From positions 43,030-107,029 of the forward strand of contig JBHIEG010000002.1 in assembly GCA_046760505.1 (NCBI GenBank): a stretch of DNA of 64,000 bases. Reading direction: 5' to 3'. Positions 1 to 64,000 of this stretch are shown here, piece by piece. Position numbers and translations under genes: made by a program. The stretch comes from CAYFZR01 sp046760505 [NCBI: Candidatus Hydrothermarchaeota archaeon]. Lineage in GTDB: Archaea > CAYFZR01. How positions within the stretch are numbered: the first letter of the stretch is position 1; the number at the start of each line of letters is the position of its first letter. Below the pieces are notes generated by a model. The model worked only from the letters and a program-made list of their open reading frames with translations, made no database searches and was not told the DNA's origin.

Positions 1-152
1 TGGTTGCAGGTGCAATGGAGGCAGGAGCAAGGGGCGTGGCAATAGGCAGAAACATTTTTCAGCACAGAAATCCAATTGCCATGGTGAGAGCAATAGCAAG
101 AATAGTGCATGAAAAAGCAAGTGTAGAAGAAGTTCTTCCTTTGTTAAGGTGA
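1..152 (+). CDS. aroA': 2-amino-3,7-dideoxy-D-threo-hept-6-ulosonate (ADH) synthase, C-terminal end
   Basis: Only the last 49 codons are present; the gene begins before the window (reading frame from base 3). The visible end contains [20 protein letters not shown], the phosphate-binding strand of class I fructose-bisphosphate-aldolase-like barrels, followed by a helix. In archaea a member of this family (MJ0400 type) makes the first intermediate of the alternative route to 3-dehydroquinate. The next gene encodes the enzyme that uses this product, which makes ADH synthase much more likely than a glycolytic aldolase. The stop codon lies just before the next start, so both are probably one transcript. 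Confidence 0.8.
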
Positions 153-157
153 AGAGG

Positions 158-1246
158 ATGAAGGAAATATGGGTTGATGTAAGAGACCTCTCGTGGGAGG
201 AAGCAAAGCCCATCGTAACCACTTCCCTAGAAAGCGGCATAAACTGCTTTCTATCAACGCATGAATTGGTTGAAAAAATCGCTGACCTCGGAAAGGCAAG
301 AATAGCAGTATTTGGAGAAAAATTAGATGATTTCAAGGAAACTGATATAATCATAACGGATTCAGAAGAAATTCTAGAAGAACTCAAGGTCTTAGGTAAA
401 GAAACAGGGTATTATGCAGAGATATTTGATAAGAAAAGTGAAAGAAAGGCTGCTAAATTGGGTCCCAAAGTGGATTATTTGCTCGTAAAAAATGAGGATT
501 GGACAATAATTCCTTTAGAAAATTTGATTGCAGAACTACAGAAAGTTGATACAAAGATTGTAGCATGCATAAAAAATGCGGATGAAGCCAGAATAGCATT
601 CAAAACTCTGGAAGTTGGAGTAGATGGTGTTTTAATTAAAACACCGAATTTGAATGAAATAAAAAAACTGGCAGAAACCATTCGTGAATTAACAGCCGAA
701 AAACTTGAGTTAAAAGTAGCGAAGGTAAAAACAGTAAGGCCTGTAGGTATGGGAGACAGGGTTTGCGTGGATACTTGCTCTTTGATGAATATAGGAGAGG
801 GAATGCTAATAGGATCTCAAAGCAATGGACTGTTCTTGGTACACTCAGAGTCAGTCGAAAACCCTTATGTAGAGACCAGACCATTCAGGGTAAACGCAGG
901 TCCTGTGCATGCTTACATAAAGGTCCCTGAAGAAAAAACACGTTATTTGAGCGAGTTAAAAGCAGGGGATGAGGTTCTAATCGTTGATTCTAAGGGAAAT
1001 ACACGTATAGCTGTGGTAGGCAGAGTAAAAATAGAAAGGAGACCTCTAATGCTAATAGAAGCAGAGGTGAACGGTGAAATATTTAGTACACTGGTTCAAA
1101 ATGCAGAGACAATAATGCTCGTAAATGAAAACGGAAATCCGGTTTCTGTTACGGATATAAAAATTGGCGACAGGGTTTTGGTATATCTTGAAGGCTTTGG
1201 AAGGCATTTTGGTATTTCTATCGAAGAGACCTTAGTAGAACGGTGA
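158..1246 (+). CDS. aroB': 3-dehydroquinate synthase II (archaeal, DHQS-II)
   Basis: A 362-residue protein of the MJ1249 family. These enzymes use NAD to deaminate and cyclise ADH into 3-dehydroquinate, replacing the bacterial DAHP/AroB route. The C-terminal third carries the family-typical [19 protein letters not shown], followed by a beta-rich stretch ending in [12 protein letters not shown] chose the ATG at 158 because AAGGTGA sits 6 bases upstream; an in-frame GTG at 149 is possible but lies inside that ribosome site. The stop overlaps the start of aroD. The protein should be cytosolic and co-expressed with the gene before it. Confidence 0.9.
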
Positions 1247-1983
1247 AAAAATTGGTGAATATCGGAGACGTAACTATAGGAGAATGCCCGGTTATATGTG
1301 CTTCCATTAAAGGAAAAGACCCTGATGAAATTCTAAGAAAAGTTGACATGGCAAACCTCTCGGATATTATAGAAATAAGATTGGACGGTTTTCCAATATC
1401 TGTTTCAGAATCAAAAAGAATGCTAAGATCTATAAAACAAAGGACTGACAAACCAATATTGATTACAAACCGTATGGAAGCCGAAGGAGGTACGTTTGCA
1501 GGTTCAGAACAAGAAAGAATAAACATAATCAAAGAGGTAAGCTTATTTGCAGATGCAATAGATATCGAACTCAGAACAGAGGAGCGCCAGAGAAAAGAAA
1601 TTATAGAGATATGTAAGGAGAGAAGAAAAACTGCAATTATCTCATATCATGATATGCTGACTTCTCATTCAGTTGAGGAGATATCTCTCATATTTCATAG
1701 AATGGCAGAAACTGGAGCGAATATAGCAAAAGTTGCAGTCTTAGCAAATACATTGGAAGACGTTTTGAATCTTTTAATGGCAACTTTACAAACGAAGAGT
1801 ACCCTTTCAATACCTCTTGTATCAATTCCTCTCGGGGAGAAATGGAAATTTGCCCGCCTATGCAGCGTGCTCTTTGGATCGAGCATACTTTATTGCTCGG
1901 TAGATGAATTAAGCAAAACAGCCCCAGGACAGTTAACGGTAGAAGACGCCTTTGAGATACTGAAAAGGCTAGGGTTAAGATGA
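1243..1983 (+). CDS. aroD: 3-dehydroquinate dehydratase, type I
   Basis: A 246-residue TIM-barrel enzyme that dehydrates 3-dehydroquinate to 3-dehydroshikimate through a Schiff base. Visible signature residues are EIRLD (44-48), the catalytic His in SYHD (H136) and the Schiff-base Lys in IAKVAV (K163). The C-terminal APGQLTVED is the usual active-site loop. Length is normal for an archaeal type I enzyme. The GTG at 1243 overlaps the aroB' stop; an in-frame TTG at 1252 with GGTGA five bases upstream is an equally good start and would remove three residues. The stop overlaps the aroE start (ATGA), so translation is probably coupled. Confidence 0.92.
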   Translation: MKKLVNIGDVTIGECPVICASIKGKDPDEILRKVDMANLSDIIEIRLDGFPISVSESKRMLRSIKQRTDKPILITNRMEAEGGTFAGSEQERINIIKEVSLFADAIDIELRTEERQRKEIIEICKERRKTAIISYHDMLTSHSVEEISLIFHRMAETGANIAKVAVLANTLEDVLNLLMATLQTKSTLSIPLVSIPLGEKWKFARLCSVLFGSSILYCSVDELSKTAPGQLTVEDAFEILKRLGLR

Positions 1984-2825
1984 TTAATGGCTCCACAAAA
2001 ATATTCGGAATAATTGGTTTTTCTCTGGAACATTCTCTCTCACCTCTGATGCATAATTACGTGTTTAACTATATGAAATTAAACTGTGTTTATGTCCCTT
2101 TTCCAGTAAAAAGAGATCTGAAAAAAGCAATTATTGGATTGCACGAACTTGACGTAAAAGGAGTCAACATAACTATCCCTTACAAAGAAGAGGTTATAAA
2201 TTACATTGATGAGTTAGATGAAAAATCAAGGAAGATTGGGTCTGTTAATACAATAAAATTCACCGATAAAAAGATCGGATACAACACAGATGGCATAGGC
2301 GCTATTAAGGCACTAAAAGATGGAAATATAGAGGTAAAGGGAAAAAAAGTTATGTTGCTGGGAGCAGGTGGGGCTGCAAGATCTATAGCCTTTCAGTTGG
2401 TCTTTGAAGGTTGTTCAGATCTTTTAATATTGAACAGGACAAAAGAAAGGGGAGACAAACTGGCTCGAGAAATAATGGAAAAAGCCGACTTTTCGTGTAA
2501 ATCAATGAAATTGGACCAGAAAATTCTCTCTGAATACATTCATGATGTTGATATACTGATAAATTCAACTTCTCTGGGAATGTATCCTAATGTAAATGAA
2601 TCTCCGGTTCCCAAAGAAATTCTACACGATGAACTAGTTGTATTCGATATAGTGTACAATCCATTGAAGACCAAACTCCTCAAAGAAGCAGAGGAAATGG
2701 GAGCAAAAACCATCGATGGTCTGGGTATGTTGGTACATCAGGGAGCCGAGAGTCTTAGGATCTGGCTAGACATAGATCCTCCAATAGATTTAATGAAAAA
2801 GGTCCTTTTATCGCATCTTAAATAG
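1980..2825 (+). CDS. aroE: Shikimate 5-dehydrogenase
   Basis: A 281-residue NADPH-dependent reductase of 3-dehydroshikimate. The N-terminal substrate domain has GFSLEHSLSPLMHN and NITIPYK, with catalytic Lys K69, and the YNTDG Asp is D104. The Rossmann domain has the GAGGAARSIA nucleotide loop (128-137) and the NRT motif that reads the NADP phosphate. The C-terminal GLGMLVHQGAESLRIW is typical of the family. The gene ends in an 18-base tail-to-tail overlap with tyrA on the opposite strand, so this four-gene aroA'-B'-D-E run closes here. Confidence 0.94.
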   Translation: MINGSTKIFGIIGFSLEHSLSPLMHNYVFNYMKLNCVYVPFPVKRDLKKAIIGLHELDVKGVNITIPYKEEVINYIDELDEKSRKIGSVNTIKFTDKKIGYNTDGIGAIKALKDGNIEVKGKKVMLLGAGGAARSIAFQLVFEGCSDLLILNRTKERGDKLAREIMEKADFSCKSMKLDQKILSEYIHDVDILINSTSLGMYPNVNESPVPKEILHDELVVFDIVYNPLKTKLLKEAEEMGAKTIDGLGMLVHQGAESLRIWLDIDPPIDLMKKVLLSHLK

Positions 2826-4118
2826 GGAGTTTATAATTTCTTCCGTCCTTCTGAACACCTCATCTCCATAAATAGAGGGGGATACAACCCTCAGAGTTAT
2901 GCTTTTCTTTCCTTCAGGAATCTGCGGACCCTTGTACTCATCTATTATCTCTACAGAGGTTACATTGGGGATGAGAGAGAAGACATACCTTATTATCTCA
3001 TTATCAGCCTTTTCTTCGACCACAAAAGAGAAATCTCTATTTTTCTTTGGAAAATTCTGGATTATCCAGTTATTCGCATCTTCATCGCTGAGTACTTCTA
3101 TGTTTGATGTTTTAAGTGTTATATCGCCTTTTTTTGTTTCTAAAATAACATTTTCCGGATCAACATGTTTTAGTTTTCCATAATGAAAATTTTTTGAATA
3201 AACATGCCTTAGAACAACGTTTTCTCCCAGCTTAGATTTCAACAATTCAAGTTCCTTATATAAAGATCTGATTGCCTTGTCAGATCTCCTCAATGCACCT
3301 TCTACATCTCCTAATTTTCTTGCCGCTTTACTCATTTTTTCAACGAAGTCTTCTTTACGGCCTTCTATTATGATTTTCCTTAGTGACTCGGCATTTTCAA
3401 TAAATTTGGAGTGGATATCGAAGTTTCTTGGATTGTAGATCTGGATCATCGCATACATGTGAGGATCCTGACCAACAATCCTCGCTATCATATCGAGCAT
3501 CATTTGATATACTGGAGAGGCGAAACGTTTCGTGTATTCTACATCCACGTTGAGATCTCCAAGTGTGATTCCCGTAGCTATATAAACGAAATGAGTGAGC
3601 CCCTGAATGATGCTCATGATCCTGTCGTGTTCTTCTGGCGTAGTTATGTGAACTCTGGCGCCTTCTTTTTCCAAAAAACTCTTGACCCTTGGGAGCCAGA
3701 TCTCAGATCTTAGGGGGGTCAATAATACAACCTGTCCTTTTAAATCAGGGGCGCTAGGACCAAACATTGGATGGGCTGGTATCAATTCCACACTTTCTTT
3801 TGCATACTTTAGCATTGCATTTGCCGGACCCTCCTTTATGGAGGCAATATCCATCAACAAAGATCCGTCTTTCATGTGAGGAGCTATTTCTTTAATTACT
3901 TCTTCTGTAACAGAAATAGGAACAGATACAATAACTACATCGGCTTCCTTAACAGCCTCGACATTATCGGTGAAAAATTCTACTCTCATCTTTCTTGCAA
4001 ATGCTTCCCCCACTTTTGCGTTCCTACCTGAGATTCTAACCTCAAAGCCTTTCTCCTTTAGAAGTTTAACCAACCATCTTCCCATTGCCCCATATCCGCC
4101 TACGATGGTTATGATCAA
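2808..4118 (-). CDS. tyrA: Prephenate dehydrogenase with an FDX-ACB-like C-terminal domain
   Basis: A 436-residue enzyme converting prephenate to 4-hydroxyphenylpyruvate for tyrosine synthesis. Residues 1-170 form the NAD(P) domain (GGYGAMG at 7-13; PAHPMFGP with H116; QGLTHF near 172). Residues 170-285 are the helical prephenate domain. The tail, about 356-436, reads KKNRDFSFVVEE, then IIDEYKGPQIPEGKKSITLR. I see this as closely similar to the ferredoxin-fold anticodon-binding (FDX-ACB) domain at the end of bacterial PheRS beta. Archaeal TyrA proteins of about 440 residues are known, so the tail is probably family-wide. The gene overlaps pheA by 4 bases and is co-transcribed with it. Confidence 0.88.
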   Translation of the reverse strand: MIITIVGGYGAMGRWLVKLLKEKGFEVRISGRNAKVGEAFARKMRVEFFTDNVEAVKEADVVIVSVPISVTEEVIKEIAPHMKDGSLLMDIASIKEGPANAMLKYAKESVELIPAHPMFGPSAPDLKGQVVLLTPLRSEIWLPRVKSFLEKEGARVHITTPEEHDRIMSIIQGLTHFVYIATGITLGDLNVDVEYTKRFASPVYQMMLDMIARIVGQDPHMYAMIQIYNPRNFDIHSKFIENAESLRKIIIEGRKEDFVEKMSKAARKLGDVEGALRRSDKAIRSLYKELELLKSKLGENVVLRHVYSKNFHYGKLKHVDPENVILETKKGDITLKTSNIEVLSDEDANNWIIQNFPKKNRDFSFVVEEKADNEIIRYVFSLIPNVTSVEIIDEYKGPQIPEGKKSITLRVVSPSIYGDEVFRRTEEIINSLFKMR

Positions 4119-4936
4119 ATGTCTCCCCGCCTGTAAGATCCAAATATCTTCAACATCTCAGTTTTTGGTTTTAATTCTTCCAAGGCTTCTTTTACCTTTT
4201 TGTCTTCTCTATGACCCTCAAGATCAACAAAAAAAATGTATTCGCCCAAAACTCTTTTCGAAGGCCTCGATTCAATCTTTGTTAGATTTATGTTTTTCAA
4301 AGCAAATGGTTCCAATGCTTTGTACAGCGATCCAGGCTTGTTTTCAAGTAGACCGAAGGCTATCGATGTTTTGTCATACCCACTTGGTTCTGAGTCCTCT
4401 TTTCCAATAATCACAAACCTAGTGAAGCTCTGATATGGAGTTGGAATGTTTTCTATCAGTATTTTAAGAGCATATATCTCAGATGCAATGGGTGAGGCAA
4501 TAGCTGCGATATTTTTGTTTTTTTCTTTAGAAACTTTTAGAGCGGCCTCTGAAGTGCTCAAAGTATTTATGAACTGACATCTTGGGAATTTTTCTCGCAA
4601 AAAATCTCTTACTTGAGCTATGGCATGGGGATGAGACAGAATAACCTCTATATCTTCTGTGTTGGCGCCTTCTTTTCCCAAAAGACAGTGGGATATCTCT
4701 ATTATTATTTCTTCTTTGATCAACAAATTGCTCTTTGCCAATAGATCCAGAGTTAGGTTTACCGAACCTTCCAACGAATTTTCTAAGGGTACCAGGCCGT
4801 ATTTCGCAACATCGCTCTCAACTTTCTCAAATATTGATGGAATATCATTTAAGAAAAGCAGATCTTCTTCTCTGATTCCTGCCTCCAAAGCTGCTTGATG
4901 AGCGAAACTTCCTCTTGGACCTAGGACGGCTATTAT
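4115..4936 (-). CDS. pheA: Prephenate dehydratase with ACT domain, apparent AUA/AUC start
   Basis: A stand-alone prephenate dehydratase, the phenylalanine branch enzyme. The catalytic region has VPLENSLEGSV and SHPHAIAQVRDFL. The C-terminal ACT domain (ENKPGSLYKALEPFALKNINLTKIESRP) should bind phenylalanine for feedback control. The first ATG/GTG/TTG-type codon is a TTG at 4888, which would cut off the conserved IAVLGPRGSFAHQAAL. That motif is encoded in frame just upstream, but between it and an in-frame TAA there is no ATG, GTG, TTG or CTG. AAGGGGG lies 4-7 bases before ATC (4939) and ATA (4936), so initiation there is inferred. From 4936 the protein is 273 residues, normal for the family. 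Confidence 0.85.
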   Translation of the reverse strand: MIAVLGPRGSFAHQAALEAGIREEDLLFLNDIPSIFEKVESDVAKYGLVPLENSLEGSVNLTLDLLAKSNLLIKEEIIIEISHCLLGKEGANTEDIEVILSHPHAIAQVRDFLREKFPRCQFINTLSTSEAALKVSKEKNKNIAAIASPIASEIYALKILIENIPTPYQSFTRFVIIGKEDSEPSGYDKTSIAFGLLENKPGSLYKALEPFALKNINLTKIESRPSKRVLGEYIFFVDLEGHREDKKVKEALEELKPKTEMLKIFGSYRRGDI

Positions 4937-4966
4937 GATGGATCCCCCTTCAATGATTAGGTTTAT

Positions 4967-4978
4967 GATTTATAAAGT
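4967..4978. promoter_or_regulatory. Divergent TATA region, pheA / DUF2103 gene
   Basis: TTTATAAAG reads as a TATA box on both strands. It lies about 25 bases ahead of the AAGGGGG and start region of pheA on the minus strand, and about 25 bases ahead of the expected transcript start of the gene at 5022 on the plus strand. This fits archaeal TBP spacing. It is assigned from sequence only. Confidence 0.5.
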
Positions 4979-5021
4979 ATTTTTATGAATATCTGTTTTT
5001 CATGCCAGAGGGATCGACGAT

Positions 5022-5318
5022 ATGGCTAAGTTCAAGTATCTGAAAAGGGGTGTGAAAAGAAAACACAGGGTCATAGAGGGGTTACTTCCAATACTTGAAG
5101 AGATAGCAAGCATAGATGGAGTAAGCAAAGTTATCCCGGCAGAAATATCTTACTCTCCACTGAGAAAAGCCAGATCTCCCTCAATTAAAATCACGAGAGA
5201 GACAAAATCAGGGTTTAAGTTACTTGCGCATAGCAAGGGTTCTATTCAAGAAGTATTTGTTGTGGTTGAAGGAAAAAAGGAAGATGTGAGAAATAAAATT
5301 GAATCCATGAATTTATAA
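5022..5318 (+). CDS. Conserved small protein, DUF2103-like
   Basis: A 98-residue basic protein beginning MAKFKYLKRGVKRKHRVIEG. It resembles the DUF2103 family of small archaeal proteins described as predicted metal-binding, but this is recall of the family pattern, not a search. It has no membrane segment and no cysteines, only a few His and acidic residues, so a metal site is not evident from the sequence. GAGGGA eight bases upstream supports the ATG. It is transcribed divergently from pheA and has no obvious partner; the gene downstream faces it. Confidence 0.55.
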   Translation: MAKFKYLKRGVKRKHRVIEGLLPILEEIASIDGVSKVIPAEISYSPLRKARSPSIKITRETKSGFKLLAHSKGSIQEVFVVVEGKKEDVRNKIESMNL

Positions 5319-5336
5319 AATCAGTTGGTTCAACTT

Positions 5337-5807
5337 TTATATTTCTTCAACAAGCTCTTTCCTTGGATAGAAAAATATTACCATCGTTATCATCCAAATT
5401 AGGGTAAATGTCAGTGAAATTTTCAAAGAGGCTTCTCTTGGCAGAGTTTTGGATATGAATCTCGCGAATCCAAAGAAGATGAGAAAAGAAATGGATAGGT
5501 TAAATGGATTAAACAGGTCATCAGACTTTTTCTTTGACATTGATACGCCGTCAATGATCCAGAGCAATCCTATTGCCAGAAGAATCGGAAAGAATACAGA
5601 TTCGCTAAATATCCCTATGAAATATATTAAAGAGCCGATTCCAACAGATACCATCCAGAGATTTTCGATGTACCAGTTGAAGGCAAGAATTGAGCTAAAT
5701 CCTCCAATTAACAGGAGAAATGCAGTAAAAACTTCTCCAAGTTTGGAGAAGTGATAAAAGAATGCCAATCCTGCTATACCCAAGATCAAGGACTCAGGTC
5801 TCTTCAT
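5337..5807 (-). CDS. Hypothetical multi-pass membrane protein
   Basis: A 156-residue very hydrophobic protein with about five to six membrane segments, separated by short loops; the KKKSDDLF stretch near residue 92 and RKELVEEI at the end are the main polar parts. No enzyme motif is visible and I do not recognise the family. It ends close to the convergent gene at 5022-5318 and starts ahead of a long non-coding stretch, so it is probably transcribed alone. Confidence 0.6.
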   Translation of the reverse strand: MKRPESLILGIAGLAFFYHFSKLGEVFTAFLLLIGGFSSILAFNWYIENLWMVSVGIGSLIYFIGIFSESVFFPILLAIGLLWIIDGVSMSKKKSDDLFNPFNLSISFLIFFGFARFISKTLPREASLKISLTFTLIWMITMVIFFYPRKELVEEI

Positions 5808-6037
5808 ATTATTACCTTTTTAAAGTTATCTTGCGTGTCTAAGCCTTAATTTTCTTCTTACTTAAATAAATTTTCATTTTCACATCACTATTTGGATTTT
5901 TTCAGAGCAACGATAAGCCTTTATTTTTTAAATAAAAATCTAATACTTCTTAGATATTAAATTCAAACCTGAATATTTATTTGATATAATATTCCAAATG
6001 GTAAAATGATTTTTTAAGTCGCTTCTTTACCCCAAAC

Positions 6038-6047
6038 TTTTTATATG
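6038..6047 (+). promoter_or_regulatory. Probable TATA box of the top6BA leader
   Basis: TTTTTATATG followed about 10 bases later by a second AT-rich run. Transcription would start near 6065-6075, giving a leader that contains the hairpin at 6133-6170. No other TATA-like element lies closer to the top6B start. Confidence 0.4.
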
Positions 6048-6132
6048 AGAAATAATATATAGAACTCAATGCAAGGATCTAAAGCATTACTTTTACCTGT
6101 AATTCGGCTCTATGTATTGACTAAATCTAACC

Positions 6133-6170
6133 ATCTTCTCACTGAAGGTGTATGACCAGTGTCAGAAGAT
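6133..6170 (+). ncRNA. Long hairpin in the topoisomerase VI leader
   Basis: ATCTTCTCACTG (6133-6144) pairs with CAGTG (6157-6161) and AGAAGAT (6164-6170). That gives 12 base pairs with a two-base bulge (TC) and a 12-base loop, followed directly by TTTTG. This could be a leader structure controlling top6BA, or the 3' end of a small RNA of about 100 bases. No known riboswitch class is recognised. Confidence 0.4.
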
Positions 6171-6199
6171 TTTTGACATGTTAGGAGGTAAAACAGAAT

Positions 6200-7744
6200 A
6201 TGGAAGGCACGATTGCTTACGAACTTGCAAAGAAACAGAAGGAAATAAGCGTATCCGAATTTTTCTCAAAAAACAGAGCAATGCTGGGCTTTGATAACCC
6301 GCAGAAAGCATTGTTTATAAGCGTGAAAGAAGCGGTAGATAACTCTCTTGATGCGTGCGAGGAGGCTAAAATACTTCCAGACATAATTGTTAAAGTAAGT
6401 GAAGTTAAAAATGGGCTCTACAGTGTATGTGTAGAGGACAATGGTCCTGGAATTCTGCCTGAACAGATTCCTCTGATATTCGGCAAGTTACTATACGGTT
6501 CAAGGTTTCATACCCGAAAACAAACGAGGGGGCAACAAGGAATAGGAATTTCAGGCGCTGTCCTGTACTCAAACCTCACGACAGGTCATGGTGCGATCGT
6601 AGAATCTTCTATAGGAAAGGGAAAACCGACCTACAAGTTTGAGGTGTCTGTAGATCTGCACAAGAATCAGCCACGTTTCAAAAAATTAAATGAATCCTTT
6701 AATTCTAGAGCCCATGGAACAAGAATCGAGATACTCGTTAAAGGTGCTTACAGGAGAGGAGAGAGATCAATAGATTCTTATATAGAACAAACCGTCACCG
6801 CTAATCCTTGGCTAACGCTCACTTATATAAATCCGGAGGGAAAGAAGGTAGTGTATCAACGTTCATCTAACCAGCTACCTCCAGAACCCAAGGAAATACC
6901 CATACACCCTCACGGCATAGATGTTGGGGAGTTAATGCTTCTTTTAAGATTAAGCAGTCACAAAAAATTGAGGTCGTTCCTAATAGAAACTTTTAGCAGG
7001 ATAAGTACTACGAGCGTAGAAAAAATAGGTGCAATATCCGGAGTTAATCTAAGTAAAAAACCTTCTAAGATAGATTTAGAGGAGGCGAAAAGATTAGTAA
7101 GTGCTTTCAAAAAAATAAAATTCATACGCCCTCCTACAGATTGTTTGTCCCCCATAGGACCAGATCTTATTGAAAAAGGTATTTTAAGAGTTCATGATGT
7201 AGATTTTGTTGCAAAAAGTATTCGTGAACCCACCGTATATTCTGGGAACCCGTTTTTGATTGAGTGCGGACTCGGCTATGGTGGAGAACTTCCCAGAGAA
7301 AACAGAGTAAAAATATTGAGGTTCGCAAACCGGGTTCCACTACTTTATCAGGAAGGGGCGGATGTAATTACTCACACGATAGAAAAAATTGACTGGCGAA
7401 AATATGGGCTAAATCAGCCAGGTGGAAAGGGCATTCCCCATGGACCTGCCTTAATTATGGTGCATGTTGCAAGCGTTTACGTACCATTTACATCAGAAGC
7501 CAAGGAAGCGATAGGAAATATAACAGAAATAGCAAAGGAGATCAGACTCGGGCTTCAGGAATGCGGTAGACAACTCAGAATTTATCTGAGCAAGAAGAGA
7601 AGAGAGGAAAAACTTAAAGAGAGAGCAGATTGGGTCAGGGAATATGTTCCTTTAATACTCCAAAAAGCCGCTGAAATTACAGGGGAAGAGGCACCAGATC
7701 CAACTCCGATTATTCATAGAATTTTGGGGAGACCACTCGAATGA
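6200..7744 (+). CDS. top6B: DNA topoisomerase VI subunit B
   Basis: The GHKL ATPase subunit of the type IIB topoisomerase, which closes as an ATP-driven clamp so that subunit A can cut and pass DNA. The N-box Glu and Asn are E44 and N48 in [18 protein letters not shown] is at 80-85, and the lid glycines are [10 protein letters not shown] at 111-120. The transducer domain near the C-terminus has [19 protein letters not shown] and EAKEAI. At 514 residues it is at the short end of the family and has no extra C-terminal domain. The stop overlaps the top6A start by 4 bases, so the subunits are co-translated. The leader has a marked hairpin. Confidence 0.96.
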
Positions 7745-8820
7745 AAGAAGAAGAAGTAATAACTAGACTCTTAAGCTTGCCGAAAAAATTAATCGACCAA
7801 GGAAGGGAAGTAAAGATACCCCATCTCAGACTGCCATCCAGAACGAAAGGAAATATTATATTCGACGAAAAATTTAGGGTCTGGGTTTATGGAAATAAAC
7901 TTACTACAAGAAGTGCAAAGAAAAAAGACGAAGCAATAGGGATACTCAAAACATTGTACGTCATAGACTTCTTTAAAAATCAAATAGAAACAGGAAAATC
8001 ATCTACTCTAAGAGAATTGTATTATATATCTGAGAACTGGGGAAAACTGATAAGGTTCAACGAACAACAAGAAAGCGACAAGCTTATAGAAGATATCGAA
8101 ATAATGCTTCATCTCCAAAGAGAAGATTTTAAAATGTATCCTGAAGAAGACGGGGCCAGCGTCCTTGGAAATCTTAGAATCAGGGAGCCTACTAATCGAG
8201 GTATCAGAGAAATCCACTGTATAGATGATGTAGGTGAGACTGGATACGCGATACCCACAAACGTGGATAAACTAGAGTTCTTAGATTATGATGCTGATTT
8301 TGTCATAGCGGTAGAAACCGGAGGCATGTTTATGAGGCTAAGAGAGGAAAAATTCGATGAGAAATTTCGATCAATCCTAGTTCATTTAAAAGGCCAACCT
8401 GCTAGAGCCACAAGAAGATTTTTGAGGAGACTTAACACAGAACTGGGATTGCCTGTAGTGGTATTCACAGATTGCGATCCTTGGTCATTCAGAATTTATG
8501 CCTCCCTGGCATATGGTGCCATAAAGACCGCTCACTTGAGCGAATATCTCGCTACTCCAAACGCGGTGTTTTTGGGAGTAAAGCCCAGCGATATAGTTGA
8601 GTACGATCTTCCAACGGATAAGCTCAAAGAACAGGATATAAACGCTCTGGAATCGGAATTAGAAGATCCTAGATTTCAAACTGAGTTCTGGGAAAGAGAA
8701 ATTAAACTTCAGTTAGAGTTAGGGAAGAAATCTGAGCAGCAGGCACTAGCGAAATACGGTCTTAGCTACGTCGTTGAAGAATATTTGCCAAATGAACTTT
8801 CGAAGATCGGAATAATTTAA
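7741..8820 (+). CDS. top6A: DNA topoisomerase VI subunit A
   Basis: The 359-residue Spo11-like cutting subunit. The winged-helix domain carries the active tyrosine in RELYYISEN (Y94 or Y95), which attacks the DNA backbone. The Toprim domain shows the metal-binding Glu in VIAVETGG and the acidic pair in [12 protein letters not shown], about residues 190-250. The usual E-K-D-G order is E-T-G-G here; the Glu that binds magnesium is kept. It works as an A2B2 heterotetramer with the gene upstream to relax and decatenate DNA. Confidence 0.96.
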
Positions 8821-8861
8821 ATGTTATTTTTTCATGTAACATTCCTTCAAGGGTTGATTGG

Positions 8862-10514
8862 ATGCCGGTCATATCCTTCAGGTACGATGAACTGATAGAG
8901 GCTCTGGGAAAAGATTTTCCCCTAACTTACCTTATTGAAAAGATTCCCATGTTAGGTAGCGACATAGAGGACTACGACGAAAACAAAATAGACATAGAAC
9001 TTTTTCCAAACAGACCAGATCTCTATAGTTTAGAAGGATTGGTTCTTGCACTAAAAGGTTTTTTTGAGATTGAAACTGGTTTGCCTGTATTTAATACAAA
9101 AATGAGTAATATAGAAGTAGAAGTTGATCCGAGTGTAAATGAAGTGCGCCCCTACATCGTTTGCGGCATTGTAAAGGGACTTAATCTCACGGACAGAGAG
9201 ATAGAAAGACTCATAGAGTTTCAGGAAGATTTACACTGGGCTATCGGAAGAGATAGGAGTAAAGCATCCATTGGAATTCACGATCTGGATAAGGTAAAGC
9301 CTCCATTTAAATACCATGCGATAAATCCTGAAGAAATAAGTTTTGTCCCATTAGATATGGAAGAGGAAATGAACCTTGAGGAGATACTTAGATATCATCC
9401 GAAAGGAATTGAATACAGGCATATAGTCATGTCTCATTCGAGATACCCCATAATCACAGATATAAATCATGATGTACTGTCTTTCCCACCCATTATAAAC
9501 GGTGAATTAACTAGAGTGACAGAGGAAACAAAAAATATATTTATAGATATCACAGGCACGGATTTCAGGGCAATAGAGAATGCATTAAAAATTTTGATAA
9601 CTTCTTTCCACGAGAAAGGAGAAATCTACAGTCTAAAAATAATCTATCCTGAGAAAGAGATTATTACTCCGGATCTTAGTCCTACAGAAATGACCTTATC
9701 TAAAGATTTTGTTAAAGATCTGTTAGGCAAAGAATTTGAAATGGATGAGATCAAGCATGCCCTAGAAAAGATGAGGTATGGCTGTACTATCGAGAAAGAT
9801 ATGGTAAAGGTTAAGATACCTTGTTATCGTGTGGACATACTTCATCCAGTGGATATCGTTGAAGACGTTGCTATTGGCTATGGATACGAGAAGTTCTCCG
9901 AGAAACTACCTGAAACAATGACATTCGGGGAAAAACATCCGGTGGAAGAAATATCAGAGGATGTTAGAGAACTCATGATATCTCTAGGCTTTCAGGAGGT
10001 AATGACCCTATCCCTAACAAACGAGGCAGATCACTATGAGAAGATGAATCTTAAAAAATGTGAATCGGTAGAGATAGAAAACCCTGTTACAGAAGAACAT
10101 ACAATAGTGAGGACTTCTCTCTTGCCTAATCTAATGGAGCAACTGAAGTTGAATAAAAGATTTGATCTTCCTCAGAGGATATTTGAGATTGGTGATGTCG
10201 TATTGTTAGGTGAAACGGAAACTGGGGGAGTTAATGTAAGAAAGGTGTGCGGAGTAACGATTCATCCAAAATCAAACTTCTCTGAAATAAAGTCTGTTGT
10301 GATAACCTTGCTGGATAATCTTGGAGTAGATTATCGTATTGAACCTCGTGTTCATGGTTCCTTCATAAATGGAAGATGTGCAAAGATTATATCGAATGAA
10401 AGAGAAATAGGTGTATTCGGTGAAATACATCCAAAAGTTATCGTAAACTATGGGCTTGCACATCCTGTGGTGGGATTTGAGATTTCAATTGAAGATCTGA
10501 GGGAAATAATATGA
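8862..10514 (+). CDS. pheT: Phenylalanyl-tRNA synthetase beta subunit, archaeal type
   Basis: A 550-residue beta subunit that partners a separately encoded alpha subunit to charge tRNA-Phe. FPNRPDLYSLEGL near residue 48 and the B3/B4 editing-like region lead into a B5 domain, then HPVDIVEDVAIGYGYEKF, then the catalytic-like core. It ends at EISIEDLREII, without the FDX-ACB tail found in bacterial PheT, which is normal for archaea. pheS is not in the window. The stop overlaps the next gene by 4 bases. Confidence 0.95.
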   Translation: MPVISFRYDELIEALGKDFPLTYLIEKIPMLGSDIEDYDENKIDIELFPNRPDLYSLEGLVLALKGFFEIETGLPVFNTKMSNIEVEVDPSVNEVRPYIVCGIVKGLNLTDREIERLIEFQEDLHWAIGRDRSKASIGIHDLDKVKPPFKYHAINPEEISFVPLDMEEEMNLEEILRYHPKGIEYRHIVMSHSRYPIITDINHDVLSFPPIINGELTRVTEETKNIFIDITGTDFRAIENALKILITSFHEKGEIYSLKIIYPEKEIITPDLSPTEMTLSKDFVKDLLGKEFEMDEIKHALEKMRYGCTIEKDMVKVKIPCYRVDILHPVDIVEDVAIGYGYEKFSEKLPETMTFGEKHPVEEISEDVRELMISLGFQEVMTLSLTNEADHYEKMNLKKCESVEIENPVTEEHTIVRTSLLPNLMEQLKLNKRFDLPQRIFEIGDVVLLGETETGGVNVRKVCGVTIHPKSNFSEIKSVVITLLDNLGVDYRIEPRVHGSFINGRCAKIISNEREIGVFGEIHPKVIVNYGLAHPVVGFEISIEDLREII

Positions 10515-10792
10515 AAACGCCAACGAAGATTAGTGTTTCGGTAGAAGAATCTGAGGTAATTCCTGTAAAGGCAGGGGGAAAGCATACTGGAGAAGAATTG
10601 ATAGTGATTAGATCAATAACCAGAGTTGGAGATATTGAGGCAACAGTAAAGAGACCGATTGCCATAAAGGACAAGGAAAACAGGATCATACCTTTGGACG
10701 TAAAACTAGAAGCATTGGAATTGATACTACATGATATGAGGGAGAGATGCCTCCAGATTTTAGAGGAAAGAAGGGCCTCCAAGAAATCATGA
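10511..10792 (+). CDS. Conserved hypothetical protein, 93 residues
   Basis: Not recognised. The protein is soluble and charged, with no cysteines. The first 55 residues look beta-rich and the last 35 form a helix ending in basic residues (EERRASKKS). The 4-base overlap with pheT implies co-translation, so a link to translation or amino acid metabolism is possible but unproven. Confidence 0.65.
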   Translation: MKTPTKISVSVEESEVIPVKAGGKHTGEELIVIRSITRVGDIEATVKRPIAIKDKENRIIPLDVKLEALELILHDMRERCLQILEERRASKKS

Positions 10793-10889
10793 GTTTATAT
10801 AATTCCATTATCAAAAAATTTATATCATTGATATTGTTTGTAAATGATTGATCAAATGATGGAAAAGATGTCAGGGAGGTGAATGGTAG

Positions 10890-11876
10890 ATGAGGAGGAG
10901 CGTAAAAGGATTTTTACTGGTTATAATAATTTCTACTGTGCTTTTCTCTGGTTGTACAGCGAAACCACCAGAAAAACCAGAGAAGGTAAAAGTTAGGCTA
11001 GGATACTTAACCGCAGACCTGCACCAGCTAGCATACTATGTAGCAAAGAAGAAAGGCTGGTACGAAGAAGCAGGAATAGAAGTAATTCCTGTTGAATACA
11101 TAAACGGAGCCTTTGAAATGGATGGTTTTAAGGCAAATGAGATAGATGTGGGTTATCTAGGTACTGCGCCAGCCACCATTAAGCATGCTAACCTAGACAT
11201 ACCAATCCAGATTCTCGCTCAGGTGAACAATGAAGGCTCTGCAATAGTCGTGGGAAAGGATAAGGGCATAAAATCTGTAAAGGATTTGAAAGGAAAGAAC
11301 ATAGGAATACCTGGTCCAGGAACAGTACAGCATTTTCTCTTATTGAAAGCACTTTCCCAAGTAGGATTAGAATCTAAAGATGTATCATTAGTTTATCCAA
11401 TGCCTGGAAAAAGCATGTTAGACAACCTAAAAACAGGCACAATAGATGCGTTCGTAGGATGGGAACCTTTTAACGCCGCAGCAGTAGAAGGGGGATATGG
11501 CGAAATATTGATAACTTCCCACGAAATATGGCCAAGCCACCCTTGCTGTGTACTAGCGACAAGGATGGATTTCAAGAGAAATAATCCAGAAACAATTCAA
11601 AAGCTCGTAGATATCCACGTCAGAGCAACGAAATGGATAAAAGAAAATCCTGAGGAAGCGGTCAGGTATGGGGTTGAATTTACAGGAAGAAGCGAAGAAG
11701 CAGTGAGACTGGCTATGAAAAACATAGACTTCGCCTACGAGCCAAATGAGGAGGGAACAAAAACTTATCTGACCGAACTGCTAGAATTCGGAATTATAAA
11801 ACAAGAGAAGGTTCCAGACAAGGATCAATTTATCAGAGATTTCTTTGATAAAAGTTTCGTCGAAAAAACATCCTAA
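10890..11876 (+). CDS. ABC importer substrate-binding lipoprotein, SsuA/TauA/NMT1-like
   Basis: A 328-residue solute receptor. Residues 1-22 form a lipoprotein signal ending in STVLFSGC, so the protein is probably lipid-anchored outside the membrane. The rest matches the two-lobe receptors for sulfonates, nitrate, taurine or thiamine precursors (VRLGYLTADLHQLAYYVAKKKGWYEEAGI; later GIPGPGTVQHFLL and DAFVGWEPFNAAAV). The ligand cannot be told from sequence. GGGAGGTGA lies upstream of the chosen ATG; the intervening ATG at 10883 is out of frame. A permease and an ATPase follow, making a complete importer. Confidence 0.88.
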   Translation: MRRSVKGFLLVIIISTVLFSGCTAKPPEKPEKVKVRLGYLTADLHQLAYYVAKKKGWYEEAGIEVIPVEYINGAFEMDGFKANEIDVGYLGTAPATIKHANLDIPIQILAQVNNEGSAIVVGKDKGIKSVKDLKGKNIGIPGPGTVQHFLLLKALSQVGLESKDVSLVYPMPGKSMLDNLKTGTIDAFVGWEPFNAAAVEGGYGEILITSHEIWPSHPCCVLATRMDFKRNNPETIQKLVDIHVRATKWIKENPEEAVRYGVEFTGRSEEAVRLAMKNIDFAYEPNEEGTKTYLTELLEFGIIKQEKVPDKDQFIRDFFDKSFVEKTS

Positions 11877-11901
11877 TCCTTTTTTATTTTTTGGTGATTC
11901 A

Positions 11902-12696
11902 ATGCCAATAAAAATAGAGAAAACAACAAAGTGGGTTTCCCCAGTTATAGCGATCTTTCTATGGGAGATACTTGCTATCTTAATTTCAGATCCATCAATT
12001 TTACCCTATCCCCTTGAAACGTTTAAGTTTTGGTATAAACTAGCGGTAGAAGGTTATATGGGAAATACACTTTTTCAGCATACAACAATGAGTCTTATCA
12101 GGGTTTTGCTAGGATTTACCATGGCAAGCATTATAGCAATTCCGATGGGCATAATTATGGGCTGGATAAGGTATGCAGAAAGTGCATTGGGAACGATTAT
12201 AGAAACTTTAAGACCTATCCCTCCTTTGGCATGGATACCTCTGGTTTTGCTGTGGTTTGGAGGAACGAGTATTCTCTCGCAGGCGATAATCATTTTTATC
12301 GGGGCATTCTTTCCAATACTCCTGAATACAATTTCTGGAGTGAAGAGCACGCCAAAAATACTGGTAGAGGCAGCCTATACTCTTGGGACAAACGAGAAAG
12401 AGCTGGTGAGAAAAGTTGTGATCCCTTCTTCTTTACCCTATGTGATAACAGGTCTCCGCATCGGGCTGGGCATTGGTTGGATGTGTCTCGTAGCCGCTGA
12501 ATTCATGGGGGTAAAAAACGGTTTAGGCTTAGGAGCAATGATGATATTTTTCCATGGCGCCGGTATTCCGGAAGGGATAATAGTTGGAATGCTAATGATA
12601 GGTATAATAGGATTAATAATGAACGAGATAGTTATATTTGTGGAGAAAAGAACTCTGGTATGGAGAGAGGAGGTCGGTTTGAGATTGGGAGTATAA
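11902..12696 (+). CDS. ABC importer permease, SsuC/TauC-like
   Basis: A 264-residue inner-membrane permease with about six membrane segments. The EAA loop that contacts the ATPase is [21 protein letters not shown] around residue 155. I chose the ATG at 11902, preceded by GGTGA; an in-frame start at 11845 would overlap the receptor gene and add a polar tail unlike the family. It forms the channel for the receptor gene upstream and the ATPase downstream, whose start lies inside its 3' end. Confidence 0.9.
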
Positions 12697-13454
12697 GGCT
12701 AGAGAACATCTCAAAGGTATTCGTTGACGAAGATGGAGAAGAAGTTCTGGCCTTAAAGAATGTTTCATTTGAAGTTAATGACGGCGAATTTGTTTGTATT
12801 GTAGGTCCAAGCGGATGCGGTAAGACAACTCTACTTAGAATAGCAGCTGGCTTAGAAAAACCCACTGCTGGGAAGGTATATTTAGATGGAAAAGAGGTAA
12901 AAGGTCCTGGCTCGGAAAGAGGAATGGTTTTCCAAGAATATGCTCTTTTTCCCTGGAGAACTGTTAAAAAGAATATAGAATTTGGTCTTGAATTGAAAAA
13001 TGTACCTAAAAAAGAAAGAGAAGAAATCATAAAGAGATACGTCGATCTGGTAGGGCTCAACGGATTTGAAAGCAGTTATCCTCATGAACTATCGGGTGGC
13101 ATGAAGCAAAGAGTCGCTTTAGCGAGAGTCCTAGCAAACGATCCCGATGTTCTCTTGATGGACGAGCCTTTTGGTGCTTTAGATGCTCAAACGAGAAATG
13201 TGATGCAGGAAGAATTGCTGAGAGTATGGCAAAAAGCAAGAAAAACCGTCCTTTTTGTAACCCACAGCGTGGACGAAGCTGTTTATCTAGGTGATAAGGT
13301 AGTTGTCCTTACCGCAAGACCAGGAGAGGTTAAAGGTATCTTTGAGATCAATGTCCCGAGACCCAGGAATAGAACTGCCTGCGAACCCATTGTGCTTACA
13401 AGGGCAAAGATCCTTGATATACTAACGGAAGAAGTTAAAAAAACCCTGATTTAG
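12660..13454 (+). CDS. ABC importer ATPase, SsuB/TauB-like
   Basis: A 264-residue ATP-binding subunit. Walker A is GPSGCGKTT near residue 50, the Q-loop is VFQEY, the signature is LSGGMKQR, Walker B is [11 protein letters not shown] and the switch His is in VTHSVDEA. It powers the permease above. The ATG at 12660 overlaps the permease by 37 bases. An alternative is an ATT in [13 protein letters not shown], nine bases after GGAGGT, which would fit family N-termini better but needs a rare start codon. It ends in a 4-base overlap with the convergent S-layer-like gene. Confidence 0.92.
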
Positions 13455-14992
13455 GCTTTAAACAAAATTATTTCGGCTGTTTTTGAGTCTATCCACCTGA
13501 CGTGAATTAAATCGTCTCTCAACTTTGAGACATAGTCATACTTAGATAAAACTATAGAACCTGCTCTCGTCCCGTATCTGTCGCTTCCTGCCACCACAAC
13601 GATATCGCCATCTCCCAAAGGTTTTTCTAGGTAAGCTATAATCCCTTCTCCAGGCTTCATCTTGTTAAAGTCTACTTTTAACTTGCCTTTTTCAATCAAA
13701 AGTTTGGTTATTTCATTTGCTTCGGGTCCGCCCACTAAGACGAGATTTTTATCGTATAATTCTTTTTCGCTTAACTCGTCGTCCAATCTTGCTACAGGCT
13801 CGACAAATCTGAATTCTCCAGTCTGTCTTTGCAGTGTCAAGGTTTCACCAATTTTGGCTTCGTATACTTCTTCATCTATCCTAAGATCCACGTAATCTTT
13901 ATGAATTTTTTCAAGCAAAATTTTAGAGCCAAATTCTATCTCATCTCCCTCTTCAAGTTCTACTCTTTTTTCTCCCAATCTCTCAACATGCCAACGAGCA
14001 AGATCATCTATGCGCTCATCAAAGACTATTTTAGTTCCATCAATAAATTTGACGTAATCATTCTCCTCCAATAACTGAGCAGTTTTCTTAATTAATGATA
14101 TCTCATCTTTTTTTAGGACGTACTCATAACCCGCGTCAAAATCGTCTCCGTCGTATATTCTCCTATCTTTCTGGTAAACCCTTATCTGGGCCTTGTAGTC
14201 TCCAACTACTGATCTAAAAGTACCCAGAAGCTCAATATAAATGTCTTCATAATTGAAAGGTCTTTCTAATCTTATTACGTCTTCAATCAGTAACTTATCA
14301 TGCTTGTAAAGTCTAAAGGATGCGGACTCGGTCCTCGTATTAATTCCAGTTATCTCTAATTGGTATCCATCGAATGATTTCGTTTGATGTAGCGGTATGA
14401 GATCCTCTAATAATATCTTTCCGGTCGTCATATGCTCTTCTGGCTCGTAATCAACCAAATAAAGTTCTTTATCCAATATCTTAATCCTCGTTGGCAACAA
14501 GTTATATACATTATCAGAAAACTCTAAAGTATAGGTAAAATCATCCACTTTCAATTCTCTGCCATCATATTTTATTCTAAAAGAGATTTTTTCTTTCTCT
14601 TCGAATTCTTCTTTATTTTCTGTTTCCAATTTAATTTCCTTTAAGGAAGGTAACTCCTCCTGAGTAAGCTCCTCAAGTCTGTATCCGTTCTTCTCGATTT
14701 TTCTATCAGTTGAGGAAACAGCAGCCTCTATATGCAATTCTGCCGTATCGCTGTCTATATCAATTAATTCAAGGGTCCCTATTTTCTTCCATGTGCTGAG
14801 AAAATAGAATCCCTTTATTATGTTTATTGCACTTATTGAATCCATGGGGGGGCTATTTTTCCCTATAACTATAATCGAGTTCTGTTCACTTCCCTTTACG
14901 AAAGGGCTCGGATAATCTGAGAGATCGTAGGCAAATGAGGATGAAAGCAGGCAAGGTATCAGGAGTGAGATGATGAGTAATCTTAGGTTCAT
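13451..14992 (-). CDS. Secreted S-layer-like protein
   Basis: A 513-residue exported protein with a clear signal peptide ([21 protein letters not shown]). The mature start, [20 protein letters not shown], and the C-terminal [18 protein letters not shown] match the flanking domains of methanogen-type archaeal S-layer proteins. The middle is beta-rich and highly acidic. No C-terminal membrane anchor is visible. I chose the ATG at 14992 because AATTATATAC at about 15014-15024 sits 25-30 bases upstream, as for a leaderless message; an in-frame ATG at 15013 lies next to that TATA box. It could be the main surface-layer protein or a minor relative. Confidence 0.65.
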
Positions 14993-15036
14993 GGAGGAAT
15001 ACAACTCAACCATGTATATAATTTTAATGTTTCTAA

Positions 15037-15522
15037 TTAGCCGAATTTGTACCCTATCTTCCTTAAGAATTCCTTTCTCTTTTCAATGTCTTCTTCTTCC
15101 TCTACACCTTTTGGTGGAAAACCATCTATAACCCCTAAAATTCCCCTTCCTTGCTCCGTCTCAGCTATTACAACTTGAAGAGGATTTGCGGTTGCACAAT
15201 AAATCGAACAGACTTCTGGAACGCTTTTTATGGTGTTCAGTATGTTAATCGGAAATCCTTCTCTCATGAATATGATAAAAATGTGACCACACCCGAGTTT
15301 TAGTGCGTTTTCCTCTGCTATCTTTTTCAATTCTTCATCGTTACCTACACTTCTGATGAGACAAGGACCCGAAGCCTCGGAAAAGGCGATGCCAAACTTG
15401 CTGTTTGGAATCGTATTCATGAAAGCCTCGTACAGGTCTTCTATTGTTTTTATAAAATGAGTTTGTCCCAATATAACATTACATCCCTCAGGAATCTTTA
15501 TTTCTTCAATTTTAAGTTCCAC
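15037..15522 (-). CDS. Adenosine-specific kinase family protein (DUF355)
   Basis: A 161-residue member of a small, very conserved family of archaea and thermophilic bacteria for which an adenosine-specific kinase activity has been described. Hallmarks are [58 protein letters not shown] and the end RKIGYKF. The GTG at 15522 is preceded by GGAGGGG and gives the usual family length; the longer reading frame to 15591 adds a hydrophobic tail not seen in the family. The biological role remains unsettled. Confidence 0.85.
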
Positions 15523-15640
15523 AGGACCACCCCTCCTGATTAATAGAAAAATGATATAAATAATTTTCAGTGATTGATAAGTCCAAATCATTTATTTGTT
15601 TTATTCTCGGTTTTATCGTCTGACAATCGTCTTAAACACA

Positions 15641-15648
15641 TTTATATA
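15641..15648 (+). promoter_or_regulatory. TATA box of the gene at 15668
   Basis: TTTATATA lies 27 bases before the ATG at 15668, the spacing expected for a leaderless message. Confidence 0.6.
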
Positions 15649-15667
15649 CCTGTTTTTAAAAATCTAA

Positions 15668-16147
15668 ATGATAAAAGGGATTAATATGCTAAAAGAACAT
15701 CAATTAGTTGAATGTGAATGCAAGAATAAACTTTTCAACCATTACTGCCTGAAATGCAATCTCGAGGTTGAATCAGACTTAAGAGAATTCAGAAAAAAAC
15801 TACTGGATTGTTCTTTTGAACTAATTTTCAAATGCATAGAGAGGTATAAAGAAATTTATCGAATTTTAGAGCAAAAAGTTACCATTGAGGAATTGAACGA
15901 ACTTGAGAAGGAATACAAAGATTTTTATGATGATATCAAAAATGGAAGGGTGAGTAAGGAAAAGGAAACTCTCTTTCTTGATCGCATAATCTTTAAACAT
16001 ATGAAAAGAATATTGAAACAAATGAATAGCGAACTTTATACCTATCTAAAGGAAAATTCAGACATATTGGAGGGATATACTGACGAGAGAGCAAAATATC
16101 TCTGGAATCTCATCGACGGCATGGTTGGAAAAAGTATCATTTGGTAA
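15668..16147 (+). CDS. Hypothetical protein with an N-terminal Cys cluster
   Basis: A 159-residue protein I do not recognise. The first 40 residues hold a probable zinc site, VECECKNKLFNHYCLKC, with four cysteines and a histidine. The rest is strongly helical and charged, with a likely coiled coil in the middle (RYKEIYRILEQKVTIEELNELEKEYKDF). The ATG at 15668 would be leaderless; the ATG at 15686, with AAAGGG upstream, is an alternative that removes six residues. It stands alone on its strand ahead of the MBL gene. Confidence 0.6.
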   Translation: MIKGINMLKEHQLVECECKNKLFNHYCLKCNLEVESDLREFRKKLLDCSFELIFKCIERYKEIYRILEQKVTIEELNELEKEYKDFYDDIKNGRVSKEKETLFLDRIIFKHMKRILKQMNSELYTYLKENSDILEGYTDERAKYLWNLIDGMVGKSIIW

Positions 16148-16195
16148 CTGAATATTTTACCTAAAGAATTAAAATAATACCTCCATATTAAATTC

Positions 16196-16936
16196 ATGTT
16201 TGTCACCATTTTGGGAACCGGAGTTTTGATTCCCGAGCAGAACCGGGCACAGGCAGGTATCCTTGTAGAATCAGAGGATACTCTGGTTTTGTTTGACTGC
16301 GGGAATGGTGTTCTGAAAAGAATAATCCAAGCAGGATATGACCACGAAGATATACAGCACGTGTTCATTTCGCACATTCACATAGATCATACGAGCGATA
16401 TACCGCCTCTCTTGGGAGCTAATTTTTTAAAAGGAAAGCTTGATTTTAAATTGTACGGACCAAAGGGCACAAAAGACTGGCTAACTAAGATACTCGAAGC
16501 ATACGACTACATTGAGAGAATAAACTTCCAAGTCAATGAAATAAAGGATGAAGAACTCATCGAATTGGGAGACCTTAGGATAAGATGCAGATATGTTTCT
16601 CACGGAGTTCCTTCCCTAGGCTTTAGAATTGAATGCGACTCTTCCATGGTTTATTCAGGCGATACAGAAACATGCAACGGGATGAGAGATCTATGTTCGA
16701 AGAAAACAGATTTGTTGATTCACGAATGCTCTTTCCTGGATGATTTTCCCCGCAGATACGGACACACGACGCCTTCTGCCCTATCTGAATTTTTAAAGAA
16801 TTTGAATGTAAGCTCTTTGATCGTTACCCACATTTATCCAGAATCAAGACACGAAGAGCTTATAATCAAAGCCATAAGGAAGAATTATCAGAATGAATTA
16901 ATGATCGGTGAGGATCTGCTCAGGGTAGAAATATAA
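16196..16936 (+). CDS. MBL-fold hydrolase, ribonuclease Z / AtsA-like
   Basis: A 246-residue metallo-beta-lactamase-fold enzyme. The two-zinc site is visible: SHIHIDH, HGVPSLGF, the bridging Asp in VYSGDT, HECSF and the final His in VTHIYPE. The glycine pattern around HGVPSLGFR is shared with tRNA 3'-end nuclease (RNase Z). The protein is shorter than a typical RNase Z, and I see no clear flexible tRNA-gripping arm, so it may be a relative with another substrate. It shares one base with the next gene and is co-transcribed with it. Confidence 0.8.
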   Translation: MFVTILGTGVLIPEQNRAQAGILVESEDTLVLFDCGNGVLKRIIQAGYDHEDIQHVFISHIHIDHTSDIPPLLGANFLKGKLDFKLYGPKGTKDWLTKILEAYDYIERINFQVNEIKDEELIELGDLRIRCRYVSHGVPSLGFRIECDSSMVYSGDTETCNGMRDLCSKKTDLLIHECSFLDDFPRRYGHTTPSALSEFLKNLNVSSLIVTHIYPESRHEELIIKAIRKNYQNELMIGEDLLRVEI

Positions 16937-17667
16937 TGGATGCAGTAATCTTGGCCGCTGGAAAGGGAAAAAGACTCATGCCAATAACTGAAAGGATTGC
17001 AAAACCTCTTTTACCAATAGATGGTAAGCCAGTAATAGAGCAAATAGTTATTTCTTTAAAAAAATTGGGTTTTAAACGTATTTTTATAATAATCGGACAT
17101 CTTGGAAACCAAATAGAAAAATATCTTGGAAACGGATCGAAGTATAATATAAAGATAGAGTACAGAAGACAGGTTCCTCTGGGGACCGCTCATGCACTGA
17201 GATGCGTAGAAAATGATATAAAGGGAGACTTTCTGGTAACAGCAAGTGATTCCATATTCCCTTTAAGCCATATCAGAGACTTGGTTAAGAAACATAAGAA
17301 AGAGAGATGCGATGCGACGATAAGCCTAAAAAAAGTAAATATTAAAGATATACCATCCATGAGTACCGTAACTCTGCAAGGAGACAGAATCTTAAAGATA
17401 GTAGAAAAGCCAAAAAAAGGACAAGTGTTGAGCAACATTTCCGCATCCCCCCTATATGTTTTTGGCGATGTTGTTTTTGATTTCTTAAAAGATGTAAGAA
17501 TATCTGAAAGAGGAGAATACGAGTTACAGGACGCTATTCAAAAAATGATTGATTCTAACTTATGTGTAAAGGGGGTATTTTCTGAGAAATGGAAGCATCT
17601 TACAGATATAAACGATCTGATCGAACTGAACTTTCCTTATCTCATAGAATTCATGAAAGATCTGTAG
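16936..17667 (+). CDS. Sugar-phosphate nucleotidyltransferase (RmlA/GlmU N-domain-like)
   Basis: A 243-residue enzyme with MDAVILAAGKGKRLMPIT and KPLLPIDGKP, the nucleotide-binding loop of NDP-sugar pyrophosphorylases. Further motifs are PLGTAHAL, VTASDSIF in the position of the metal-binding Asp, and VEKPKK. It should join a sugar 1-phosphate to UTP or dTTP; the sugar is not predictable. There is no C-terminal left-handed helix, so it lacks the acetyltransferase half of GlmU. The glycosyltransferase that follows suggests a role in surface polysaccharide or glycoprotein sugar supply. Confidence 0.85.
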   Translation: MDAVILAAGKGKRLMPITERIAKPLLPIDGKPVIEQIVISLKKLGFKRIFIIIGHLGNQIEKYLGNGSKYNIKIEYRRQVPLGTAHALRCVENDIKGDFLVTASDSIFPLSHIRDLVKKHKKERCDATISLKKVNIKDIPSMSTVTLQGDRILKIVEKPKKGQVLSNISASPLYVFGDVVFDFLKDVRISERGEYELQDAIQKMIDSNLCVKGVFSEKWKHLTDINDLIELNFPYLIEFMKDL

Positions 17668-17719
17668 GTGCGCTTTCGTATTTCAGCCTATTATGTTTAA
17701 GTAGTATTGAAATTAAGGT

Positions 17720-19270
17720 ATGCACATGAACTTAATAAAGCTCTTGTCGGGTTTATTGCTACTTATTACTTCCTACCTTGCTGGTGAAAGCCTGATTTTC
17801 AAAAAAGTTTCACTTTTAAATCCTTACTTTGATAATCTGTTATTTGCATTTGCAATTGTATTTCCTATTTTTTTCTTCTCTAGGAAAGATGGGGAAATAA
17901 AGGAAAACAATGATTTTATATTGATTTTTTTAACTGTTTTTTCTCTCATATTCAGACTTTTTTTTAGAAGTAAGGGTCTTCTGCATATGGATTCTATTGC
18001 GTACATAGGGTCAGCAAAAGGACTTATAGAATCAGGAAGGCTGCAATACGCCCATTCTCCGGGCTATCCGGGTGTAGGAATTATATTTGGGCTCTCTAAT
18101 CTCTTCTTGGATCTTCCAATGGATAGAGTTTCAATATACACGTGTGCAATAATTGGATCTTTATCTGTTCCTTTGATGTATCTTTTTGCCTTTAGATTTA
18201 CCAAAAACAAGAGAATTGGCCTCATTACAGCTCTACTTCTTATGGTAAATCCCTTACACTGGTCTCTGAGCGAGCAAGCCTTGGGCGACGTCCTCTCTTT
18301 TTTCTTCTTAGTTTTTAGTGCTTATATGCTTACCTTCAATAATAGGGTAAGGATACTAAGCGCGCTGGTATTTGGAGTAGCCATTGCCATTAGATTGACA
18401 AACATATTGTTCTTTCCGTTTTATCTCTTTTTGCTCGTGAGAGAAAGAAAAATTAATTATATTCTAGCAGGCTCTATTTTAAGCCTAACAGGATTTTTTT
18501 TCTACATTCCTGCATACCTCATGCATGGATTTGAGTACTTCTTAAGCCCAGTAGTTTATAACAGGTTTTTCCCAAAGTTGTTTCTTTCAATAAAAGACTA
18601 TCTCTTGGACATTTTTTGTGTTTCCCTTAGCACAGCTTTCATTCCTCTCACCCTATTTGGAATAGCAATAATTTTGAGGGACAGGAAATACTTCCATCTT
18701 ACTGCTTTGGCTCTATGGATTTTTCCATACTTCTTTTACTTCGGAAATATAATCACCTTTTCTGCGAGATTTTTCCTCCCGATTATTGCTCCACTCTTGC
18801 TCTTAATGGCCGTTAGTCTAAGTAAAATAGAGAAAAAAGCAGGGATGCTTCTTGTCCTCTTTATAATTACACAATCTATGGGTTATATTTATCCTGTTTT
18901 AGATTCACGTGCAACTCATTCTTATCAGGAGGAATTCGCCCTTTTTGTAAAAAATAACACTGAAGAAGACTCATTAATCATTGTAAGTGAGGAAAGAGCC
19001 TTTATTAGCTATTATGGAAACAGAACCACAATTCCTACAAACGTATCGTTAACAGAATCATATCTCAAGGAGGGAAAACCAGTCTACTTGATCTCCAGTG
19101 CATTTTTCACAAGAGGAGGAAGAGAAAAAGAAGAGAAATTTAAAGAAAATTTTAACTTTACATTAATTGGAACTAAATTAAACGAAGATTTTCACCATAA
19201 ATCCATATATTCTGGATTTTTCGATGAGTATCTCTATGAATTAAAATTAAAGAATACCACAAAAAGTTAG
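17720..19270 (+). CDS. Polytopic glycosyltransferase, GT39/ArnT-like
   Basis: A 516-residue protein with about ten to twelve membrane segments followed by a soluble tail of some 100 residues. The first outer loop has LLHMDSIAYIGSAKG, with the catalytic-type Asp, and YAHSPGYPGVGIIFG, both typical of lipid-phosphate-sugar-dependent transferases of the GT39/GT83 type. It would transfer a sugar from a polyprenyl phosphate carrier onto a target outside the membrane. The acceptor is unknown. It follows a sugar nucleotidyltransferase and precedes small envelope proteins. Confidence 0.75.
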   Translation: MHMNLIKLLSGLLLLITSYLAGESLIFKKVSLLNPYFDNLLFAFAIVFPIFFFSRKDGEIKENNDFILIFLTVFSLIFRLFFRSKGLLHMDSIAYIGSAKGLIESGRLQYAHSPGYPGVGIIFGLSNLFLDLPMDRVSIYTCAIIGSLSVPLMYLFAFRFTKNKRIGLITALLLMVNPLHWSLSEQALGDVLSFFFLVFSAYMLTFNNRVRILSALVFGVAIAIRLTNILFFPFYLFLLVRERKINYILAGSILSLTGFFFYIPAYLMHGFEYFLSPVVYNRFFPKLFLSIKDYLLDIFCVSLSTAFIPLTLFGIAIILRDRKYFHLTALALWIFPYFFYFGNIITFSARFFLPIIAPLLLLMAVSLSKIEKKAGMLLVLFIITQSMGYIYPVLDSRATHSYQEEFALFVKNNTEEDSLIIVSEERAFISYYGNRTTIPTNVSLTESYLKEGKPVYLISSAFFTRGGREKEEKFKENFNFTLIGTKLNEDFHHKSIYSGFFDEYLYELKLKNTTKS

Positions 19271-19292
19271 GTTGGGGTTTGATGAAAATGGT

Positions 19293-19955
19293 CTATTTTT
19301 TCATCTTCCTTGATATGAAGAATGCTCCGATTATCACTAAGAATACAACTAACATTATTCCAACGTAGTTGGTTGGAAAGTTACCTGTATTTTCATCTCT
19401 TTCATACGTAAACTCGATCCTCGGATCCACCAGTTCATAGTACCATATCTCATTGTCTGTTCTAAAGTCATAATCTGGAGAAACAGAAAGAATTTTCACA
19501 TTCTTGGGGAAAATATAAATTCTTTTAGTCTGAAGGTAGTATCCCTGTCTAATGCCGCTTTCCAGCCTTCCACTTCCGAACAAAACGTATTTTTCATCTT
19601 CCTTTCTCACGTAGTTCTCTAGGTTATACCAAACTTCCGCTATGTATTCTCTATTTCCAGGAGAAATGTCAGCGGTAAACTTCATGGTAAAATTTTTTAC
19701 AATGACCCCCCTCTTGCTCCAAGCATCCTTCAAATCTTTTAGAGACTTTCCGCTGTTATATTCGTTTTTCATTTTTTCTAGCTTTCTATAAGCATCGGGC
19801 TCGGATGGAGGAGTATCTGGTATGATAGAGAATTTTCCGTAATACGAGACAATTCCATTCTCATGGATCGTATAAGTCCCCGAATACTCGTACAGTAATT
19901 TAGATGTGGTCGGTATGGCAGATAATGCTAAAAAGATGAGGAGTAATCTTTTCAT
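19293..19955 (-). CDS. Hypothetical secreted protein with C-terminal membrane anchor
   Basis: A 220-residue protein with a signal peptide (MKRLLLIFLALSAIPTTS), a beta-rich exterior domain of about 165 residues and a C-terminal membrane helix (GIMLVVFLVIIGAFFISRKMKK). The outer domain is rich in aromatic residues. I do not recognise the family. It probably stays tethered on the outer face of the membrane. Confidence 0.65.
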   Translation of the reverse strand: MKRLLLIFLALSAIPTTSKLLYEYSGTYTIHENGIVSYYGKFSIIPDTPPSEPDAYRKLEKMKNEYNSGKSLKDLKDAWSKRGVIVKNFTMKFTADISPGNREYIAEVWYNLENYVRKEDEKYVLFGSGRLESGIRQGYYLQTKRIYIFPKNVKILSVSPDYDFRTDNEIWYYELVDPRIEFTYERDENTGNFPTNYVGIMLVVFLVIIGAFFISRKMKK

Positions 19956-20016
19956 GTGACCATAACTATTACTGCATATTTAAAAGCATTTTGGTATCAG
20001 ATATAAAAACTCAACT

Positions 20017-20286
20017 TTAATCCATTGGCTTGAGTCCGGTTAATCTGTTCCTTATTATTGCGAGTTCATCTGTTGTTAAAGAAAAGTCTGAGCGCAACAT
20101 AAAGAACTTGTTTTCAATATAACTTACATGGTTCCATAACAATAAGTTTAGAAATAGGCTCAAACCAGCTACCAGAATTAACTCCAGGCGGATGAATAGG
20201 TTATCCTCAATCGGGATGATTCTTAATTTCTGCAGTACAATAAAAAAGACAGATAAGATCACGATGAAGGGTAACTTTGCTCTCAT
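20017..20286 (-). CDS. Hypothetical small membrane protein
   Basis: An 89-residue protein with two membrane segments in its first 50 residues (FIVILSVFFIVLQKL and LELILVAGLSLFLNLLLW) and a polar tail of about 35 residues. No family recognised. The ATG at 20286 follows GGTTGAT, a plausible ribosome site; a TTG two codons upstream is less likely. Confidence 0.5.
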   Translation of the reverse strand: MRAKLPFIVILSVFFIVLQKLRIIPIEDNLFIRLELILVAGLSLFLNLLLWNHVSYIENKFFMLRSDFSLTTDELAIIRNRLTGLKPMD

Positions 20287-20363
20287 AATCAACCATATTA
20301 ATCTAACTTTAATTATCGTTTTTGCTCAACTTCTGAATACAAAAAAATAACTGGATTTTTTTA

Positions 20364-21065
20364 TCAAATGCGTATCCGTTCAGCTTTCTTTAGGGCACTT
20401 ACGGTAAGCTTGTGGTATCCAAAAACAGGCTTAATTATTATATCAGCTGCATTTATCCTCTCAAGGTTCATGTCACCTAAAACATCCACTACAACGTGTC
20501 TTAATCCTTCTTCGCAGTAGCCTATTAAAACTGGCGTCCTTGCGTCGAGCATCTCTTCGTACCTCTTCTCCAGTGTATTGTATTCCACCGATGAGTCATG
20601 ATGGACTACTCTCACGTTCAAGCCATCTTCTATTGATGCGGGGCGTATTTCTATGTATCCATCTTTAAATCTTTCCTTAACCCTGTTTTTTATAGTGAAA
20701 TATTCGTCTTCTCTAAGTTCCTTCCTATTTTCAAGCAAAAGTCTCCAAACATCTCCTCCCGCTCTGCCATCTCCACTTCCAAGGACTACTGATGGAGAGA
20801 ATCCATCTCTTACTGCATCTCTATGGGAGGGTCTCGAGGGGTCGAACGATGAGATTCCTCTGATATCACAGTACATGTTTAAAATTCGAAGGGTACCCAA
20901 AATATGCTCTACAAGATACGCCGCTTTTTTGTTCTCCCTCAAATCCACCCTTTCATATGCTTTTATGACCTTGCTTACGGATGGAACTATTCCGTTCAGG
21001 TATATTTCATTTGAGGGTTTAACCTCCAGAGTTTGGGTGGATATTGTTCCGCTAACTGTAAACAT
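20364..21065 (-). CDS. LpxC-like zinc deacetylase homologue
   Basis: A 233-residue protein that looks like a compact relative of LpxC, the zinc deacetylase of bacterial lipid A synthesis. YLVEHILGTL (E53, H54) matches the LpxC TVEHLLSAL motif with its general base and zinc His. EGLRHVVVDVLGDM (H190, D194) matches the HK-LD-IGDL motif, and FGYHKL (H218) falls 24 residues after D194, against 23 between D242 and H265 in E. coli LpxC. ARTPVL sits where LpxC has the RTFGF motif. All zinc ligands are thus kept. Archaea lack lipid A, so another N-acetyl sugar substrate is likely. The ATG is about 25 bases from a shared divergent TATA box. Confidence 0.65.
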   Translation of the reverse strand: MFTVSGTISTQTLEVKPSNEIYLNGIVPSVSKVIKAYERVDLRENKKAAYLVEHILGTLRILNMYCDIRGISSFDPSRPSHRDAVRDGFSPSVVLGSGDGRAGGDVWRLLLENRKELREDEYFTIKNRVKERFKDGYIEIRPASIEDGLNVRVVHHDSSVEYNTLEKRYEEMLDARTPVLIGYCEEGLRHVVVDVLGDMNLERINAADIIIKPVFGYHKLTVSALKKAERIRI

Positions 21066-21083
21066 CTTTAATTCCCGGGATTA

Positions 21084-21095
21084 AACTTTTATATA
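21084..21095. promoter_or_regulatory. Divergent TATA region, LpxC-like / nurA
   Basis: CTTTTATATAAT reads as a TATA box in both directions. Its centre is about 25 bases from the minus-strand ATG at 21065 and 33 bases from the plus-strand ATG at 21123, so both messages are probably leaderless or nearly so. Confidence 0.55.
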
Positions 21096-21122
21096 ATGTT
21101 TTATAAACTTTCTTCGAGAAAT

Positions 21123-22148
21123 ATGAATCCTCAGGTAATTCAAGAGATAGTTAAAAGTTTAAGAGATATAGAGGAGAAAAGGAGGCGTATCGGCGAAAAA
21201 ATCCGATCTCTGAAAAACGACTTATCCAAATCTTTGATATTAAAGGTAAACCCGCATCCTCTAGACCGCTTAACCGTCTTGGGAGTTGATGGGTCTATTG
21301 TTTCTCACGAGTATCATGATCTCCTGCTAATTATGGTCAGGAGTATAGCGGTTTTTTTCTCTTTCGAAGACAACACGCTGTCAGAATGCTTCTATTACCC
21401 CAATTCCACTCCAGAAATCGAAGTATGTCCGATATACGGTTTTCAATCGGATGAGATAAAGAGTATATCTTCCCAAAGGAGGTTGGAATCTGAGGTTAAA
21501 ATGGCAATTGAAGCAATAGATGAATTCAAACCTGATATAATTTTACTTGATGGGTCTATAGTGCCTCAAATATCCGATAAGCCAAAGAAAAAATTAATAA
21601 GGCTGTATGAGAAATTATATGCAAGGTGTATGGATGATGGCCTGTCCTTGGCTGGTGTAATCGAGGACAGCAGGGGTACGAGGTTCGTAAATATGTTGCT
21701 GAACGAAATCATGCCAAATAAATTCAAAGACAAAGAAGAGTTCTTTCAAAAATCAAATGACACCAACATATTGAACCATGTCCTCGATGCCGGAGAAAGG
21801 ACATTCGGTTTTCCGTATTCTGATGCTCCAGGAGATCACCCGGTTTTGAAGGAATTTGATCCTGAATACGCAGGAAAAATTTACTCATTTTACATGAAAA
21901 CAGTGGATTTTGATAGACCCCTCAGAGTAGAATACTTAAGACATGATAACGATGATTTCATAGCAGGAACAGTGTTCTCATTATCTATGTTTCATTCGGA
22001 CTATGGCTTTCCCAGTATTTTAATAGAAGCCGATGAAAGAGTCAGAATCTCAAGGAAAGATCTAGACCACCTTTACAGAGTTCTCATAGAAGAACTCGGA
22101 GACATATCTTCAATTATGCGTATGAGGAGGGAAAGAAGACCATTTTAA
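21123..22148 (+). CDS. nurA: NurA 5'-3' nuclease
   Basis: A 341-residue nuclease that works with the HerA motor to resect DNA ends in archaeal recombination repair. The RNase-H-like core shows the metal Asp in VLGVDGSIV (D56) and a second motif, ILLDGSIVP, near residue 150. An N-terminal coiled coil (RDIEEKRRRIGEKIRSLKNDL) is normal. I chose the ATG at 21123 over 21096 because the earlier one lies beside the TATA box. It is followed ten bases later by herA. mre11 and rad50, often neighbours in archaea, are absent here. Confidence 0.85.
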   Translation: MNPQVIQEIVKSLRDIEEKRRRIGEKIRSLKNDLSKSLILKVNPHPLDRLTVLGVDGSIVSHEYHDLLLIMVRSIAVFFSFEDNTLSECFYYPNSTPEIEVCPIYGFQSDEIKSISSQRRLESEVKMAIEAIDEFKPDIILLDGSIVPQISDKPKKKLIRLYEKLYARCMDDGLSLAGVIEDSRGTRFVNMLLNEIMPNKFKDKEEFFQKSNDTNILNHVLDAGERTFGFPYSDAPGDHPVLKEFDPEYAGKIYSFYMKTVDFDRPLRVEYLRHDNDDFIAGTVFSLSMFHSDYGFPSILIEADERVRISRKDLDHLYRVLIEELGDISSIMRMRRERRPF

Positions 22149-22158
22149 AGGTGATTGA

Positions 22159-23667
22159 ATGAAAGAGATAGGAACCGTAATATCTGAACCAAGCCCTTCT
22201 CCAAGCGAATTCGCTTTTGTATTAAACGTTGATGGTTTGGCAGTAAGAAAGGGAAATTTTGTACAGTTAGAAACAGAAGAAGGAACAATGATAGCAAATG
22301 TGAAGGATTTATACAAATCTAACCGATATTTTGAGAAAGCAGAGACGGTGAGAGAATATGAAAGAAGTGGAAGGCCTTTAAGCAGCATATTCCCCGCACC
22401 CCGATGGGAGATAACGGTCGGAATCGCTAGACCACTTGGAGTTTTTTCATCCGAGACTTTGAATCGAGCAACCTATCCTCCATCCACAGGTACAAAGGTG
22501 TATCTAGCAGATGAAGGTTTGCTTTCCAAATTTTTGGGAAGTGAGGAGAATGGTATTAATGTAGGGACCTTAAGGTTTCATGATCTTCCAATAAAATTGA
22601 ATATGACTCGATTGTTTCAAAAACACCTTGCCATACTGGCTATGAGCGGAGCAGGGAAATCTTATCTTGTTTCTGTACTTTTAGAAGAGTTACTGAGCAG
22701 GAAAGAGGGGGGAAGGCTCGGCGTAATAATATTTGATGTTCACGGTGAGTATACGGGATTTTCAACAATCCCTCCTCAAGGGTATGTTGATTACAGCGGG
22801 AGTGTCAATGTATTTTCTGGGGAAGATATAAGTATTGGCGTCCCTAATTTAAGTGCAGGTGATTTCTCCAAGTTATTGCCCAATATAACACCCGTTCAAA
22901 AAAGAGAATTGAGCAGGATTTTGAACAACCTCAAAATGACCTTTGACTCATATTCACTAGAAGATATTGTCGAATTTATTCAAAAAGATCCTGACATGAA
23001 CAAAAAAACAAAAGAGGCGATGATAAGCTGGCTTATTGGACTGGATGACCTGGGTCTATTTGGAAAATACGATTATCCTTCTCTTAAAAAAATAGTCGAG
23101 CCAAGAAGGGCAACGATTTTCGACCTAAGCGATATAATCGATATGCAAAGGAAACAAATAATAGTTGCTCACATAGCGAGAAGACTCTTCAATCTAAGAA
23201 GATCTGGAGAAATTTGTCCATTTCTCATTGTTTTAGAGGAGGCACACCAGTTTATACCAGAAGGAGAAAGAGTTGCAAGAATAACAAGGGAAATATTTGA
23301 AACCATTGCAAGGGAAGGAAGAAAATTCTATGCTTCCCTTTGCTTGGTAAGCCAGCGACCAATAAAACTCTCAACAACGGTTCTCTCTCAGTGTAACACC
23401 CATATAATTCTAAGGGTGACAAATCCCTACGATCTCGACCATATAGGAAGGTCATCAGAGGGAATCACTCGAGATGTTCTGGACCAGATATCTACCCTTA
23501 GAGTCGGCGAGGCTCTGATTGTTGGAGAAGCTATAAATCAACCGATATTTGTAAAGGTAAGAGAGAGAACTTCACAGCCACCGTTGCACAGTCTAAGTCT
23601 TGAAGAGGCGTGCATACTCTATGAAAATAAAGAAAAAGAAGAGCTAGAAGATTCTGACATATACTGA
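22159..23667 (+). CDS. herA: HerA-type DNA translocase
   Basis: A 502-residue FtsK/HerA ATPase. The N-terminal HAS-barrel (1-90) is followed by Walker A (AMSGAGKSYL, about 161-170), Walker B (LIVLEEAHQF, about 355) and the arginine-finger/sensor region AREGRKFYASLCLVSQRP. It forms hexameric rings that pump DNA to NurA. AGGTGATTG upstream gives a standard start. Direct adjacency to nurA makes this the repair-type HerA of the two copies in the window. Confidence 0.92.
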   Translation: MKEIGTVISEPSPSPSEFAFVLNVDGLAVRKGNFVQLETEEGTMIANVKDLYKSNRYFEKAETVREYERSGRPLSSIFPAPRWEITVGIARPLGVFSSETLNRATYPPSTGTKVYLADEGLLSKFLGSEENGINVGTLRFHDLPIKLNMTRLFQKHLAILAMSGAGKSYLVSVLLEELLSRKEGGRLGVIIFDVHGEYTGFSTIPPQGYVDYSGSVNVFSGEDISIGVPNLSAGDFSKLLPNITPVQKRELSRILNNLKMTFDSYSLEDIVEFIQKDPDMNKKTKEAMISWLIGLDDLGLFGKYDYPSLKKIVEPRRATIFDLSDIIDMQRKQIIVAHIARRLFNLRRSGEICPFLIVLEEAHQFIPEGERVARITREIFETIAREGRKFYASLCLVSQRPIKLSTTVLSQCNTHIILRVTNPYDLDHIGRSSEGITRDVLDQISTLRVGEALIVGEAINQPIFVKVRERTSQPPLHSLSLEEACILYENKEKEELEDSDIY

Positions 23668-23710
23668 AAACATGCAATTTTTGACATGAATACGAAAATT
23701 TGTATACGAC

Positions 23711-23722
23711 AAATATATATAC
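23711..23722 (+). promoter_or_regulatory. TATA box of the gene at 23745
   Basis: AAATATATATAC, centred 28 bases before an ATG that has no ribosome-binding site. A leaderless message is likely. Confidence 0.6.
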
Positions 23723-23744
23723 ATCCTTATAGTTTTATTTATAC

Positions 23745-24038
23745 ATGGCAACATCGACATATGACGTATTAACAGACGTGAGCCAGATAAGGCCAAAGTA
23801 CCTTGCATCCTCAAATATATCTGAGCTATATACAGATGGAAAGAACACCCTCATACTGCTTAACAATGGAGAAAAACTTATCAGACCATTCAAATTTGGC
23901 ATAACTCATTTAGAAAGGAATTTTAATATTAAAATAACCGGTAAGCCAAAAACCGTGATAAAATACTCTGAAAACATAACCTTCAAAATAATTCACACGA
24001 TGGGCAAAATACTTGTGAAGATTTTAAGAAAAGGCTAG
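23745..24038 (+). CDS. Hypothetical protein, 97 residues
   Basis: Not recognised. The protein is small, basic towards the end (KILVKILRKG), probably beta-rich, with no cysteines or membrane segment. The strong TATA box and leaderless start suggest it is a real, separately transcribed gene. It ends one base before the convergent zinc-ribbon gene. Confidence 0.55.
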   Translation: MATSTYDVLTDVSQIRPKYLASSNISELYTDGKNTLILLNNGEKLIRPFKFGITHLERNFNIKITGKPKTVIKYSENITFKIIHTMGKILVKILRKG

Positions 24039-24242
24039 CTACAATCTGAATTTTGCTCCACACTTTTGACATCTAAAGGTAATTCCTTCGTAGTGAGATA
24101 TATCTCCCACCACCACGCAACAGTTATCTTTACACTCAGGACATAGGATTCTTTTTTCGTTTGAAGCATGGGTCGCTAAACAAATTGCCCTTTTTAGAGC
24201 GGAATCGTAAAGACATATCTCTTCTTCATTTGTATCAGGCAT
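24039..24242 (-). CDS. Small zinc-ribbon protein
   Basis: A 67-residue protein. Two CxxC knuckles, CPEC and CQKC, are separated by about 20 residues and form a zinc ribbon in the C-terminal half. The N-terminal half is helical with further cysteines. Function unknown; such ribbons commonly bind nucleic acid or proteins. The ATG at 24242 follows GAGGG; a GTG one codon earlier is possible. Confidence 0.6.
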   Translation of the reverse strand: MPDTNEEEICLYDSALKRAICLATHASNEKRILCPECKDNCCVVVGDISHYEGITFRCQKCGAKFRL

Positions 24243-24312
24243 CACAAACCCTCAATTATTTACCTACCACTCTTTTATTTTATTTAATATAAACTTTGTC
24301 TTTTAAAAAAAA

Positions 24313-24726
24313 TTAATCAACCCAGTACTCCTTAGATTCTGTGTATTCTTTCTTCCATATGGGTGCTTCTTCCTTTAGACGATCTATCATTTCTCTGACT
24401 GATTTAAAGCATTCTTCTCTGTGCCTAGAGGCTACAACGATATATATAATGTCTTCGCCGGGATATAATTCCCCTATTTTATGTGCTACTCTTATATCCA
24501 ATATGCCGTATTTTTCCATCAATTCTTCGATAATCTCATCCAACTTGGATTCAGCCAATTCCCTGTAACTGTCGAATTCTAACTTCATTACTCTTTCATT
24601 TTCAGATAATCCCCTCACCACACCAATGAAACAGCAAATCGCTCCGCATTCATTTTTGTTCTTTTTAATATCCTCAATTAATTCGCTTATCCCGGGAACT
24701 TCTTCGTCGACAATAACTCTCCTCAT
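24313..24726 (-). CDS. moaE: Molybdopterin synthase catalytic subunit MoaE
   Basis: A 137-residue subunit that moves sulfur from MoaD onto precursor Z to make molybdopterin. Visible motifs are ICCFIGVVRG, the AHKIGEL loop, VASRHREECF and the catalytic lysine region APIWKKEY. Length is normal. The ATG overlaps the last codons of moaD, so the two subunits are co-translated. This implies a molybdenum or tungsten enzyme elsewhere in the genome; none is in the window. Confidence 0.92.
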   Translation of the reverse strand: MRRVIVDEEVPGISELIEDIKKNKNECGAICCFIGVVRGLSENERVMKLEFDSYRELAESKLDEIIEELMEKYGILDIRVAHKIGELYPGEDIIYIVVASRHREECFKSVREMIDRLKEEAPIWKKEYTESKEYWVD

Positions 24727-24998
24727 AAAAAGCCACCAGAAACAGGGGGAAATATTGCAATTTCATCGTTTTCCCCTATTTTTTTATCTATTTCATCTAT
24801 TTTTACTATTTTGCTGTTCAACAGTATGGTAACGTAATCCCTGAGATTTCCCCTCTCGTCAAATATGAGTTTTCTCATTTCGTCTCCGTACTGATCTGCG
24901 ATTTCATTTAAAATCTCTTTTATGGTGCCTCCTTTAATATTTTCTTCTCTTTTTTTAGTTTTCTCTTTGAACACTGCAAAATATTTTACCTTAGGCAT
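24723..24998 (-). CDS. moaD: MoaD-like sulfur carrier with residues after Gly-Gly
   Basis: A 91-residue beta-grasp protein (MPKVKYFAVFKEKT at the start, NDEIAIFPPVSGG near the end). Standard MoaD ends in Gly-Gly, whose C-terminus becomes a thiocarboxylate. Here the reading frame continues with Phe-Leu before the stop, so the end is GGFL. The overlap with moaE starts inside those codons. The protein may need trimming by a protease, or the overlap may have altered a canonical end. It is still most likely the partner of the MoaE encoded downstream. Confidence 0.82.
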   Translation of the reverse strand: MPKVKYFAVFKEKTKKREENIKGGTIKEILNEIADQYGDEMRKLIFDERGNLRDYVTILLNSKIVKIDEIDKKIGENDEIAIFPPVSGGFL

Positions 24999-25082
24999 AT
25001 TTCCACCTTAGGGTCTTAACTCCACTTATATAATTTATCCTCGTAACCGCATCGTGAAGGTTATTTGATATAATTATTTAAA

Positions 25083-25096
25083 TATAACTAGTTATA
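25083..25096. promoter_or_regulatory. Perfect palindrome ahead of the TrmB-type regulator
   Basis: TATAACTAGTTATA, a 14-base perfect palindrome 28 bases before the regulator ATG. It overlaps the expected TATA position, so it is a good candidate operator for autoregulation. Confidence 0.45.
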
Positions 25097-25123
25097 ATTT
25101 TATTTACAACAGAGGGATTTCAT

Positions 25124-25939
25124 ATGTATGTCAGGAAGGAAATATACGAGGCACTGCAAACATTAGGCTTGAATGAACATGAGGTAAACACATACATAGC
25201 ACTTGTAGCGGGAGGATCACTTACCGCAAGCGAGATAAGCGATGCTACGGAAATAGTGAGACCTAGAGTTTACGGAATACTTGAAGATCTGGAGAAAAAA
25301 GGGCTTGTAAATATTCAGCATAGCAGACCAATGAGATTTAGAGCTGTTTCACCAGAAGAGGCGATCAAAAACCTTAGATCTATCATTGAAAGAGAATATG
25401 CATGCAAAATGTCAGAACTCAAAAAGATAGAGGAGAACATGCTATATGAATTAAAAGGGTTATTCAACAAAAGTTTAGAATTGACAAGACCTGAGGATAT
25501 ATTTTGGACACTAACCGGGAGAAAAAACATATATCACAAACTTGATGAATCCATTAGAAATTCCAAGGAGAGAATTATACTTATAAGCAGAGGCGATGGA
25601 ATAAACAGGTGCGTAAAATATCTATATGATCCGCTAGAGCAGGCGAGGAAAAACGGCGTATTAATCAAAAACATAGTTCCTATAAAGAAAGAAAACCTTA
25701 ATGATATCATGAAACTCTCTAAAATCATGGAAATAAGACATATAGATAATGTTTATGCAAAATTCTGGGTTTTTGACGACAAAGACGTTATGATATTTAC
25801 CGACATCGAGAGCAAGCCTGGTTTTGATATCGGCGTTTGGACCAAGCATAAAAATGTCGCAGCCATGTTCGATTTCTTTTTTGATTGTGCATGGAGAGGT
25901 TCAAAGTCTTTGGAAGAAAGAGTGGCTGAACTGAAATAA
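25124..25939 (+). CDS. TrmB-family transcriptional regulator
   Basis: A 271-residue regulator. Residues 1-80 form a winged helix (LGLNEHEVNTYIALVAGG, RPRVYGILEDLEKKGLV) of the TrmB type. A helical linker follows, and the C-terminal half resembles the PLD-like domain seen in many TrmB relatives (RIILISRGDGI and AKFWVFDDKDVMIFTDIES). Family members sense sugars or other small molecules, but the ligand here is unknown. A 14-base palindrome lies in its promoter. Possible targets are itself, the divergent moaD-moaE genes or the signal peptidase gene that follows. Confidence 0.85.
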   Translation: MYVRKEIYEALQTLGLNEHEVNTYIALVAGGSLTASEISDATEIVRPRVYGILEDLEKKGLVNIQHSRPMRFRAVSPEEAIKNLRSIIEREYACKMSELKKIEENMLYELKGLFNKSLELTRPEDIFWTLTGRKNIYHKLDESIRNSKERIILISRGDGINRCVKYLYDPLEQARKNGVLIKNIVPIKKENLNDIMKLSKIMEIRHIDNVYAKFWVFDDKDVMIFTDIESKPGFDIGVWTKHKNVAAMFDFFFDCAWRGSKSLEERVAELK

Positions 25940-26026
25940 TCTCGGGATTTCATTTATTAACTTTTATTTCTCACTTCATAAAAGTTTATTAAGGAAAAAG
26001 ATTCATTCCCCATATAAGGTGATTGG

Positions 26027-26902
26027 ATGAAATACGCTCCACACATATTTTTCATTTTAATTATTTCTTTCACATCTGTTGCCTTTTCACAGTCCATAAG
26101 TGTGAGTTCAAGTTACCCTGATTTCATAGCTCAGGGTGACAAAGGTGTAGTCCTTTTAACCATTAAAAACGATTTTGATAAACCCAGAGAAGTATCTATT
26201 TTCATTCATACATCTGCTTTTGATGTAATCGGGCACAATCCGGTTAATTTTACGATCCTCCCTATGACAACGAAGAGCGTTCCATTCGTTCTAACACCAG
26301 TAAAAGAGCCTGGTTACTACAAGGTAGACGTCATAATTAGCGTAGACAATAAGATAAAGGGACAAGAATTCTACATAGAAATAAGGAAACCGATGATGGT
26401 AATCAATTTTCCAAGAATTGCCATTTTCATACTGTTTATTTTTGCCTTCTATCTTGTACTTGCTTTTTTAAGGGGAGAATCATTAAGAAAAGAGTTCAAC
26501 GAACTCGTTAAGTCTCTTGTTTTTGCATTGGCCCTTTATTTTGTATTAAGCAGTTTATTAACTTATGCTTTTAATTCAGATACACCCATAGTCGCTGTTG
26601 CGTCAGATAGCATGGTTCCGACATTAAATAGGGGGGACGTTTTGTTTGTAAAGGGAGGAGAAGACATAAATGAAGGAGATATTATAGTTTACAGAAGTCC
26701 GGTTGGAAACATACCGATTATCCATAGGGTTATAAAAGTTAAAGACAACCAGACATATATAACTAAAGGAGATGCGAATCCAGCACCAGATCCATGGGAG
26801 GTAAAGAAAAGTTGGGTAACCGGCAAGGTAATTATGATAGATCATAGACCCCTTCTCATTCCATGGATCGGTAAGTTGCGTTTGATCCTCTCTGGCTTGT
26901 GA
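26027..26902 (+). CDS. Signal peptidase I fused to an N-terminal Ig-like outer domain
   Basis: A 291-residue membrane protease with an unusual layout. Residues 1-21 form a signal peptide. About 22-120 make a beta-sandwich domain like those of archaeal cell-surface proteins (GVVLLTIKNDFDKPREVSIFI, PGYYKVDVIISVD). Two membrane helices follow (about 130-148 and 163-182), then the S26 peptidase domain with catalytic Ser in SDSM (S195), the archaeal catalytic His in IIHRVI (H233) and Asp in TKGD (D249). All three residues are present, so it is probably active. The outer domain might recruit substrates. It starts after AGGTGATTGG. Confidence 0.85.
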   Translation: MKYAPHIFFILIISFTSVAFSQSISVSSSYPDFIAQGDKGVVLLTIKNDFDKPREVSIFIHTSAFDVIGHNPVNFTILPMTTKSVPFVLTPVKEPGYYKVDVIISVDNKIKGQEFYIEIRKPMMVINFPRIAIFILFIFAFYLVLAFLRGESLRKEFNELVKSLVFALALYFVLSSLLTYAFNSDTPIVAVASDSMVPTLNRGDVLFVKGGEDINEGDIIVYRSPVGNIPIIHRVIKVKDNQTYITKGDANPAPDPWEVKKSWVTGKVIMIDHRPLLIPWIGKLRLILSGL

Positions 26903-26903
26903 G

Positions 26904-27248
26904 GTGATTAAAATAGAACTGATAAAAATACCGAAGACAAGATGTATCGTATGTAGTCAGATGCATAAAAGAAAAAAAATAGAATTTGAGGAATTACACT
27001 GGGACATCGTAAGCGGCGCATTTTCTGAAGAACAAATATACTTCTGCCCTGCTCATATCGATGAATTCGTGGATTGGATAATAAAAAATCCCAAGATGCT
27101 TGAGAAAAAAATTCCTGCAAGCGGATTAATGATCAATGCCGAAATAGCAACTCCAATTGATGTATTGGGATTATTAAAAAAGAGAATAAATGAAAAAATC
27201 GAGTTCTATAAAAAAATAGATGAAAAACTGGAGTTCTTGAACAAATAA
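26904..27248 (+). CDS. Hypothetical protein with a CxxC...CxxH site
   Basis: A 114-residue protein not recognised. C14 and C17 (RCIVC) with CPAH about 30 residues later could bind one zinc. The C-terminal third is a charged coiled-coil-like helix. The GTG at 26904 lies inside the sequence GAGGTGA that looks like the ribosome site itself; an ATA four codons in, with ideal spacing, may be the true start. It is 1 base from the signal peptidase gene and probably co-transcribed. Confidence 0.6.
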   Translation: MIKIELIKIPKTRCIVCSQMHKRKKIEFEELHWDIVSGAFSEEQIYFCPAHIDEFVDWIIKNPKMLEKKIPASGLMINAEIATPIDVLGLLKKRINEKIEFYKKIDEKLEFLNK

Positions 27249-27318
27249 AGTATTTCCCATCAGGGAAAAATCAAAGCAATTTCGCGGGATGATTGATAGA
27301 TAAAGGAGGCTTCACTGT

Positions 27319-27903
27319 TTATTTTAAGTTTCTTATTCTAAATAAATCCGGATAAAATAAAAAAATCATGCCCAGAGAGATTAAGATTAGAGATATCCAA
27401 AATAGTTTAAGATGTATCCTAGATGAGAGAATTATGAAATCAAATATGAAAAGAATTATCCCCAAATGCAATAGACCAGAGCCAAGCTGTAGGGTAAACC
27501 CGATCTTCTTAAAAAATAGTTTCTTTCTTTGAATCAATGCAATTATCAAATACAATTGAATCGTCAATAAAACAATAAAAAGGAATGCAAGAGCGAATTT
27601 TAAATCGTAAATGGAAATAAATAAGGTTGATACTAAAATTAATGAGATTATTCTGATAATTTTCTCGTAAAAAATTCTTTTTGGAATGCAAATTCCCAAA
27701 AGGATGACTATGACCAGTATAAAGGGTAAAGATAACTTGGTCAGATGCTGAACGTAATTATCATATAACGGAGTCTGTTCCCAGTTCACAAACCTCAAAC
27801 TGTATGTATGCCCTAGGATAACACCGTAGAAAAAGACAATTCCCAGTAAGAATAGTACACAAAACGTAATCTCTTCTAGGCTTTCATGGATTCTTTTATG
27901 CAT
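27319..27903 (-). CDS. CcmF C-terminal half-like membrane protein
   Basis: A 194-residue protein with six membrane segments. LQLGSGLLHLGIILFIF near residue 140 resembles the second-half CcmF motif in which a histidine binds heme. It follows, with an 8-base overlap, a protein that matches the first half of CcmF. I therefore read the pair as a CcmF split into two chains, as is known in some archaea and plant mitochondria. On its own the similarity is weak; the call rests on gene order and the His motif. Confidence 0.55.
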   Translation of the reverse strand: MHKRIHESLEEITFCVLFLLGIVFFYGVILGHTYSLRFVNWEQTPLYDNYVQHLTKLSLPFILVIVILLGICIPKRIFYEKIIRIISLILVSTLFISIYDLKFALAFLFIVLLTIQLYLIIALIQRKKLFFKKIGFTLQLGSGLLHLGIILFIFDFIILSSRIHLKLFWISLILISLGMIFLFYPDLFRIRNLK

Positions 27904-28825
27904 AGGTGTGAACTCCTTTTACGTAATATGAGATAAGGAATGTAAAAATCAAAGAAATGTAACAAAATATTGCAACGCCTGCGATTACTTTTTTGTTCCT
28001 GTTTGTCAATCGAAGATGTAAGTAACCAGTGTAGAATAACCATAGCATTATGGAAGCGTTTATTTTTGGAGAAAACCACCATTTTTCGTCTTTCCATGCT
28101 TCAATTGCCCATGGATAACCAATTAGTAATCCTATGGTTAGCAAAAAATATCCAAACTTCGCGTAAGAAATCGCTGTCTGATCTCCTTTATCTTTAATCA
28201 ATACCAGGCCAGACATGGAAAAATTCAAAAAAAGCGATCCATAAGAAGCAAATAACAAAGGTGGATGTATCCACATGTAGGATGAGTTGTAATAGTAGAT
28301 CGCCTTTGAATAAAGGCGGGAATACGCATAGAATATTGTCTGATAATCGTAGTAAGCAGCATGAGAAGATTGAATAACCCAACCGTACAACTCTTTAGAA
28401 AAATTTGGAAGTGGTTCCAGAAATGGATTTGAGTATATGCATACGATCAATGTAAAAATCGCTATTGGAATGCTAGCTGCAATTTTTTCTTCTCTTTTAA
28501 TTGGAATCGAGAGTAAGACTGCGATAAAACACCAAAAGTACAATTTTTCGTTTTCAATCCATAGAGGAATCTTAAATCTAAAGTAAAAGTCGGAATAAGG
28601 ATTTTTAATTATCAACTGGGATATTTTATAGTGAAAGAATGCCAAGAAGATGAATCCGAGTAAAAAAAGAGAAGCATGTATGTATAGCGGTATTTCCGAC
28701 TTAGATTTTTTTAAAGAAAAGAAAATAAGAGAAAATGAGGACAAAATAAGTAAAGGAGTTAAAATTTCTCCAAAACCTATGGTTAGATCAAGGATCTCCA
28801 TGTAATTAGCCCATAGTGTAGACAT
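27896..28825 (-). CDS. ccmF: CcmF/CcsA-type cytochrome c heme lyase subunit
   Basis: A 309-residue protein with about eight to nine membrane segments. It aligns with the central part of CcmF: NPFLEPLPN, then MWIHPPLLFASYGSL (heme-binding His), then WAIEAWKDEKWWFSPKINAS in the place of the tryptophan-rich WWD segment that presents heme, then LHLRL. The WWD motif is divergent, with SPK for WDP. The role is to deliver heme to CxxCH motifs outside the membrane, which fits the three multiheme cytochrome genes 3-5 kb away. The rest of the Ccm machinery (ABCE) is not in the window. Confidence 0.78.
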   Translation of the reverse strand: MSTLWANYMEILDLTIGFGEILTPLLILSSFSLIFFSLKKSKSEIPLYIHASLFLLGFIFLAFFHYKISQLIIKNPYSDFYFRFKIPLWIENEKLYFWCFIAVLLSIPIKREEKIAASIPIAIFTLIVCIYSNPFLEPLPNFSKELYGWVIQSSHAAYYDYQTIFYAYSRLYSKAIYYYNSSYMWIHPPLLFASYGSLFLNFSMSGLVLIKDKGDQTAISYAKFGYFLLTIGLLIGYPWAIEAWKDEKWWFSPKINASIMLWLFYTGYLHLRLTNRNKKVIAGVAIFCYISLIFTFLISYYVKGVHTYA

Positions 28826-28915
28826 ATCCTTACTCTGAACCTACCGACTTAAATGTTTTGATATAAAATAATTTATACTCCAAAAAACATTTTTATAAAC
28901 AAGGGCGTGCGCTAG

Positions 28916-29227
28916 ATGAAGTACGATGTTAAATGCAATAAATGTTCAACCAGATTTGTGGTTGAAAAAAATCCTAGTTGTCCAAGAAAAAAACCCAAAC
29001 ATCTGCTAGCACTCTGTCCAACATGTAACGTAACCAGAAAAACCATAGTCTCACTTTCTAAAGATAACTACGAAAATACAAGGGCTCTATCCAAATTGTT
29101 ATATATGTGTGCGTTGATTTATTTCGCATATATGATCGTAGAGATTTATTTAGTAAATGCAATAAATCTGGCAGATATATTGCTGTTGTTTGTACTCGGC
29201 ATGAGCGGATATATAACATCAAGGTGA
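28916..29227 (+). CDS. Zinc-ribbon membrane protein (paralogue A)
   Basis: A 103-residue protein: an N-terminal zinc ribbon with CNKC (8-11) and CPTC (about 34-37), then two membrane helices. It shares this plan and spacing with the protein encoded at 29954. The ribbon faces the cytoplasm if the positive-inside rule holds. Function unknown. It lies opposite the ccmF-like genes. Confidence 0.65.
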   Translation: MKYDVKCNKCSTRFVVEKNPSCPRKKPKHLLALCPTCNVTRKTIVSLSKDNYENTRALSKLLYMCALIYFAYMIVEIYLVNAINLADILLLFVLGMSGYITSR

Positions 29228-29232
29228 ATAAA

Positions 29233-29700
29233 ATGGCTATACTCGAAAGCAAAGAAGACAAGCAGTGGAGGGAATTTTTAAGCTGGATAGCAGGTAAAAA
29301 ATTTAAGGATGTGGATGGCGCATTCGAATGGCTTGGTATAGAGGCCAAGAAGTTGAATGTGGATCCTCACAAATACATGGAATTACTCGGTCTCCTAGCA
29401 AAAACAATAAGTGCTTATGATAGCGCGGAGTTGATGGGGGCCGGCTTGCCAGAGTTTTTGAAGTCATACAATAAATTGAAAGAAGAAGCAAGCGATGAAT
29501 TTCCAAATGTCATAAGAACTATATTGGTAGGACTACAAATGAGATTTGTCGGAGATGCCATCTCTGTGGGCGGTGAGAAAGGTTTCATGCGACTTTCCAT
29601 TACATTGGGCTCAAGGATGATCGAACAAATTTTGTTTGGCGATAATCAGGTAAAAGAATTTCCATGGAGAGAAATCATAGAACTTGTGAAGGAAGAGTAA
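29233..29700 (+). CDS. Hypothetical helical protein, 155 residues
   Basis: Not recognised. It is an all-helical soluble protein with no cysteines. The ATG at 29233 has AAGGTGA upstream; an in-frame start at 29107 would run through the previous gene and is rejected. It starts 5 bases after the zinc-ribbon membrane protein gene and is probably translated from the same message. Confidence 0.6.
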   Translation: MAILESKEDKQWREFLSWIAGKKFKDVDGAFEWLGIEAKKLNVDPHKYMELLGLLAKTISAYDSAELMGAGLPEFLKSYNKLKEEASDEFPNVIRTILVGLQMRFVGDAISVGGEKGFMRLSITLGSRMIEQILFGDNQVKEFPWREIIELVKEE

Positions 29701-29953
29701 TGCGGGAGTCTGATTAAAATCCAATTTCTACCACCTTGCCTAGCTCTGTTGCAAGAGATCAGTCAAAAAAAGCTTTTGATATAGAATATCCTCATCATAT
29801 GTGAAAACTTCTTAGAAATGTTTAAAAGAAGAATTTTTTAGAGTAATAAACAAGAGAATAACATGCACCATTCGCTCTTCAAAACCAGATAACATAGATT
29901 TTAAATATTATCCATGAATTTTTTAAAATTAGACTTGTAACGCAGGTGTATGT

Positions 29954-30331
29954 ATGCAAGAGGATGAAATGTGGCATGTTATGTGTAGGGTTTGCGGGAA
30001 TAAATTCTACATAAAAAAACCTGCCAGAGAGTATGAGTTCCTTCTTAATCAATGCACGACCTGTAATGCACTTAGAAGAGTTTATGTTCTGGAAAAAGGT
30101 AAGCGGCGAGTCTTAAAGTATTATTATTTCCCCCGTATCAAAAAATTGGCAAGTCACCTCTTTACCTCAGTATTTTTTTTAGTGATGCTCGGAATCATGT
30201 TCCTTGGAGGGGGTCTGGCATACTTGGCCTATACAGCTCAGTACGACTTTGGAGGCCATATAGGACTAGCAGCAATAGCCGTTGCTCTATTCTTGATCAT
30301 CGACAAAGTATATGAACTTAAATTTGGATAG
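29954..30331 (+). CDS. Zinc-ribbon membrane protein (paralogue B)
   Basis: A 125-residue protein with the same plan as that at 28916: CRVC and CTTC about 25 residues apart, a basic linker, and two membrane helices (FLVMLGIMFLGGGLAYLA and IGLAAIAVALFLIID). The linker FYIKKPAREYEFLLNQ aligns with FVVEKN...LLALCPTC of the paralogue. Function unknown. The two genes that follow also encode membrane proteins. Confidence 0.65.
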   Translation: MQEDEMWHVMCRVCGNKFYIKKPAREYEFLLNQCTTCNALRRVYVLEKGKRRVLKYYYFPRIKKLASHLFTSVFFLVMLGIMFLGGGLAYLAYTAQYDFGGHIGLAAIAVALFLIIDKVYELKFG

Positions 30332-30340
30332 TGGTAAGTC

Positions 30341-31036
30341 ATGGCTATTCCAGAAAAATTGAAAGAAGCAGATAAAATACTGTACGTTGAAATGGCATTC
30401 GGAGTGCTCCTACTTTTTTTTGCCATATACGGTATAGTTAACGCCTTTGATTATTTTGCCTCCGCATGGATGGGTCACATGGGAGACAGACTTGTTAGCA
30501 GGAGTGAAATTATTCCGTTTTGGAGAAGCGCCTTGGCTTCATGTGTGAGAATGGTTATTGTCGCCTTCATAGGAGGAGTGCTCACCGCTCACTCAGCGAT
30601 AGGTATTTTCGGAGAAGAAAGGTTATATGGACCCATTGCATCTGCGATGGAACAGATTACGTCAAAAGAGAGAAGTGGTAAGATAAAAATATCCGACGGT
30701 ATTTCTTTTATAACGGCTAAACTACACCGAAAAAACGCTCCGAGAACTGTTAATGCTTTATTAAATAAATTGCCATTATCGGTTGAGAAAGTCGAAGTGT
30801 ACAACGACAACGTTTTACTTTTAAATTTTGAACTTGATGTTGAAGGTGAAAACCAACGGATAACCATAAAAAATGGAGAAATAGGTTATATACCAGAGTT
30901 AAAACAAATTTGCATTGCAATCAATGAGGAAAGGATGATTTCCCCGGTGAATATAATCGGTAAAGTGGAAGAAGGAGATGCTTCTGCTCTACAAATAGAT
31001 AGAGGACTATCTATTAAAACATCGATGGTGGAATAA
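30341..31036 (+). CDS. Hypothetical membrane protein with soluble C-terminal domain
   Basis: A 231-residue protein. Two membrane segments lie near 15-40 and 66-86, followed by a beta-rich soluble domain of about 130 residues that contains repeated short strands (KVEVYNDNVLLLNFELDV). No motif recognised. It is ten bases after the zinc-ribbon membrane gene and seven before the next small membrane gene, so these three probably form one operon. Confidence 0.6.
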   Translation: MAIPEKLKEADKILYVEMAFGVLLLFFAIYGIVNAFDYFASAWMGHMGDRLVSRSEIIPFWRSALASCVRMVIVAFIGGVLTAHSAIGIFGEERLYGPIASAMEQITSKERSGKIKISDGISFITAKLHRKNAPRTVNALLNKLPLSVEKVEVYNDNVLLLNFELDVEGENQRITIKNGEIGYIPELKQICIAINEERMISPVNIIGKVEEGDASALQIDRGLSIKTSMVE

Positions 31037-31042
31037 TGATAG

Positions 31043-31252
31043 ATGGATAAAGACATTAGGATCTTAATAATCCTCCTCTGCATTATTATTGGTTTTTTGA
31101 TTTTAAGAGGTGTGGGATTTATACTTGCTGGCACATCTCTCATCATAATCTTTGGTTTCTCTCATCATCATTCTACCCTAACTTACATTCTTGAAGTACT
31201 CGGGATAATGTTCGTATTGTATGGAATAATAAGACTATACAGGGAGATTTGA
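31043..31252 (+). CDS. Small membrane protein, 69 residues
   Basis: Two membrane helices with a short loop containing HHHS. No family recognised. It is the last gene of the three-gene run from 29954 and overlaps the tail of the opposing signal-peptidase-like gene by 18 bases. Confidence 0.5.
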   Translation: MDKDIRILIILLCIIIGFLILRGVGFILAGTSLIIIFGFSHHHSTLTYILEVLGIMFVLYGIIRLYREI

Positions 31253-31657
31253 TAGAAAAATCTTTAATCTACCAACCTTTGGCAGTTTCACAATATGATT
31301 CTCGATGGTATAAAGTTTTCCAGATATCTTTGTGTTTTGAATTAAAAATGGACCCTTTAAACGACTTTTTCCTGAAATCGGATAGCCGACTAAATAGACC
31401 TTCCCCTTAATATCCAAGACCTCCATAATCACAGGAAAATTCATATCTACCACAACAAAATCTCCTTTTTTAATATTTATCGGACTTTCTACCAGCAGAA
31501 TGTCACCACGATTTATAATCGGGCTCAGTAAATCATTTTCTTGAATATAAAAAGGTCTTTCAGTATTTAAAGCAATTACAAACGAATTAAAAATCACAAA
31601 AACAAGCAATATGCCGGATACTATAATTTTGATAAGTAACTGTAACTCTTTGCTCAT
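31235..31657 (-). CDS. Signal-peptidase-like protein without catalytic residues
   Basis: A 140-residue protein with an N-terminal membrane helix and the S26 signal peptidase fold (PIINRGDILLVESPINIKKG matches the region after the catalytic Ser). Aligned with the active paralogues, the catalytic Ser becomes Leu (ENDLLSP in place of SDSMVP, L43), the His becomes Met (VIMEVLDI for IIHRVIKV) and the Asp of TKGD becomes Tyr (VGYP). The frame is intact, so it may be a non-catalytic partner rather than a decayed gene. It lies downstream of tetraheme cytochrome A on the same strand. Confidence 0.7.
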   Translation of the reverse strand: MSKELQLLIKIIVSGILLVFVIFNSFVIALNTERPFYIQENDLLSPIINRGDILLVESPINIKKGDFVVVDMNFPVIMEVLDIKGKVYLVGYPISGKSRLKGPFLIQNTKISGKLYTIENHIVKLPKVGRLKIFLSNLPV

Positions 31658-31676
31658 TTATACCAGCTCAGCTTTG

Positions 31677-31713
31677 TGGGGTTTTAATCTCTTTCTTATA
31701 GCCCAAAACCCCA
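31677..31713. repeat. 9-bp inverted repeat
   Basis: TGGGGTTTT (31677-31685) and AAAACCCCA (31705-31713) are perfect complements around a 19-base loop. The repeat lies 20 bases upstream of the degenerate signal-peptidase gene on the minus strand. It could be a hairpin in that message or a binding site. Confidence 0.4.
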
Positions 31714-31824
31714 AAAACGTTGCGGCTCTTTCAAGATGTGATTTCCTTAGCATGAAAAAAATTCTAAAGCGGATATAAGTATAAGATTTATCTATGGAGA
31801 TGTATCTTTTCAAAAATTTCGGAG

Positions 31825-31837
31825 GGGGCTGAGCCCC
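31825..31837 (-). terminator. Hairpin terminator after tetraheme cytochrome A
   Basis: GGGGCTGAGCCCC, a perfect 6-bp stem with a single-base centre, 14 bases beyond the cytochrome stop. On the minus strand it is followed within a few bases by AAATTTTT. It would end or stabilise the cytochrome message. Confidence 0.55.
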
Positions 31838-31851
31838 TTTTGTGCAAAGAA

Positions 31852-32511
31852 TTATGTCTTACTTGTTACTGTCCAACTGAACGACTGATTTGCTACGTAT
31901 CCACTACCCCAAGTCACAGTATCGGTTTGTGCATTGTATGTTATATTGAAGCCCATTTTATTAGTCCACGTGATTCCTACGGGTACTTGCGTATGACATG
32001 TTACACATCCCCTAGAAGTGTTACTCATCTGGTTCAGTGCGATCTTCGCATCAGAAGCCCAACCCATGCTACCGGTTGCGTTTCTTACCATAGGTCCGTG
32101 AGCACTAGAGTTAAGCCAGAGAACTCTGTTTGAGTAACCTGCTGCATCCCCTTTTATGTGACATCTCGCACAATCCGAATATGTTACATTGTGGCCGTGA
32201 ACACTTACAGAAGGATCGTAAGAGCCGGCATCCATGCCTTCAGTCGAATGGCACCACATGCAAGCAGTGTTGTTAATATTGCTAGCGTTCCAGTGGGGGA
32301 TTGTCCCGCTACCAGCAAAATCGGCCGAGGCAGCCTCCGTTGCCTCTGCTGAATGACAACTCCTACATTTTGGAATAACCCACGTGTGACTCCCTTGATA
32401 CCTTGCTAGGGTAGATGGTATTGCTACGAAGACTATTAGTACCAGCAGAGCAAGCAATAATGCAAATGCAGCTAACCTTCTCCTTGCCCTCCTCCTCATG
32501 TATTCCGCCAT
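31852..32511 (-). CDS. Surface tetraheme cytochrome c (A), possible nanowire subunit
   Basis: A 219-residue exported cytochrome. A basic N-terminus and one membrane helix (13-32) lead to a possible cleavage site around STLA. Four CxxCH motifs lie at 49-53, 84-88, 114-118 and 169-173. Non-motif histidines H42, H73, H105/H107 and H138 could be the second axial ligands. Eight N-glycosylation sequons and a beta-rich tail of 45 residues follow. Four hemes, this size and heavy sequons fit the archaeal extracellular cytochrome filament proteins, but the assignment is inference. GC content is visibly higher than in neighbours, with a strong TATA region, GAGGTGA and a hairpin terminator, suggesting high expression. 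It is a paralogue of the protein encoded at 33165. Confidence 0.85.
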   Translation of the reverse strand: MAEYMRRRARRRLAAFALLLALLVLIVFVAIPSTLARYQGSHTWVIPKCRSCHSAEATEAASADFAGSGTIPHWNASNINNTACMWCHSTEGMDAGSYDPSVSVHGHNVTYSDCARCHIKGDAAGYSNRVLWLNSSAHGPMVRNATGSMGWASDAKIALNQMSNTSRGCVTCHTQVPVGITWTNKMGFNITYNAQTDTVTWGSGYVANQSFSWTVTSKT

Positions 32512-32528
32512 GTAAGTTTCACCTCGCT

Positions 32529-32562
32529 ATATTATATATTAAAGCGATCCATATATATAATT
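32529..32562 (-). promoter_or_regulatory. Tandem TATA region of tetraheme cytochrome A
   Basis: On the minus strand AATTATATATATGG and, further on, TTTAATATATAATAT give two TATA candidates about 45 and 25 bases before the ATG. The GAGGTGA ribosome site (32519-32525) implies the upstream one is used, with a leader of about 20 bases. Confidence 0.55.
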
Positions 32563-32621
32563 TTTGATAGATATATCTACGCATTTGCTCCAAACACCGG
32601 TGATGGACGAAATATAGGTCG

Positions 32622-33161
32622 TTAACGTCTGAATAAAGATAATTTGATGATTCTTGAAAATGCCTGCAGAGATCTAAATGCATCTCTCTTCCTTTTTTCC
32701 AGATCCGGTTTGCTTAACTTGTACTTTGTAAGAAAATTACCTTTTGCGACGGATAACTTTTCCATAAGAAGATCAGGAGTCCTTAAAAGTCCTACCCACG
32801 GAATACGTTCGACAACCTTACCTTCAATAGCCTCAAATGGTATGAAACCATCATCCATAGGAACGTTGTCTCCTTTGGTTATCACACCTCCTTCTTTTAT
32901 ATTTATGATTCTGTGGGTAACAGTAGTTTTTCCTGATTTATAAACGACTATATCTCCTACGTTAAGACTTCTCTCATCAACGTCTTTGTAAACGACGATA
33001 TCTCCCATCTTTAGTGCAGGTACCATACTCTCGCTTGAAACGTATGAAAAATCGTAGAGATAAAAGACAATGAGTGTGAGGCCAATCAGCAGTAGAACAA
33101 CTGTTAAAGGGACGTACCTTCCTATAGACTTAACCTTTCTAGATAAATACCGTCGCCGCAG
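32622..33161 (-). CDS. Signal peptidase I (Sec11-type), apparent CUG start
   Basis: A 179-residue protease: a basic N-terminus (RRRYLSRKVK), one membrane helix (about 18-36), the catalytic Ser in SSESMVP (S45), His in VTHRII (H83) and Asp in TKGD (D98), then a basic helical tail of about 50 residues. The first ATG lies at the Met right after the catalytic Ser, so it cannot be the start. Upstream to the in-frame TGA the only candidate is CTG at 33161, just after GGAGAGGATGA. The gene follows tetraheme cytochrome B with no gap and may process the cytochromes. Confidence 0.8.
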   Translation of the reverse strand: MRRRYLSRKVKSIGRYVPLTVVLLLIGLTLIVFYLYDFSYVSSESMVPALKMGDIVVYKDVDERSLNVGDIVVYKSGKTTVTHRIINIKEGGVITKGDNVPMDDGFIPFEAIEGKVVERIPWVGLLRTPDLLMEKLSVAKGNFLTKYKLSKPDLEKRKRDAFRSLQAFSRIIKLSLFRR

Positions 33162-33164
33162 ATT

Positions 33165-33581
33165 TCATCCTCTCCATGTAAAGTTGACCTTTACATCGGT
33201 ATGGCATGCCATACAGCCTTCTGATCTAGTCAATTGGCTGTGTATGCTGTTGTTTAGAGATTTAGATTGGTTAGTTCCACTATGGCAATTCATGCATTCT
33301 GTCAGAGTTACGTTATGGCCAAATTGGTGACATTCTTTGCATTGAGTTTGATTTATTTCGGTAAAGTAATAATGAGGCCAGATAGATGATTTTGTTTTAT
33401 TTAATTCCTCAACAATGTCTACGTGACAAACAACACAGTTTGGACTAGATATCCATGTGTGGGAACCCATGTACCTCGATAGGGTTGTTGGCAAAAGCAA
33501 TAAGGCGATTAAAATGATTAATGAAAATGCTGCAAATATTTTAACCGTTTTCCTCAAGAATGATTTTCCCACATAGATCAC
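33165..33581 (-). CDS. Surface tetraheme cytochrome c (B)
   Basis: A 138-residue exported cytochrome, a shorter paralogue of that at 31852. The membrane helix spans about 13-32, then SRYMGSHTW (ARYQGSHTW in the paralogue). CxxCH motifs are at 49-53, 81-85, 96-100 and 123-127. The non-motif histidines H41, H70, H89 and H114 match those of the paralogue one for one, so each heme could be bis-His ligated. Six sequons are present, but the long beta-rich tail of paralogue A is missing. The GTG start overlaps the stop of the preceding cytochrome gene (GTGA). Confidence 0.85.
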   Translation of the reverse strand: MIYVGKSFLRKTVKIFAAFSLIILIALLLLPTTLSRYMGSHTWISSPNCVVCHVDIVEELNKTKSSIWPHYYFTEINQTQCKECHQFGHNVTLTECMNCHSGTNQSKSLNNSIHSQLTRSEGCMACHTDVKVNFTWRG

Positions 33582-34201
33582 CTGAGTAGGGCTATAAAAT
33601 CATGCCAGAATGATAGATCAAAAATCTTATTTATAGCATCTCTAATCGTGGGTGATTTAATTTCATATCCAACTGGGGTCTCAGGTTTAATTTCTTCTAT
33701 TTTTTCACTTTTTCCATGACATGCATCACAAGGCTTTTTATTCTCATGTATTCCATGCAAGTCCTCACCATGACATGCTATACAGTTATTCAATGGTTTG
33801 TAAATTTCCTCTTCACCACCGTGGCATCTTACGCAATCCACACTTATGTGTATCTCATGAGGATTAGACCCGTGACACCTCCAGCACAATTCTTTATTTC
33901 CGGAATGGGCTTTTTTATAATCATGACAAGCACACCTTATTCTCTCAAAACTCTTTGGAGAGTGGCACCAGTTGCAATCATGGATAGGGTTATCCAAATG
34001 AAACCAAGAAATGCCTATGTCGTATCTCTCATGACATGTCCTACAGTAAGTATCGAAGTGATCAGGATTGAAATGGGGTATCCTCTTGGAGAAATCCAAA
34101 TTGCTATGGCAAGAAAGACAGTTCCTGCCCCTAAATTCAAGTCTTGTTAAACTTGGTGCGATCAAAAGGACCATGATGATAAGAGCTACAAGTTTTTTCA
34201 T
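33578..34201 (-). CDS. Multiheme cytochrome c, seven CxxCH plus one CxCH
   Basis: A 207-residue exported cytochrome with a signal segment at 1-20. CxxCH motifs are at 28, 53, 76, 106, 123, 140 and 158. At 90-93 there is RCACH, that is CxCH, placed where an eighth heme motif would be expected. The last 40 residues carry no heme motif and end SFWHDFIALLR. The density (one motif per 20 residues) is like bacterial NrfH/CymA-type or octaheme carriers. I chose the ATG at 34201, about 30 bases after a minus-strand AGATATATG; a GTG at 34225 is less likely. It heads an operon with tetraheme cytochrome B and a signal peptidase. Confidence 0.85.
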   Translation of the reverse strand: MKKLVALIIMVLLIAPSLTRLEFRGRNCLSCHSNLDFSKRIPHFNPDHFDTYCRTCHERYDIGISWFHLDNPIHDCNWCHSPKSFERIRCACHDYKKAHSGNKELCWRCHGSNPHEIHISVDCVRCHGGEEEIYKPLNNCIACHGEDLHGIHENKKPCDACHGKSEKIEEIKPETPVGYEIKSPTIRDAINKIFDLSFWHDFIALLR

Positions 34202-34311
34202 ATAAAATAAACTATACTGAGACACGCATATATCTTACGGTGTTCTCAGTAGTTTACTGAGGCATCACCTTTTTGGTTTACAATCTCTCACTAAATATTC
34301 CAAATTAGTAT

Positions 34312-34656
34312 CTACTCTGAGATCTTTTCTTTAAATTCTCTAAGCGTATTGTTTCCCGTCTCCAACTCTTCTCTTATTATTGAAAACATTTCCATTATCA
34401 TTGCAGTTCTGCCTTCTTTGTAGTTCATCTCTACCATTTGCAAAAAATATTCGACAATGGCGATGTTTTTAACAAAAGACTCCGTAATATTTGAGTTTCT
34501 TGCCATATTCAGAAGAGAGCGGGTCATGATCAGCGTCTCTTCCAGATGGAATTCCCAGCCCTCGTCCATGTATAAAGGATCTTCTAGTTTTTTTGTAGAT
34601 TCCATTATGTTTTTAAGTGTAAGTTCCATTTTATCAATTTGGCTCTCCGAGACCAT
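34312..34656 (-). CDS. Hypothetical helical protein, 114 residues
   Basis: Not recognised. It is entirely helical and acidic, methionine-rich, without cysteines or membrane segments, and resembles a four-helix-bundle fold. An AT-rich element (TTTTAATATC) lies about 26 bases upstream, so the message may be leaderless. It sits between the cytochrome operon and the divergent XPF gene. Confidence 0.55.
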   Translation of the reverse strand: MVSESQIDKMELTLKNIMESTKKLEDPLYMDEGWEFHLEETLIMTRSLLNMARNSNITESFVKNIAIVEYFLQMVEMNYKEGRTAMIMEMFSIIREELETGNNTLREFKEKISE

Positions 34657-34707
34657 TAGGTAAAAAAGTGATGATATTAAAAGAAAAATGTTTTGGTAGT
34701 GATTAGA

Positions 34708-35367
34708 ATGCTTGAAATAATCGTAGACAAGCGGGAGATGCGATCATTTATCCCGGATCTGCTAGCAGAAAAGGGCATAGGTATTAAGGTGGAGCATCTT
34801 ACCGTAGCGGATTATATTGTCTCTGATAGAATCGCGGTGGAGAGAAAAGGTGTCTCTGATTTCCTGAATTCGTTGTTCAAAGGCAGGTTATTCGATCAAA
34901 TAAACAGATTAAAGGATGCCTATGAAAAGCCTATTTTAGTTTTGGAAGGTCATATCTCGGAGCATCTAATCGATAGAATGATAGAGCCAAATGCAGTATG
35001 GGGATGTCTAGCTAGATTACAGATAAACATGGAGGTCCCTGTTTTTCAGACTCTCAACTCAAGAGAGACCGCTGATCTCTTGGTGACGCTATGCAAAAGA
35101 GAGCAGGAAGAAAGAAACAGAGTACCTAATATTAGACCTAAACCAAAGCTGCTTACCTTGAGAGAAAAACAGACATACTTAATAACAGGACTTCCGGAGG
35201 TTGGTCCTATGCTGGCTAAAAGACTTCTCGAGGAGTTTGGCACTCCTAGGAAAGTGCTTACATCAAACGAAAAGACCTTGACTAAAGTAAAGGGAATCGG
35301 TAAAAAAACAGCCAAAAAAATAATAGAAGTCTTAGATACGCCATATAAGAGGAGACCGTATCTATGA
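34708..35367 (+). CDS. xpf: XPF/ERCC4-type structure-specific nuclease, short form
   Basis: A 219-residue nuclease without the helicase domain that euryarchaeal Hef proteins carry. The ERCC4 core shows IIVDKRE (D7), DYIVSDR and the hallmark VERKGVSDF (E45, R46, K47, D51). The tandem helix-hairpin-helix region is at about 155-215 (GLPEVGPMLAKRLLEEFG, VKGIGKKTAKKII). It should cut branched DNA as a dimer; short forms often need PCNA, but no clear PIP box is seen at the end. I chose the ATG at 34708; TTG 34693 is possible. The stop overlaps the next start. Confidence 0.88.
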   Translation: MLEIIVDKREMRSFIPDLLAEKGIGIKVEHLTVADYIVSDRIAVERKGVSDFLNSLFKGRLFDQINRLKDAYEKPILVLEGHISEHLIDRMIEPNAVWGCLARLQINMEVPVFQTLNSRETADLLVTLCKREQEERNRVPNIRPKPKLLTLREKQTYLITGLPEVGPMLAKRLLEEFGTPRKVLTSNEKTLTKVKGIGKKTAKKIIEVLDTPYKRRPYL

Positions 35368-36431
35368 GAATACTTAGCGTGGACATAGGAGTGGGAACCC
35401 AGGAAATATTGTTGTACGATGAAGATACATCCATAGAAAATTGTACAAGGTTTATTCTCCCATCACCGACTAGAATCTTCGCAAATAGGGTTAGAAAAGC
35501 TACAAAAATGCGCAAAAATCTTGTCTTCTCCGGATGTACCATGGGGGGCGGACCAGTATCTAATGCGATAAATAATCATTTAAAACATGGACTGAGAGTC
35601 ATGATGACTGAAGAAAGCGCTAGAACGATTAGAGACGATATAGAACAGGTCAAATCAATGGGCATAGAAATAATAGAAGAAAATGAAGTTGAAAATTTAA
35701 AATCTAAAGGATATGAACATATATTCACATATGACTTTGATGTCTCCAGTTTTCTTTCATGGATTAGAGCATACGGCATTGATTTTGATTTTGACGTTCT
35801 AGCGATAGCAGTTCAGGATCACGGATTTACCAAAGGGATAAGGGACAGGATCAACCGTTTTTCTATTCTCAAAGAACTGATCCACAAAAATAATAGAGAT
35901 CTAAGAACTCTTGCCTGGATAGACAATGTTCCTTCCCATCTAACAAGAATGAAATCTCTGTTAGATTTCGTAAAATCTTCCATTTCTAAAAAAATTCTCT
36001 TGTTGGACACAGGTATCGCCGCGATGCTCGGAATATTATCTGATCCCTCTTGCTTTTCCGATCCTGCCATTCTTGTGAATGTAGGCAACGGACACACGAT
36101 TTGCTGTACTATAGAAGATAGACGCATCTTAGGAATGTTCGAGCATCATTCTAGATTTATTACCCCAAAAAAATTTGATTTATTGGTTAAACGTCTCTGC
36201 GAAGGTACTCTTTCAAATGAGGATGTACTAAACGACGGAGGGCATGGCGCCTTAGTTTTTGAGACTGTTGACTATGAAAAAGTGAGAATGACCTCCGTGG
36301 TAGGACCAAATAGAGAGTTACTCAGGACTTGCAATAAAGTCTCCTTAGTCTCGCCCAAGGGGGATACCATGATGTCTGGACCCTTTGGACTCGTATACGC
36401 GTGTAAATACAATTTGGGGAGAGAAACATGA
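35364..36431 (+). CDS. DUF1786 family ASKHA-fold protein
   Basis: A 355-residue protein of a conserved archaeal family of unknown function (sometimes labelled as related to pyruvate formate-lyase activation, without support). It starts RILSVDIGVGTQEILLYD, a phosphate-1-like loop of the actin/Hsp70/hexokinase fold, followed by LPSPT and GCTMGGGPVSNAI. Near 230 is VNVGNGHTICC, a second glycine loop. It is translationally coupled to xpf and to the creatininase-like gene, suggesting a shared but unknown function. Confidence 0.75.
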   Translation: MRILSVDIGVGTQEILLYDEDTSIENCTRFILPSPTRIFANRVRKATKMRKNLVFSGCTMGGGPVSNAINNHLKHGLRVMMTEESARTIRDDIEQVKSMGIEIIEENEVENLKSKGYEHIFTYDFDVSSFLSWIRAYGIDFDFDVLAIAVQDHGFTKGIRDRINRFSILKELIHKNNRDLRTLAWIDNVPSHLTRMKSLLDFVKSSISKKILLLDTGIAAMLGILSDPSCFSDPAILVNVGNGHTICCTIEDRRILGMFEHHSRFITPKKFDLLVKRLCEGTLSNEDVLNDGGHGALVFETVDYEKVRMTSVVGPNRELLRTCNKVSLVSPKGDTMMSGPFGLVYACKYNLGRET

Positions 36432-37141
36432 AGGGTTATCTATTAGAACATCTTACTTGGAGAGATACGGAATCTCTCCTGCCAAATAAGGTGGTCTTAA
36501 TACCGATTGGCGCTACCGAAGAGCACGGATATCATCTTCCGCTTGGCACAGACACAACAATCGTTAGTGAAATAGCAAAGAAATTAGCGGAAGAAATAGA
36601 CGTAATTGTTGCTCCTACCATTTCCTACGGAAACTCTTTGAGTTTAATGGACTGGTCTGGAACGGTTTCTCTCGAGCCAGAAACCATCATCAAGATGTTG
36701 GAAGATACGATGATGTCTTTAATAAAACATGGAGTGAAGAAAATAATTTTCTTAAACGGTCACGGAGGAAATACTAGTGCGATAAAGATTGCTGGAAAGA
36801 GAGTTAATTCCAAGACTGGAGCAAAAATAATCCTTATAAACTGGTGGGAATTGATAGAAGAAAGGATCAAGGAGGTTTGTGAGAAAGAAGGATTGCACGC
36901 TGGAGAGGCAGAGACCTCCCTGATGCTTGCGCTGAGATCGGATTTAGTCAGGAGTAGAGATATGAAAGAAGAACAAAGAACGTTAAAAAAGATCAAGAAA
37001 ATCCATATTCTTGAGAAATTTCACATAGAAGACATACCAAGCGGTACAATAGGCGATCCTTCACTGGCAAGCGAAAAAAAAGGTAAAATACTATTGGAAA
37101 CGATAATAAAAGAAGTTAAACGTATAATAAAAGACTTTTAA
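36428..37141 (+). CDS. Creatininase-family metal-dependent amidohydrolase (ArfB-like)
   Basis: A 237-residue enzyme with the metal ligands of the creatininase fold: GATEEHG (Glu, His), LGTDT (Asp), NGHGGN (His) and HAGEAETS (Glu). In archaea one member, ArfB (MJ0116), removes formate from the first GTP-derived intermediate of riboflavin and F420 synthesis. This protein could be that enzyme, but other members act on mycofactocin or creatinine and sequence alone does not decide. It overlaps DUF1786 by 4 bases. Confidence 0.75.
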   Translation: MKGYLLEHLTWRDTESLLPNKVVLIPIGATEEHGYHLPLGTDTTIVSEIAKKLAEEIDVIVAPTISYGNSLSLMDWSGTVSLEPETIIKMLEDTMMSLIKHGVKKIIFLNGHGGNTSAIKIAGKRVNSKTGAKIILINWWELIEERIKEVCEKEGLHAGEAETSLMLALRSDLVRSRDMKEEQRTLKKIKKIHILEKFHIEDIPSGTIGDPSLASEKKGKILLETIIKEVKRIIKDF

Positions 37142-37154
37142 ATGGAGGAAGATC

Positions 37155-37436
37155 ATGAGGTACAAAGTAAGGAAAATATATTTAACCAAAGCATTTAAAA
37201 ATTTGTTGCTCGTCTACTGCTTTTTTGGTCTCTTTTTGGGTATTTTAATCGGATCGCTGGTTAAATTTACAAACATCGGATACTTTGGTAAATCTGCATA
37301 TTTTATCTCTTTGTTGGGCGGACTGATTGGAATAATTTGCGGGTTTTTATTTACTTTAGCGAGTACAATACTGCTCGCTTTTTATAACTTTGCAGCAGAT
37401 AGGGCAGTAATGTTCGAATTAGAATTAGAGGCTTAG
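37155..37436 (+). CDS. Small membrane protein, DUF3566-like
   Basis: A 93-residue protein with two long membrane helices (about 18-38 and 48-75) followed by LLAFYNFAADRAVMFELELE. The helix pair and the YN...A...G/ELE end resemble the DUF3566 pattern, though this is recalled and not searched. Function unknown. It closes the xpf operon and overlaps the P-type ATPase gene tail to tail by 12 bases. Confidence 0.5.
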   Translation: MRYKVRKIYLTKAFKNLLLVYCFFGLFLGILIGSLVKFTNIGYFGKSAYFISLLGGLIGIICGFLFTLASTILLAFYNFAADRAVMFELELEA

Positions 37437-39953
37437 AGTCTTTTTAAACTCAAAGAATAAGAATATCAAAGAAGATACTATTAGTATCTCAACCCAATCC
37501 GTTACTCCTATGGAGATCGTCCCGAATATTTCCTGTAAAGGAGGTAGGTACACAGCGGCAAATTGCATGAGAATAACGACAACGATAGAAACTAAGAGAT
37601 ACTTGTTTGATAATGCTCCAAGTCTAAAGAAAGACTTATCTCTAGACCTACAGTTCAAAGCATTGAATATCTGGAACATTACGAATGTAGAAAATGCTAA
37701 TGTCTGTGCTTTTTTCAGGGGAGCCCCGCTCGATATTTCCATATAGAATATTCCCAGCGTACCTAAACTCATTATTAGCGCCATTAGAATCATGTCCTTT
37801 AGAAGTTCCCTTGAGATTATCTTTTCCTTGGGATCTCTTGGAGGTCTCTTGATGATATCTGGATCTGCGGGTTCTACTCCTAAACTCTGTGCTGGAGGGC
37901 CATCCATGACTACATTTATCCAAAGTATCTGGATTGGATTTAAGATCAAATTCCCACTTATCATACCGCCCAAAATCGTAGATATTGCGCCTATGCTAGT
38001 TGATAGTTGAAAAAGAAGGAAATTCTTTATGTTGTTGTAAATAGATTTACCCTCCTCTATTGCTCTTACAATTGTCGCAAAATTATCATCGGTTAAGATA
38101 ATATCCGAAGCTTCCTTTGCTACGTCGGTACCTGTCTTGCCCATCGCTATTCCAATATCGGCCATCTTTAAGGCTGGTGCATCGTTTACTCCATCTCCGG
38201 TCATTCCTACTATGTATCCCTTCTTCTTAAGTGCCTTCACAATATCTACCTTGTGTTCTGGAAAAACCCTTGCACAAACTTCAATATTCTCTATATTCTC
38301 TAATTTATCCAAATCTATTTCATCAGAAAAAGAAATAACTGTGCCGTCATTTAATATCCCCAATTCCTTTGCTATGGTAATTGCCGTCTCTTTTGAGTCT
38401 CCCGTTAACATTATGATCTTGGCGCCTGTTTCTTTGAATTTTTTTATTGATTCCTTTGCCTCTTCTCTAGGAGGGTCATGCATCCCCACGAATCCAAGAA
38501 AGACCATTTCGCTCTCCAATTCTTCTCCGGCGGTTATATCTTTGTAGGAGAATGCAAGTACGTGCATGCCTTTTCTAGCCATCTTGGTGTGAATTTCTTG
38601 TATTTCCCGCTTTTTATCAGCAGTTAGTTCTACAATACCTTCATCCGTAAAAATATAGGAGCATAGATCAAGTATTGCTTCAGGTGCTCCCTTCGTGCAC
38701 ACCAGCTCTCTTTCGTTGTATTTATGGATTGTAGACATCCGCTTTCTCAAAGAATCAAATTCCAGCACGTTTATTCTTTTGTAAACTTTTTCAAGTTCAT
38801 CTTTTTTTATGTTGAATTTGTTGGCCAAAACTAGCAAGGCTCCCTCTATAGAGGACCCTATTACATTAATTTCACCATTAAACTCGTCTAGTTCCGCGTT
38901 ATTGCATAGAGTTGCGACTTTTAGCAAAAGAGAAAGATGCCTGTCTTCCTTTGGATTTATTATCTTTCCTTTTTTTGTAAGAGTTTCACCAACTTCTATG
39001 ATATCGTTTGTATAAATTTGTTTGACGCTCATTTCATTTTTTGTTAGGGTGCCGGTTTTATCGGTGCATATGATTGAGGCGCTTCCTAACGTTTCTACAG
39101 AAGGCAGTCTTCTCACTATGGCGTTATGCTTTGCCATTCTATTTACTCCAAGTGCCAGAGTTATCGTTGTTGCAACAGGCAATCCTTCTGGTATAGCTGC
39201 AACCGCAAGACTGATCGCTGCAGTGAACATCAAAAGTTTATCCATTCCCTGAAATACCCCGATGATAAAAACGAGTATGGATACAAGAACTGCGATTATG
39301 CTTATTTGCTTTCCCAGTTCCGCTAGTTTAATTTGCAAGGGGGTCTTTTCCTCTTCGATTTGAATTGCCTCCGCTATTTTTCCTAACTCAGTATTCTTGC
39401 CTGTGGAAATAACTTCCCCCAGCGCCCGACCGTAGGTAACGATTGTGCCCATGTAGACTGTATCTCCGGTACTCTTTGAAACTGGAACAGATTCTCCCGT
39501 GAGGATGGACTCATCTACCTCCAGAACCGCAGAATCCAATATTCTAGCATCGGCAGGTATTTTATCCCCTGTTTCTATAAGAATGATATCTCCCACAACT
39601 ACTTCTCTTACAGGGATTTTTTTTCTTCTTCCTTCTCTGATAACCTTTGCTTCCGGTATTACGATTTCTTTAAGATCCTGAATAGATTTTTCTGATCTGT
39701 ATTCTTGGGAAAACCCCAACGTACATACCAACAATACCGCAACACTTATCGCAAGAGCATCATGAATATTATTGATTAAAACAGATATTAAGGCAGATAT
39801 CAATAGGAGAACTATCAGAGGATCCTTAAATTGTCTTAAAAATATTAAGCTAGGTTTAATTCTTTTTTTCTCTTCAATTTCATTGTATCCTAATTTTTCT
39901 AATCTTCTTCTAGCCTCTTCCTCATTTAATCCCTTATAAACCCGTGTTTCCAT
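37425..39953 (-). CDS. P-type cation ATPase, PMR1/SPCA-like (Ca2+/Mn2+)
   Basis: An 842-residue IIA-type pump. Actuator motif: LTGESVPV. Phosphorylation site: CTDKTGTLTKNE (Asp near 325). Hinge: MTGDGVNDAPALK. Ten membrane segments fit. M4 has AAIPEGLP and M6 has NVVMDGPPAQSLGVEP, almost the sequence of Golgi PMR1/SPCA pumps, which carry one Ca2+ or Mn2+ per cycle. Export of Ca2+ or Mn2+ is the likely role. The ATG at 39953 lies about 28 bases after AAGTATATAAAA and has no ribosome site, so it is probably leaderless. Confidence 0.9.
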   Translation of the reverse strand: METRVYKGLNEEEARRRLEKLGYNEIEEKKRIKPSLIFLRQFKDPLIVLLLISALISVLINNIHDALAISVAVLLVCTLGFSQEYRSEKSIQDLKEIVIPEAKVIREGRRKKIPVREVVVGDIILIETGDKIPADARILDSAVLEVDESILTGESVPVSKSTGDTVYMGTIVTYGRALGEVISTGKNTELGKIAEAIQIEEEKTPLQIKLAELGKQISIIAVLVSILVFIIGVFQGMDKLLMFTAAISLAVAAIPEGLPVATTITLALGVNRMAKHNAIVRRLPSVETLGSASIICTDKTGTLTKNEMSVKQIYTNDIIEVGETLTKKGKIINPKEDRHLSLLLKVATLCNNAELDEFNGEINVIGSSIEGALLVLANKFNIKKDELEKVYKRINVLEFDSLRKRMSTIHKYNERELVCTKGAPEAILDLCSYIFTDEGIVELTADKKREIQEIHTKMARKGMHVLAFSYKDITAGEELESEMVFLGFVGMHDPPREEAKESIKKFKETGAKIIMLTGDSKETAITIAKELGILNDGTVISFSDEIDLDKLENIENIEVCARVFPEHKVDIVKALKKKGYIVGMTGDGVNDAPALKMADIGIAMGKTGTDVAKEASDIILTDDNFATIVRAIEEGKSIYNNIKNFLLFQLSTSIGAISTILGGMISGNLILNPIQILWINVVMDGPPAQSLGVEPADPDIIKRPPRDPKEKIISRELLKDMILMALIMSLGTLGIFYMEISSGAPLKKAQTLAFSTFVMFQIFNALNCRSRDKSFFRLGALSNKYLLVSIVVVILMQFAAVYLPPLQEIFGTISIGVTDWVEILIVSSLIFLFFEFKKTLSL

Positions 39954-40080
39954 TGACAAGAGGAGATAACCTATTTTTTATATACTTTTTGACTTATATT
40001 TTCAATATATGATCGATATAATGAGGAGCGCTACAGATCGCTGAGAAGCATGGAAGAATTTCATGAAAGGAAGTGGTTAT

Positions 40081-40248
40081 ATGCTTTTTTGTCCGAGGTG
40101 TGGCAGCGGAAAATTGAAGTATGCGGTAGATGGCTCCACAGTAAATCTATACAAGTGCAGAGAGTGTGGATACACGGGATCCTTCGTAATTGAAGGATAT
40201 GAACTCGCAAAAGAAATAAGAAAGAAGTATTTAGTAAAAGAAGATTGA
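40081..40248 (+). CDS. Small zinc-ribbon protein, 55 residues
   Basis: LFCPRCGSGKLKYAVDGSTV then YKCRECGYTGSFVIEG: two CxxC(G) knuckles 17 residues apart, a classic archaeal ribbon like those of TFS or RpoM N-domains, with a short basic helix after it. The ATG at 40081 follows AAGGAAGTG; an in-frame ATG at 40063 adds six residues. Function unknown; nucleic acid binding is plausible. Confidence 0.65.
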   Translation: MLFCPRCGSGKLKYAVDGSTVNLYKCRECGYTGSFVIEGYELAKEIRKKYLVKED

Positions 40249-40314
40249 AGATTAGAAATAGAACGAAGAGAATAAAAGAGATGATGGAAAACAAAATAAA
40301 AGAAGGGGGGGTTT

Positions 40315-40356
40315 GAGGGCATCTCTTTTTGATTGGGGAAGGCAAGCGATGCCCTC
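40315..40356. ncRNA. GC-rich 9-bp inverted repeat, possible structured RNA
   Basis: GAGGGCATC (40315-40323) and GATGCCCTC (40348-40356) pair perfectly around a 24-base loop, preceded by a run of seven G. GC-rich islands in AT-rich archaeal DNA are often non-coding RNA. It lies between the convergent zinc-ribbon and Lhr genes, so a two-way terminator is the simpler reading. Confidence 0.35.
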
Positions 40357-40423
40357 TGCCAAAATACAACAAATTCACTTATAAAATTTTTGCTCCTGAG
40401 TCGGTAATTATTCGAGTACAGTT

Positions 40424-43222
40424 TTAGTCCCAGAATCTTCTTGTTCTGGCAAATGTTCTCTCTGCTTCAATCAAGTCTTTCAAAAAACCTTCATAATCTT
40501 TATTTTGAGAGAGTACCCTTGAGCCTATCTCTGGACCCACTCCTCTAGCAGCTAATGCAATCAAGGCTCTCTTACCATAGTTCATATAGAGATTTGCTGT
40601 CTTCCATGCCTTCTTTACTTTTTCCTGCTCCTGTTCATCCAGTATTTTCCCATTTTTATATTTTTTAATTAATCCCGGCATTTCTTTGTCCCAAGTTCTT
40701 ACTATTGCTAAAAACTTTGATCGGCAATTCGGACACGCCATGTCATCTGGCACACTCTTTATTCTTAGAGTTGTGTTCCATTTTCCACAGTAAACACAAA
40801 GAAGCATGACTCTTTCATTAAGTAATCTGTTTTCGACTATCTTCAATATCGCTCTGTCTGCCCTTTTGGGAGACATGAGTTCTCTGGTTGCATCCATACC
40901 AAGTCTTGATATGGGCGATAGAGTAGATGTCCTTACTACTGAAAGCTTAATTTCTCCACTTTTTAATTTTTCAAGTACGTACTCCGCTTTCTTTATGTCA
41001 AGTTTCTCCTGCAGTAGTTCTCTAAAAGTTTCCTCGTAAAGAGGAGTATTATCATACAGAGCAAGAGCCTTTTTTACGTCGAAATCACTTAGGGTGGCAT
41101 CCTTTTCAATCACGCCGAATCTTCTACATACATGCAGTAATTTCCAGAAAAACATTGGACTGCGCTTTAAGGTCTTCTCTAATATTAAAGATAGATGACT
41201 CGGTTCTAGCATATCTATTATCTCCAAAAAAGCCTCAGGTCTGTTTACTGGCAGCTCAAAAATGATTCGATACGGATCTACCTGCAAAGAAACACTTGCT
41301 CCGAACCTTGCTGTTAAAAGGTCTGCAATAATTCTTCCCAAGGTTTCATTTGTTAGAGAGCCAAAACACGCGTTAACTATAATGTAGTTATCGCATATTT
41401 CAACCACAATCTCATCATGAGAGGCGAGAGGTACACCTAATTTTTTATGCTGATTTATTTTGTTTATGGCTCGCAATATAGATTTCTCATCCACAGGATA
41501 ATGTTTGCAGAAGATTTTTGCGATTTCCTTTGGTTTTAGATACTCCAGATATTTCATTATCATTTTCCTAACGTAGCCGACTTCTTGAGCCACTTCAAAG
41601 GGCACTGGAATCTCTTCTCCTACCCACGAGGGAATAGCCCCCCTTACCTCATCTATGTTTTGAACCACTATCGTATCATCTTTTACATCAAGAATCTGCC
41701 ATGTATGGCCTTTGCATATAAAAGTAGTACCTATTTCAGCGTAATTTACCACAAAAGATTCATCCAGTACGCCAATCGGACCTTGGGAGACGTCATTTAT
41801 TTTATACTTCTTTTCATCAGGTATCATGGAGAGATTCTGATAGTAGTAGGTCCATGTTGACCTTGTTCGGTAAACCTTATCTCCGTATGTCCGCAATAAA
41901 CCTGATTCGGATAGGATAGATAATACTTCATCGAATTTTTCTCTAGAAAGTGTTTTAAATGGATAGGCTCTTTTAATTATACGGTAGATTTCTTCTTTAC
42001 TAGTATCGGATTTATCCAAGGTTATCCCTGCTATTTGATGAGCAAGTACGTCTAAAGGATTTTGATGGATTTTTGGGTCTTCTAAGTTCGCATTTAATGA
42101 CCTTCTTGAGATAACCATTGATTCCAAGATATCATCCGCATTTGTTGAGATAATCACTCCTCTGCTCAATCTGTCAATGCCGTGGCCCGATCTACCAACT
42201 CTTTGAATTAATCGGGTCACCTGCCTTGGGGACATGTACTGTATAACCAGGTCCACAGATCCAATATCGATTCCAAGTTCCATGGAAGAAGTGCAAATTA
42301 TGCCTTTTATTTCTCCGCTCTTAAATGCGTTCTCTGTATCTATTCTCACTTCCTTAGAGAGCGAGCTGTGATGAACAGATAAAGGAATGTCCTTGTCAAT
42401 GAGCCTAAATCGTGAACCCAGTATCTCTGCCAATTCCCTTGTATTTACAAAGATCAGGAGAGAAGTGCATTCTTTCATGAGTTCTTTTATTCTCCTTATT
42501 CTTGCTCCAACCGCCAAAGGGGTGTGTAAAATAGAGGCAAGTTCTCTATCTCCCTTTTTTAAAATTGGACTTTCTACTTCAAGAGATAGTTCCTTTGAAA
42601 CGTTCACCTCTAAAATTTCTACGTTTTTACCTAGGAAATCTGCTATTTTTTCTGGGTTTCCTATCGTAGCGGAAAGTCCTATTCTCTGGAAATTTGGTCT
42701 AATTTCCTCCAACCTTTCTAGAGCAACAGTTAATTGAGACCCTCTCTTATTATCCGCAAGTTCATGTATTTCGTCTACAACTACCCACTTCAAAGATTTA
42801 AGATTCTCTCTCATCCTCTTACCTGGAAGTATTGCTTGCAGCGTCTCAGGGGTGGTTATTAAAATGTCTGGGGGAGCCTCCCTTTGTTTTCTTCTTTCAG
42901 CACTTGTTGTATCCCCATGCCTCACTGAGATAGAGATGCCTAACTTCTCGCACCACCACCTCATTCTCTCAAGTAAATCTCTATTGAGAGCTCTCAGGGG
43001 AGTTATGTAAAGAATTTTAATCCCTTTTTCTTCTTCACCTGATTTCAATAACATATCGAATACTGGAAGGAGAACTGCCTCTGTTTTTCCCATACCTGTT
43101 GGTGCCACCAATAGAAGGTTCTTTCCTCTCAGAATTAATGGAATCGCCTGTGTCTGGGGTTCAGTAAACCTTTCAAACCTCGAATCAATTAAATTTTTGA
43201 TACGCTCTGAAAGCAGATCCAT
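40424..43222 (-). CDS. lhr: Lhr-type superfamily 2 helicase
   Basis: A 932-residue helicase. RecA domain 1: APTGMGKTEA (about 40-49), ITTPETLQ, VVVDEIHELA and SATIG. RecA domain 2: FVNTRELAE, TSSMELGIDIGSVDLVIQ and QRVGRSGH. The Lhr-core winged helix and domain 4 follow. Near 808-838 a CVYC...CPNC pair forms a zinc site, and a helical tail with ALAARGVGPEIGSRVL completes it. Such proteins unwind DNA or RNA:DNA during repair or RNA turnover. The message is probably leaderless, using a TATA shared with the gene at 43277. Confidence 0.93.
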   Translation of the reverse strand: MDLLSERIKNLIDSRFERFTEPQTQAIPLILRGKNLLLVAPTGMGKTEAVLLPVFDMLLKSGEEEKGIKILYITPLRALNRDLLERMRWWCEKLGISISVRHGDTTSAERRKQREAPPDILITTPETLQAILPGKRMRENLKSLKWVVVDEIHELADNKRGSQLTVALERLEEIRPNFQRIGLSATIGNPEKIADFLGKNVEILEVNVSKELSLEVESPILKKGDRELASILHTPLAVGARIRRIKELMKECTSLLIFVNTRELAEILGSRFRLIDKDIPLSVHHSSLSKEVRIDTENAFKSGEIKGIICTSSMELGIDIGSVDLVIQYMSPRQVTRLIQRVGRSGHGIDRLSRGVIISTNADDILESMVISRRSLNANLEDPKIHQNPLDVLAHQIAGITLDKSDTSKEEIYRIIKRAYPFKTLSREKFDEVLSILSESGLLRTYGDKVYRTRSTWTYYYQNLSMIPDEKKYKINDVSQGPIGVLDESFVVNYAEIGTTFICKGHTWQILDVKDDTIVVQNIDEVRGAIPSWVGEEIPVPFEVAQEVGYVRKMIMKYLEYLKPKEIAKIFCKHYPVDEKSILRAINKINQHKKLGVPLASHDEIVVEICDNYIIVNACFGSLTNETLGRIIADLLTARFGASVSLQVDPYRIIFELPVNRPEAFLEIIDMLEPSHLSLILEKTLKRSPMFFWKLLHVCRRFGVIEKDATLSDFDVKKALALYDNTPLYEETFRELLQEKLDIKKAEYVLEKLKSGEIKLSVVRTSTLSPISRLGMDATRELMSPKRADRAILKIVENRLLNERVMLLCVYCGKWNTTLRIKSVPDDMACPNCRSKFLAIVRTWDKEMPGLIKKYKNGKILDEQEQEKVKKAWKTANLYMNYGKRALIALAARGVGPEIGSRVLSQNKDYEGFLKDLIEAERTFARTRRFWD

Positions 43223-43240
43223 GGATTAAACTAGAAAAGG

Positions 43241-43252
43241 ATAACTATAAAT
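43241..43252. promoter_or_regulatory. Divergent TATA region, lhr / glycosyltransferase
   Basis: AACTATAAATCT reads as a TATA element both ways. It is about 25 bases from the lhr ATG at 43222 and 30 from the plus-strand ATG at 43277; neither start has a clear ribosome site. Confidence 0.5.
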
Positions 43253-43276
43253 CTCGCGCACTCCATAGTAGGATCG

Positions 43277-43936
43277 ATGAAAGTCAGTGTGGTAATACCT
43301 GCTTACAACGAAGAACGATTTATAGGCAATTTGCTAGAAAAAATACCAAAAAAATATCAAATTATAGTGGTAGATGATGGATCCACTGATAACACTAGTA
43401 AAGAGGCTCAAATCCATGATGTAGAGGTTATCAGACATGATGAAAATAAAGGAAAAGGAGAAGCTATAAAAACCGGACTCGGGAAAGCAAACGGAGATGT
43501 TGTTGTGTTCATGGATGCTGACTTCCAGCATGATCCTTCTCACATAGAGAGAATTATAGAGCCTATTTTAAGGGATGAAGCAGACGTTGTAATCGGTTCT
43601 CGGTTGTTATCAAACTATAAAGGCATGCCCTATCAGAGAAGATTAAGCAACTGGATTTCATCCCTCACTTTTAGGTTGATTACGGGATTAGAGATTAGAG
43701 ATGTCCTCTGTGGTTACAGAGCGTTCAAAAAAGATGCGCTATCCAAAATAGATATCACAGGAAGTAGATACGAAGTTGAGATGGAAATGCTAATCAAAGC
43801 AGCTAAAAGTGGTCTCAGAATAAAGGAAGTTCCAATAGAAAAGAAATACGGTGAAGAAAAATCAAACATAACCATATTGGACTTCCTCAGAACTATCAAA
43901 AAGATAATTGAACTTAAAAGAAAGGGTCTTATATGA
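43277..43936 (+). CDS. Family 2 glycosyltransferase, DPM/DPG synthase-like
   Basis: A 219-residue GT-A enzyme: VVIPAYNEERFIG, VVDDGSTDNT, then the metal-binding MDADFQHDP. GYRAFKKDAL and RYEVEMEMLIKA are typical of enzymes that load a sugar onto dolichyl phosphate. No membrane segment follows, as in soluble Dpm1-type proteins. The product could feed glycoprotein synthesis. The stop overlaps the prepilin peptidase gene. Confidence 0.85.
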   Translation: MKVSVVIPAYNEERFIGNLLEKIPKKYQIIVVDDGSTDNTSKEAQIHDVEVIRHDENKGKGEAIKTGLGKANGDVVVFMDADFQHDPSHIERIIEPILRDEADVVIGSRLLSNYKGMPYQRRLSNWISSLTFRLITGLEIRDVLCGYRAFKKDALSKIDITGSRYEVEMEMLIKAAKSGLRIKEVPIEKKYGEEKSNITILDFLRTIKKIIELKRKGLI

Positions 43937-45060
43937 TAGTCTATTTATGCTTGCTAATCTCTTTCTCTGGTGCTCTCTATGCAGGATATTCCGATCTAAA
44001 GAGAGGTATAATTCCCAACAAACTGACATTTCCTATGATAGCTACAGGAATCATAATTCACGCACTCCATGGCGCTTACATCTCGGACTTGCGCGTAGTT
44101 ATTTCTGGTATCCTAGGGGCATTGGTCTCATTCGTTTTTGGATATGTGCTATGGTTACTCGGTGCTTGGTCAGGAGGAGACGTAAAACTGCTAACCGGAT
44201 TTGGAGCTCTGCTTCCTTATGGTATTCCTAAAGTTAGCGATTATCCTGCACTTTCACCCTTTCCACTGGTTGGTTTTGCCCCTTATCCCTTCTTCTTAAC
44301 AATATTTCTCAATAGCGTAATCGGAATTGCTCCGTTCCTTCTATTCTATGTTTTTTATGTTGGTAGGGATAAAAAGGATGAACTTAAAAAGATATTTGAA
44401 CCTTTTTTAAAGCCGTGGGGTATTTTTGAAACCTCTTTTGTACTGATGGGATTTGGATATGCTGGAATACTAATTTCTGCCCTCCTTAGATTGAGATTCG
44501 CCTTCATCATTGTCTTACCCATGCTCTTCTTGGCTTATCGTCTGGAAATCAGGATAAGAAGATTACTTACCTTACTTTTCTTAGTTTTGATGTTGATCTC
44601 TTATTCCTATGTCTCCAAAGTTCTGGTAATCTGGCTTTACATTTTCTTCATGATATTGATCGTTCAGTTTATCATAACCTTTGCGAGTGTTACAAGAACA
44701 AAGATACTTGTCGATAGGAAAAGGATTTCCGAATTAAAAGAAGGTGAAATTTCTGGAGAAACCATTTATTTCAAGGAAGGAAAAGTAATTAGAGAAAGGG
44801 GATATGGGATAAAAGAGATCGTTGACATGATACTCAAAGGGGATTTTGATATGTTAAAATCGAGAGACGTTATAGTAAGCAGTAAAAGCGCAGCAGGAGT
44901 TACACAGGAACAAATAGAGACTCTAAATAAATTAGTAAAAGATGGGAAATTGGAGGACGAAATCATCGTAAAAAAGGGAATGCCCTATGGACCTGCCTTG
45001 TTTTTGGGGCTCTTTATCTCGATGATATTTGGTGATCTGTTCTGGGCGGTCCTGATTTGA
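43933..45060 (+). CDS. Prepilin peptidase, family A24 (archaeal)
   Basis: A 375-residue aspartic membrane protease with catalytic Asp in YSDLKRG (D21) and in the WSGGDVKLL motif (D83). It has about eight membrane helices and a soluble domain at about 255-355, before a final helix, resembling the longer archaeal EppA/FlaK-like enzymes. It cleaves class III signal peptides of pilins or archaellins. No pilin gene was noticed in the window. Co-translation with a sugar transferase hints at a link to surface glycoprotein biogenesis. Confidence 0.85.
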   Translation: MIVYLCLLISFSGALYAGYSDLKRGIIPNKLTFPMIATGIIIHALHGAYISDLRVVISGILGALVSFVFGYVLWLLGAWSGGDVKLLTGFGALLPYGIPKVSDYPALSPFPLVGFAPYPFFLTIFLNSVIGIAPFLLFYVFYVGRDKKDELKKIFEPFLKPWGIFETSFVLMGFGYAGILISALLRLRFAFIIVLPMLFLAYRLEIRIRRLLTLLFLVLMLISYSYVSKVLVIWLYIFFMILIVQFIITFASVTRTKILVDRKRISELKEGEISGETIYFKEGKVIRERGYGIKEIVDMILKGDFDMLKSRDVIVSSKSAAGVTQEQIETLNKLVKDGKLEDEIIVKKGMPYGPALFLGLFISMIFGDLFWAVLI

Positions 45061-45113
45061 TTTATTGTAGTATCAAGCATGCACTTCGCAGGTTTTAAAT
45101 AGTATCTATTGGT

Positions 45114-45136
45114 ACCCTTTCGCTGGAGCGTAGGGT
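45114..45136. promoter_or_regulatory. Interrupted dyad upstream of the propeller gene
   Basis: ACCCT-TT-CGCT-GG-AGCG-T-AGGGT: two nested inverted pairs. A TATA-like GTTTATACAA begins within or directly after its right end, so it is better placed as an operator than as an RNA hairpin. Confidence 0.35.
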
Positions 45137-45175
45137 TTATACAATCACCACCAAGGTAACGGGTGAAAAGAGAAA

Positions 45176-45973
45176 ATGAAAGAGAATAAAAATATGCTAA
45201 AAGGAGTCATGGTGGTTCTGTTTACAGCGATAGTTGTTGCCGTTGTTTTGTGGATAATACCTAGCCTAACTCCTGTCTCCATAACACAGGAGCTTAAAGA
45301 AGATAGACTTTACTCCATTGATCGAGAGGGTCGTCTGATCAGTATTGATCCCCAAACTGCTGAATACACTATTGTTACTGGGCTTTACGGTCAAAACCCT
45401 GTGCATACTTCACTGGCCTTCAGCCCGGATGGAAAGTTGTTTGGGTATACTAAAACAATAGTAGGATGGGAGCTCTGTGTGATAGACGTCTCCACAGGGA
45501 AAGTAAAATCCATTGGGAAGCCGAATCCAGTATTAGGATTGTTAGGAGGTCTTGCATTTGATCGGCAGGGGAATTTCTATGGTTTGGGTGCCGGTGCCTC
45601 TGCATTGTACTCCATAGATCCAGTAACAGGTGATACCAAACTAATAGGCGAAACTGGTCTAGATGCACTTTATTATCATGGATTGGCGATTGATTTTAAG
45701 ACTGACGAACTCTATGCAGTAATAGGAGGAACTGTAGGTCTCTCAGACAAGCTTGTTCACATTAATAAGACTACTGGTAAAGCAACTGTTGTTGGTCTTT
45801 TAGATGTATACTATCCATGGGTTGGTGTTGAATTCAGCCCCGTCACGGGTGAGTTGTTTGCAGTTCGCAACGGAAACATCCTAATGAAAGTTAATGTCAG
45901 CACCGGCAAAGCAACCTATATTGGTACAATGAAGGGGATTGACGTAGCAGGTCTTGCTGCTATCTGGCCGTAA
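45176..45973 (+). CDS. Membrane-anchored beta-propeller protein
   Basis: A 265-residue protein with an N-terminal membrane helix (GVMVVLFTAIVVAVVLWIIP) and a secreted domain of five or more repeats with a common pattern: LYSIDREGRLISIDPQT, LAFSPDGKLFGY, LYSIDPVTGDTKLIGETG, LVHINKTTGKATVVG, LMKVNVSTGKATYIGTM. The repeat resembles NHL/DUF4394-like propellers. No enzyme motif. A role in surface binding is possible. GC content is somewhat higher than in flanking genes. Confidence 0.65.
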   Translation: MKENKNMLKGVMVVLFTAIVVAVVLWIIPSLTPVSITQELKEDRLYSIDREGRLISIDPQTAEYTIVTGLYGQNPVHTSLAFSPDGKLFGYTKTIVGWELCVIDVSTGKVKSIGKPNPVLGLLGGLAFDRQGNFYGLGAGASALYSIDPVTGDTKLIGETGLDALYYHGLAIDFKTDELYAVIGGTVGLSDKLVHINKTTGKATVVGLLDVYYPWVGVEFSPVTGELFAVRNGNILMKVNVSTGKATYIGTMKGIDVAGLAAIWP

Positions 45974-46028
45974 AAGCTTACCTGCCACTAGGGATTGCAA
46001 TCTATACAGGGCTCTTCGAATGTCAGCA

Positions 46029-46712
46029 TCAAAAAATCAAGTGTTTAAATACCAAGTATGTGATTCTGATTCCTGCTTTCACGCCCTCTAAAGTCCTTCC
46101 AGTAATCTTTGACTCTCCAATTCTTTTTCTATACCTCACAGGAACTTCTAAAATTCTTAAATCTCTTCTAGCAGATTTCAATATCATTTCTGCAGTCCAG
46201 CCATAGCCACCTTCCTTCATCCGAAGAGTGATGAGGGAACTGTACCTAATCGCTCTGAATGGAGAGATGTCGGTTATTTTGACTTTATAAATAGACGAAA
46301 CTAATTTTGTGAACAATTTGTTGATTAGAATGGATAATTGAGGCATGGAACCCTCTTCCCTTTCGCCTAAGATTCTCGATCCAAGAACTAAATCGTATTC
46401 GTCATTCATAATGGGTTTTACTAACTTTTCAATTTCTTCAGGAAAATAACTGTAATCTCCATCCATAAAAACAACTATGTCCGGTGGGGATTTCTTTATG
46501 TAATTCACTCCTGCCAGACAAGCCCTTCCATAGCCTCTTTCTGGCTCAAAAATAACTTCGGCTCCTCTTATTTCCGCTACTTCCGCAGACTTATCGTTAC
46601 TTCCATTGTCAACAACTAGTATATCGTCCACCAATTCTTTAGGTATCTCATCTATGACCTTTCCAATTGCCTCCTCTTCGTTCAGTACCGGTATTATAGT
46701 CGAGACTTTCAT
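46029..46712 (-). CDS. Family 2 glycosyltransferase, DPM synthase-like
   Basis: A 227-residue GT-A enzyme: TIIPVLNEEEAIGKVI, VVDNGSNDKS, FMDGDYSYFPEE (metal site), GSRILGEREEGSMP and GYGWTAEMILKSARR. It lacks membrane helices. It is related to the enzyme at 43277 but not its close copy. Such proteins transfer mannose or glucose to dolichyl phosphate, or other sugars. The ATG at 46712 follows AAGTGAG; an earlier in-frame start adds ten residues and is less likely. Confidence 0.82.
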   Translation of the reverse strand: MKVSTIIPVLNEEEAIGKVIDEIPKELVDDILVVDNGSNDKSAEVAEIRGAEVIFEPERGYGRACLAGVNYIKKSPPDIVVFMDGDYSYFPEEIEKLVKPIMNDEYDLVLGSRILGEREEGSMPQLSILINKLFTKLVSSIYKVKITDISPFRAIRYSSLITLRMKEGGYGWTAEMILKSARRDLRILEVPVRYRKRIGESKITGRTLEGVKAGIRITYLVFKHLIF

Positions 46713-46823
46713 GATCTCACTTGAAAGAGATTCCTCACACAAATCTTTGATTGATCTGGTCGTATAAATTTTTCTATTTAGAAAAATTGCTCTCAGTAAA
46801 AACTAAGCCAAGATCATTTGTCT

Positions 46824-47978
46824 CTAGCTTAATTTTCTTGTTTTTCCACTTCTGTACTTCTCTATGTTCTCTTCATGAAGCTCAACGCCAAGTCCTGGTC
46901 CCTTTGGAACGTACAAGTTGCCATTTTTATATTTGGGAGGCACCTCTACTATATCCATATCAAAACCTTTACTCTCTGTGATACCAAAGATCTGCAAAGG
47001 TCCGTCGAACCCGAAGCCAAATCTATCAATAAGATACTCGGTAGAGCAGGCAAAGTGAGCGTTCGCTGCCGTGCCTATCCCAAGTTCTGTCATGCTGCAT
47101 GCAATACACCCTATTTTAAACTTCTTTGCTATCTCTACTATCTTTCTAGTTGGAAAAAAGCCACCGCTTCTCATGAGTTTAATCAAAAAAAGTTTACAAG
47201 CGCCCAATTGCGCGAAATTCATGGCCTCTTGAGGAGTAGGTACGCTTTCATCCACCATTATAGGAATCTCGGAATTTTCGGTCAGGTATTTATATCCTAA
47301 AATGTCCCATCTTGGAAGGGGCTGTTCTAGCACTTCTATGTAATTCTTTAGTGCATTTATTATTTTTATGGCTTCATCTACACTGTATGCCTGATTAGCA
47401 TCAGCTATAAGAGGAATTTCTCCTGAAACTTCTCTAATGGCTTTGACTCTTTCTACATCGTCCTCAATCTTTTTTGAACCTATCTTTACTTTCAGGTGTC
47501 TGTAGCCTTTTTTCAAGTATTTCACCGCATCATCGATCATTCCTCTATTTCCTCCTCCCCAGCTGATCGTCCATAAAATTGGTAGTTTTCCTCTTAATTT
47601 CTCTCCAAAAAGATTATAAACAGGAATTCCCATGGATTTAGCCTTTAAATCGTGTAGAGCAATATCTAATCCACTCTTGGCACATGTATGTCCCAATAGC
47701 AGATTATCCATAAGATTCCAAATGCTTTCTATGTTCGTTGGATCTTTTCCAATCAAGTTGGGACCCAATGTTTTATAAATCGTGTAGATAGCTGTTTCCT
47801 GTGTTTCGCCCGAGTAAGATGGTATCAAAGGAGAAACCTCTCCTAGACCGTATTCTCCTTCATCCGTGTTTATTATTACGATCAGATTGTTTGCCTCTTT
47901 GTTTATCCCAACATGAATCGGTATCGGTTTTACATAGGGAACTTTAACAGGGATAAGTTCAATGCCAACTATCTTCAT
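46824..47978 (-). CDS. Enolase-superfamily enzyme, muconate lactonizing subgroup
   Basis: A 384-residue racemase/cycloisomerase. The subgroup signature is intact: LKVKIG (K163, K165), ADAN (D193), LEQP (E218), VDES (D243) and a Lys in LIKLMRSGG (K267). Members include dipeptide epimerases, o-succinylbenzoate synthase and N-succinylamino acid racemase. With both Lys residues present, it can be a 1,1-proton-transfer racemase/epimerase or a cycloisomerase; the substrate cannot be assigned. The ATG at 47978 follows GGTGGGA. Confidence 0.82.
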   Translation of the reverse strand: MKIVGIELIPVKVPYVKPIPIHVGINKEANNLIVIINTDEGEYGLGEVSPLIPSYSGETQETAIYTIYKTLGPNLIGKDPTNIESIWNLMDNLLLGHTCAKSGLDIALHDLKAKSMGIPVYNLFGEKLRGKLPILWTISWGGGNRGMIDDAVKYLKKGYRHLKVKIGSKKIEDDVERVKAIREVSGEIPLIADANQAYSVDEAIKIINALKNYIEVLEQPLPRWDILGYKYLTENSEIPIMVDESVPTPQEAMNFAQLGACKLFLIKLMRSGGFFPTRKIVEIAKKFKIGCIACSMTELGIGTAANAHFACSTEYLIDRFGFGFDGPLQIFGITESKGFDMDIVEVPPKYKNGNLYVPKGPGLGVELHEENIEKYRSGKTRKLS

Positions 47979-48076
47979 TTTTCCCACCGACTCTTCATTT
48001 TTCGTATCAACAATTCTTCCTAAATTGTAATTTTACATGGTAAAAAGTATGGGCAAATGGAAATAAATATTGGGTC

Positions 48077-48090
48077 AAATTTGCAAATTT
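48077..48090. promoter_or_regulatory. Perfect 14-base palindrome
   Basis: AAATTTGCAAATTT. It lies 78 bases before the small gene at 48168 and could be a regulator site for it. The high AT content makes chance occurrence quite possible. Confidence 0.3.
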
Positions 48091-48167
48091 TTAGACAAAT
48101 TAGTTTAGAAAAGTCTTTTGTAGGATTTCGTCTCCTAATTAAATGAGAGAAAAACAAGGAGATGCCT

Positions 48168-48284
48168 ATGGAATTTGCGTACCATCACAGGAGTTTAAGG
48201 ATTATAGGTTCCGTGGTTCGATTTATATTTATACTCTCAGTACTGCTGGTGATTTTTACCCTTTCTTTATTAATTCTTTTTTAA
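48168..48284 (+). CDS. Small single-span membrane protein, 38 residues
   Basis: The ATG follows AAGGAG with normal spacing. The product starts MEFAYHHRSLRIIGSVVRF, then has a 19-residue hydrophobic helix to the end. A basic N-terminus and one helix fit a small membrane peptide with the N-terminus inside. No family recognised. A strong hairpin begins 13 bases after the stop. It is the only plus-strand gene between two minus-strand genes. Confidence 0.5.
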   Translation: MEFAYHHRSLRIIGSVVRFIFILSVLLVIFTLSLLILF

Positions 48285-48296
48285 AATTGGATTAAA

Positions 48297-48349
48297 GGGA
48301 GCTAGGAGGGGGATGGCAGAAAAGGTGGGGAAAGTTCTTTCTAGCTCCC
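48297..48349 (+). terminator. Strong hairpin after the small membrane protein gene
   Basis: GGGAGCTAG (48297-48305) pairs perfectly with CTAGCTCCC (48341-48349). The stem continues inward for six more pairs counting G-U, making about 15 in all with a loop of 23 bases. It lies right after the small gene, so a terminator, an RNA-stabilising element or a separate small RNA is possible. Confidence 0.45.
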
Positions 48350-48423
48350 ATGGTATTATGGGATCACCTGTTGATAAAAATTTCCCAGAATTATGCCTTT
48401 TTTATTCCAAATTAGTTCCAAAT

Positions 48424-48705
48424 TTATCTGTAAACCACATAGAGGAATATGAGCAGGCCGAAGAATTCAAATAGAGATGCCGATGTATGGTAAACTTCGT
48501 TAGGACAATTCACAGTGGCGCTTGTAATTTTAAAGAAAAGTGGACATGAAAATAATGCGCTCAAACCCATAATTCCGGCAAACAAAAGAAGTCCAAGGGT
48601 GAACCTTGATTTTATACTCTTATAATTTCTTAAGAATATTATGAAAAGTAGCAACAAGATAAGTATATTGATAAAGCTTACCAAAAGGTGTATTTCGAAC
48701 AGCAT
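48424..48705 (-). CDS. Hypothetical membrane protein paired with a winged-helix regulator
   Basis: A 93-residue protein with three membrane helices (about 8-26, 40-58, 75-92). Two cysteines lie in the loop between helices 2 and 3 (LFSCPLF, TVNCPN). The ATG at 48705 has AAGGAG upstream. The regulator gene is directly upstream on the same strand. Regulator plus small three-helix protein is a frequent archaeal pairing, often thought to let the membrane protein control the regulator, but no function is established. Confidence 0.6.
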   Translation of the reverse strand: MLFEIHLLVSFINILILLLLFIIFLRNYKSIKSRFTLGLLLFAGIMGLSALFSCPLFFKITSATVNCPNEVYHTSASLFEFFGLLIFLYVVYR

Positions 48706-48731
48706 ATTCGACAATTCTCCTTTCAATTAAT

Positions 48732-49013
48732 TTACTTTTTCCCAATTTTTTTCCAAATCTCATCAAATAACTCAAAATTTTCCTCCATTTTTTTAGACAG
48801 AAAGTACATCGCCCCATACTTCTCGCCAGATGTTGTAATGATTTTATTCTCCAAAAGAACGTCGATATGATGTCGAACAGTTTTGTAGTCTAGATCCAAC
48901 AACTCTGCCAACTGGTTTGCATTGTATGGTCTCTCTCTTAGGGCATTTATGATTTTGGCACGATTTATACCTCCTTTAGTGCCAGCAACTAACCACCACA
49001 GTAATCTTTTCAT
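48732..49013 (-). CDS. ArsR-like winged-helix regulator
   Basis: A 93-residue DNA-binding protein: [56 protein letters not shown] winged helix, with the recognition helix at [13 protein letters not shown]. No metal-binding cysteines, so not a metal sensor of the classic ArsR kind. It is transcribed divergently from phzF and together with the membrane protein downstream. Confidence 0.8.
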
Positions 49014-49077
49014 CGATTTAACTTTTAGTACAGTGCTTTTATATTTTTCTTGGGAAAATTAAAGATTCGGTGGGAAA

Positions 49078-49986
49078 GTGAAAAAAATAAAAATCAAGCA
49101 GGTGGATGCTTTCACGAGATATCCCTTTGGTGGTAATCCAGCCGGCGTAGTTATCGATGCGAAGGATTTAAATGAATATGATATGCAAAATATTGCTAAA
49201 GAGATGAACCTATCCGAAACTGCTTTTGTTTTCGATCCAGATGATCCAAAAGCAGATTTTAAGGTGAGATTTTTTACTCCCAAAAATGAGGTGGACCTCT
49301 GCGGTCACGCCACCATAGCAACTTTCCACGCCCTGGTGGAGGAGGGAAAAATCGAATTAGAAGGTTTTAAAGTTATTTTAAAACAAGAAACAAGAGCAGG
49401 CGTGTTGCCTGTGGAAATTTCCTTGAAGAAAGGAATGATCAATATAATGATGACTCAAACAATCCCTAAATTTAGAGACGCAAATGTAGAGAGGAAAGAA
49501 GTTGCCCAAGCATTAAGAATAGAGGAAAAATATATTTCAGAAGATCCTCCCATGGAGATCGTTTCAACTGGTCTGTGGCATTTAATCGTTCCTATAAAGA
49601 ATTTGAAAGCTCTGGAGAAAGTTGATCCAGATTTTTCAAAACTTTCTAAAATAAATAATGAATTAGGCGCTGAAACCACTCATCTCTTTACCTTTGAGAC
49701 GTTAAATCCAGACTCAACCGTTCATACCAGAGATTTTGCGCCTCTGGTGGGCGTAAACGAGGATCCTGCTACTGGAACAGGAAATGGTGCTTTGGGTGCT
49801 TATCTCGCTAAGCATAGATTGATAGAAATCAAAGAACCAGTCACCGAAATAATTGCGGAACAAGGTTTTGAGATAAAGCGTCCAAGCGAGATTTTTGTGG
49901 AGATTAATACCGAGAACGAAGAGATTAGAGATGTAAAGGTAGGTGGTTTTGCTGTTACAGTTCTCAACGGGGAAATTATTTTTTAA
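49078..49986 (+). CDS. PhzF-family isomerase
   Basis: A 302-residue protein with the two-domain diaminopimelate-epimerase-like fold. Key signs are DAFTRYPFGGNPAGVV, the catalytic Glu in MNLSETAFV (E47), DLCGHATIA and EDPATGTGNGALGAYL. PhzF itself isomerises a phenazine precursor, but most family members have unknown substrates; no phenazine genes are here. The GTG start follows GGTGGGAAA. It is divergent from the winged-helix regulator, which may control it. Confidence 0.85.
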   Translation: MKKIKIKQVDAFTRYPFGGNPAGVVIDAKDLNEYDMQNIAKEMNLSETAFVFDPDDPKADFKVRFFTPKNEVDLCGHATIATFHALVEEGKIELEGFKVILKQETRAGVLPVEISLKKGMINIMMTQTIPKFRDANVERKEVAQALRIEEKYISEDPPMEIVSTGLWHLIVPIKNLKALEKVDPDFSKLSKINNELGAETTHLFTFETLNPDSTVHTRDFAPLVGVNEDPATGTGNGALGAYLAKHRLIEIKEPVTEIIAEQGFEIKRPSEIFVEINTENEEIRDVKVGGFAVTVLNGEIIF

Positions 49987-50045
49987 AAAGGATGTCTGCC
50001 GCTTGTCTTAAAAATTATTTTATATGGTCACATACTAATTGAATA

Positions 50046-51533
50046 ATGTTTAAAATGGAAGTGATAGGACAGATTTTTGGCGAAGTTGGATCTTCAGGAT
50101 TCAATATACTAGTGAGAGACTCAAGCGTCTCTAAAGGATCTTATGTTAAGGTAAAGCATGAAGTCAACGGCTGGGTCTTAGCTCAAATCAGATCTTTGAA
50201 AAGATACAACGAGAAATACCAGCTGAGTGACGAAATAAGAGAGAATAAGGAGAGAATCATTGCAAGAATAGAAGTTATTGGATTTAGAAACGACCAAAAT
50301 GTTTTGGATTTTCCAAAAACGCCCTTTAGACCTGGAGAGTATGTTTATCTCGCAGACAAAAAACTCATAATGAATACGCTAGGATTGAACGTGAGAACGT
50401 CGAAAGGAATATACTTGGGATTACTGGAACACACGGATATACCGGTATACCTCGATGCAAACAGAGTAGTACAAAAACATGTAAGTATTCTGGCAAAAAC
50501 CGGTGCAGGAAAGAGTTATACGGTTGGAGTTTTGGTAGAAGAACTTTTAGAAAAAGGAGTTCCTGTGTTAATTATTGACCCCCATGGAGAATATCACACT
50601 CTCAGATATCCAAATAAAAATGAAAATATGGAAAAATTTGGTATTAAACCGAGAAGTTACGATACTTTAGAATACTCACCACTTCCAGATATTAATCAAT
50701 GCGATAAAGGATTCTACCTAAGCCACAAGAACCTTGATGCTTGGGAAATCCAAGAATTACTCCCCAAACTTACAGCCACCCAAAAAGGTATATTATATCA
50801 AGCCGTAAGGACTCTTCAAGAGACTAAAAAGAACTATGATATGTACGACATAATAAACGAAATAGTCGATCACCAAAGCAAATCGAAATGGGGACTCATA
50901 GAGCATTTAGAGGAACTTTTGAGTTATCCTTTCTTTAAGGCTAGAGCCACAAAAATAAAGAACTTGATTAATAAAGGAGTCGCAAGTATAATTAATCTGC
51001 GAGGATTGCCCTCAGATATGCAATCTTTGATCGTTGCAAGACTGGGAAGAGGTCTTTTCGAGGCTAGAAAACTAAACAAAGTCTTACCATTTTTGTTTTT
51101 GATAGAGGAAGCCCATAATTTTGCCCCGGAGAGAGGGTTTGGAGAAGTTCCATCATCAAAAATATTGAGAATTATAGCGAGTGAAGGCAGGAAATTCGGT
51201 CTTGGACTGTGCGTGGTAAGCCAAAGACCTGCCAGAGTAGATAAAAATGTCCTTTCTCAGTGCAATACACAAATAATATTGAAAATAACAAATCCAAACG
51301 ATCTGAAGGCGATAAGTCAATCCTTAGAAGGATTTACGCCTGGACTTGAAAGAGAAATTAAAAGATTGCCCCCAGGTACCGCATTGGTGGTTGGAGAATC
51401 TTTAGAAACACCTGTATTTGTAAAAATAAGGTTAAGAAAGTCGTTACACGGAGGAGAAGGTGTTTCCGTTATATCCCGAGTACAGGAAAGGAAGAGTATC
51501 ATAGATGTGTTCGGTGAAATTTTTAGGCGTTAA
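50046..51533 (+). CDS. HerA-like DNA translocase, second copy
   Basis: A 495-residue FtsK/HerA ATPase. HAS-barrel at 1-110, Walker A AKTGAGKSYT (150-159), IIDPHGEYHTL, Walker B FLIEEAHNF (about 350) and ASEGRKFGLGLCVVSQRPARVDKNVLSQCNT. It is a full-length relative of the HerA at 22159. It has no nurA beside it and appears to be transcribed alone from a TATA element (TTTATATGG) 20-28 bases upstream. It may serve another DNA-pumping task or pair with a distant nuclease. Confidence 0.88.
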   Translation: MFKMEVIGQIFGEVGSSGFNILVRDSSVSKGSYVKVKHEVNGWVLAQIRSLKRYNEKYQLSDEIRENKERIIARIEVIGFRNDQNVLDFPKTPFRPGEYVYLADKKLIMNTLGLNVRTSKGIYLGLLEHTDIPVYLDANRVVQKHVSILAKTGAGKSYTVGVLVEELLEKGVPVLIIDPHGEYHTLRYPNKNENMEKFGIKPRSYDTLEYSPLPDINQCDKGFYLSHKNLDAWEIQELLPKLTATQKGILYQAVRTLQETKKNYDMYDIINEIVDHQSKSKWGLIEHLEELLSYPFFKARATKIKNLINKGVASIINLRGLPSDMQSLIVARLGRGLFEARKLNKVLPFLFLIEEAHNFAPERGFGEVPSSKILRIIASEGRKFGLGLCVVSQRPARVDKNVLSQCNTQIILKITNPNDLKAISQSLEGFTPGLEREIKRLPPGTALVVGESLETPVFVKIRLRKSLHGGEGVSVISRVQERKSIIDVFGEIFRR

Positions 51534-51566
51534 ATTTAAATTCTTACTCGGTTGCAAAGGAGTATC

Positions 51567-53003
51567 ATGCGTTACATAATGAAGTTCGGGGGCACCTCGG
51601 TAAGTGATGGAGAGCAAATAAGAAGAGTGGCAAATATCATTTCATCTTATATTAAAGAACACGAAATCGTAGTGGTAGTCTCAGCCATGGCAGGCGTAAC
51701 TGACAGCCTGATTGAGATTTCTGAAAATTTGATTAAAAGAAAGAAAGGTGTGGACTACATAGCAAGTATTCGCGAGTTCATTGGACAACTGGAAGAGAGG
51801 CATGCAGAGGCTGCTAAAGTTTCAATAAAAGATAAAAAATTGCTTAATGAGGTTTTAATTGAGATTCACGAACTAATAAAGGAACTGGAGAGAGTTTTAA
51901 CCGGAATTTACTTTCTTGGAGAATTGACCAGTCGCTCTTTGGATTATGTAATGTCGTTCGGAGAAAGGCTTTCCGCACCAATTCTAGCATATACTTTAAG
52001 GGATCTTGGGATAAACGCGAAACATTACACTGGGAGCGAAATTGGAATAGTAACAAACTCTGATTTTGGAAAAGCTAAACCTATACTCCATACTACGAAA
52101 AGATTGGTAAAGGAGCGAATTGAAAAGATTATGAAAGAAGGTATTATACCGGTGGTAACAGGATTTATCGCCGCTGATACTCGTGGCGTATTAACCACTC
52201 TAGGAAGGGGAGGATCAGATCTTACCGCATCCTTGTTAGGCGTATCAATAAAAGCGGACGAGATCTGGATTTGGACTGATGTTGATGGAATTATGACATG
52301 CGATCCAAAACTTGTCCCGGAGGCCAAAACAATACCTGTTATCTCATATTTAGAGGCTTGCGAGCTCGCTTTCTTTGGCGCAAAGGTATTGTATCCCAAA
52401 ACACTAGAGCCAGCCGTGGAGGAGGAATTGCCTGTAAGAGTGATGAATACCTTCAATCCAGACGGATGCGGGACTTTGATTGTAAAAGAACAAGAAAAAC
52501 ACGATGAAATTGTTAAGGCAATAAGCTCTATTCAGAACGCCTCTTTACTAACAGTTTCTGGAGTAGGAATAGGAGGCGCCCCCAGAGTTGCTGCATCGAT
52601 ATTCTCTGCTTTAAGTGAAGAAAATATAACGGTTATCATGTTTTCTCAGGGCTCTTCAGAAACAAACATATCTCTTGTAGTTCTCGAAAACGAATTGGAA
52701 AGAGCTGTAAAGGCTCTCTACAAAGAGTTCGACAAGAGTGATAACGTGATAAAAGAGATCATATATGACGAAGATGTCTGCGTAATAGCTGTCGTTGGGG
52801 CAGGAATGAGAGGTACTCCTGGGGTGGCAGCGAGGGTATTCAATGCAGTTGCGAAGAAGGGAGTAAATATAATCATGATATCTCAGGGCTCTTCTGAGGT
52901 TAATATATCCTTTCTCATTAGAAGAGAAGACGCAAAAAAAGCGGTTGAGGCTTTACATGAAGAATTTAAACTTGGAAGGACAGAAACGATCAAAACCTGT
53001 TGA
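51567..53003 (+). CDS. lysC: Aspartokinase with two ACT domains
   Basis: A 478-residue enzyme that phosphorylates aspartate, the entry to lysine, threonine and methionine. The kinase domain begins MKFGGTSVSD and has LGRGGSDLTASLLG and WTDVDGIMTCDP. Two ACT domains at about 325-400 and 400-475 share the repeated pattern ISQGSSEVNIS and should bind an end-product amino acid. The ATG at 51567 follows AAAGGAG. The next gene starts within its last 47 bases. Confidence 0.95.
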   Translation: MRYIMKFGGTSVSDGEQIRRVANIISSYIKEHEIVVVVSAMAGVTDSLIEISENLIKRKKGVDYIASIREFIGQLEERHAEAAKVSIKDKKLLNEVLIEIHELIKELERVLTGIYFLGELTSRSLDYVMSFGERLSAPILAYTLRDLGINAKHYTGSEIGIVTNSDFGKAKPILHTTKRLVKERIEKIMKEGIIPVVTGFIAADTRGVLTTLGRGGSDLTASLLGVSIKADEIWIWTDVDGIMTCDPKLVPEAKTIPVISYLEACELAFFGAKVLYPKTLEPAVEEELPVRVMNTFNPDGCGTLIVKEQEKHDEIVKAISSIQNASLLTVSGVGIGGAPRVAASIFSALSEENITVIMFSQGSSETNISLVVLENELERAVKALYKEFDKSDNVIKEIIYDEDVCVIAVVGAGMRGTPGVAARVFNAVAKKGVNIIMISQGSSEVNISFLIRREDAKKAVEALHEEFKLGRTETIKTC

Positions 53004-53607
53004 AAGGAAAAATTTAATCATCCTTACTTGGGAATATCCTCCTAGAATTGTAGGAATCATTTCTAAACAAGTAAAGCGTTTGTGCGATTATCTCGTTACA
53101 CAGGGAATCAAACCCTATGTGTTTACATTTGACGAGTGGTCTCCCGGAAAAGGTCACGAAGGTGATGTTTATGTAGAAAGAGTTACAAACCCAGTTAAAA
53201 CACATGTAAACGTGTTTTCTTGGACAATTACACTAAATAGTTCTCTTTTTAAGGCTGTTTCAGATTACATTTATGAAAAGGAGGAAAAATTTGACTTAGT
53301 ACATGTTCATGAATGGATTCCCTGTCCTACCGCCATAGCGGTGAAATACTCTTTTGGGATACCCTTTATCTTGAGTTTGTATAGCCTAGAGGACCATAGG
53401 ACCGGTGGATTTTTTACTCCTTACAGTCAAAACATAAAGGACATGGAGTCGGAGGGAATTTTAGAGGCAGAAAAGATAATTGTCCATGATAAAAGAACCT
53501 ATCGAGGATTAATTGACATACATTCCGTCCGGGAATCGAAAATAAAACTAATACCCTATAATAAAAATTTTGATGAATACATCAACGCCTACTGTGAGAT
53601 TACATAA
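52957..53607 (+). CDS. GT-B glycosyltransferase N-domain only (truncated paralogue)
   Basis: A 216-residue protein matching only the acceptor-binding half of GT4/GT5 enzymes: ILTWEYPPRIVGIISKQVKR, LVHVHEWIPCPTAIAVKY and EAEKIIVHDKRTYRGL align with the first half of the next protein. The usual GG of the nucleotide loop is changed (RIVGIIS against RKVGGIT). It stops where the donor-binding half would begin, and the full-length paralogue starts right there. It may be a non-catalytic partner. The start overlaps lysC by 47 bases, and the exact start is uncertain. Confidence 0.7.
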   Translation: MKNLNLEGQKRSKPVERKNLIILTWEYPPRIVGIISKQVKRLCDYLVTQGIKPYVFTFDEWSPGKGHEGDVYVERVTNPVKTHVNVFSWTITLNSSLFKAVSDYIYEKEEKFDLVHVHEWIPCPTAIAVKYSFGIPFILSLYSLEDHRTGGFFTPYSQNIKDMESEGILEAEKIIVHDKRTYRGLIDIHSVRESKIKLIPYNKNFDEYINAYCEIT

Positions 53608-54815
53608 TGAAAAGCCTGAGCATTCTGATGTTTAGTTGGGAATTTCCTCCAAGAAAGGTTGGAGGAATAACACCTCACGTTTACGGTCTATCAAAAGCTT
53701 TAGTTGAATTAGGAAATGAAGTACATGTGATTACATGCGATTTTCCAGGTGCAAAAGATAGAGAGATCGTAGAAGGGGTTCGTGTCTATAGAACCCGCTC
53801 ATACGATATTAACACCCCTGATTTTGTGACGTGGGCTATGGAAATGAATTACTACATGCAAAAAGAAGCTGTAAAGATTTTAGGAAAAGAGAATATAGAT
53901 ATTCTCCATGCACACGACTGGATGGTGGCTCCCGCAGCGATTTCATGTAAACACGGGTTCAGAAAGCCTTTAATTGTTACCATACACTCAACCGAGTACG
54001 GACGAAGACGTGGTATCCACTCAGAGTATCAAAATTCAATTCATCAGACAGAATGGTGGATTACTTACGAGGCTTGGAGAGTTATTTGCTGTAGTTCCTC
54101 TATGAAGGAGGAAGTATGCTCAGTATTGGGCGTTAGTTGGGATAAGGTATATGTGATTCCAAATGGTGTTGAGAGAGATAAAATTGGTGTGAGAAAAGAA
54201 TGTCCCATGGAGATAAGAAATAAATTCGCATCTCCAAACGAAAAAATAGTGCTTTATGTAGGTAGGCTGGTTCCAGAAAAGGGTGCAAACGTATTGATAG
54301 GCGCAATCCCTAAGGTTTTATCGGTAATGCCGAACGTGAAATTTGTAATAGTAGGAGATGGATTCATGAGGGACGAACTACATAAAATTGCGTGGAATCT
54401 AGGAGTTTACGATAAGTGTTACTTTACAGGCTACGTTGATGACCCTACCCTAGAGGCTCTCTACAGCTGCGCAGATGTAGCAACATTTCCATCCATATAT
54501 GAGCCATTTGGAATTGTAGCACTAGAAGCGATGAGCAGAGGGACCCCTGTCGTAGTTTCAGATACTGGTGGATTGAGAGAAATAGTCGAGCATGATTTTA
54601 ACGGCGTCAAGGTCGAGGTAGATAACTCCGATTCACTCGCTTGGGGAATACTTCATGTTCTCAAGAATCCTTCTCACGCCAGAAAACTGGTGGAAAATTC
54701 AAGAAAAAAATTAAGAGAGACTTACAACTGGATAAATATTGCAAAGAAAACCGAAAAAGTCTATATGGAAGTTTATGATGAATATTCTATGGGCGACTGG
54801 AAAATTAAGGTTTGA
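53607..54815 (+). CDS. GT4/GT5-like glycosyltransferase
   Basis: A 402-residue GT-B enzyme. N-half: FSWEFPPRKVGGITPHVYGL and LHAHDWMVAPAAI. C-half: VLYVGRLVPEKGANVLI, VIVGDGFMRDELH, then YEPFGIVALEAM, the EX7E motif that binds the sugar nucleotide, and DTGGLREIV. The start resembles glycogen/starch synthases, so it may build a glucan or a surface sugar. It is immediately downstream of its half-size paralogue and probably forms a complex with it. Confidence 0.88.
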   Translation: MKSLSILMFSWEFPPRKVGGITPHVYGLSKALVELGNEVHVITCDFPGAKDREIVEGVRVYRTRSYDINTPDFVTWAMEMNYYMQKEAVKILGKENIDILHAHDWMVAPAAISCKHGFRKPLIVTIHSTEYGRRRGIHSEYQNSIHQTEWWITYEAWRVICCSSSMKEEVCSVLGVSWDKVYVIPNGVERDKIGVRKECPMEIRNKFASPNEKIVLYVGRLVPEKGANVLIGAIPKVLSVMPNVKFVIVGDGFMRDELHKIAWNLGVYDKCYFTGYVDDPTLEALYSCADVATFPSIYEPFGIVALEAMSRGTPVVVSDTGGLREIVEHDFNGVKVEVDNSDSLAWGILHVLKNPSHARKLVENSRKKLRETYNWINIAKKTEKVYMEVYDEYSMGDWKIKV

Positions 54816-54831
54816 AACTTGAAGTTTGATA

Positions 54832-54846
54832 GATATATTTAAATAG
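54832..54846 (+). promoter_or_regulatory. TATA region of the NAC gene
   Basis: GATATATTTAAATAG lies 30-44 bases before the ATG at 54876. Transcription would start near 54865, just ahead of or within the GGTGGAGG ribosome site. Confidence 0.45.
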
Positions 54847-54875
54847 CCCATGATATTGTATAGGTGGAGGATAGC

Positions 54876-55220
54876 ATGTTCAATATTGATCCCAGACAGT
54901 TGGGTAAGATGAAGAAAATGATGAAAAAAATGGGTATAGAGATGAAAGAAATTCATGCGGAAGAGGCTATAATAAGATTAAAAGAGAAAGAATTAATCAT
55001 AAAGAATCCTCAAATAATCCTAACGGAAGGCATGGGACAGAAAAGTTATCAGATTACTGGAGATGTAATCGAAAAGGAAATTGAGAAGGAATCTGAAATT
55101 TCGGAAGAAGACATTAAAATCGTTTGTGAGCAGGCTGGCGTCACAGAAGAGGTCGCAAAGAAAGCTCTCGAAGAAGCGAATGGAGACCTTGCTGAGGCTA
55201 TAATGAAACTTACCGGATGA
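54876..55220 (+). CDS. nac: Archaeal nascent polypeptide-associated complex protein (NAC)
   Basis: A 114-residue ribosome-associated chaperone. MFNIDPRQLGKMKKMMKKMG is the archaeal N-terminus, the NAC domain follows (IIKNPQIILTEGMGQKSYQI), and a UBA domain ends it (IKIVCEQAGVTEEVAKKALEEANGDLAEAI). It forms a homodimer near the exit tunnel. The ATG at 54876 follows GGTGGAGG; an in-frame start at 54864 is less likely. The stop overlaps the SIS-domain gene. Confidence 0.93.
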   Translation: MFNIDPRQLGKMKKMMKKMGIEMKEIHAEEAIIRLKEKELIIKNPQIILTEGMGQKSYQITGDVIEKEIEKESEISEEDIKIVCEQAGVTEEVAKKALEEANGDLAEAIMKLTG

Positions 55221-56404
55221 TTGGTGAAAATAAAATGGTTTCTAAAGTTAGTGCCAAAATAAGTAAAGAGGTAGAATACCTCAATAAGATTAAAGACATT
55301 TTCTTTGCGATCAAACCCAGTCAACTGGAAGAAGTTTATCAGTTGATTCGAGATTCCCGCTGCATAGTACCTTACGGATCTGGAAGGACATTTTCTTCTC
55401 TCAAGATAGGTACAAGCCAGATGGTTAGGGACAAAGTGGTGATCACTCCAGAGGACACGGGTTTCCCCGGAGTGGATAAGCTGGAAGAATGGTTCGGGAA
55501 TACCACTTTCCTTCTTGCCTCTGGTTCTGGAAGTTCACCGACTCCGTTACGCGCCCTATTGGATTTAAAACTCCATATAGATTGCACAAATTCAAATAAA
55601 ACAAACATAATTCTCATTACCTCAAATCCAAACTCTCCCATGGGTGAAATCGCAAGGGACTATGGAGTAGTTCTTGAATTAAAGGGTAGGACAAAGACAG
55701 ATAAAAGATACAGTACCTACGAAAGAATGCTGGGATTAGGAATCATGGGTGATCAATTCGAACTGGCTCTTTTATCTCTCATGCAAAGGATCGTTGAGGT
55801 CATGTACAGAGGTTGGGAGGCTTACAAAATTTTTGAACTGGCAGAAAAAGAGTTTATAAATATTGGAAAACTCGTAGATGAAACAGTAACTTCTGAAGCA
55901 TATTCAAAACTCATAAACGCATTATTTCAGCCCCACAGCATAACCCTTGGCGGCATCGGTCCCAGTTCCCTGGTAGCCTCTATGGCTGCGATAAGATTTA
56001 TGCATGTTAAAAGGATACTTGGAGACGAAGTATTCGTTGCAAGAAGAGAAACGACTCCTCAGCCAAGAGTAGGCGACACTGGTATATTCATATCACGTTC
56101 TGGAAATACCGAGATTCTGTTAGACTGGGCAAAGAGCTTTAAGAGGCTTGGGGCAAAGGTTATTGCCTTTGTAGGAAACAAAGATTCTGCACTGGCAAAA
56201 CTAAGTGATTGCAAGTTCATCCTAGACGATGCGAGTGGATTAACAGGTGGATCTCCCATACTTAGAAGGGAGCCTACCACTTTTTACGAGAGAGCAGCAT
56301 ACGTTCTAAGTCCTGTTCCTGTACATCTTTGTAGGAAGATGGGTGAATTAGGGTACCTTTTGCCTGAATACTTGTTCGATTGGTATCATTCCATTACCGA
56401 CTAG
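55217..56404 (+). CDS. Double SIS-domain sugar isomerase-like protein
   Basis: A 395-residue protein with two SIS domains: about 35-190 (YGSGRTFSSLKIGTSQM, LLASGSGSSPTPLRALL) and 240-375 (LGGIGPSSLVASMAAIRF, GIFISRSGNTEILLDWAK). SIS pairs occur in GlmS, phosphoglucose isomerases and hexuloisomerases, but the sequence between motifs does not match one I know. A sugar-phosphate binding or isomerase role is likely. A second ATG at 55235 (MVSKVSAK) is a possible start. Co-translation with NAC is unexplained. Confidence 0.7.
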   Translation: MIGENKMVSKVSAKISKEVEYLNKIKDIFFAIKPSQLEEVYQLIRDSRCIVPYGSGRTFSSLKIGTSQMVRDKVVITPEDTGFPGVDKLEEWFGNTTFLLASGSGSSPTPLRALLDLKLHIDCTNSNKTNIILITSNPNSPMGEIARDYGVVLELKGRTKTDKRYSTYERMLGLGIMGDQFELALLSLMQRIVEVMYRGWEAYKIFELAEKEFINIGKLVDETVTSEAYSKLINALFQPHSITLGGIGPSSLVASMAAIRFMHVKRILGDEVFVARRETTPQPRVGDTGIFISRSGNTEILLDWAKSFKRLGAKVIAFVGNKDSALAKLSDCKFILDDASGLTGGSPILRREPTTFYERAAYVLSPVPVHLCRKMGELGYLLPEYLFDWYHSITD

Positions 56405-56413
56405 GTCGTACGA

Positions 56414-57157
56414 ATGAAAATAGGTCTGATATCAGATATCCACGGGAATTTAGAGGCTCTAAATGCTGTAATGGAAAAACTAAAGGCTGACAAGATAATT
56501 TCTCTTGGAGACACAGTTGGCTACGGCCCCAACCCGAATGAATGCATAGATATCCTGAAGGACAACAGTGTCATCTCGCTTTTAGGAAATCACGATGCTG
56601 CATCTCTTGGTAAAATGAACATTGAGTGGTTCAACCCTGTAGCAAAAGAAGCTATTCTATGGACAATGAATGAACTTACCGAGGATTCAAAAAATTTTCT
56701 TGAAAACCTGGGCATGATGATAGAGGAGGATGATTTCCTATTTGTTCATGGAAGTCCTGTTCCCCTTGGGCCATCCAGTTCAACTCACTACATAGAAGAC
56801 TACTTACTATCAATACAAGATGCGGTACTCGTTTTTTCAAAAACAAATAAGAATGTTTTTTTTGTTGGTCATACTCATGTTGCTCAGGCATTTATCTATT
56901 CGGAGGGAAAAATAACCCAGAAATACCTCACTTATGGCGGGAAAATATCTTTAAGTGAGGGCAGATATATCGCAAACCCAGGTTCGATAGGTCAACCAAG
57001 AGATGGAAACCCTTATGCAAGTTATGGTGTAATAGACACGGATGAGAATACTGTAGAGGTAAGAAGGGTACCTTACGAAATTGAAAAAACCACAAAGAAA
57101 ATGAAACAAGCAGGTCTCCCCCGTATGTTATATGAAAGGCTTTTCTTAGGCTATTAA
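56414..57157 (+). CDS. Calcineurin-like metallophosphoesterase (YfcE/MJ0936-like)
   Basis: A 247-residue phosphodiesterase with the full metal motif set: LISDIHGNLEAL (D8, H10), SLGDTVGYGPNPNEC, LLGNHDAAS, FVHGSP and FVGHTHVAQAF. Relatives hydrolyse small phosphodiesters; the natural substrate is unknown. It starts nine bases after the SIS gene and belongs to the same run. Confidence 0.85.
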   Translation: MKIGLISDIHGNLEALNAVMEKLKADKIISLGDTVGYGPNPNECIDILKDNSVISLLGNHDAASLGKMNIEWFNPVAKEAILWTMNELTEDSKNFLENLGMMIEEDDFLFVHGSPVPLGPSSSTHYIEDYLLSIQDAVLVFSKTNKNVFFVGHTHVAQAFIYSEGKITQKYLTYGGKISLSEGRYIANPGSIGQPRDGNPYASYGVIDTDENTVEVRRVPYEIEKTTKKMKQAGLPRMLYERLFLGY

Positions 57158-57159
57158 GG

Positions 57160-57303
57160 CTAAAAGTACCCCAAAGCTTTGAGGATAAATATGAATATGC
57201 CTATTACCATGCCAGCAATTGCACAGATGCTGGCGATTAAGTAAAGCCAATACAACTTTACCCTGAATTCTGGGTCTCTCAAAATTTTGTCTATCTCGCT
57301 CAT
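57160..57303 (-). CDS. Small single-span membrane protein, 47 residues
   Basis: MSEIDKILRDPEFRVKLYW followed by a 25-residue hydrophobic helix rich in Ile and Ala, ending KALGYF. The ATG overlaps the stop of the DUF61 gene (ATGA), a strong sign of coupled translation. No family recognised, though short membrane tails next to UPF0216 genes would be worth looking for. It ends three bases past the stop of the convergent phosphoesterase gene. Confidence 0.6.
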   Translation of the reverse strand: MSEIDKILRDPEFRVKLYWLYLIASICAIAGMVIGIFIFILKALGYF

Positions 57304-57725
57304 ACCGACATTAAGAAAGCATACTGCGTTGTTGTTGGGAGAATCTTTCTCAATTCAATTATATCTGGACGATATAAAAAAATTTCTTTTGAGTCTTCCA
57401 TTGCCTTAATATCTATGAGTTTCTCAACCACCATAATATTGATCTTATCCCTCACCCGTGCAACACCACTTCCCCAATCTCCAGAGCCTAATTCTATGTA
57501 TATTGGGAGTTTTAGTTTTGAGTGAAGATGTTTAGGAATTATTTTTGCCAGTAATTCAAGTTCTTCGTGTTTAAAAACATGAATGGTACCATCTCTACCC
57601 ACTACACTAGGTTTCTCCTCTTTAAGTAAAGTTTCAAGCGATTTTCTCGCTAATGGTAAGTGTACATTTAATGCCTTTATCTGTTTTGCAATAAGGTTTA
57701 GGTCCCTCTCAATGTCCTTGTAAAT
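57300..57725 (-). CDS. UPF0216/DUF61 family protein, apparent AUU start
   Basis: The product matches a conserved archaeal family of about 140 residues: LNVHLPLARKSLETLLKEEK, GRDGTIHVFKHEELELLAKI, LPIYIEL and RPDIIELRKILPTTTQYAF. The first standard start is a GTG at 57602 that would remove the conserved HLP-RKSL segment. Upstream to an in-frame TAG there is no ATG, GTG, TTG or CTG, but GGAGGAGA sits 5 bases before an ATT at 57725. From there the protein is 141 residues. Function unknown. It lies between the ATP synthase operon and a small membrane gene. Confidence 0.8.
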   Translation of the reverse strand: MYKDIERDLNLIAKQIKALNVHLPLARKSLETLLKEEKPSVVGRDGTIHVFKHEELELLAKIIPKHLHSKLKLPIYIELGSGDWGSGVARVRDKINIMVVEKLIDIKAMEDSKEIFLYRPDIIELRKILPTTTQYAFLMSV

Positions 57726-57825
57726 ACTTATCTCCTCCGTCTGAATAATACACTACCCACATCAGGCAATCTCTTTCTTTTAGCTTCAATCAGCTTCAAT
57801 CCTCCAATTTCTCAATTAATCTCCA

Positions 57826-58482
57826 CTATGCCTCAGAAGGTAATTTCCTTGCTTCAAGACTGGCTTTGATTTTCTTCAATCTTATGAAATTATCTCTCTC
57901 CATTTCTTCCAGTCTCATATCTATGTATCTGGCAGTTCTTTCGAGTCTAGGTATTAAAACATATTCCAGTGCATTAACTCTCCTTTTTGTCTTTTCTACT
58001 TCCAATGCGAGTAACTTTACGGACTCTTCAATTTCTGCAAGACGTATAACGGACTCTAAAGCCTCTTCGAAGGCTTTTGCAGCCTCATCTAAGGCTACCG
58101 ATGTATCTATTAGTGAATAGCCTCTTTCGGTTACTTTCCTTCTAATCTCCCCGAACGAAAGAACAGGAACGACAACACCCATTATGTTCCTTGTTGATAC
58201 ATCGATATTTAAGTCTCTGCCGCATGCCAATGCGGCTTCTTTGACATCTATTACCCCCATTAAAGCCTGAGAAACAATTAATTTTTCAAAGGCTGTTTCG
58301 AGTTTATTTTCCGCCTCCGTCCTAGCATCTCTCACTCTGTCAATCAAGGCAAAAAATTCCATTATCAAAGCATCCCTTTTCTCCTTCAATAGTTTATGGC
58401 CTTTCTTAGCCAGGATTACCCTGCGTTTCAGTTTTAGGAGTTCCATTCGGGTTGGCTTAACCCCTTCTATTCTTCCAGCCAT
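57826..58482 (-). CDS. atpD: A-type ATP synthase subunit D
   Basis: A 218-residue central-stalk coiled-coil protein: N-terminal GVKPTRMELLKLKRRVILAKKGHKLL and C-terminal KTKRRVNALEYVLIPRLERT are the two long helices of the rotor axle. It transmits rotation between the proteolipid ring and the A3B3 head. The ATG follows GAGGTAA. It is the last subunit gene of the operon, in the usual archaeal order. Confidence 0.96.
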   Translation of the reverse strand: MAGRIEGVKPTRMELLKLKRRVILAKKGHKLLKEKRDALIMEFFALIDRVRDARTEAENKLETAFEKLIVSQALMGVIDVKEAALACGRDLNIDVSTRNIMGVVVPVLSFGEIRRKVTERGYSLIDTSVALDEAAKAFEEALESVIRLAEIEESVKLLALEVEKTKRRVNALEYVLIPRLERTARYIDMRLEEMERDNFIRLKKIKASLEARKLPSEA

Positions 58483-58531
58483 AAGTTACCTCCGAAGACA
58501 GATTGTCTAAGAGATAAGTTAAGTATGGTGG

Positions 58532-59935
58532 TTAGCTGCTCTTCCCTTTGTATTTTGGATGGTATTTCTTTATGTGCTCTATACTAATTCTCTTCAGTTC
58601 GCCTTCTGGTAGGTCAGCTAGCAATTCCCATCCAAGATCTAGTGTCTCATCGATAGTCCTGTTCTCGTCTCTTCCTTGCTGGATAAATTCTCTCTCGTAC
58701 CTGTCTGCAAAATGCAAGTAGGTCCTATCTCTTTTTGTAAGGGCCTCTTCACCAACTACCGCCACTAAGTCCCTAAGGTCTCTACCTTCTGCATAACTCG
58801 CATACAATTGGTTTGAAACGCCGTAATGGTCTTCTCTAGTTCTTCCTGGACCTATTCCTTCTTTCATAAGCCTCGATAGCGAAGGCAACACATCTACAGG
58901 CGGATATATTCCCTTTCTGTGCAGTTCTCTGCTTAAAACTATCTGTCCTTCAGTAATATATCCCGTGAGATCTGGAATTGGATGGGTAATATCATCGTCT
59001 GGCATCGTAAGGATAGGTATTTGCGTTACTGTTCCCTTTCTTCCTTTGATTCTGCCTGCTCTCTCATAATTGGTAGCGAGATCGGTGTACATATATCCTG
59101 GGTAACCTCTTCTTCCAGGAACTTCTTCTCGAGCCGCTGCAATTTCTCTTAAGGCCTCGCAGTAATTTGTCATGTCTGTTAGTATTACTAACATCTGCAT
59201 GTCATACTCGTAGGCAAGGTATTCAGCCGCGGTTAAAGCCATTCTAGGAGTAATTATTCTTTCAATGGCAGGATCGTCCGCTAGGTTGATAAACATGACT
59301 ATACGTTCCAGAGCACCACTTCTTTCAAAATCTCTCATGAAGAATGATGCTTCTTCATGGGTAATTCCCATTGCTGCGAAAACTATGGCAAATTCTTCTT
59401 CTTCTCCCAAAACTCTTGCTTGTCTGGCTATCTGAGCGGCCAACTCATTATGAGGTAATCCTGCACCGGAAAATAATGGCAGTTTTTGTCCTCTAACCAA
59501 TGTATTCATACCGTCAATACATGAGATACCTGTTTGTATGAATTCCCTAGGATATTCCCTCGCTATTGGGTTTATTGGTGACCCAGTTATGTCTAATTTG
59601 TCTTCTGGAATTACAGGGGGACCAGCATCAATGGGTCTTCCAAGTCCATCAAAAATCCTACCTAACATTTCAGCAGAGACAGATAATTGCATTACCTGCC
59701 CAGTGAACCTTACCTTTGTCTCCGCCGTATCTAGAGCCCTGGTTCCTTCGAAGACCTGTACCACTGCAACTCCAGTTCTCGCTTCCAGAACTTGTCCCAT
59801 TCTTTCTTCCCCAGTGGATGTCTCTATTTCCACAACCTCTCCGTAAACAACTCCTTCGACTCCTTCAACTATCATTAACGGTCCTGCTACCTCAGCCACC
59901 GTTGTGTATTCCCTAACCTTTGTGTCTACTTTCAT
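58532..59935 (-). CDS. atpB: A-type ATP synthase subunit B
   Basis: A 467-residue non-catalytic nucleotide-binding subunit of the A3B3 head. The P-loop position has [19 protein letters not shown], degenerate as expected for B subunits. [34 protein letters not shown] is conserved. The ATG at 59935 has GAGGTGA five bases upstream; a GTG at 59944 overlaps that site and is less likely. It follows subunit A after ten bases. Confidence 0.97.
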
Positions 59936-59945
59936 ATTCTTCACC

Positions 59946-61709
<1,764 letters not shown>

Positions 61710-61719
61710 TATATCCCTC

Positions 61720-62043
61720 CTAACCGGTAATATCTACTCCAACTGCTTTTCTAATAAGTTCGCGTATAGGACTAATTTCTCTCTCTATAGGACCTTTTTT
61801 ATCTGGAATTTCTACGATGATTGGTATAGGTGAGATTTTTTTATCTTCAAGTTCATCTATCACAGAACGAACGCTTTCTGCCACCCTTTCAGTAATAATA
61901 ATTATGCATATGTCCTCTCTTTTCATCAGATTTCTCAATGTCTTTTCTATTTCCTCAGGTTTTTGCCCATCATAAGTCTCCTTTATACCTGCAAGTCTGA
62001 ATCCGGTTACCGTATCCGTATCACCTATGACTGCTATTTCCAT
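61720..62043 (-). CDS. atpF: A-type ATP synthase subunit F
   Basis: A 107-residue central-stalk subunit with a CheY-like alpha/beta fold: [18 protein letters not shown] at the start, and [14 protein letters not shown] and [14 protein letters not shown] in the core. It binds subunits D and C. Length is typical. It sits between C and A as usual. Confidence 0.95.
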
Positions 62044-62047
62044 TAAA

Positions 62048-63238
62048 TCACACCCATAGCATATGTTTTCTTATCTTTTCAACCGGAAACATCTCCTCCT
62101 TACATCTCAATACAATCTTTAGATTATTGATGTCGTTTTCCCTCAGCATCAGATACGTTAACAGTGGACTGATTCCAAATGGTTGTCTTTTGGAAAGATC
62201 CTTGCCCAGAGCCACCAAACTTTTATCCAGTGCTCTTTCCAGTGGCGTTAAGGAACCATCCTCTTCGTAAGATACTAGTTCATCCATTAAAATCTTACCG
62301 TATTTTGTGCCTTCAAGTGAATTGATTAAGGTAACTACCGATTCTGCCTCAGACAAACTGTCCAAAAAATATTGATGCAAGTCATGTCCGTTGGGGATTA
62401 AAAGTTTTTTTATCTCCTCTGGTAAAAGATTCTCTGCTTTTGCCCTCAATAGCAACTTGATATTGGTGATGTCTATTTCAGATCCAAAAAACAATGCTAG
62501 AGGTCGTGTATTCTCATCAGATACTATAAAAACGCTCTTCCAGAGAAGCGAATAATAATACTTATCCAAGGCAGATTCTAAAAGAAGCAAAGATCTCGAT
62601 TCTTGGTACGCAGAGAGGTGCTCGCTCAGCACTTCGCCATACTCTGTACCCTCGAGTTTTGACACGAATTCTTCGATACTCTTGGAATCTGCTAGAGATT
62701 CATATGTACTCATACCTACGTCTCCTATGGCAAATATAGTATCCATATCAGGATATATTCCTGCATGTATAGATCTTAGTATCTTCTTCAGGTTTTTTAT
62801 TTCCCATCTTTTTTTCCATGTGGCAAAAATTTTTTTTACGTTTTCTGGAGCAAATCTTACAACAGCCTCATAGGAGTCACATAGACACTGATCTAACATT
62901 TTGTCCGCATATTCACTTCCTTTTCCTTCAGCAACTACTTGTGCTACGTATTGACCATATTCCGTACCTTCTAGATTACTTAGAGTTTCTTGAAAAGAGG
63001 CTGATTCCATTATTTCGTTATATTTGGAGGCGGATAACAATCTTGTTTCCATTCCCCTGACTCTGGCATTGGAATAGGCATACGGTGATATATCTATGAC
63101 AAGTCTTAAGATTGGCGTTATAATTCCTATGAATACGATCAATGCTGCTACGATGATTAGACCCAGAAATATTTCTGGATAGTTACCAAAACCCACTTTT
63201 TCTGCTAGACTGCCTATTCCTCCCAGATTCACTACCAA
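62048..63238 (-). CDS. atpC: A-type ATP synthase subunit C with N-terminal membrane helix
   Basis: A 396-residue central-stalk subunit that couples the D/F axle to the proteolipid ring. Three repeated helical domains are visible: SYAYSNARVRGMETRLL-like and then three LEGTEYG/LEGTKYG repeats near 90, 195 and 310. An N-terminal hydrophobic helix (FLGLIIVAALIVFIGIITPIL) precedes them, whereas many homologues are soluble. The TTG start follows GGAGGAAC. Confidence 0.92.
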   Translation of the reverse strand: MVVNLGGIGSLAEKVGFGNYPEIFLGLIIVAALIVFIGIITPILRLVIDISPYAYSNARVRGMETRLLSASKYNEIMESASFQETLSNLEGTEYGQYVAQVVAEGKGSEYADKMLDQCLCDSYEAVVRFAPENVKKIFATWKKRWEIKNLKKILRSIHAGIYPDMDTIFAIGDVGMSTYESLADSKSIEEFVSKLEGTEYGEVLSEHLSAYQESRSLLLLESALDKYYYSLLWKSVFIVSDENTRPLALFFGSEIDITNIKLLLRAKAENLLPEEIKKLLIPNGHDLHQYFLDSLSEAESVVTLINSLEGTKYGKILMDELVSYEEDGSLTPLERALDKSLVALGKDLSKRQPFGISPLLTYLMLRENDINNLKIVLRCKEEMFPVEKIRKHMLWV

Positions 63239-63249
63239 ATATGTTCCTC

Positions 63250-63882
63250 CTACTCAAACAAAATTCGGTGTACCTCTGCCCTTAGTGCCTCGGTTTGCCT
63301 CCTTATCCTCTCTTCATATGTATTATCTACCTCCATCTTCCTGTCTTTGGTTTTTACTATAACGCCGCCAAGTCCGGAAATGTTATCTTCAGAGAGGGTT
63401 ATACTCGTCTTTACCTTGGTCTCCTTTTCAATTTCTTTTGCTACGTCGTCCAACAATCCTTTTTCAATGAACTTGGCATCTTCCTTAGTAGCGCTGACAA
63501 TTAAGTCACCTCCACCAATGTTTAATCCTGCCTCCTTTATGAGTCTCTTCAAAATTTCTGAATAGTCTGATCCACCGTACCTCCCTTTTGATCTAATTTC
63601 ATTGATTCTCTTCTTTGAACTCTCAAAGGCTTTGTTAATTATCTCTTCTCCAGCATCCCATTTCATTTTCCTTGTTTTTATTCTAGCATCTGCTATTATT
63701 CTCTGTTTTTCAAGAAAAGCCTCTCTTTCGCCTTTTTCAACGATATCTGCCTTTTTCCTCTCTGACTGCATCTTGGCTCGTGCTAGTATCTTTTCTGCTT
63801 TGGATCTAGCATCGTTTAATATGGATCGCACCTTTTCATCCGTTTCTTGTGAAATCTTTTCCACTATTTTCTCTACACCCAA
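63250..63882 (-). CDS. atpE: A-type ATP synthase subunit E
   Basis: A 210-residue peripheral-stalk subunit: a long N-terminal coiled coil (EKIVEKISQETDEKVRSILN and onward) and a globular C-domain with GGVIVKTKDRKMEVDNTYEERIRR. I chose the TTG at 63882 because GGAGG lies 7-9 bases upstream and the family starts near there; the longer frame to 63927 runs into the atpK stop region. It works with subunit H, whose gene is outside the window. Confidence 0.93.
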   Translation of the reverse strand: MGVEKIVEKISQETDEKVRSILNDARSKAEKILARAKMQSERKKADIVEKGEREAFLEKQRIIADARIKTRKMKWDAGEEIINKAFESSKKRINEIRSKGRYGGSDYSEILKRLIKEAGLNIGGGDLIVSATKEDAKFIEKGLLDDVAKEIEKETKVKTSITLSEDNISGLGGVIVKTKDRKMEVDNTYEERIRRQTEALRAEVHRILFE

Positions 63883-63904
63883 TCGTAAACCTCCATGAGA
63901 TCTT

Positions 63905-64000
63905 TCAACCAAATAGTCCTGCACCATACATTATGAGTATGGCTATTAACAGGCCAAATATCGCGAACGTCTCGGACATTACCGAGAGGACTAGACTTTT
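63905..64000 (-). CDS. atpK: A-type ATP synthase proteolipid subunit K, C-terminal end
   Basis: Only the last 31 residues are in the window. They form a membrane helix, VMSETFAIFGLLIAILIMYG, with the ion-carrying glutamate in SET, as in the c-ring subunit of rotary ATPases. The 5' part, and with it the count of hairpins per subunit and the sodium or proton preference, lies beyond the edge. Confidence 0.88.
   Translation of the reverse strand, partial: KSLVLSVMSETFAIFGLLIAILIMYGAGLFG

What the first reader, a model, noticed from the sequence alone, without database searches (positions are those of the whole stretch)
31852..33581. Two paralogous, heavily sequoned tetraheme cytochromes: candidate archaeal cytochrome-nanowire subunits
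The proteins at 31852-32511 and 33165-33581 share a basic N-terminus, one membrane/signal helix, the RY-GSHTW motif, and four CxxCH motifs with the first at residue 49 in both. Four non-motif histidines sit at matching places (GSHTW; PH; GHNVT; AH or IH), enough for bis-His ligation of every heme. They carry eight and six N-glycosylation sequons. Established knowledge: tetraheme cytochromes form glycosylated extracellular filaments in Pyrobaculum calidifontis and Archaeoglobus veneficus. Copy A also has higher GC, a strong promoter region and a hairpin terminator, as a highly expressed filament protein might. That this pair polymerises is inference.
Basis: partly seen in the sequence, partly recalled or inferred. 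Interest (0 to 1): 0.82.

Follow-up and report, generated by a model that had tools for sequence, protein, structure and literature searches.

The report
Paired archaeal cytochrome-nanowire protein genes
An archaeon carries two related genes for sequon-rich, four-heme proteins that resemble a protein known to assemble into electron-carrying filaments outside the cell, next to genes that look like their processing machinery; the family is known, and the unusual part is a long copy paired with a short one.

Summary
ECN-A (31852-32511, 219 aa) and ECN-B (33165-33581, 138 aa) each have a signal helix, four CxxCH, four matching extra histidines, and eight and six sequons, the two highest densities of 58 window genes. 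A two-sequence profile finds the A. veneficus nanowire subunit AvECN (8E5G) at E 8e-12 over 224 of 262 residues; mature parts alone give 1.5e-6, next chain 0.013. Similarity beyond heme motifs lies at both ends; the middle of A is no better than shuffles. Published work places such tetrahemes (MmcX) in ANME-1, ANME-2d, Syntropharchaeales and Archaeoglobales (PMC11176372): a new member of a known kind. Polymerisation was not shown; AlphaFold2 failed (pLDDT 34-35). I favour A as filament subunit and B as minor, perhaps basal, subunit. Codon usage does not support high expression of A, and ranks B above A.

The parts
31852..32511 (-). ECN-A: AvECN-like tetraheme c-type cytochrome, 219 aa; signal helix, GSHTW, four CxxCH, eight sequons, C-terminal tail of 37 residues beyond the point where B ends. 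Proposed major filament subunit.
33165..33581 (-). ECN-B: short paralogue, 138 aa; four CxxCH and the four matching His, six sequons, ends soon after the last heme site (TDVKVNFTWRG). Proposed minor or basal subunit.
33578..34225 (-). Multiheme cytochrome, 215 aa: seven CxxCH plus one CxCH (residues 98-101), no sequons; GTG start at 34225 or ATG at 34201; its end overlaps the ECN-B start by 4 nt. Proposed electron-feeding partner near the membrane.
   Evidence: role is inference
32622..33161 (-). Intact archaeal/Sec11-type signal peptidase, about 179 aa, directly after ECN-B; no ATG/GTG/TTG start in frame ahead of the active site (probable CTG at 33161, or a sequence indel).
31235..31657 (-). 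Signal-peptidase homologue downstream of ECN-A with the three catalytic motifs replaced (NDLLSP, IMEV, GYPIS).
26027..26902 (+). Second intact archaeal signal peptidase, with about 160 extra N-terminal residues.
27896..28825 (-). Larger part of a probably split CcmF/CcsA-like heme lyase (Cytochrom_C_asm).
27319..27903 (-). Overlapping downstream membrane protein (about seven hydrophobic segments), possible second part of the split CcmF.
   Evidence: (no family); inference from position
32512..32621 (-). Upstream region of ECN-A with TATA-like AT-rich boxes and a GAGGTG ribosome-binding site.
   Evidence: read by eye
31825..31837 (-). GGGGC-TCA-GCCCC hairpin after ECN-A; weak as a terminator.

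Best explanation
This is an archaeal extracellular cytochrome nanowire (ECN) locus of the AvECN/MmcX kind. Shown: A and B are paralogues; both match AvECN best among solved proteins; each has four heme sites, the four extra His needed for bis-His ligation, and a signal-type helix. Inferred: both are exported, glycosylated and cleaved by the adjacent signal peptidase, with hemes attached by a CcmF-type lyase. Inferred: A polymerises outside the cell, with distal His ligands partly given by neighbouring subunits as reported for AvECN, and carries electrons to an outside acceptor or partner. Inferred and weaker: B, co-encoded with a sequon-free 7-8-heme cytochrome, is a minor subunit that starts or caps the filament and hands it electrons from that cytochrome.
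For: A+B profile against the solved chains: 8e5g E 8.1e-12 over chain residues 6-229 (best stretch alone 1.5e-10), next chain 0.015; mature parts 1.5e-6, next 0.013. Single searches, whole-sequence E: A 2.9e-4, mature A 0.0032, B 1.5e-6. Controls: one kept-motif shuffle each of A and B does not hit 8e5g at E<=10; the neighbouring multiheme cytochrome does not hit it at E<=1. Against AvECN with shuffled spacers: A whole 0 of 2,000, A mature 2 of 2,000, B whole 0 of 2,000, B mature 32 of 2,000 (local scores). Stretch after the fourth heme motif, A against AvECN: score 67 against 26.8+-5.6, 0 of 5,000. hhalign of the A+B alignment with AvECN: probability 98.2%. Sequon density 1st and 2nd of 58, three positions shared. 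Papers: in AvECN three of four hemes take a distal His from another subunit (PMC12203936, passages); AvECN has a large C-terminal beta hairpin (PMC11976967, passages); MmcX, an AvECN homologue, is exceptionally highly expressed in its host (PMC11176372, passages); signal peptidase and CcmF paralogues beside cytochrome genes recur in ANME archaea (PMC9012536, section 24).
Against: No structure: pLDDT 34.4 and 35.3. The similarity to AvECN is uneven: between GxHxW and the last heme motif A is no better than kept-motif shuffles (1,473 of 2,000 reach it) and B only slightly (122 of 2,000 reach it); without the tail, mature A is reached by 81 of 2,000; the tail beyond the point where B ends is reached by 182 of 5,000. 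Most of the signal thus sits in the N-terminal part and just after heme 4 (VPVxIxW), part of which B keeps. In the single searches no one stretch is strong: best stretch E 0.15 for A and 0.0028 for B, and for mature A the alignment is out of register by one heme (12-179 on 80-230). A beta hairpin is also described in pentaheme cytochromes that the passages do not call filaments. Codon usage ranks the multiheme cytochrome (5) and B (10) above A (43 of 58), the opposite of a major/minor reading, though the measure is weak. A shows some similarity to the multiheme cytochrome (2 of 2,000). No close relatives could be compared.
Confidence: 0.62

Rival explanations
1. Both are small tetraheme shuttles or surface cytochromes that stay monomeric between membrane and S-layer, of the same stock as AvECN but not filament-forming.
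For: Generic Cytochrome_C7 model passed by both and class III cytochrome model passed by B; AvECN-related pentahemes not described as filaments (PMC11976967, passages); weak similarity to AvECN in the heme-bearing middle; filament formation untested.
Against: For B, AvECN (1.5e-6) and PcECN (7e-4) outrank the best other chain (3ouq, a cytochrome c family protein, 0.019) and all chains named c3 or c7 (0.21 or worse). Sequon density points to exposure outside the cell.
Confidence: 0.25
2. A and B both polymerise, into separate homopolymers used under different conditions.
For: Both keep all heme sites and the matching His; B is linked to the cytochrome and peptidase genes while A has its own upstream region (read). 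Geobacter makes three different cytochrome filaments (PMC12203936, passages).
Against: B lacks A's tail; its linkage to a multiheme cytochrome fits an accessory role as well.
Confidence: 0.2
3. Membrane-anchored NapC/NrfH-type quinol dehydrogenases passing electrons to a partner cytochrome.
For: NrfH model TIGR03153 matches B at E 9e-7 (29 bits) and A at 9e-5 (22.5 bits); one N-terminal hydrophobic helix in each.
Against: Far below the curated cut-off of 134.2 bits; the N-terminal parts of A and B match the C-terminal end of the model (86-134 of 138), out of register; Cytochrom_NNT 17.7 bits for A against a cut-off of 24.1.
Confidence: 0.04

Closest known systems
AvECN of Archaeoglobus veneficus (F2KMU8, PDB 8E5G)
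   Same: Signal helix, P-S/T-T then GxHxW near the mature start, four CxxCH, extra His, VPVxIxW after heme 4 (A; partly B), sequons.
   Different: A is shorter (219 against 262 aa) and 29% identical in the alignment; the heme-bearing middle of A is not similar beyond the motifs; B is 138 aa without a tail; two copies here.
MmcX of Ca. Serpentinarchaeum (Met12) and its clade in ANME-1, ANME-2d, ANME-2, Syntropharchaeales, Archaeoglobales (PMC11176372, passages)
   Same: Four CxxCH, signal peptide, AvECN homologue.
   Different: Its sequence was not compared here; the passages read mention no long/short paralogue pair.
PcECN of Pyrobaculum calidifontis (A3MW92, PDB 8E5F)
   Same: Tetraheme archaeal nanowire; weak sequence match to B (E 7e-4).
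   Different: 385 aa chain; match to A not significant (0.35).
CcmF and signal peptidase clusters beside multiheme cytochromes in ANME archaea (PMC9012536, section 24)
   Same: Split CcmF paralogues and a signal peptidase are reported with cytochrome genes.
   Different: There the CcmF2 clusters accompany large S-layer cytochromes; here small ECN-type ones. No tree was built to name the CcmF group.

Membership tests
AvECN/MmcX-type extracellular cytochrome nanowire | Sequence homology to AvECN | tested here: met
   Best-ranked solved chain for A, B, A+B profile and mature profile; uneven along the chain, mainly at both ends.
AvECN/MmcX-type extracellular cytochrome nanowire | Four CxxCH and at least four further His for bis-His ligation | tested here: met
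AvECN/MmcX-type extracellular cytochrome nanowire | N-terminal export signal | tested here: met
   One hydrophobic helix after a basic start in each; cleavage itself is inferred.
AvECN/MmcX-type extracellular cytochrome nanowire | C-terminal beta-hairpin tail | tested here: inconclusive
   A: tail present, weakly similar to AvECN's (182 of 5,000 shuffles reach it); strands predicted in the model's blocks of mean pLDDT 46-58 only. B: absent.
AvECN/MmcX-type extracellular cytochrome nanowire | Polymerisation with distal His ligands from other subunits | not testable with these tools
   No complex or heme prediction; both monomer models failed.
AvECN/MmcX-type extracellular cytochrome nanowire | Extracellular location | tested here: inconclusive
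   Sequon enrichment fits; no direct evidence.
NapC/NrfH tetraheme quinol dehydrogenase | Score above the curated model cut-off | tested here: not met
   TIGR03153 29.0 (B) and 22.5 (A) bits against 134.2.
Cytochrome c3/c7 soluble carriers | Best match among solved proteins | tested here: not met
   AvECN ranks first for both; the generic c7 Pfam model is nevertheless passed by both.
OmcS/OmcE/OmcZ bacterial nanowires | Sequence homology | tested here: not met
   None of their entries among the 5, 21 and 5 sequences listed at E<=10.

The most novel reading that the evidence does not exclude
The locus encodes a two-subunit nanowire: a major glycosylated filament cytochrome (A) and a tail-less paralogue (B) that seeds or caps the filament and joins its heme chain to a membrane-side 7-8-heme cytochrome, with a dedicated signal peptidase and a catalytically dead homologue as export or assembly factor. 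It would give a concrete base for an archaeal nanowire and show how electrons enter a cytochrome filament.
Probability: 0.2. Interest if true: 0.72.

Novelty: new member of a known kind. Interest (0 to 1): 0.45.

Why it matters
How cytochrome filaments are started, anchored and fed with electrons is open: the structures known are described as homopolymers (PMC11936953, passages), and the roles of these filaments in respiration are called an outstanding challenge (PMC12954529, section 6). A short locus with a likely filament subunit, a tail-less sister, a linked multiheme cytochrome and its own signal peptidase gives named candidates for base, cap and processing enzyme that can be expressed and tested.

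Tried and rejected
AlphaFold2 of mature A and mature B, each with a two-row alignment: pLDDT 34.4 and 35.3. No fold search was made, since such models would give meaningless matches.

Homologue searches: genome contigs with B gave 31 candidate stretches and 5 weak bacterial loci, 24-34% identical over the heme-bearing part (1 Phycisphaerales, 4 Acidobacteria), not followed up. Viral contigs: A, 2 stretches and no relative; B, one 1,029-base contig with a 15-residue match, dropped as uninformative; the three-row alignment, 28 stretches and no relative. Plasmids: B, 28 weak records, 20 listed, best E 0.03; A, none. Phages: B, none; A was not searched there.

NrfH/NapC and c3/c7 membership considered and rejected (membership table). 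High expression of A from codon usage: not supported, rank 43 of 58, below B (10) and the multiheme cytochrome (5) (a reference of two ATPase genes, ranked 7 and 8 themselves, so the measure is weak). Intrinsic terminator after A: not supported. My first reading that A's whole tail matches AvECN's strongly was weakened on re-testing: the strong part is the stretch just after heme 4, part of which B keeps.

Taxon: not determined. Archaeal by topoisomerase VI and V/A-type ATPase (recognised by eye), archaeal signal peptidase and S-layer models and archaeal prepilin peptidase. A lineage near Archaeoglobi, ANME or Syntropharchaeia is a guess from papers on MmcX and CcmF only.

Claims about what is or is not in print rest on 8 searches of the open-licence library. 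The primary nanowire paper (Baquero et al. 2023) is not held, so a published description of such clusters or short paralogues cannot be excluded.

Full report
Observation. Both genes exist as described. Each protein has four CxxCH with the first at residue 49, a shared RY-GSHTW segment near the expected mature start, and four extra histidines in shared alignment columns. The heme motifs are far beyond chance (0 of 20,000 shuffles in each). Sequons exceed shuffle expectation (8 against 3.1, P 0.004; 6 against 1.8, P 0.002), and the two proteins have the highest sequon densities of the 58 window genes I listed (3.65 and 4.35 per 100 residues, mean 0.50). Three sequons share positions between the paralogues, among them the one right after a probable heme ligand (GHNVT). 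The paralogy is solid (z 12.7 on mature parts with heme motifs held in place, 0 of 2,000).

Identity. Among the solved chains the best match for A, B, the two-row profile and the mature profile is 8e5g, which papers name as AvECN, F2KMU8 of Archaeoglobus veneficus (PMC12954529 and PMC11936953, passages). The mature profile gives E 1.5e-6 over chain residues 30-229; the next chain, another multiheme protein, has 0.013. One heme-motif-preserving shuffle of each protein does not find 8e5g at E<=10, and the neighbouring multiheme cytochrome does not find it at E<=1. P. calidifontis 8E5F matches B weakly (7e-4) and A not significantly (0.35).

How even the match is. Against AvECN with shuffled spacers (heme motifs kept; local scores), whole A and whole B are reached by 0 of 2,000 shuffles, mature A by 2 and mature B by 32. 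Split up, the middle between GxHxW and the last heme motif carries no signal in A (1,473 of 2,000) and little in B (122 of 2,000); mature A without the tail is reached by 81 of 2,000. The signal sits in the N-terminal part (hydrophobic helix, P-S/T-T, GxHxW) and just after heme 4 (A TQVPVGITWTNK, AvECN TYVPVKINWTHK; B TDVKVNFTW). In the single searches the best single stretch has E only 0.15 for A and 0.0028 for B, and the mature-A alignment is shifted by one heme. I read this as distant homology, well supported by the profile but not by any one stretch.

Difference between the copies. After the fourth heme motif A continues for 46 residues and B for 11. A's whole post-heme stretch matches AvECN's (score 67 against 26.8+-5.6, 0 of 5,000); the 37 residues beyond the point where B ends match only weakly (182 of 5,000), with one sequon aligned (A N189, AvECN N207). 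A published comparison describes a large C-terminal beta hairpin in AvECN (PMC11976967, passages). AlphaFold2 put strands in this part of A, but at block pLDDT 46-58 in a model that failed overall. B is followed at once by the signal-peptidase frame, so it is not visibly a frame-shifted longer gene.

Surroundings. On the minus strand the order is: multiheme cytochrome (seven CxxCH and one CxCH, no sequons), ECN-B overlapping it by 4 nt, a signal peptidase, a gap of 110 nt, ECN-A, and a signal-peptidase homologue. The signal peptidase at 32622-33161 matches TIGR02228 above its cut-off even in the shorter reading (63.8 against 51.85 bits) and human SEC11A (E 1.5e-5), with the SESMVP, THR and KGDN motifs kept; its start is unusual, CTG at 33161 after a GGAGAGG box being likeliest. 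The homologue at 31235-31657 has NDLLSP, IMEV and GYPIS at these places, so it is probably not a peptidase. (That these motifs carry the catalytic Ser, His and Asp is recalled, not from a call.) About 3 kb beyond ECN-A lie the larger part of a probably split CcmF/CcsA-like protein (E 2e-19) and an overlapping multi-helix protein, then a third, intact signal peptidase on the other strand. ANME genomes are reported to have split CcmF paralogues, and a signal peptidase near cytochrome genes (PMC9012536, section 24), so the setting has precedent.

What is known. In AvECN three of four hemes take their distal His from another subunit (PMC12203936, passages). MmcX, a tetraheme AvECN homologue, is one of two exceptionally expressed genes of its host, and its clade (three to five heme motifs) is reported from ANME-2d, ANME-1, ANME-2, Syntropharchaeales and Archaeoglobales (PMC11176372, passages). 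Highly expressed three-heme cytochromes are reported from thermophilic ANME-1c (PMC9539880, passages). So this locus is a new member of a known kind. Ca. Alkanophaga genomes are reported to lack multiheme cytochromes (PMC10322722, passages), which speaks against that lineage as the source.

Mechanism. Most likely A is exported, heme-loaded, cleaved, glycosylated and assembled into an outside filament. B, tied by gene overlap to a sequon-free multiheme cytochrome, is most simply a minor subunit at the filament's base or end, or a link between that cytochrome and A. The first part rests on homology; the second on gene layout and the missing tail, and is inference. Against it: no structure, no expression data, no relatives with the same layout seen here, and codon usage that ranks B (10) and the multiheme cytochrome (5) above A (43 of 58).

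Limits. No whole genome is held for the window, the genome-collection scan gave only distant bacterial loci, and no archaeal relatives could be fetched. The taxon was not determined.

Noticed in passing
31235-31657 (-): Signal-peptidase homologue with all three catalytic motif positions replaced, directly downstream of ECN-A.
   Followed up: partly
33159-33161 (-): The signal peptidase 32622-33161 has no ATG/GTG/TTG start ahead of its active site; CTG with a good ribosome-binding site, or a sequence indel, is likely.
   Followed up: partly
33923-33934 (-), residues 98-101 of the cytochrome 33578-34225: A CACH (CxCH) site amid seven normal CxxCH sites: possibly an eighth, unusual heme site.
   Followed up: no
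31852-32511 and 33578-34225 (-): A shows some similarity to the 7-8-heme cytochrome beyond the heme motifs (z 3.9, 2 of 2,000), B does not (532 of 2,000).
   Followed up: no
27319-28825 (-): CcmF-like heme lyase probably split into two overlapping genes, as reported for ANME and Ferroglobus.
   Followed up: partly
13451-15013 (-): S-layer protein with an S_layer_C outer domain but no sequon, in contrast to the sequon-rich cytochromes.
   Followed up: no
30341-31036 (+): Protein with an N-terminal hydrophobic stretch and a cyclophilin-like domain between the heme lyase and the cytochromes.
   Followed up: no
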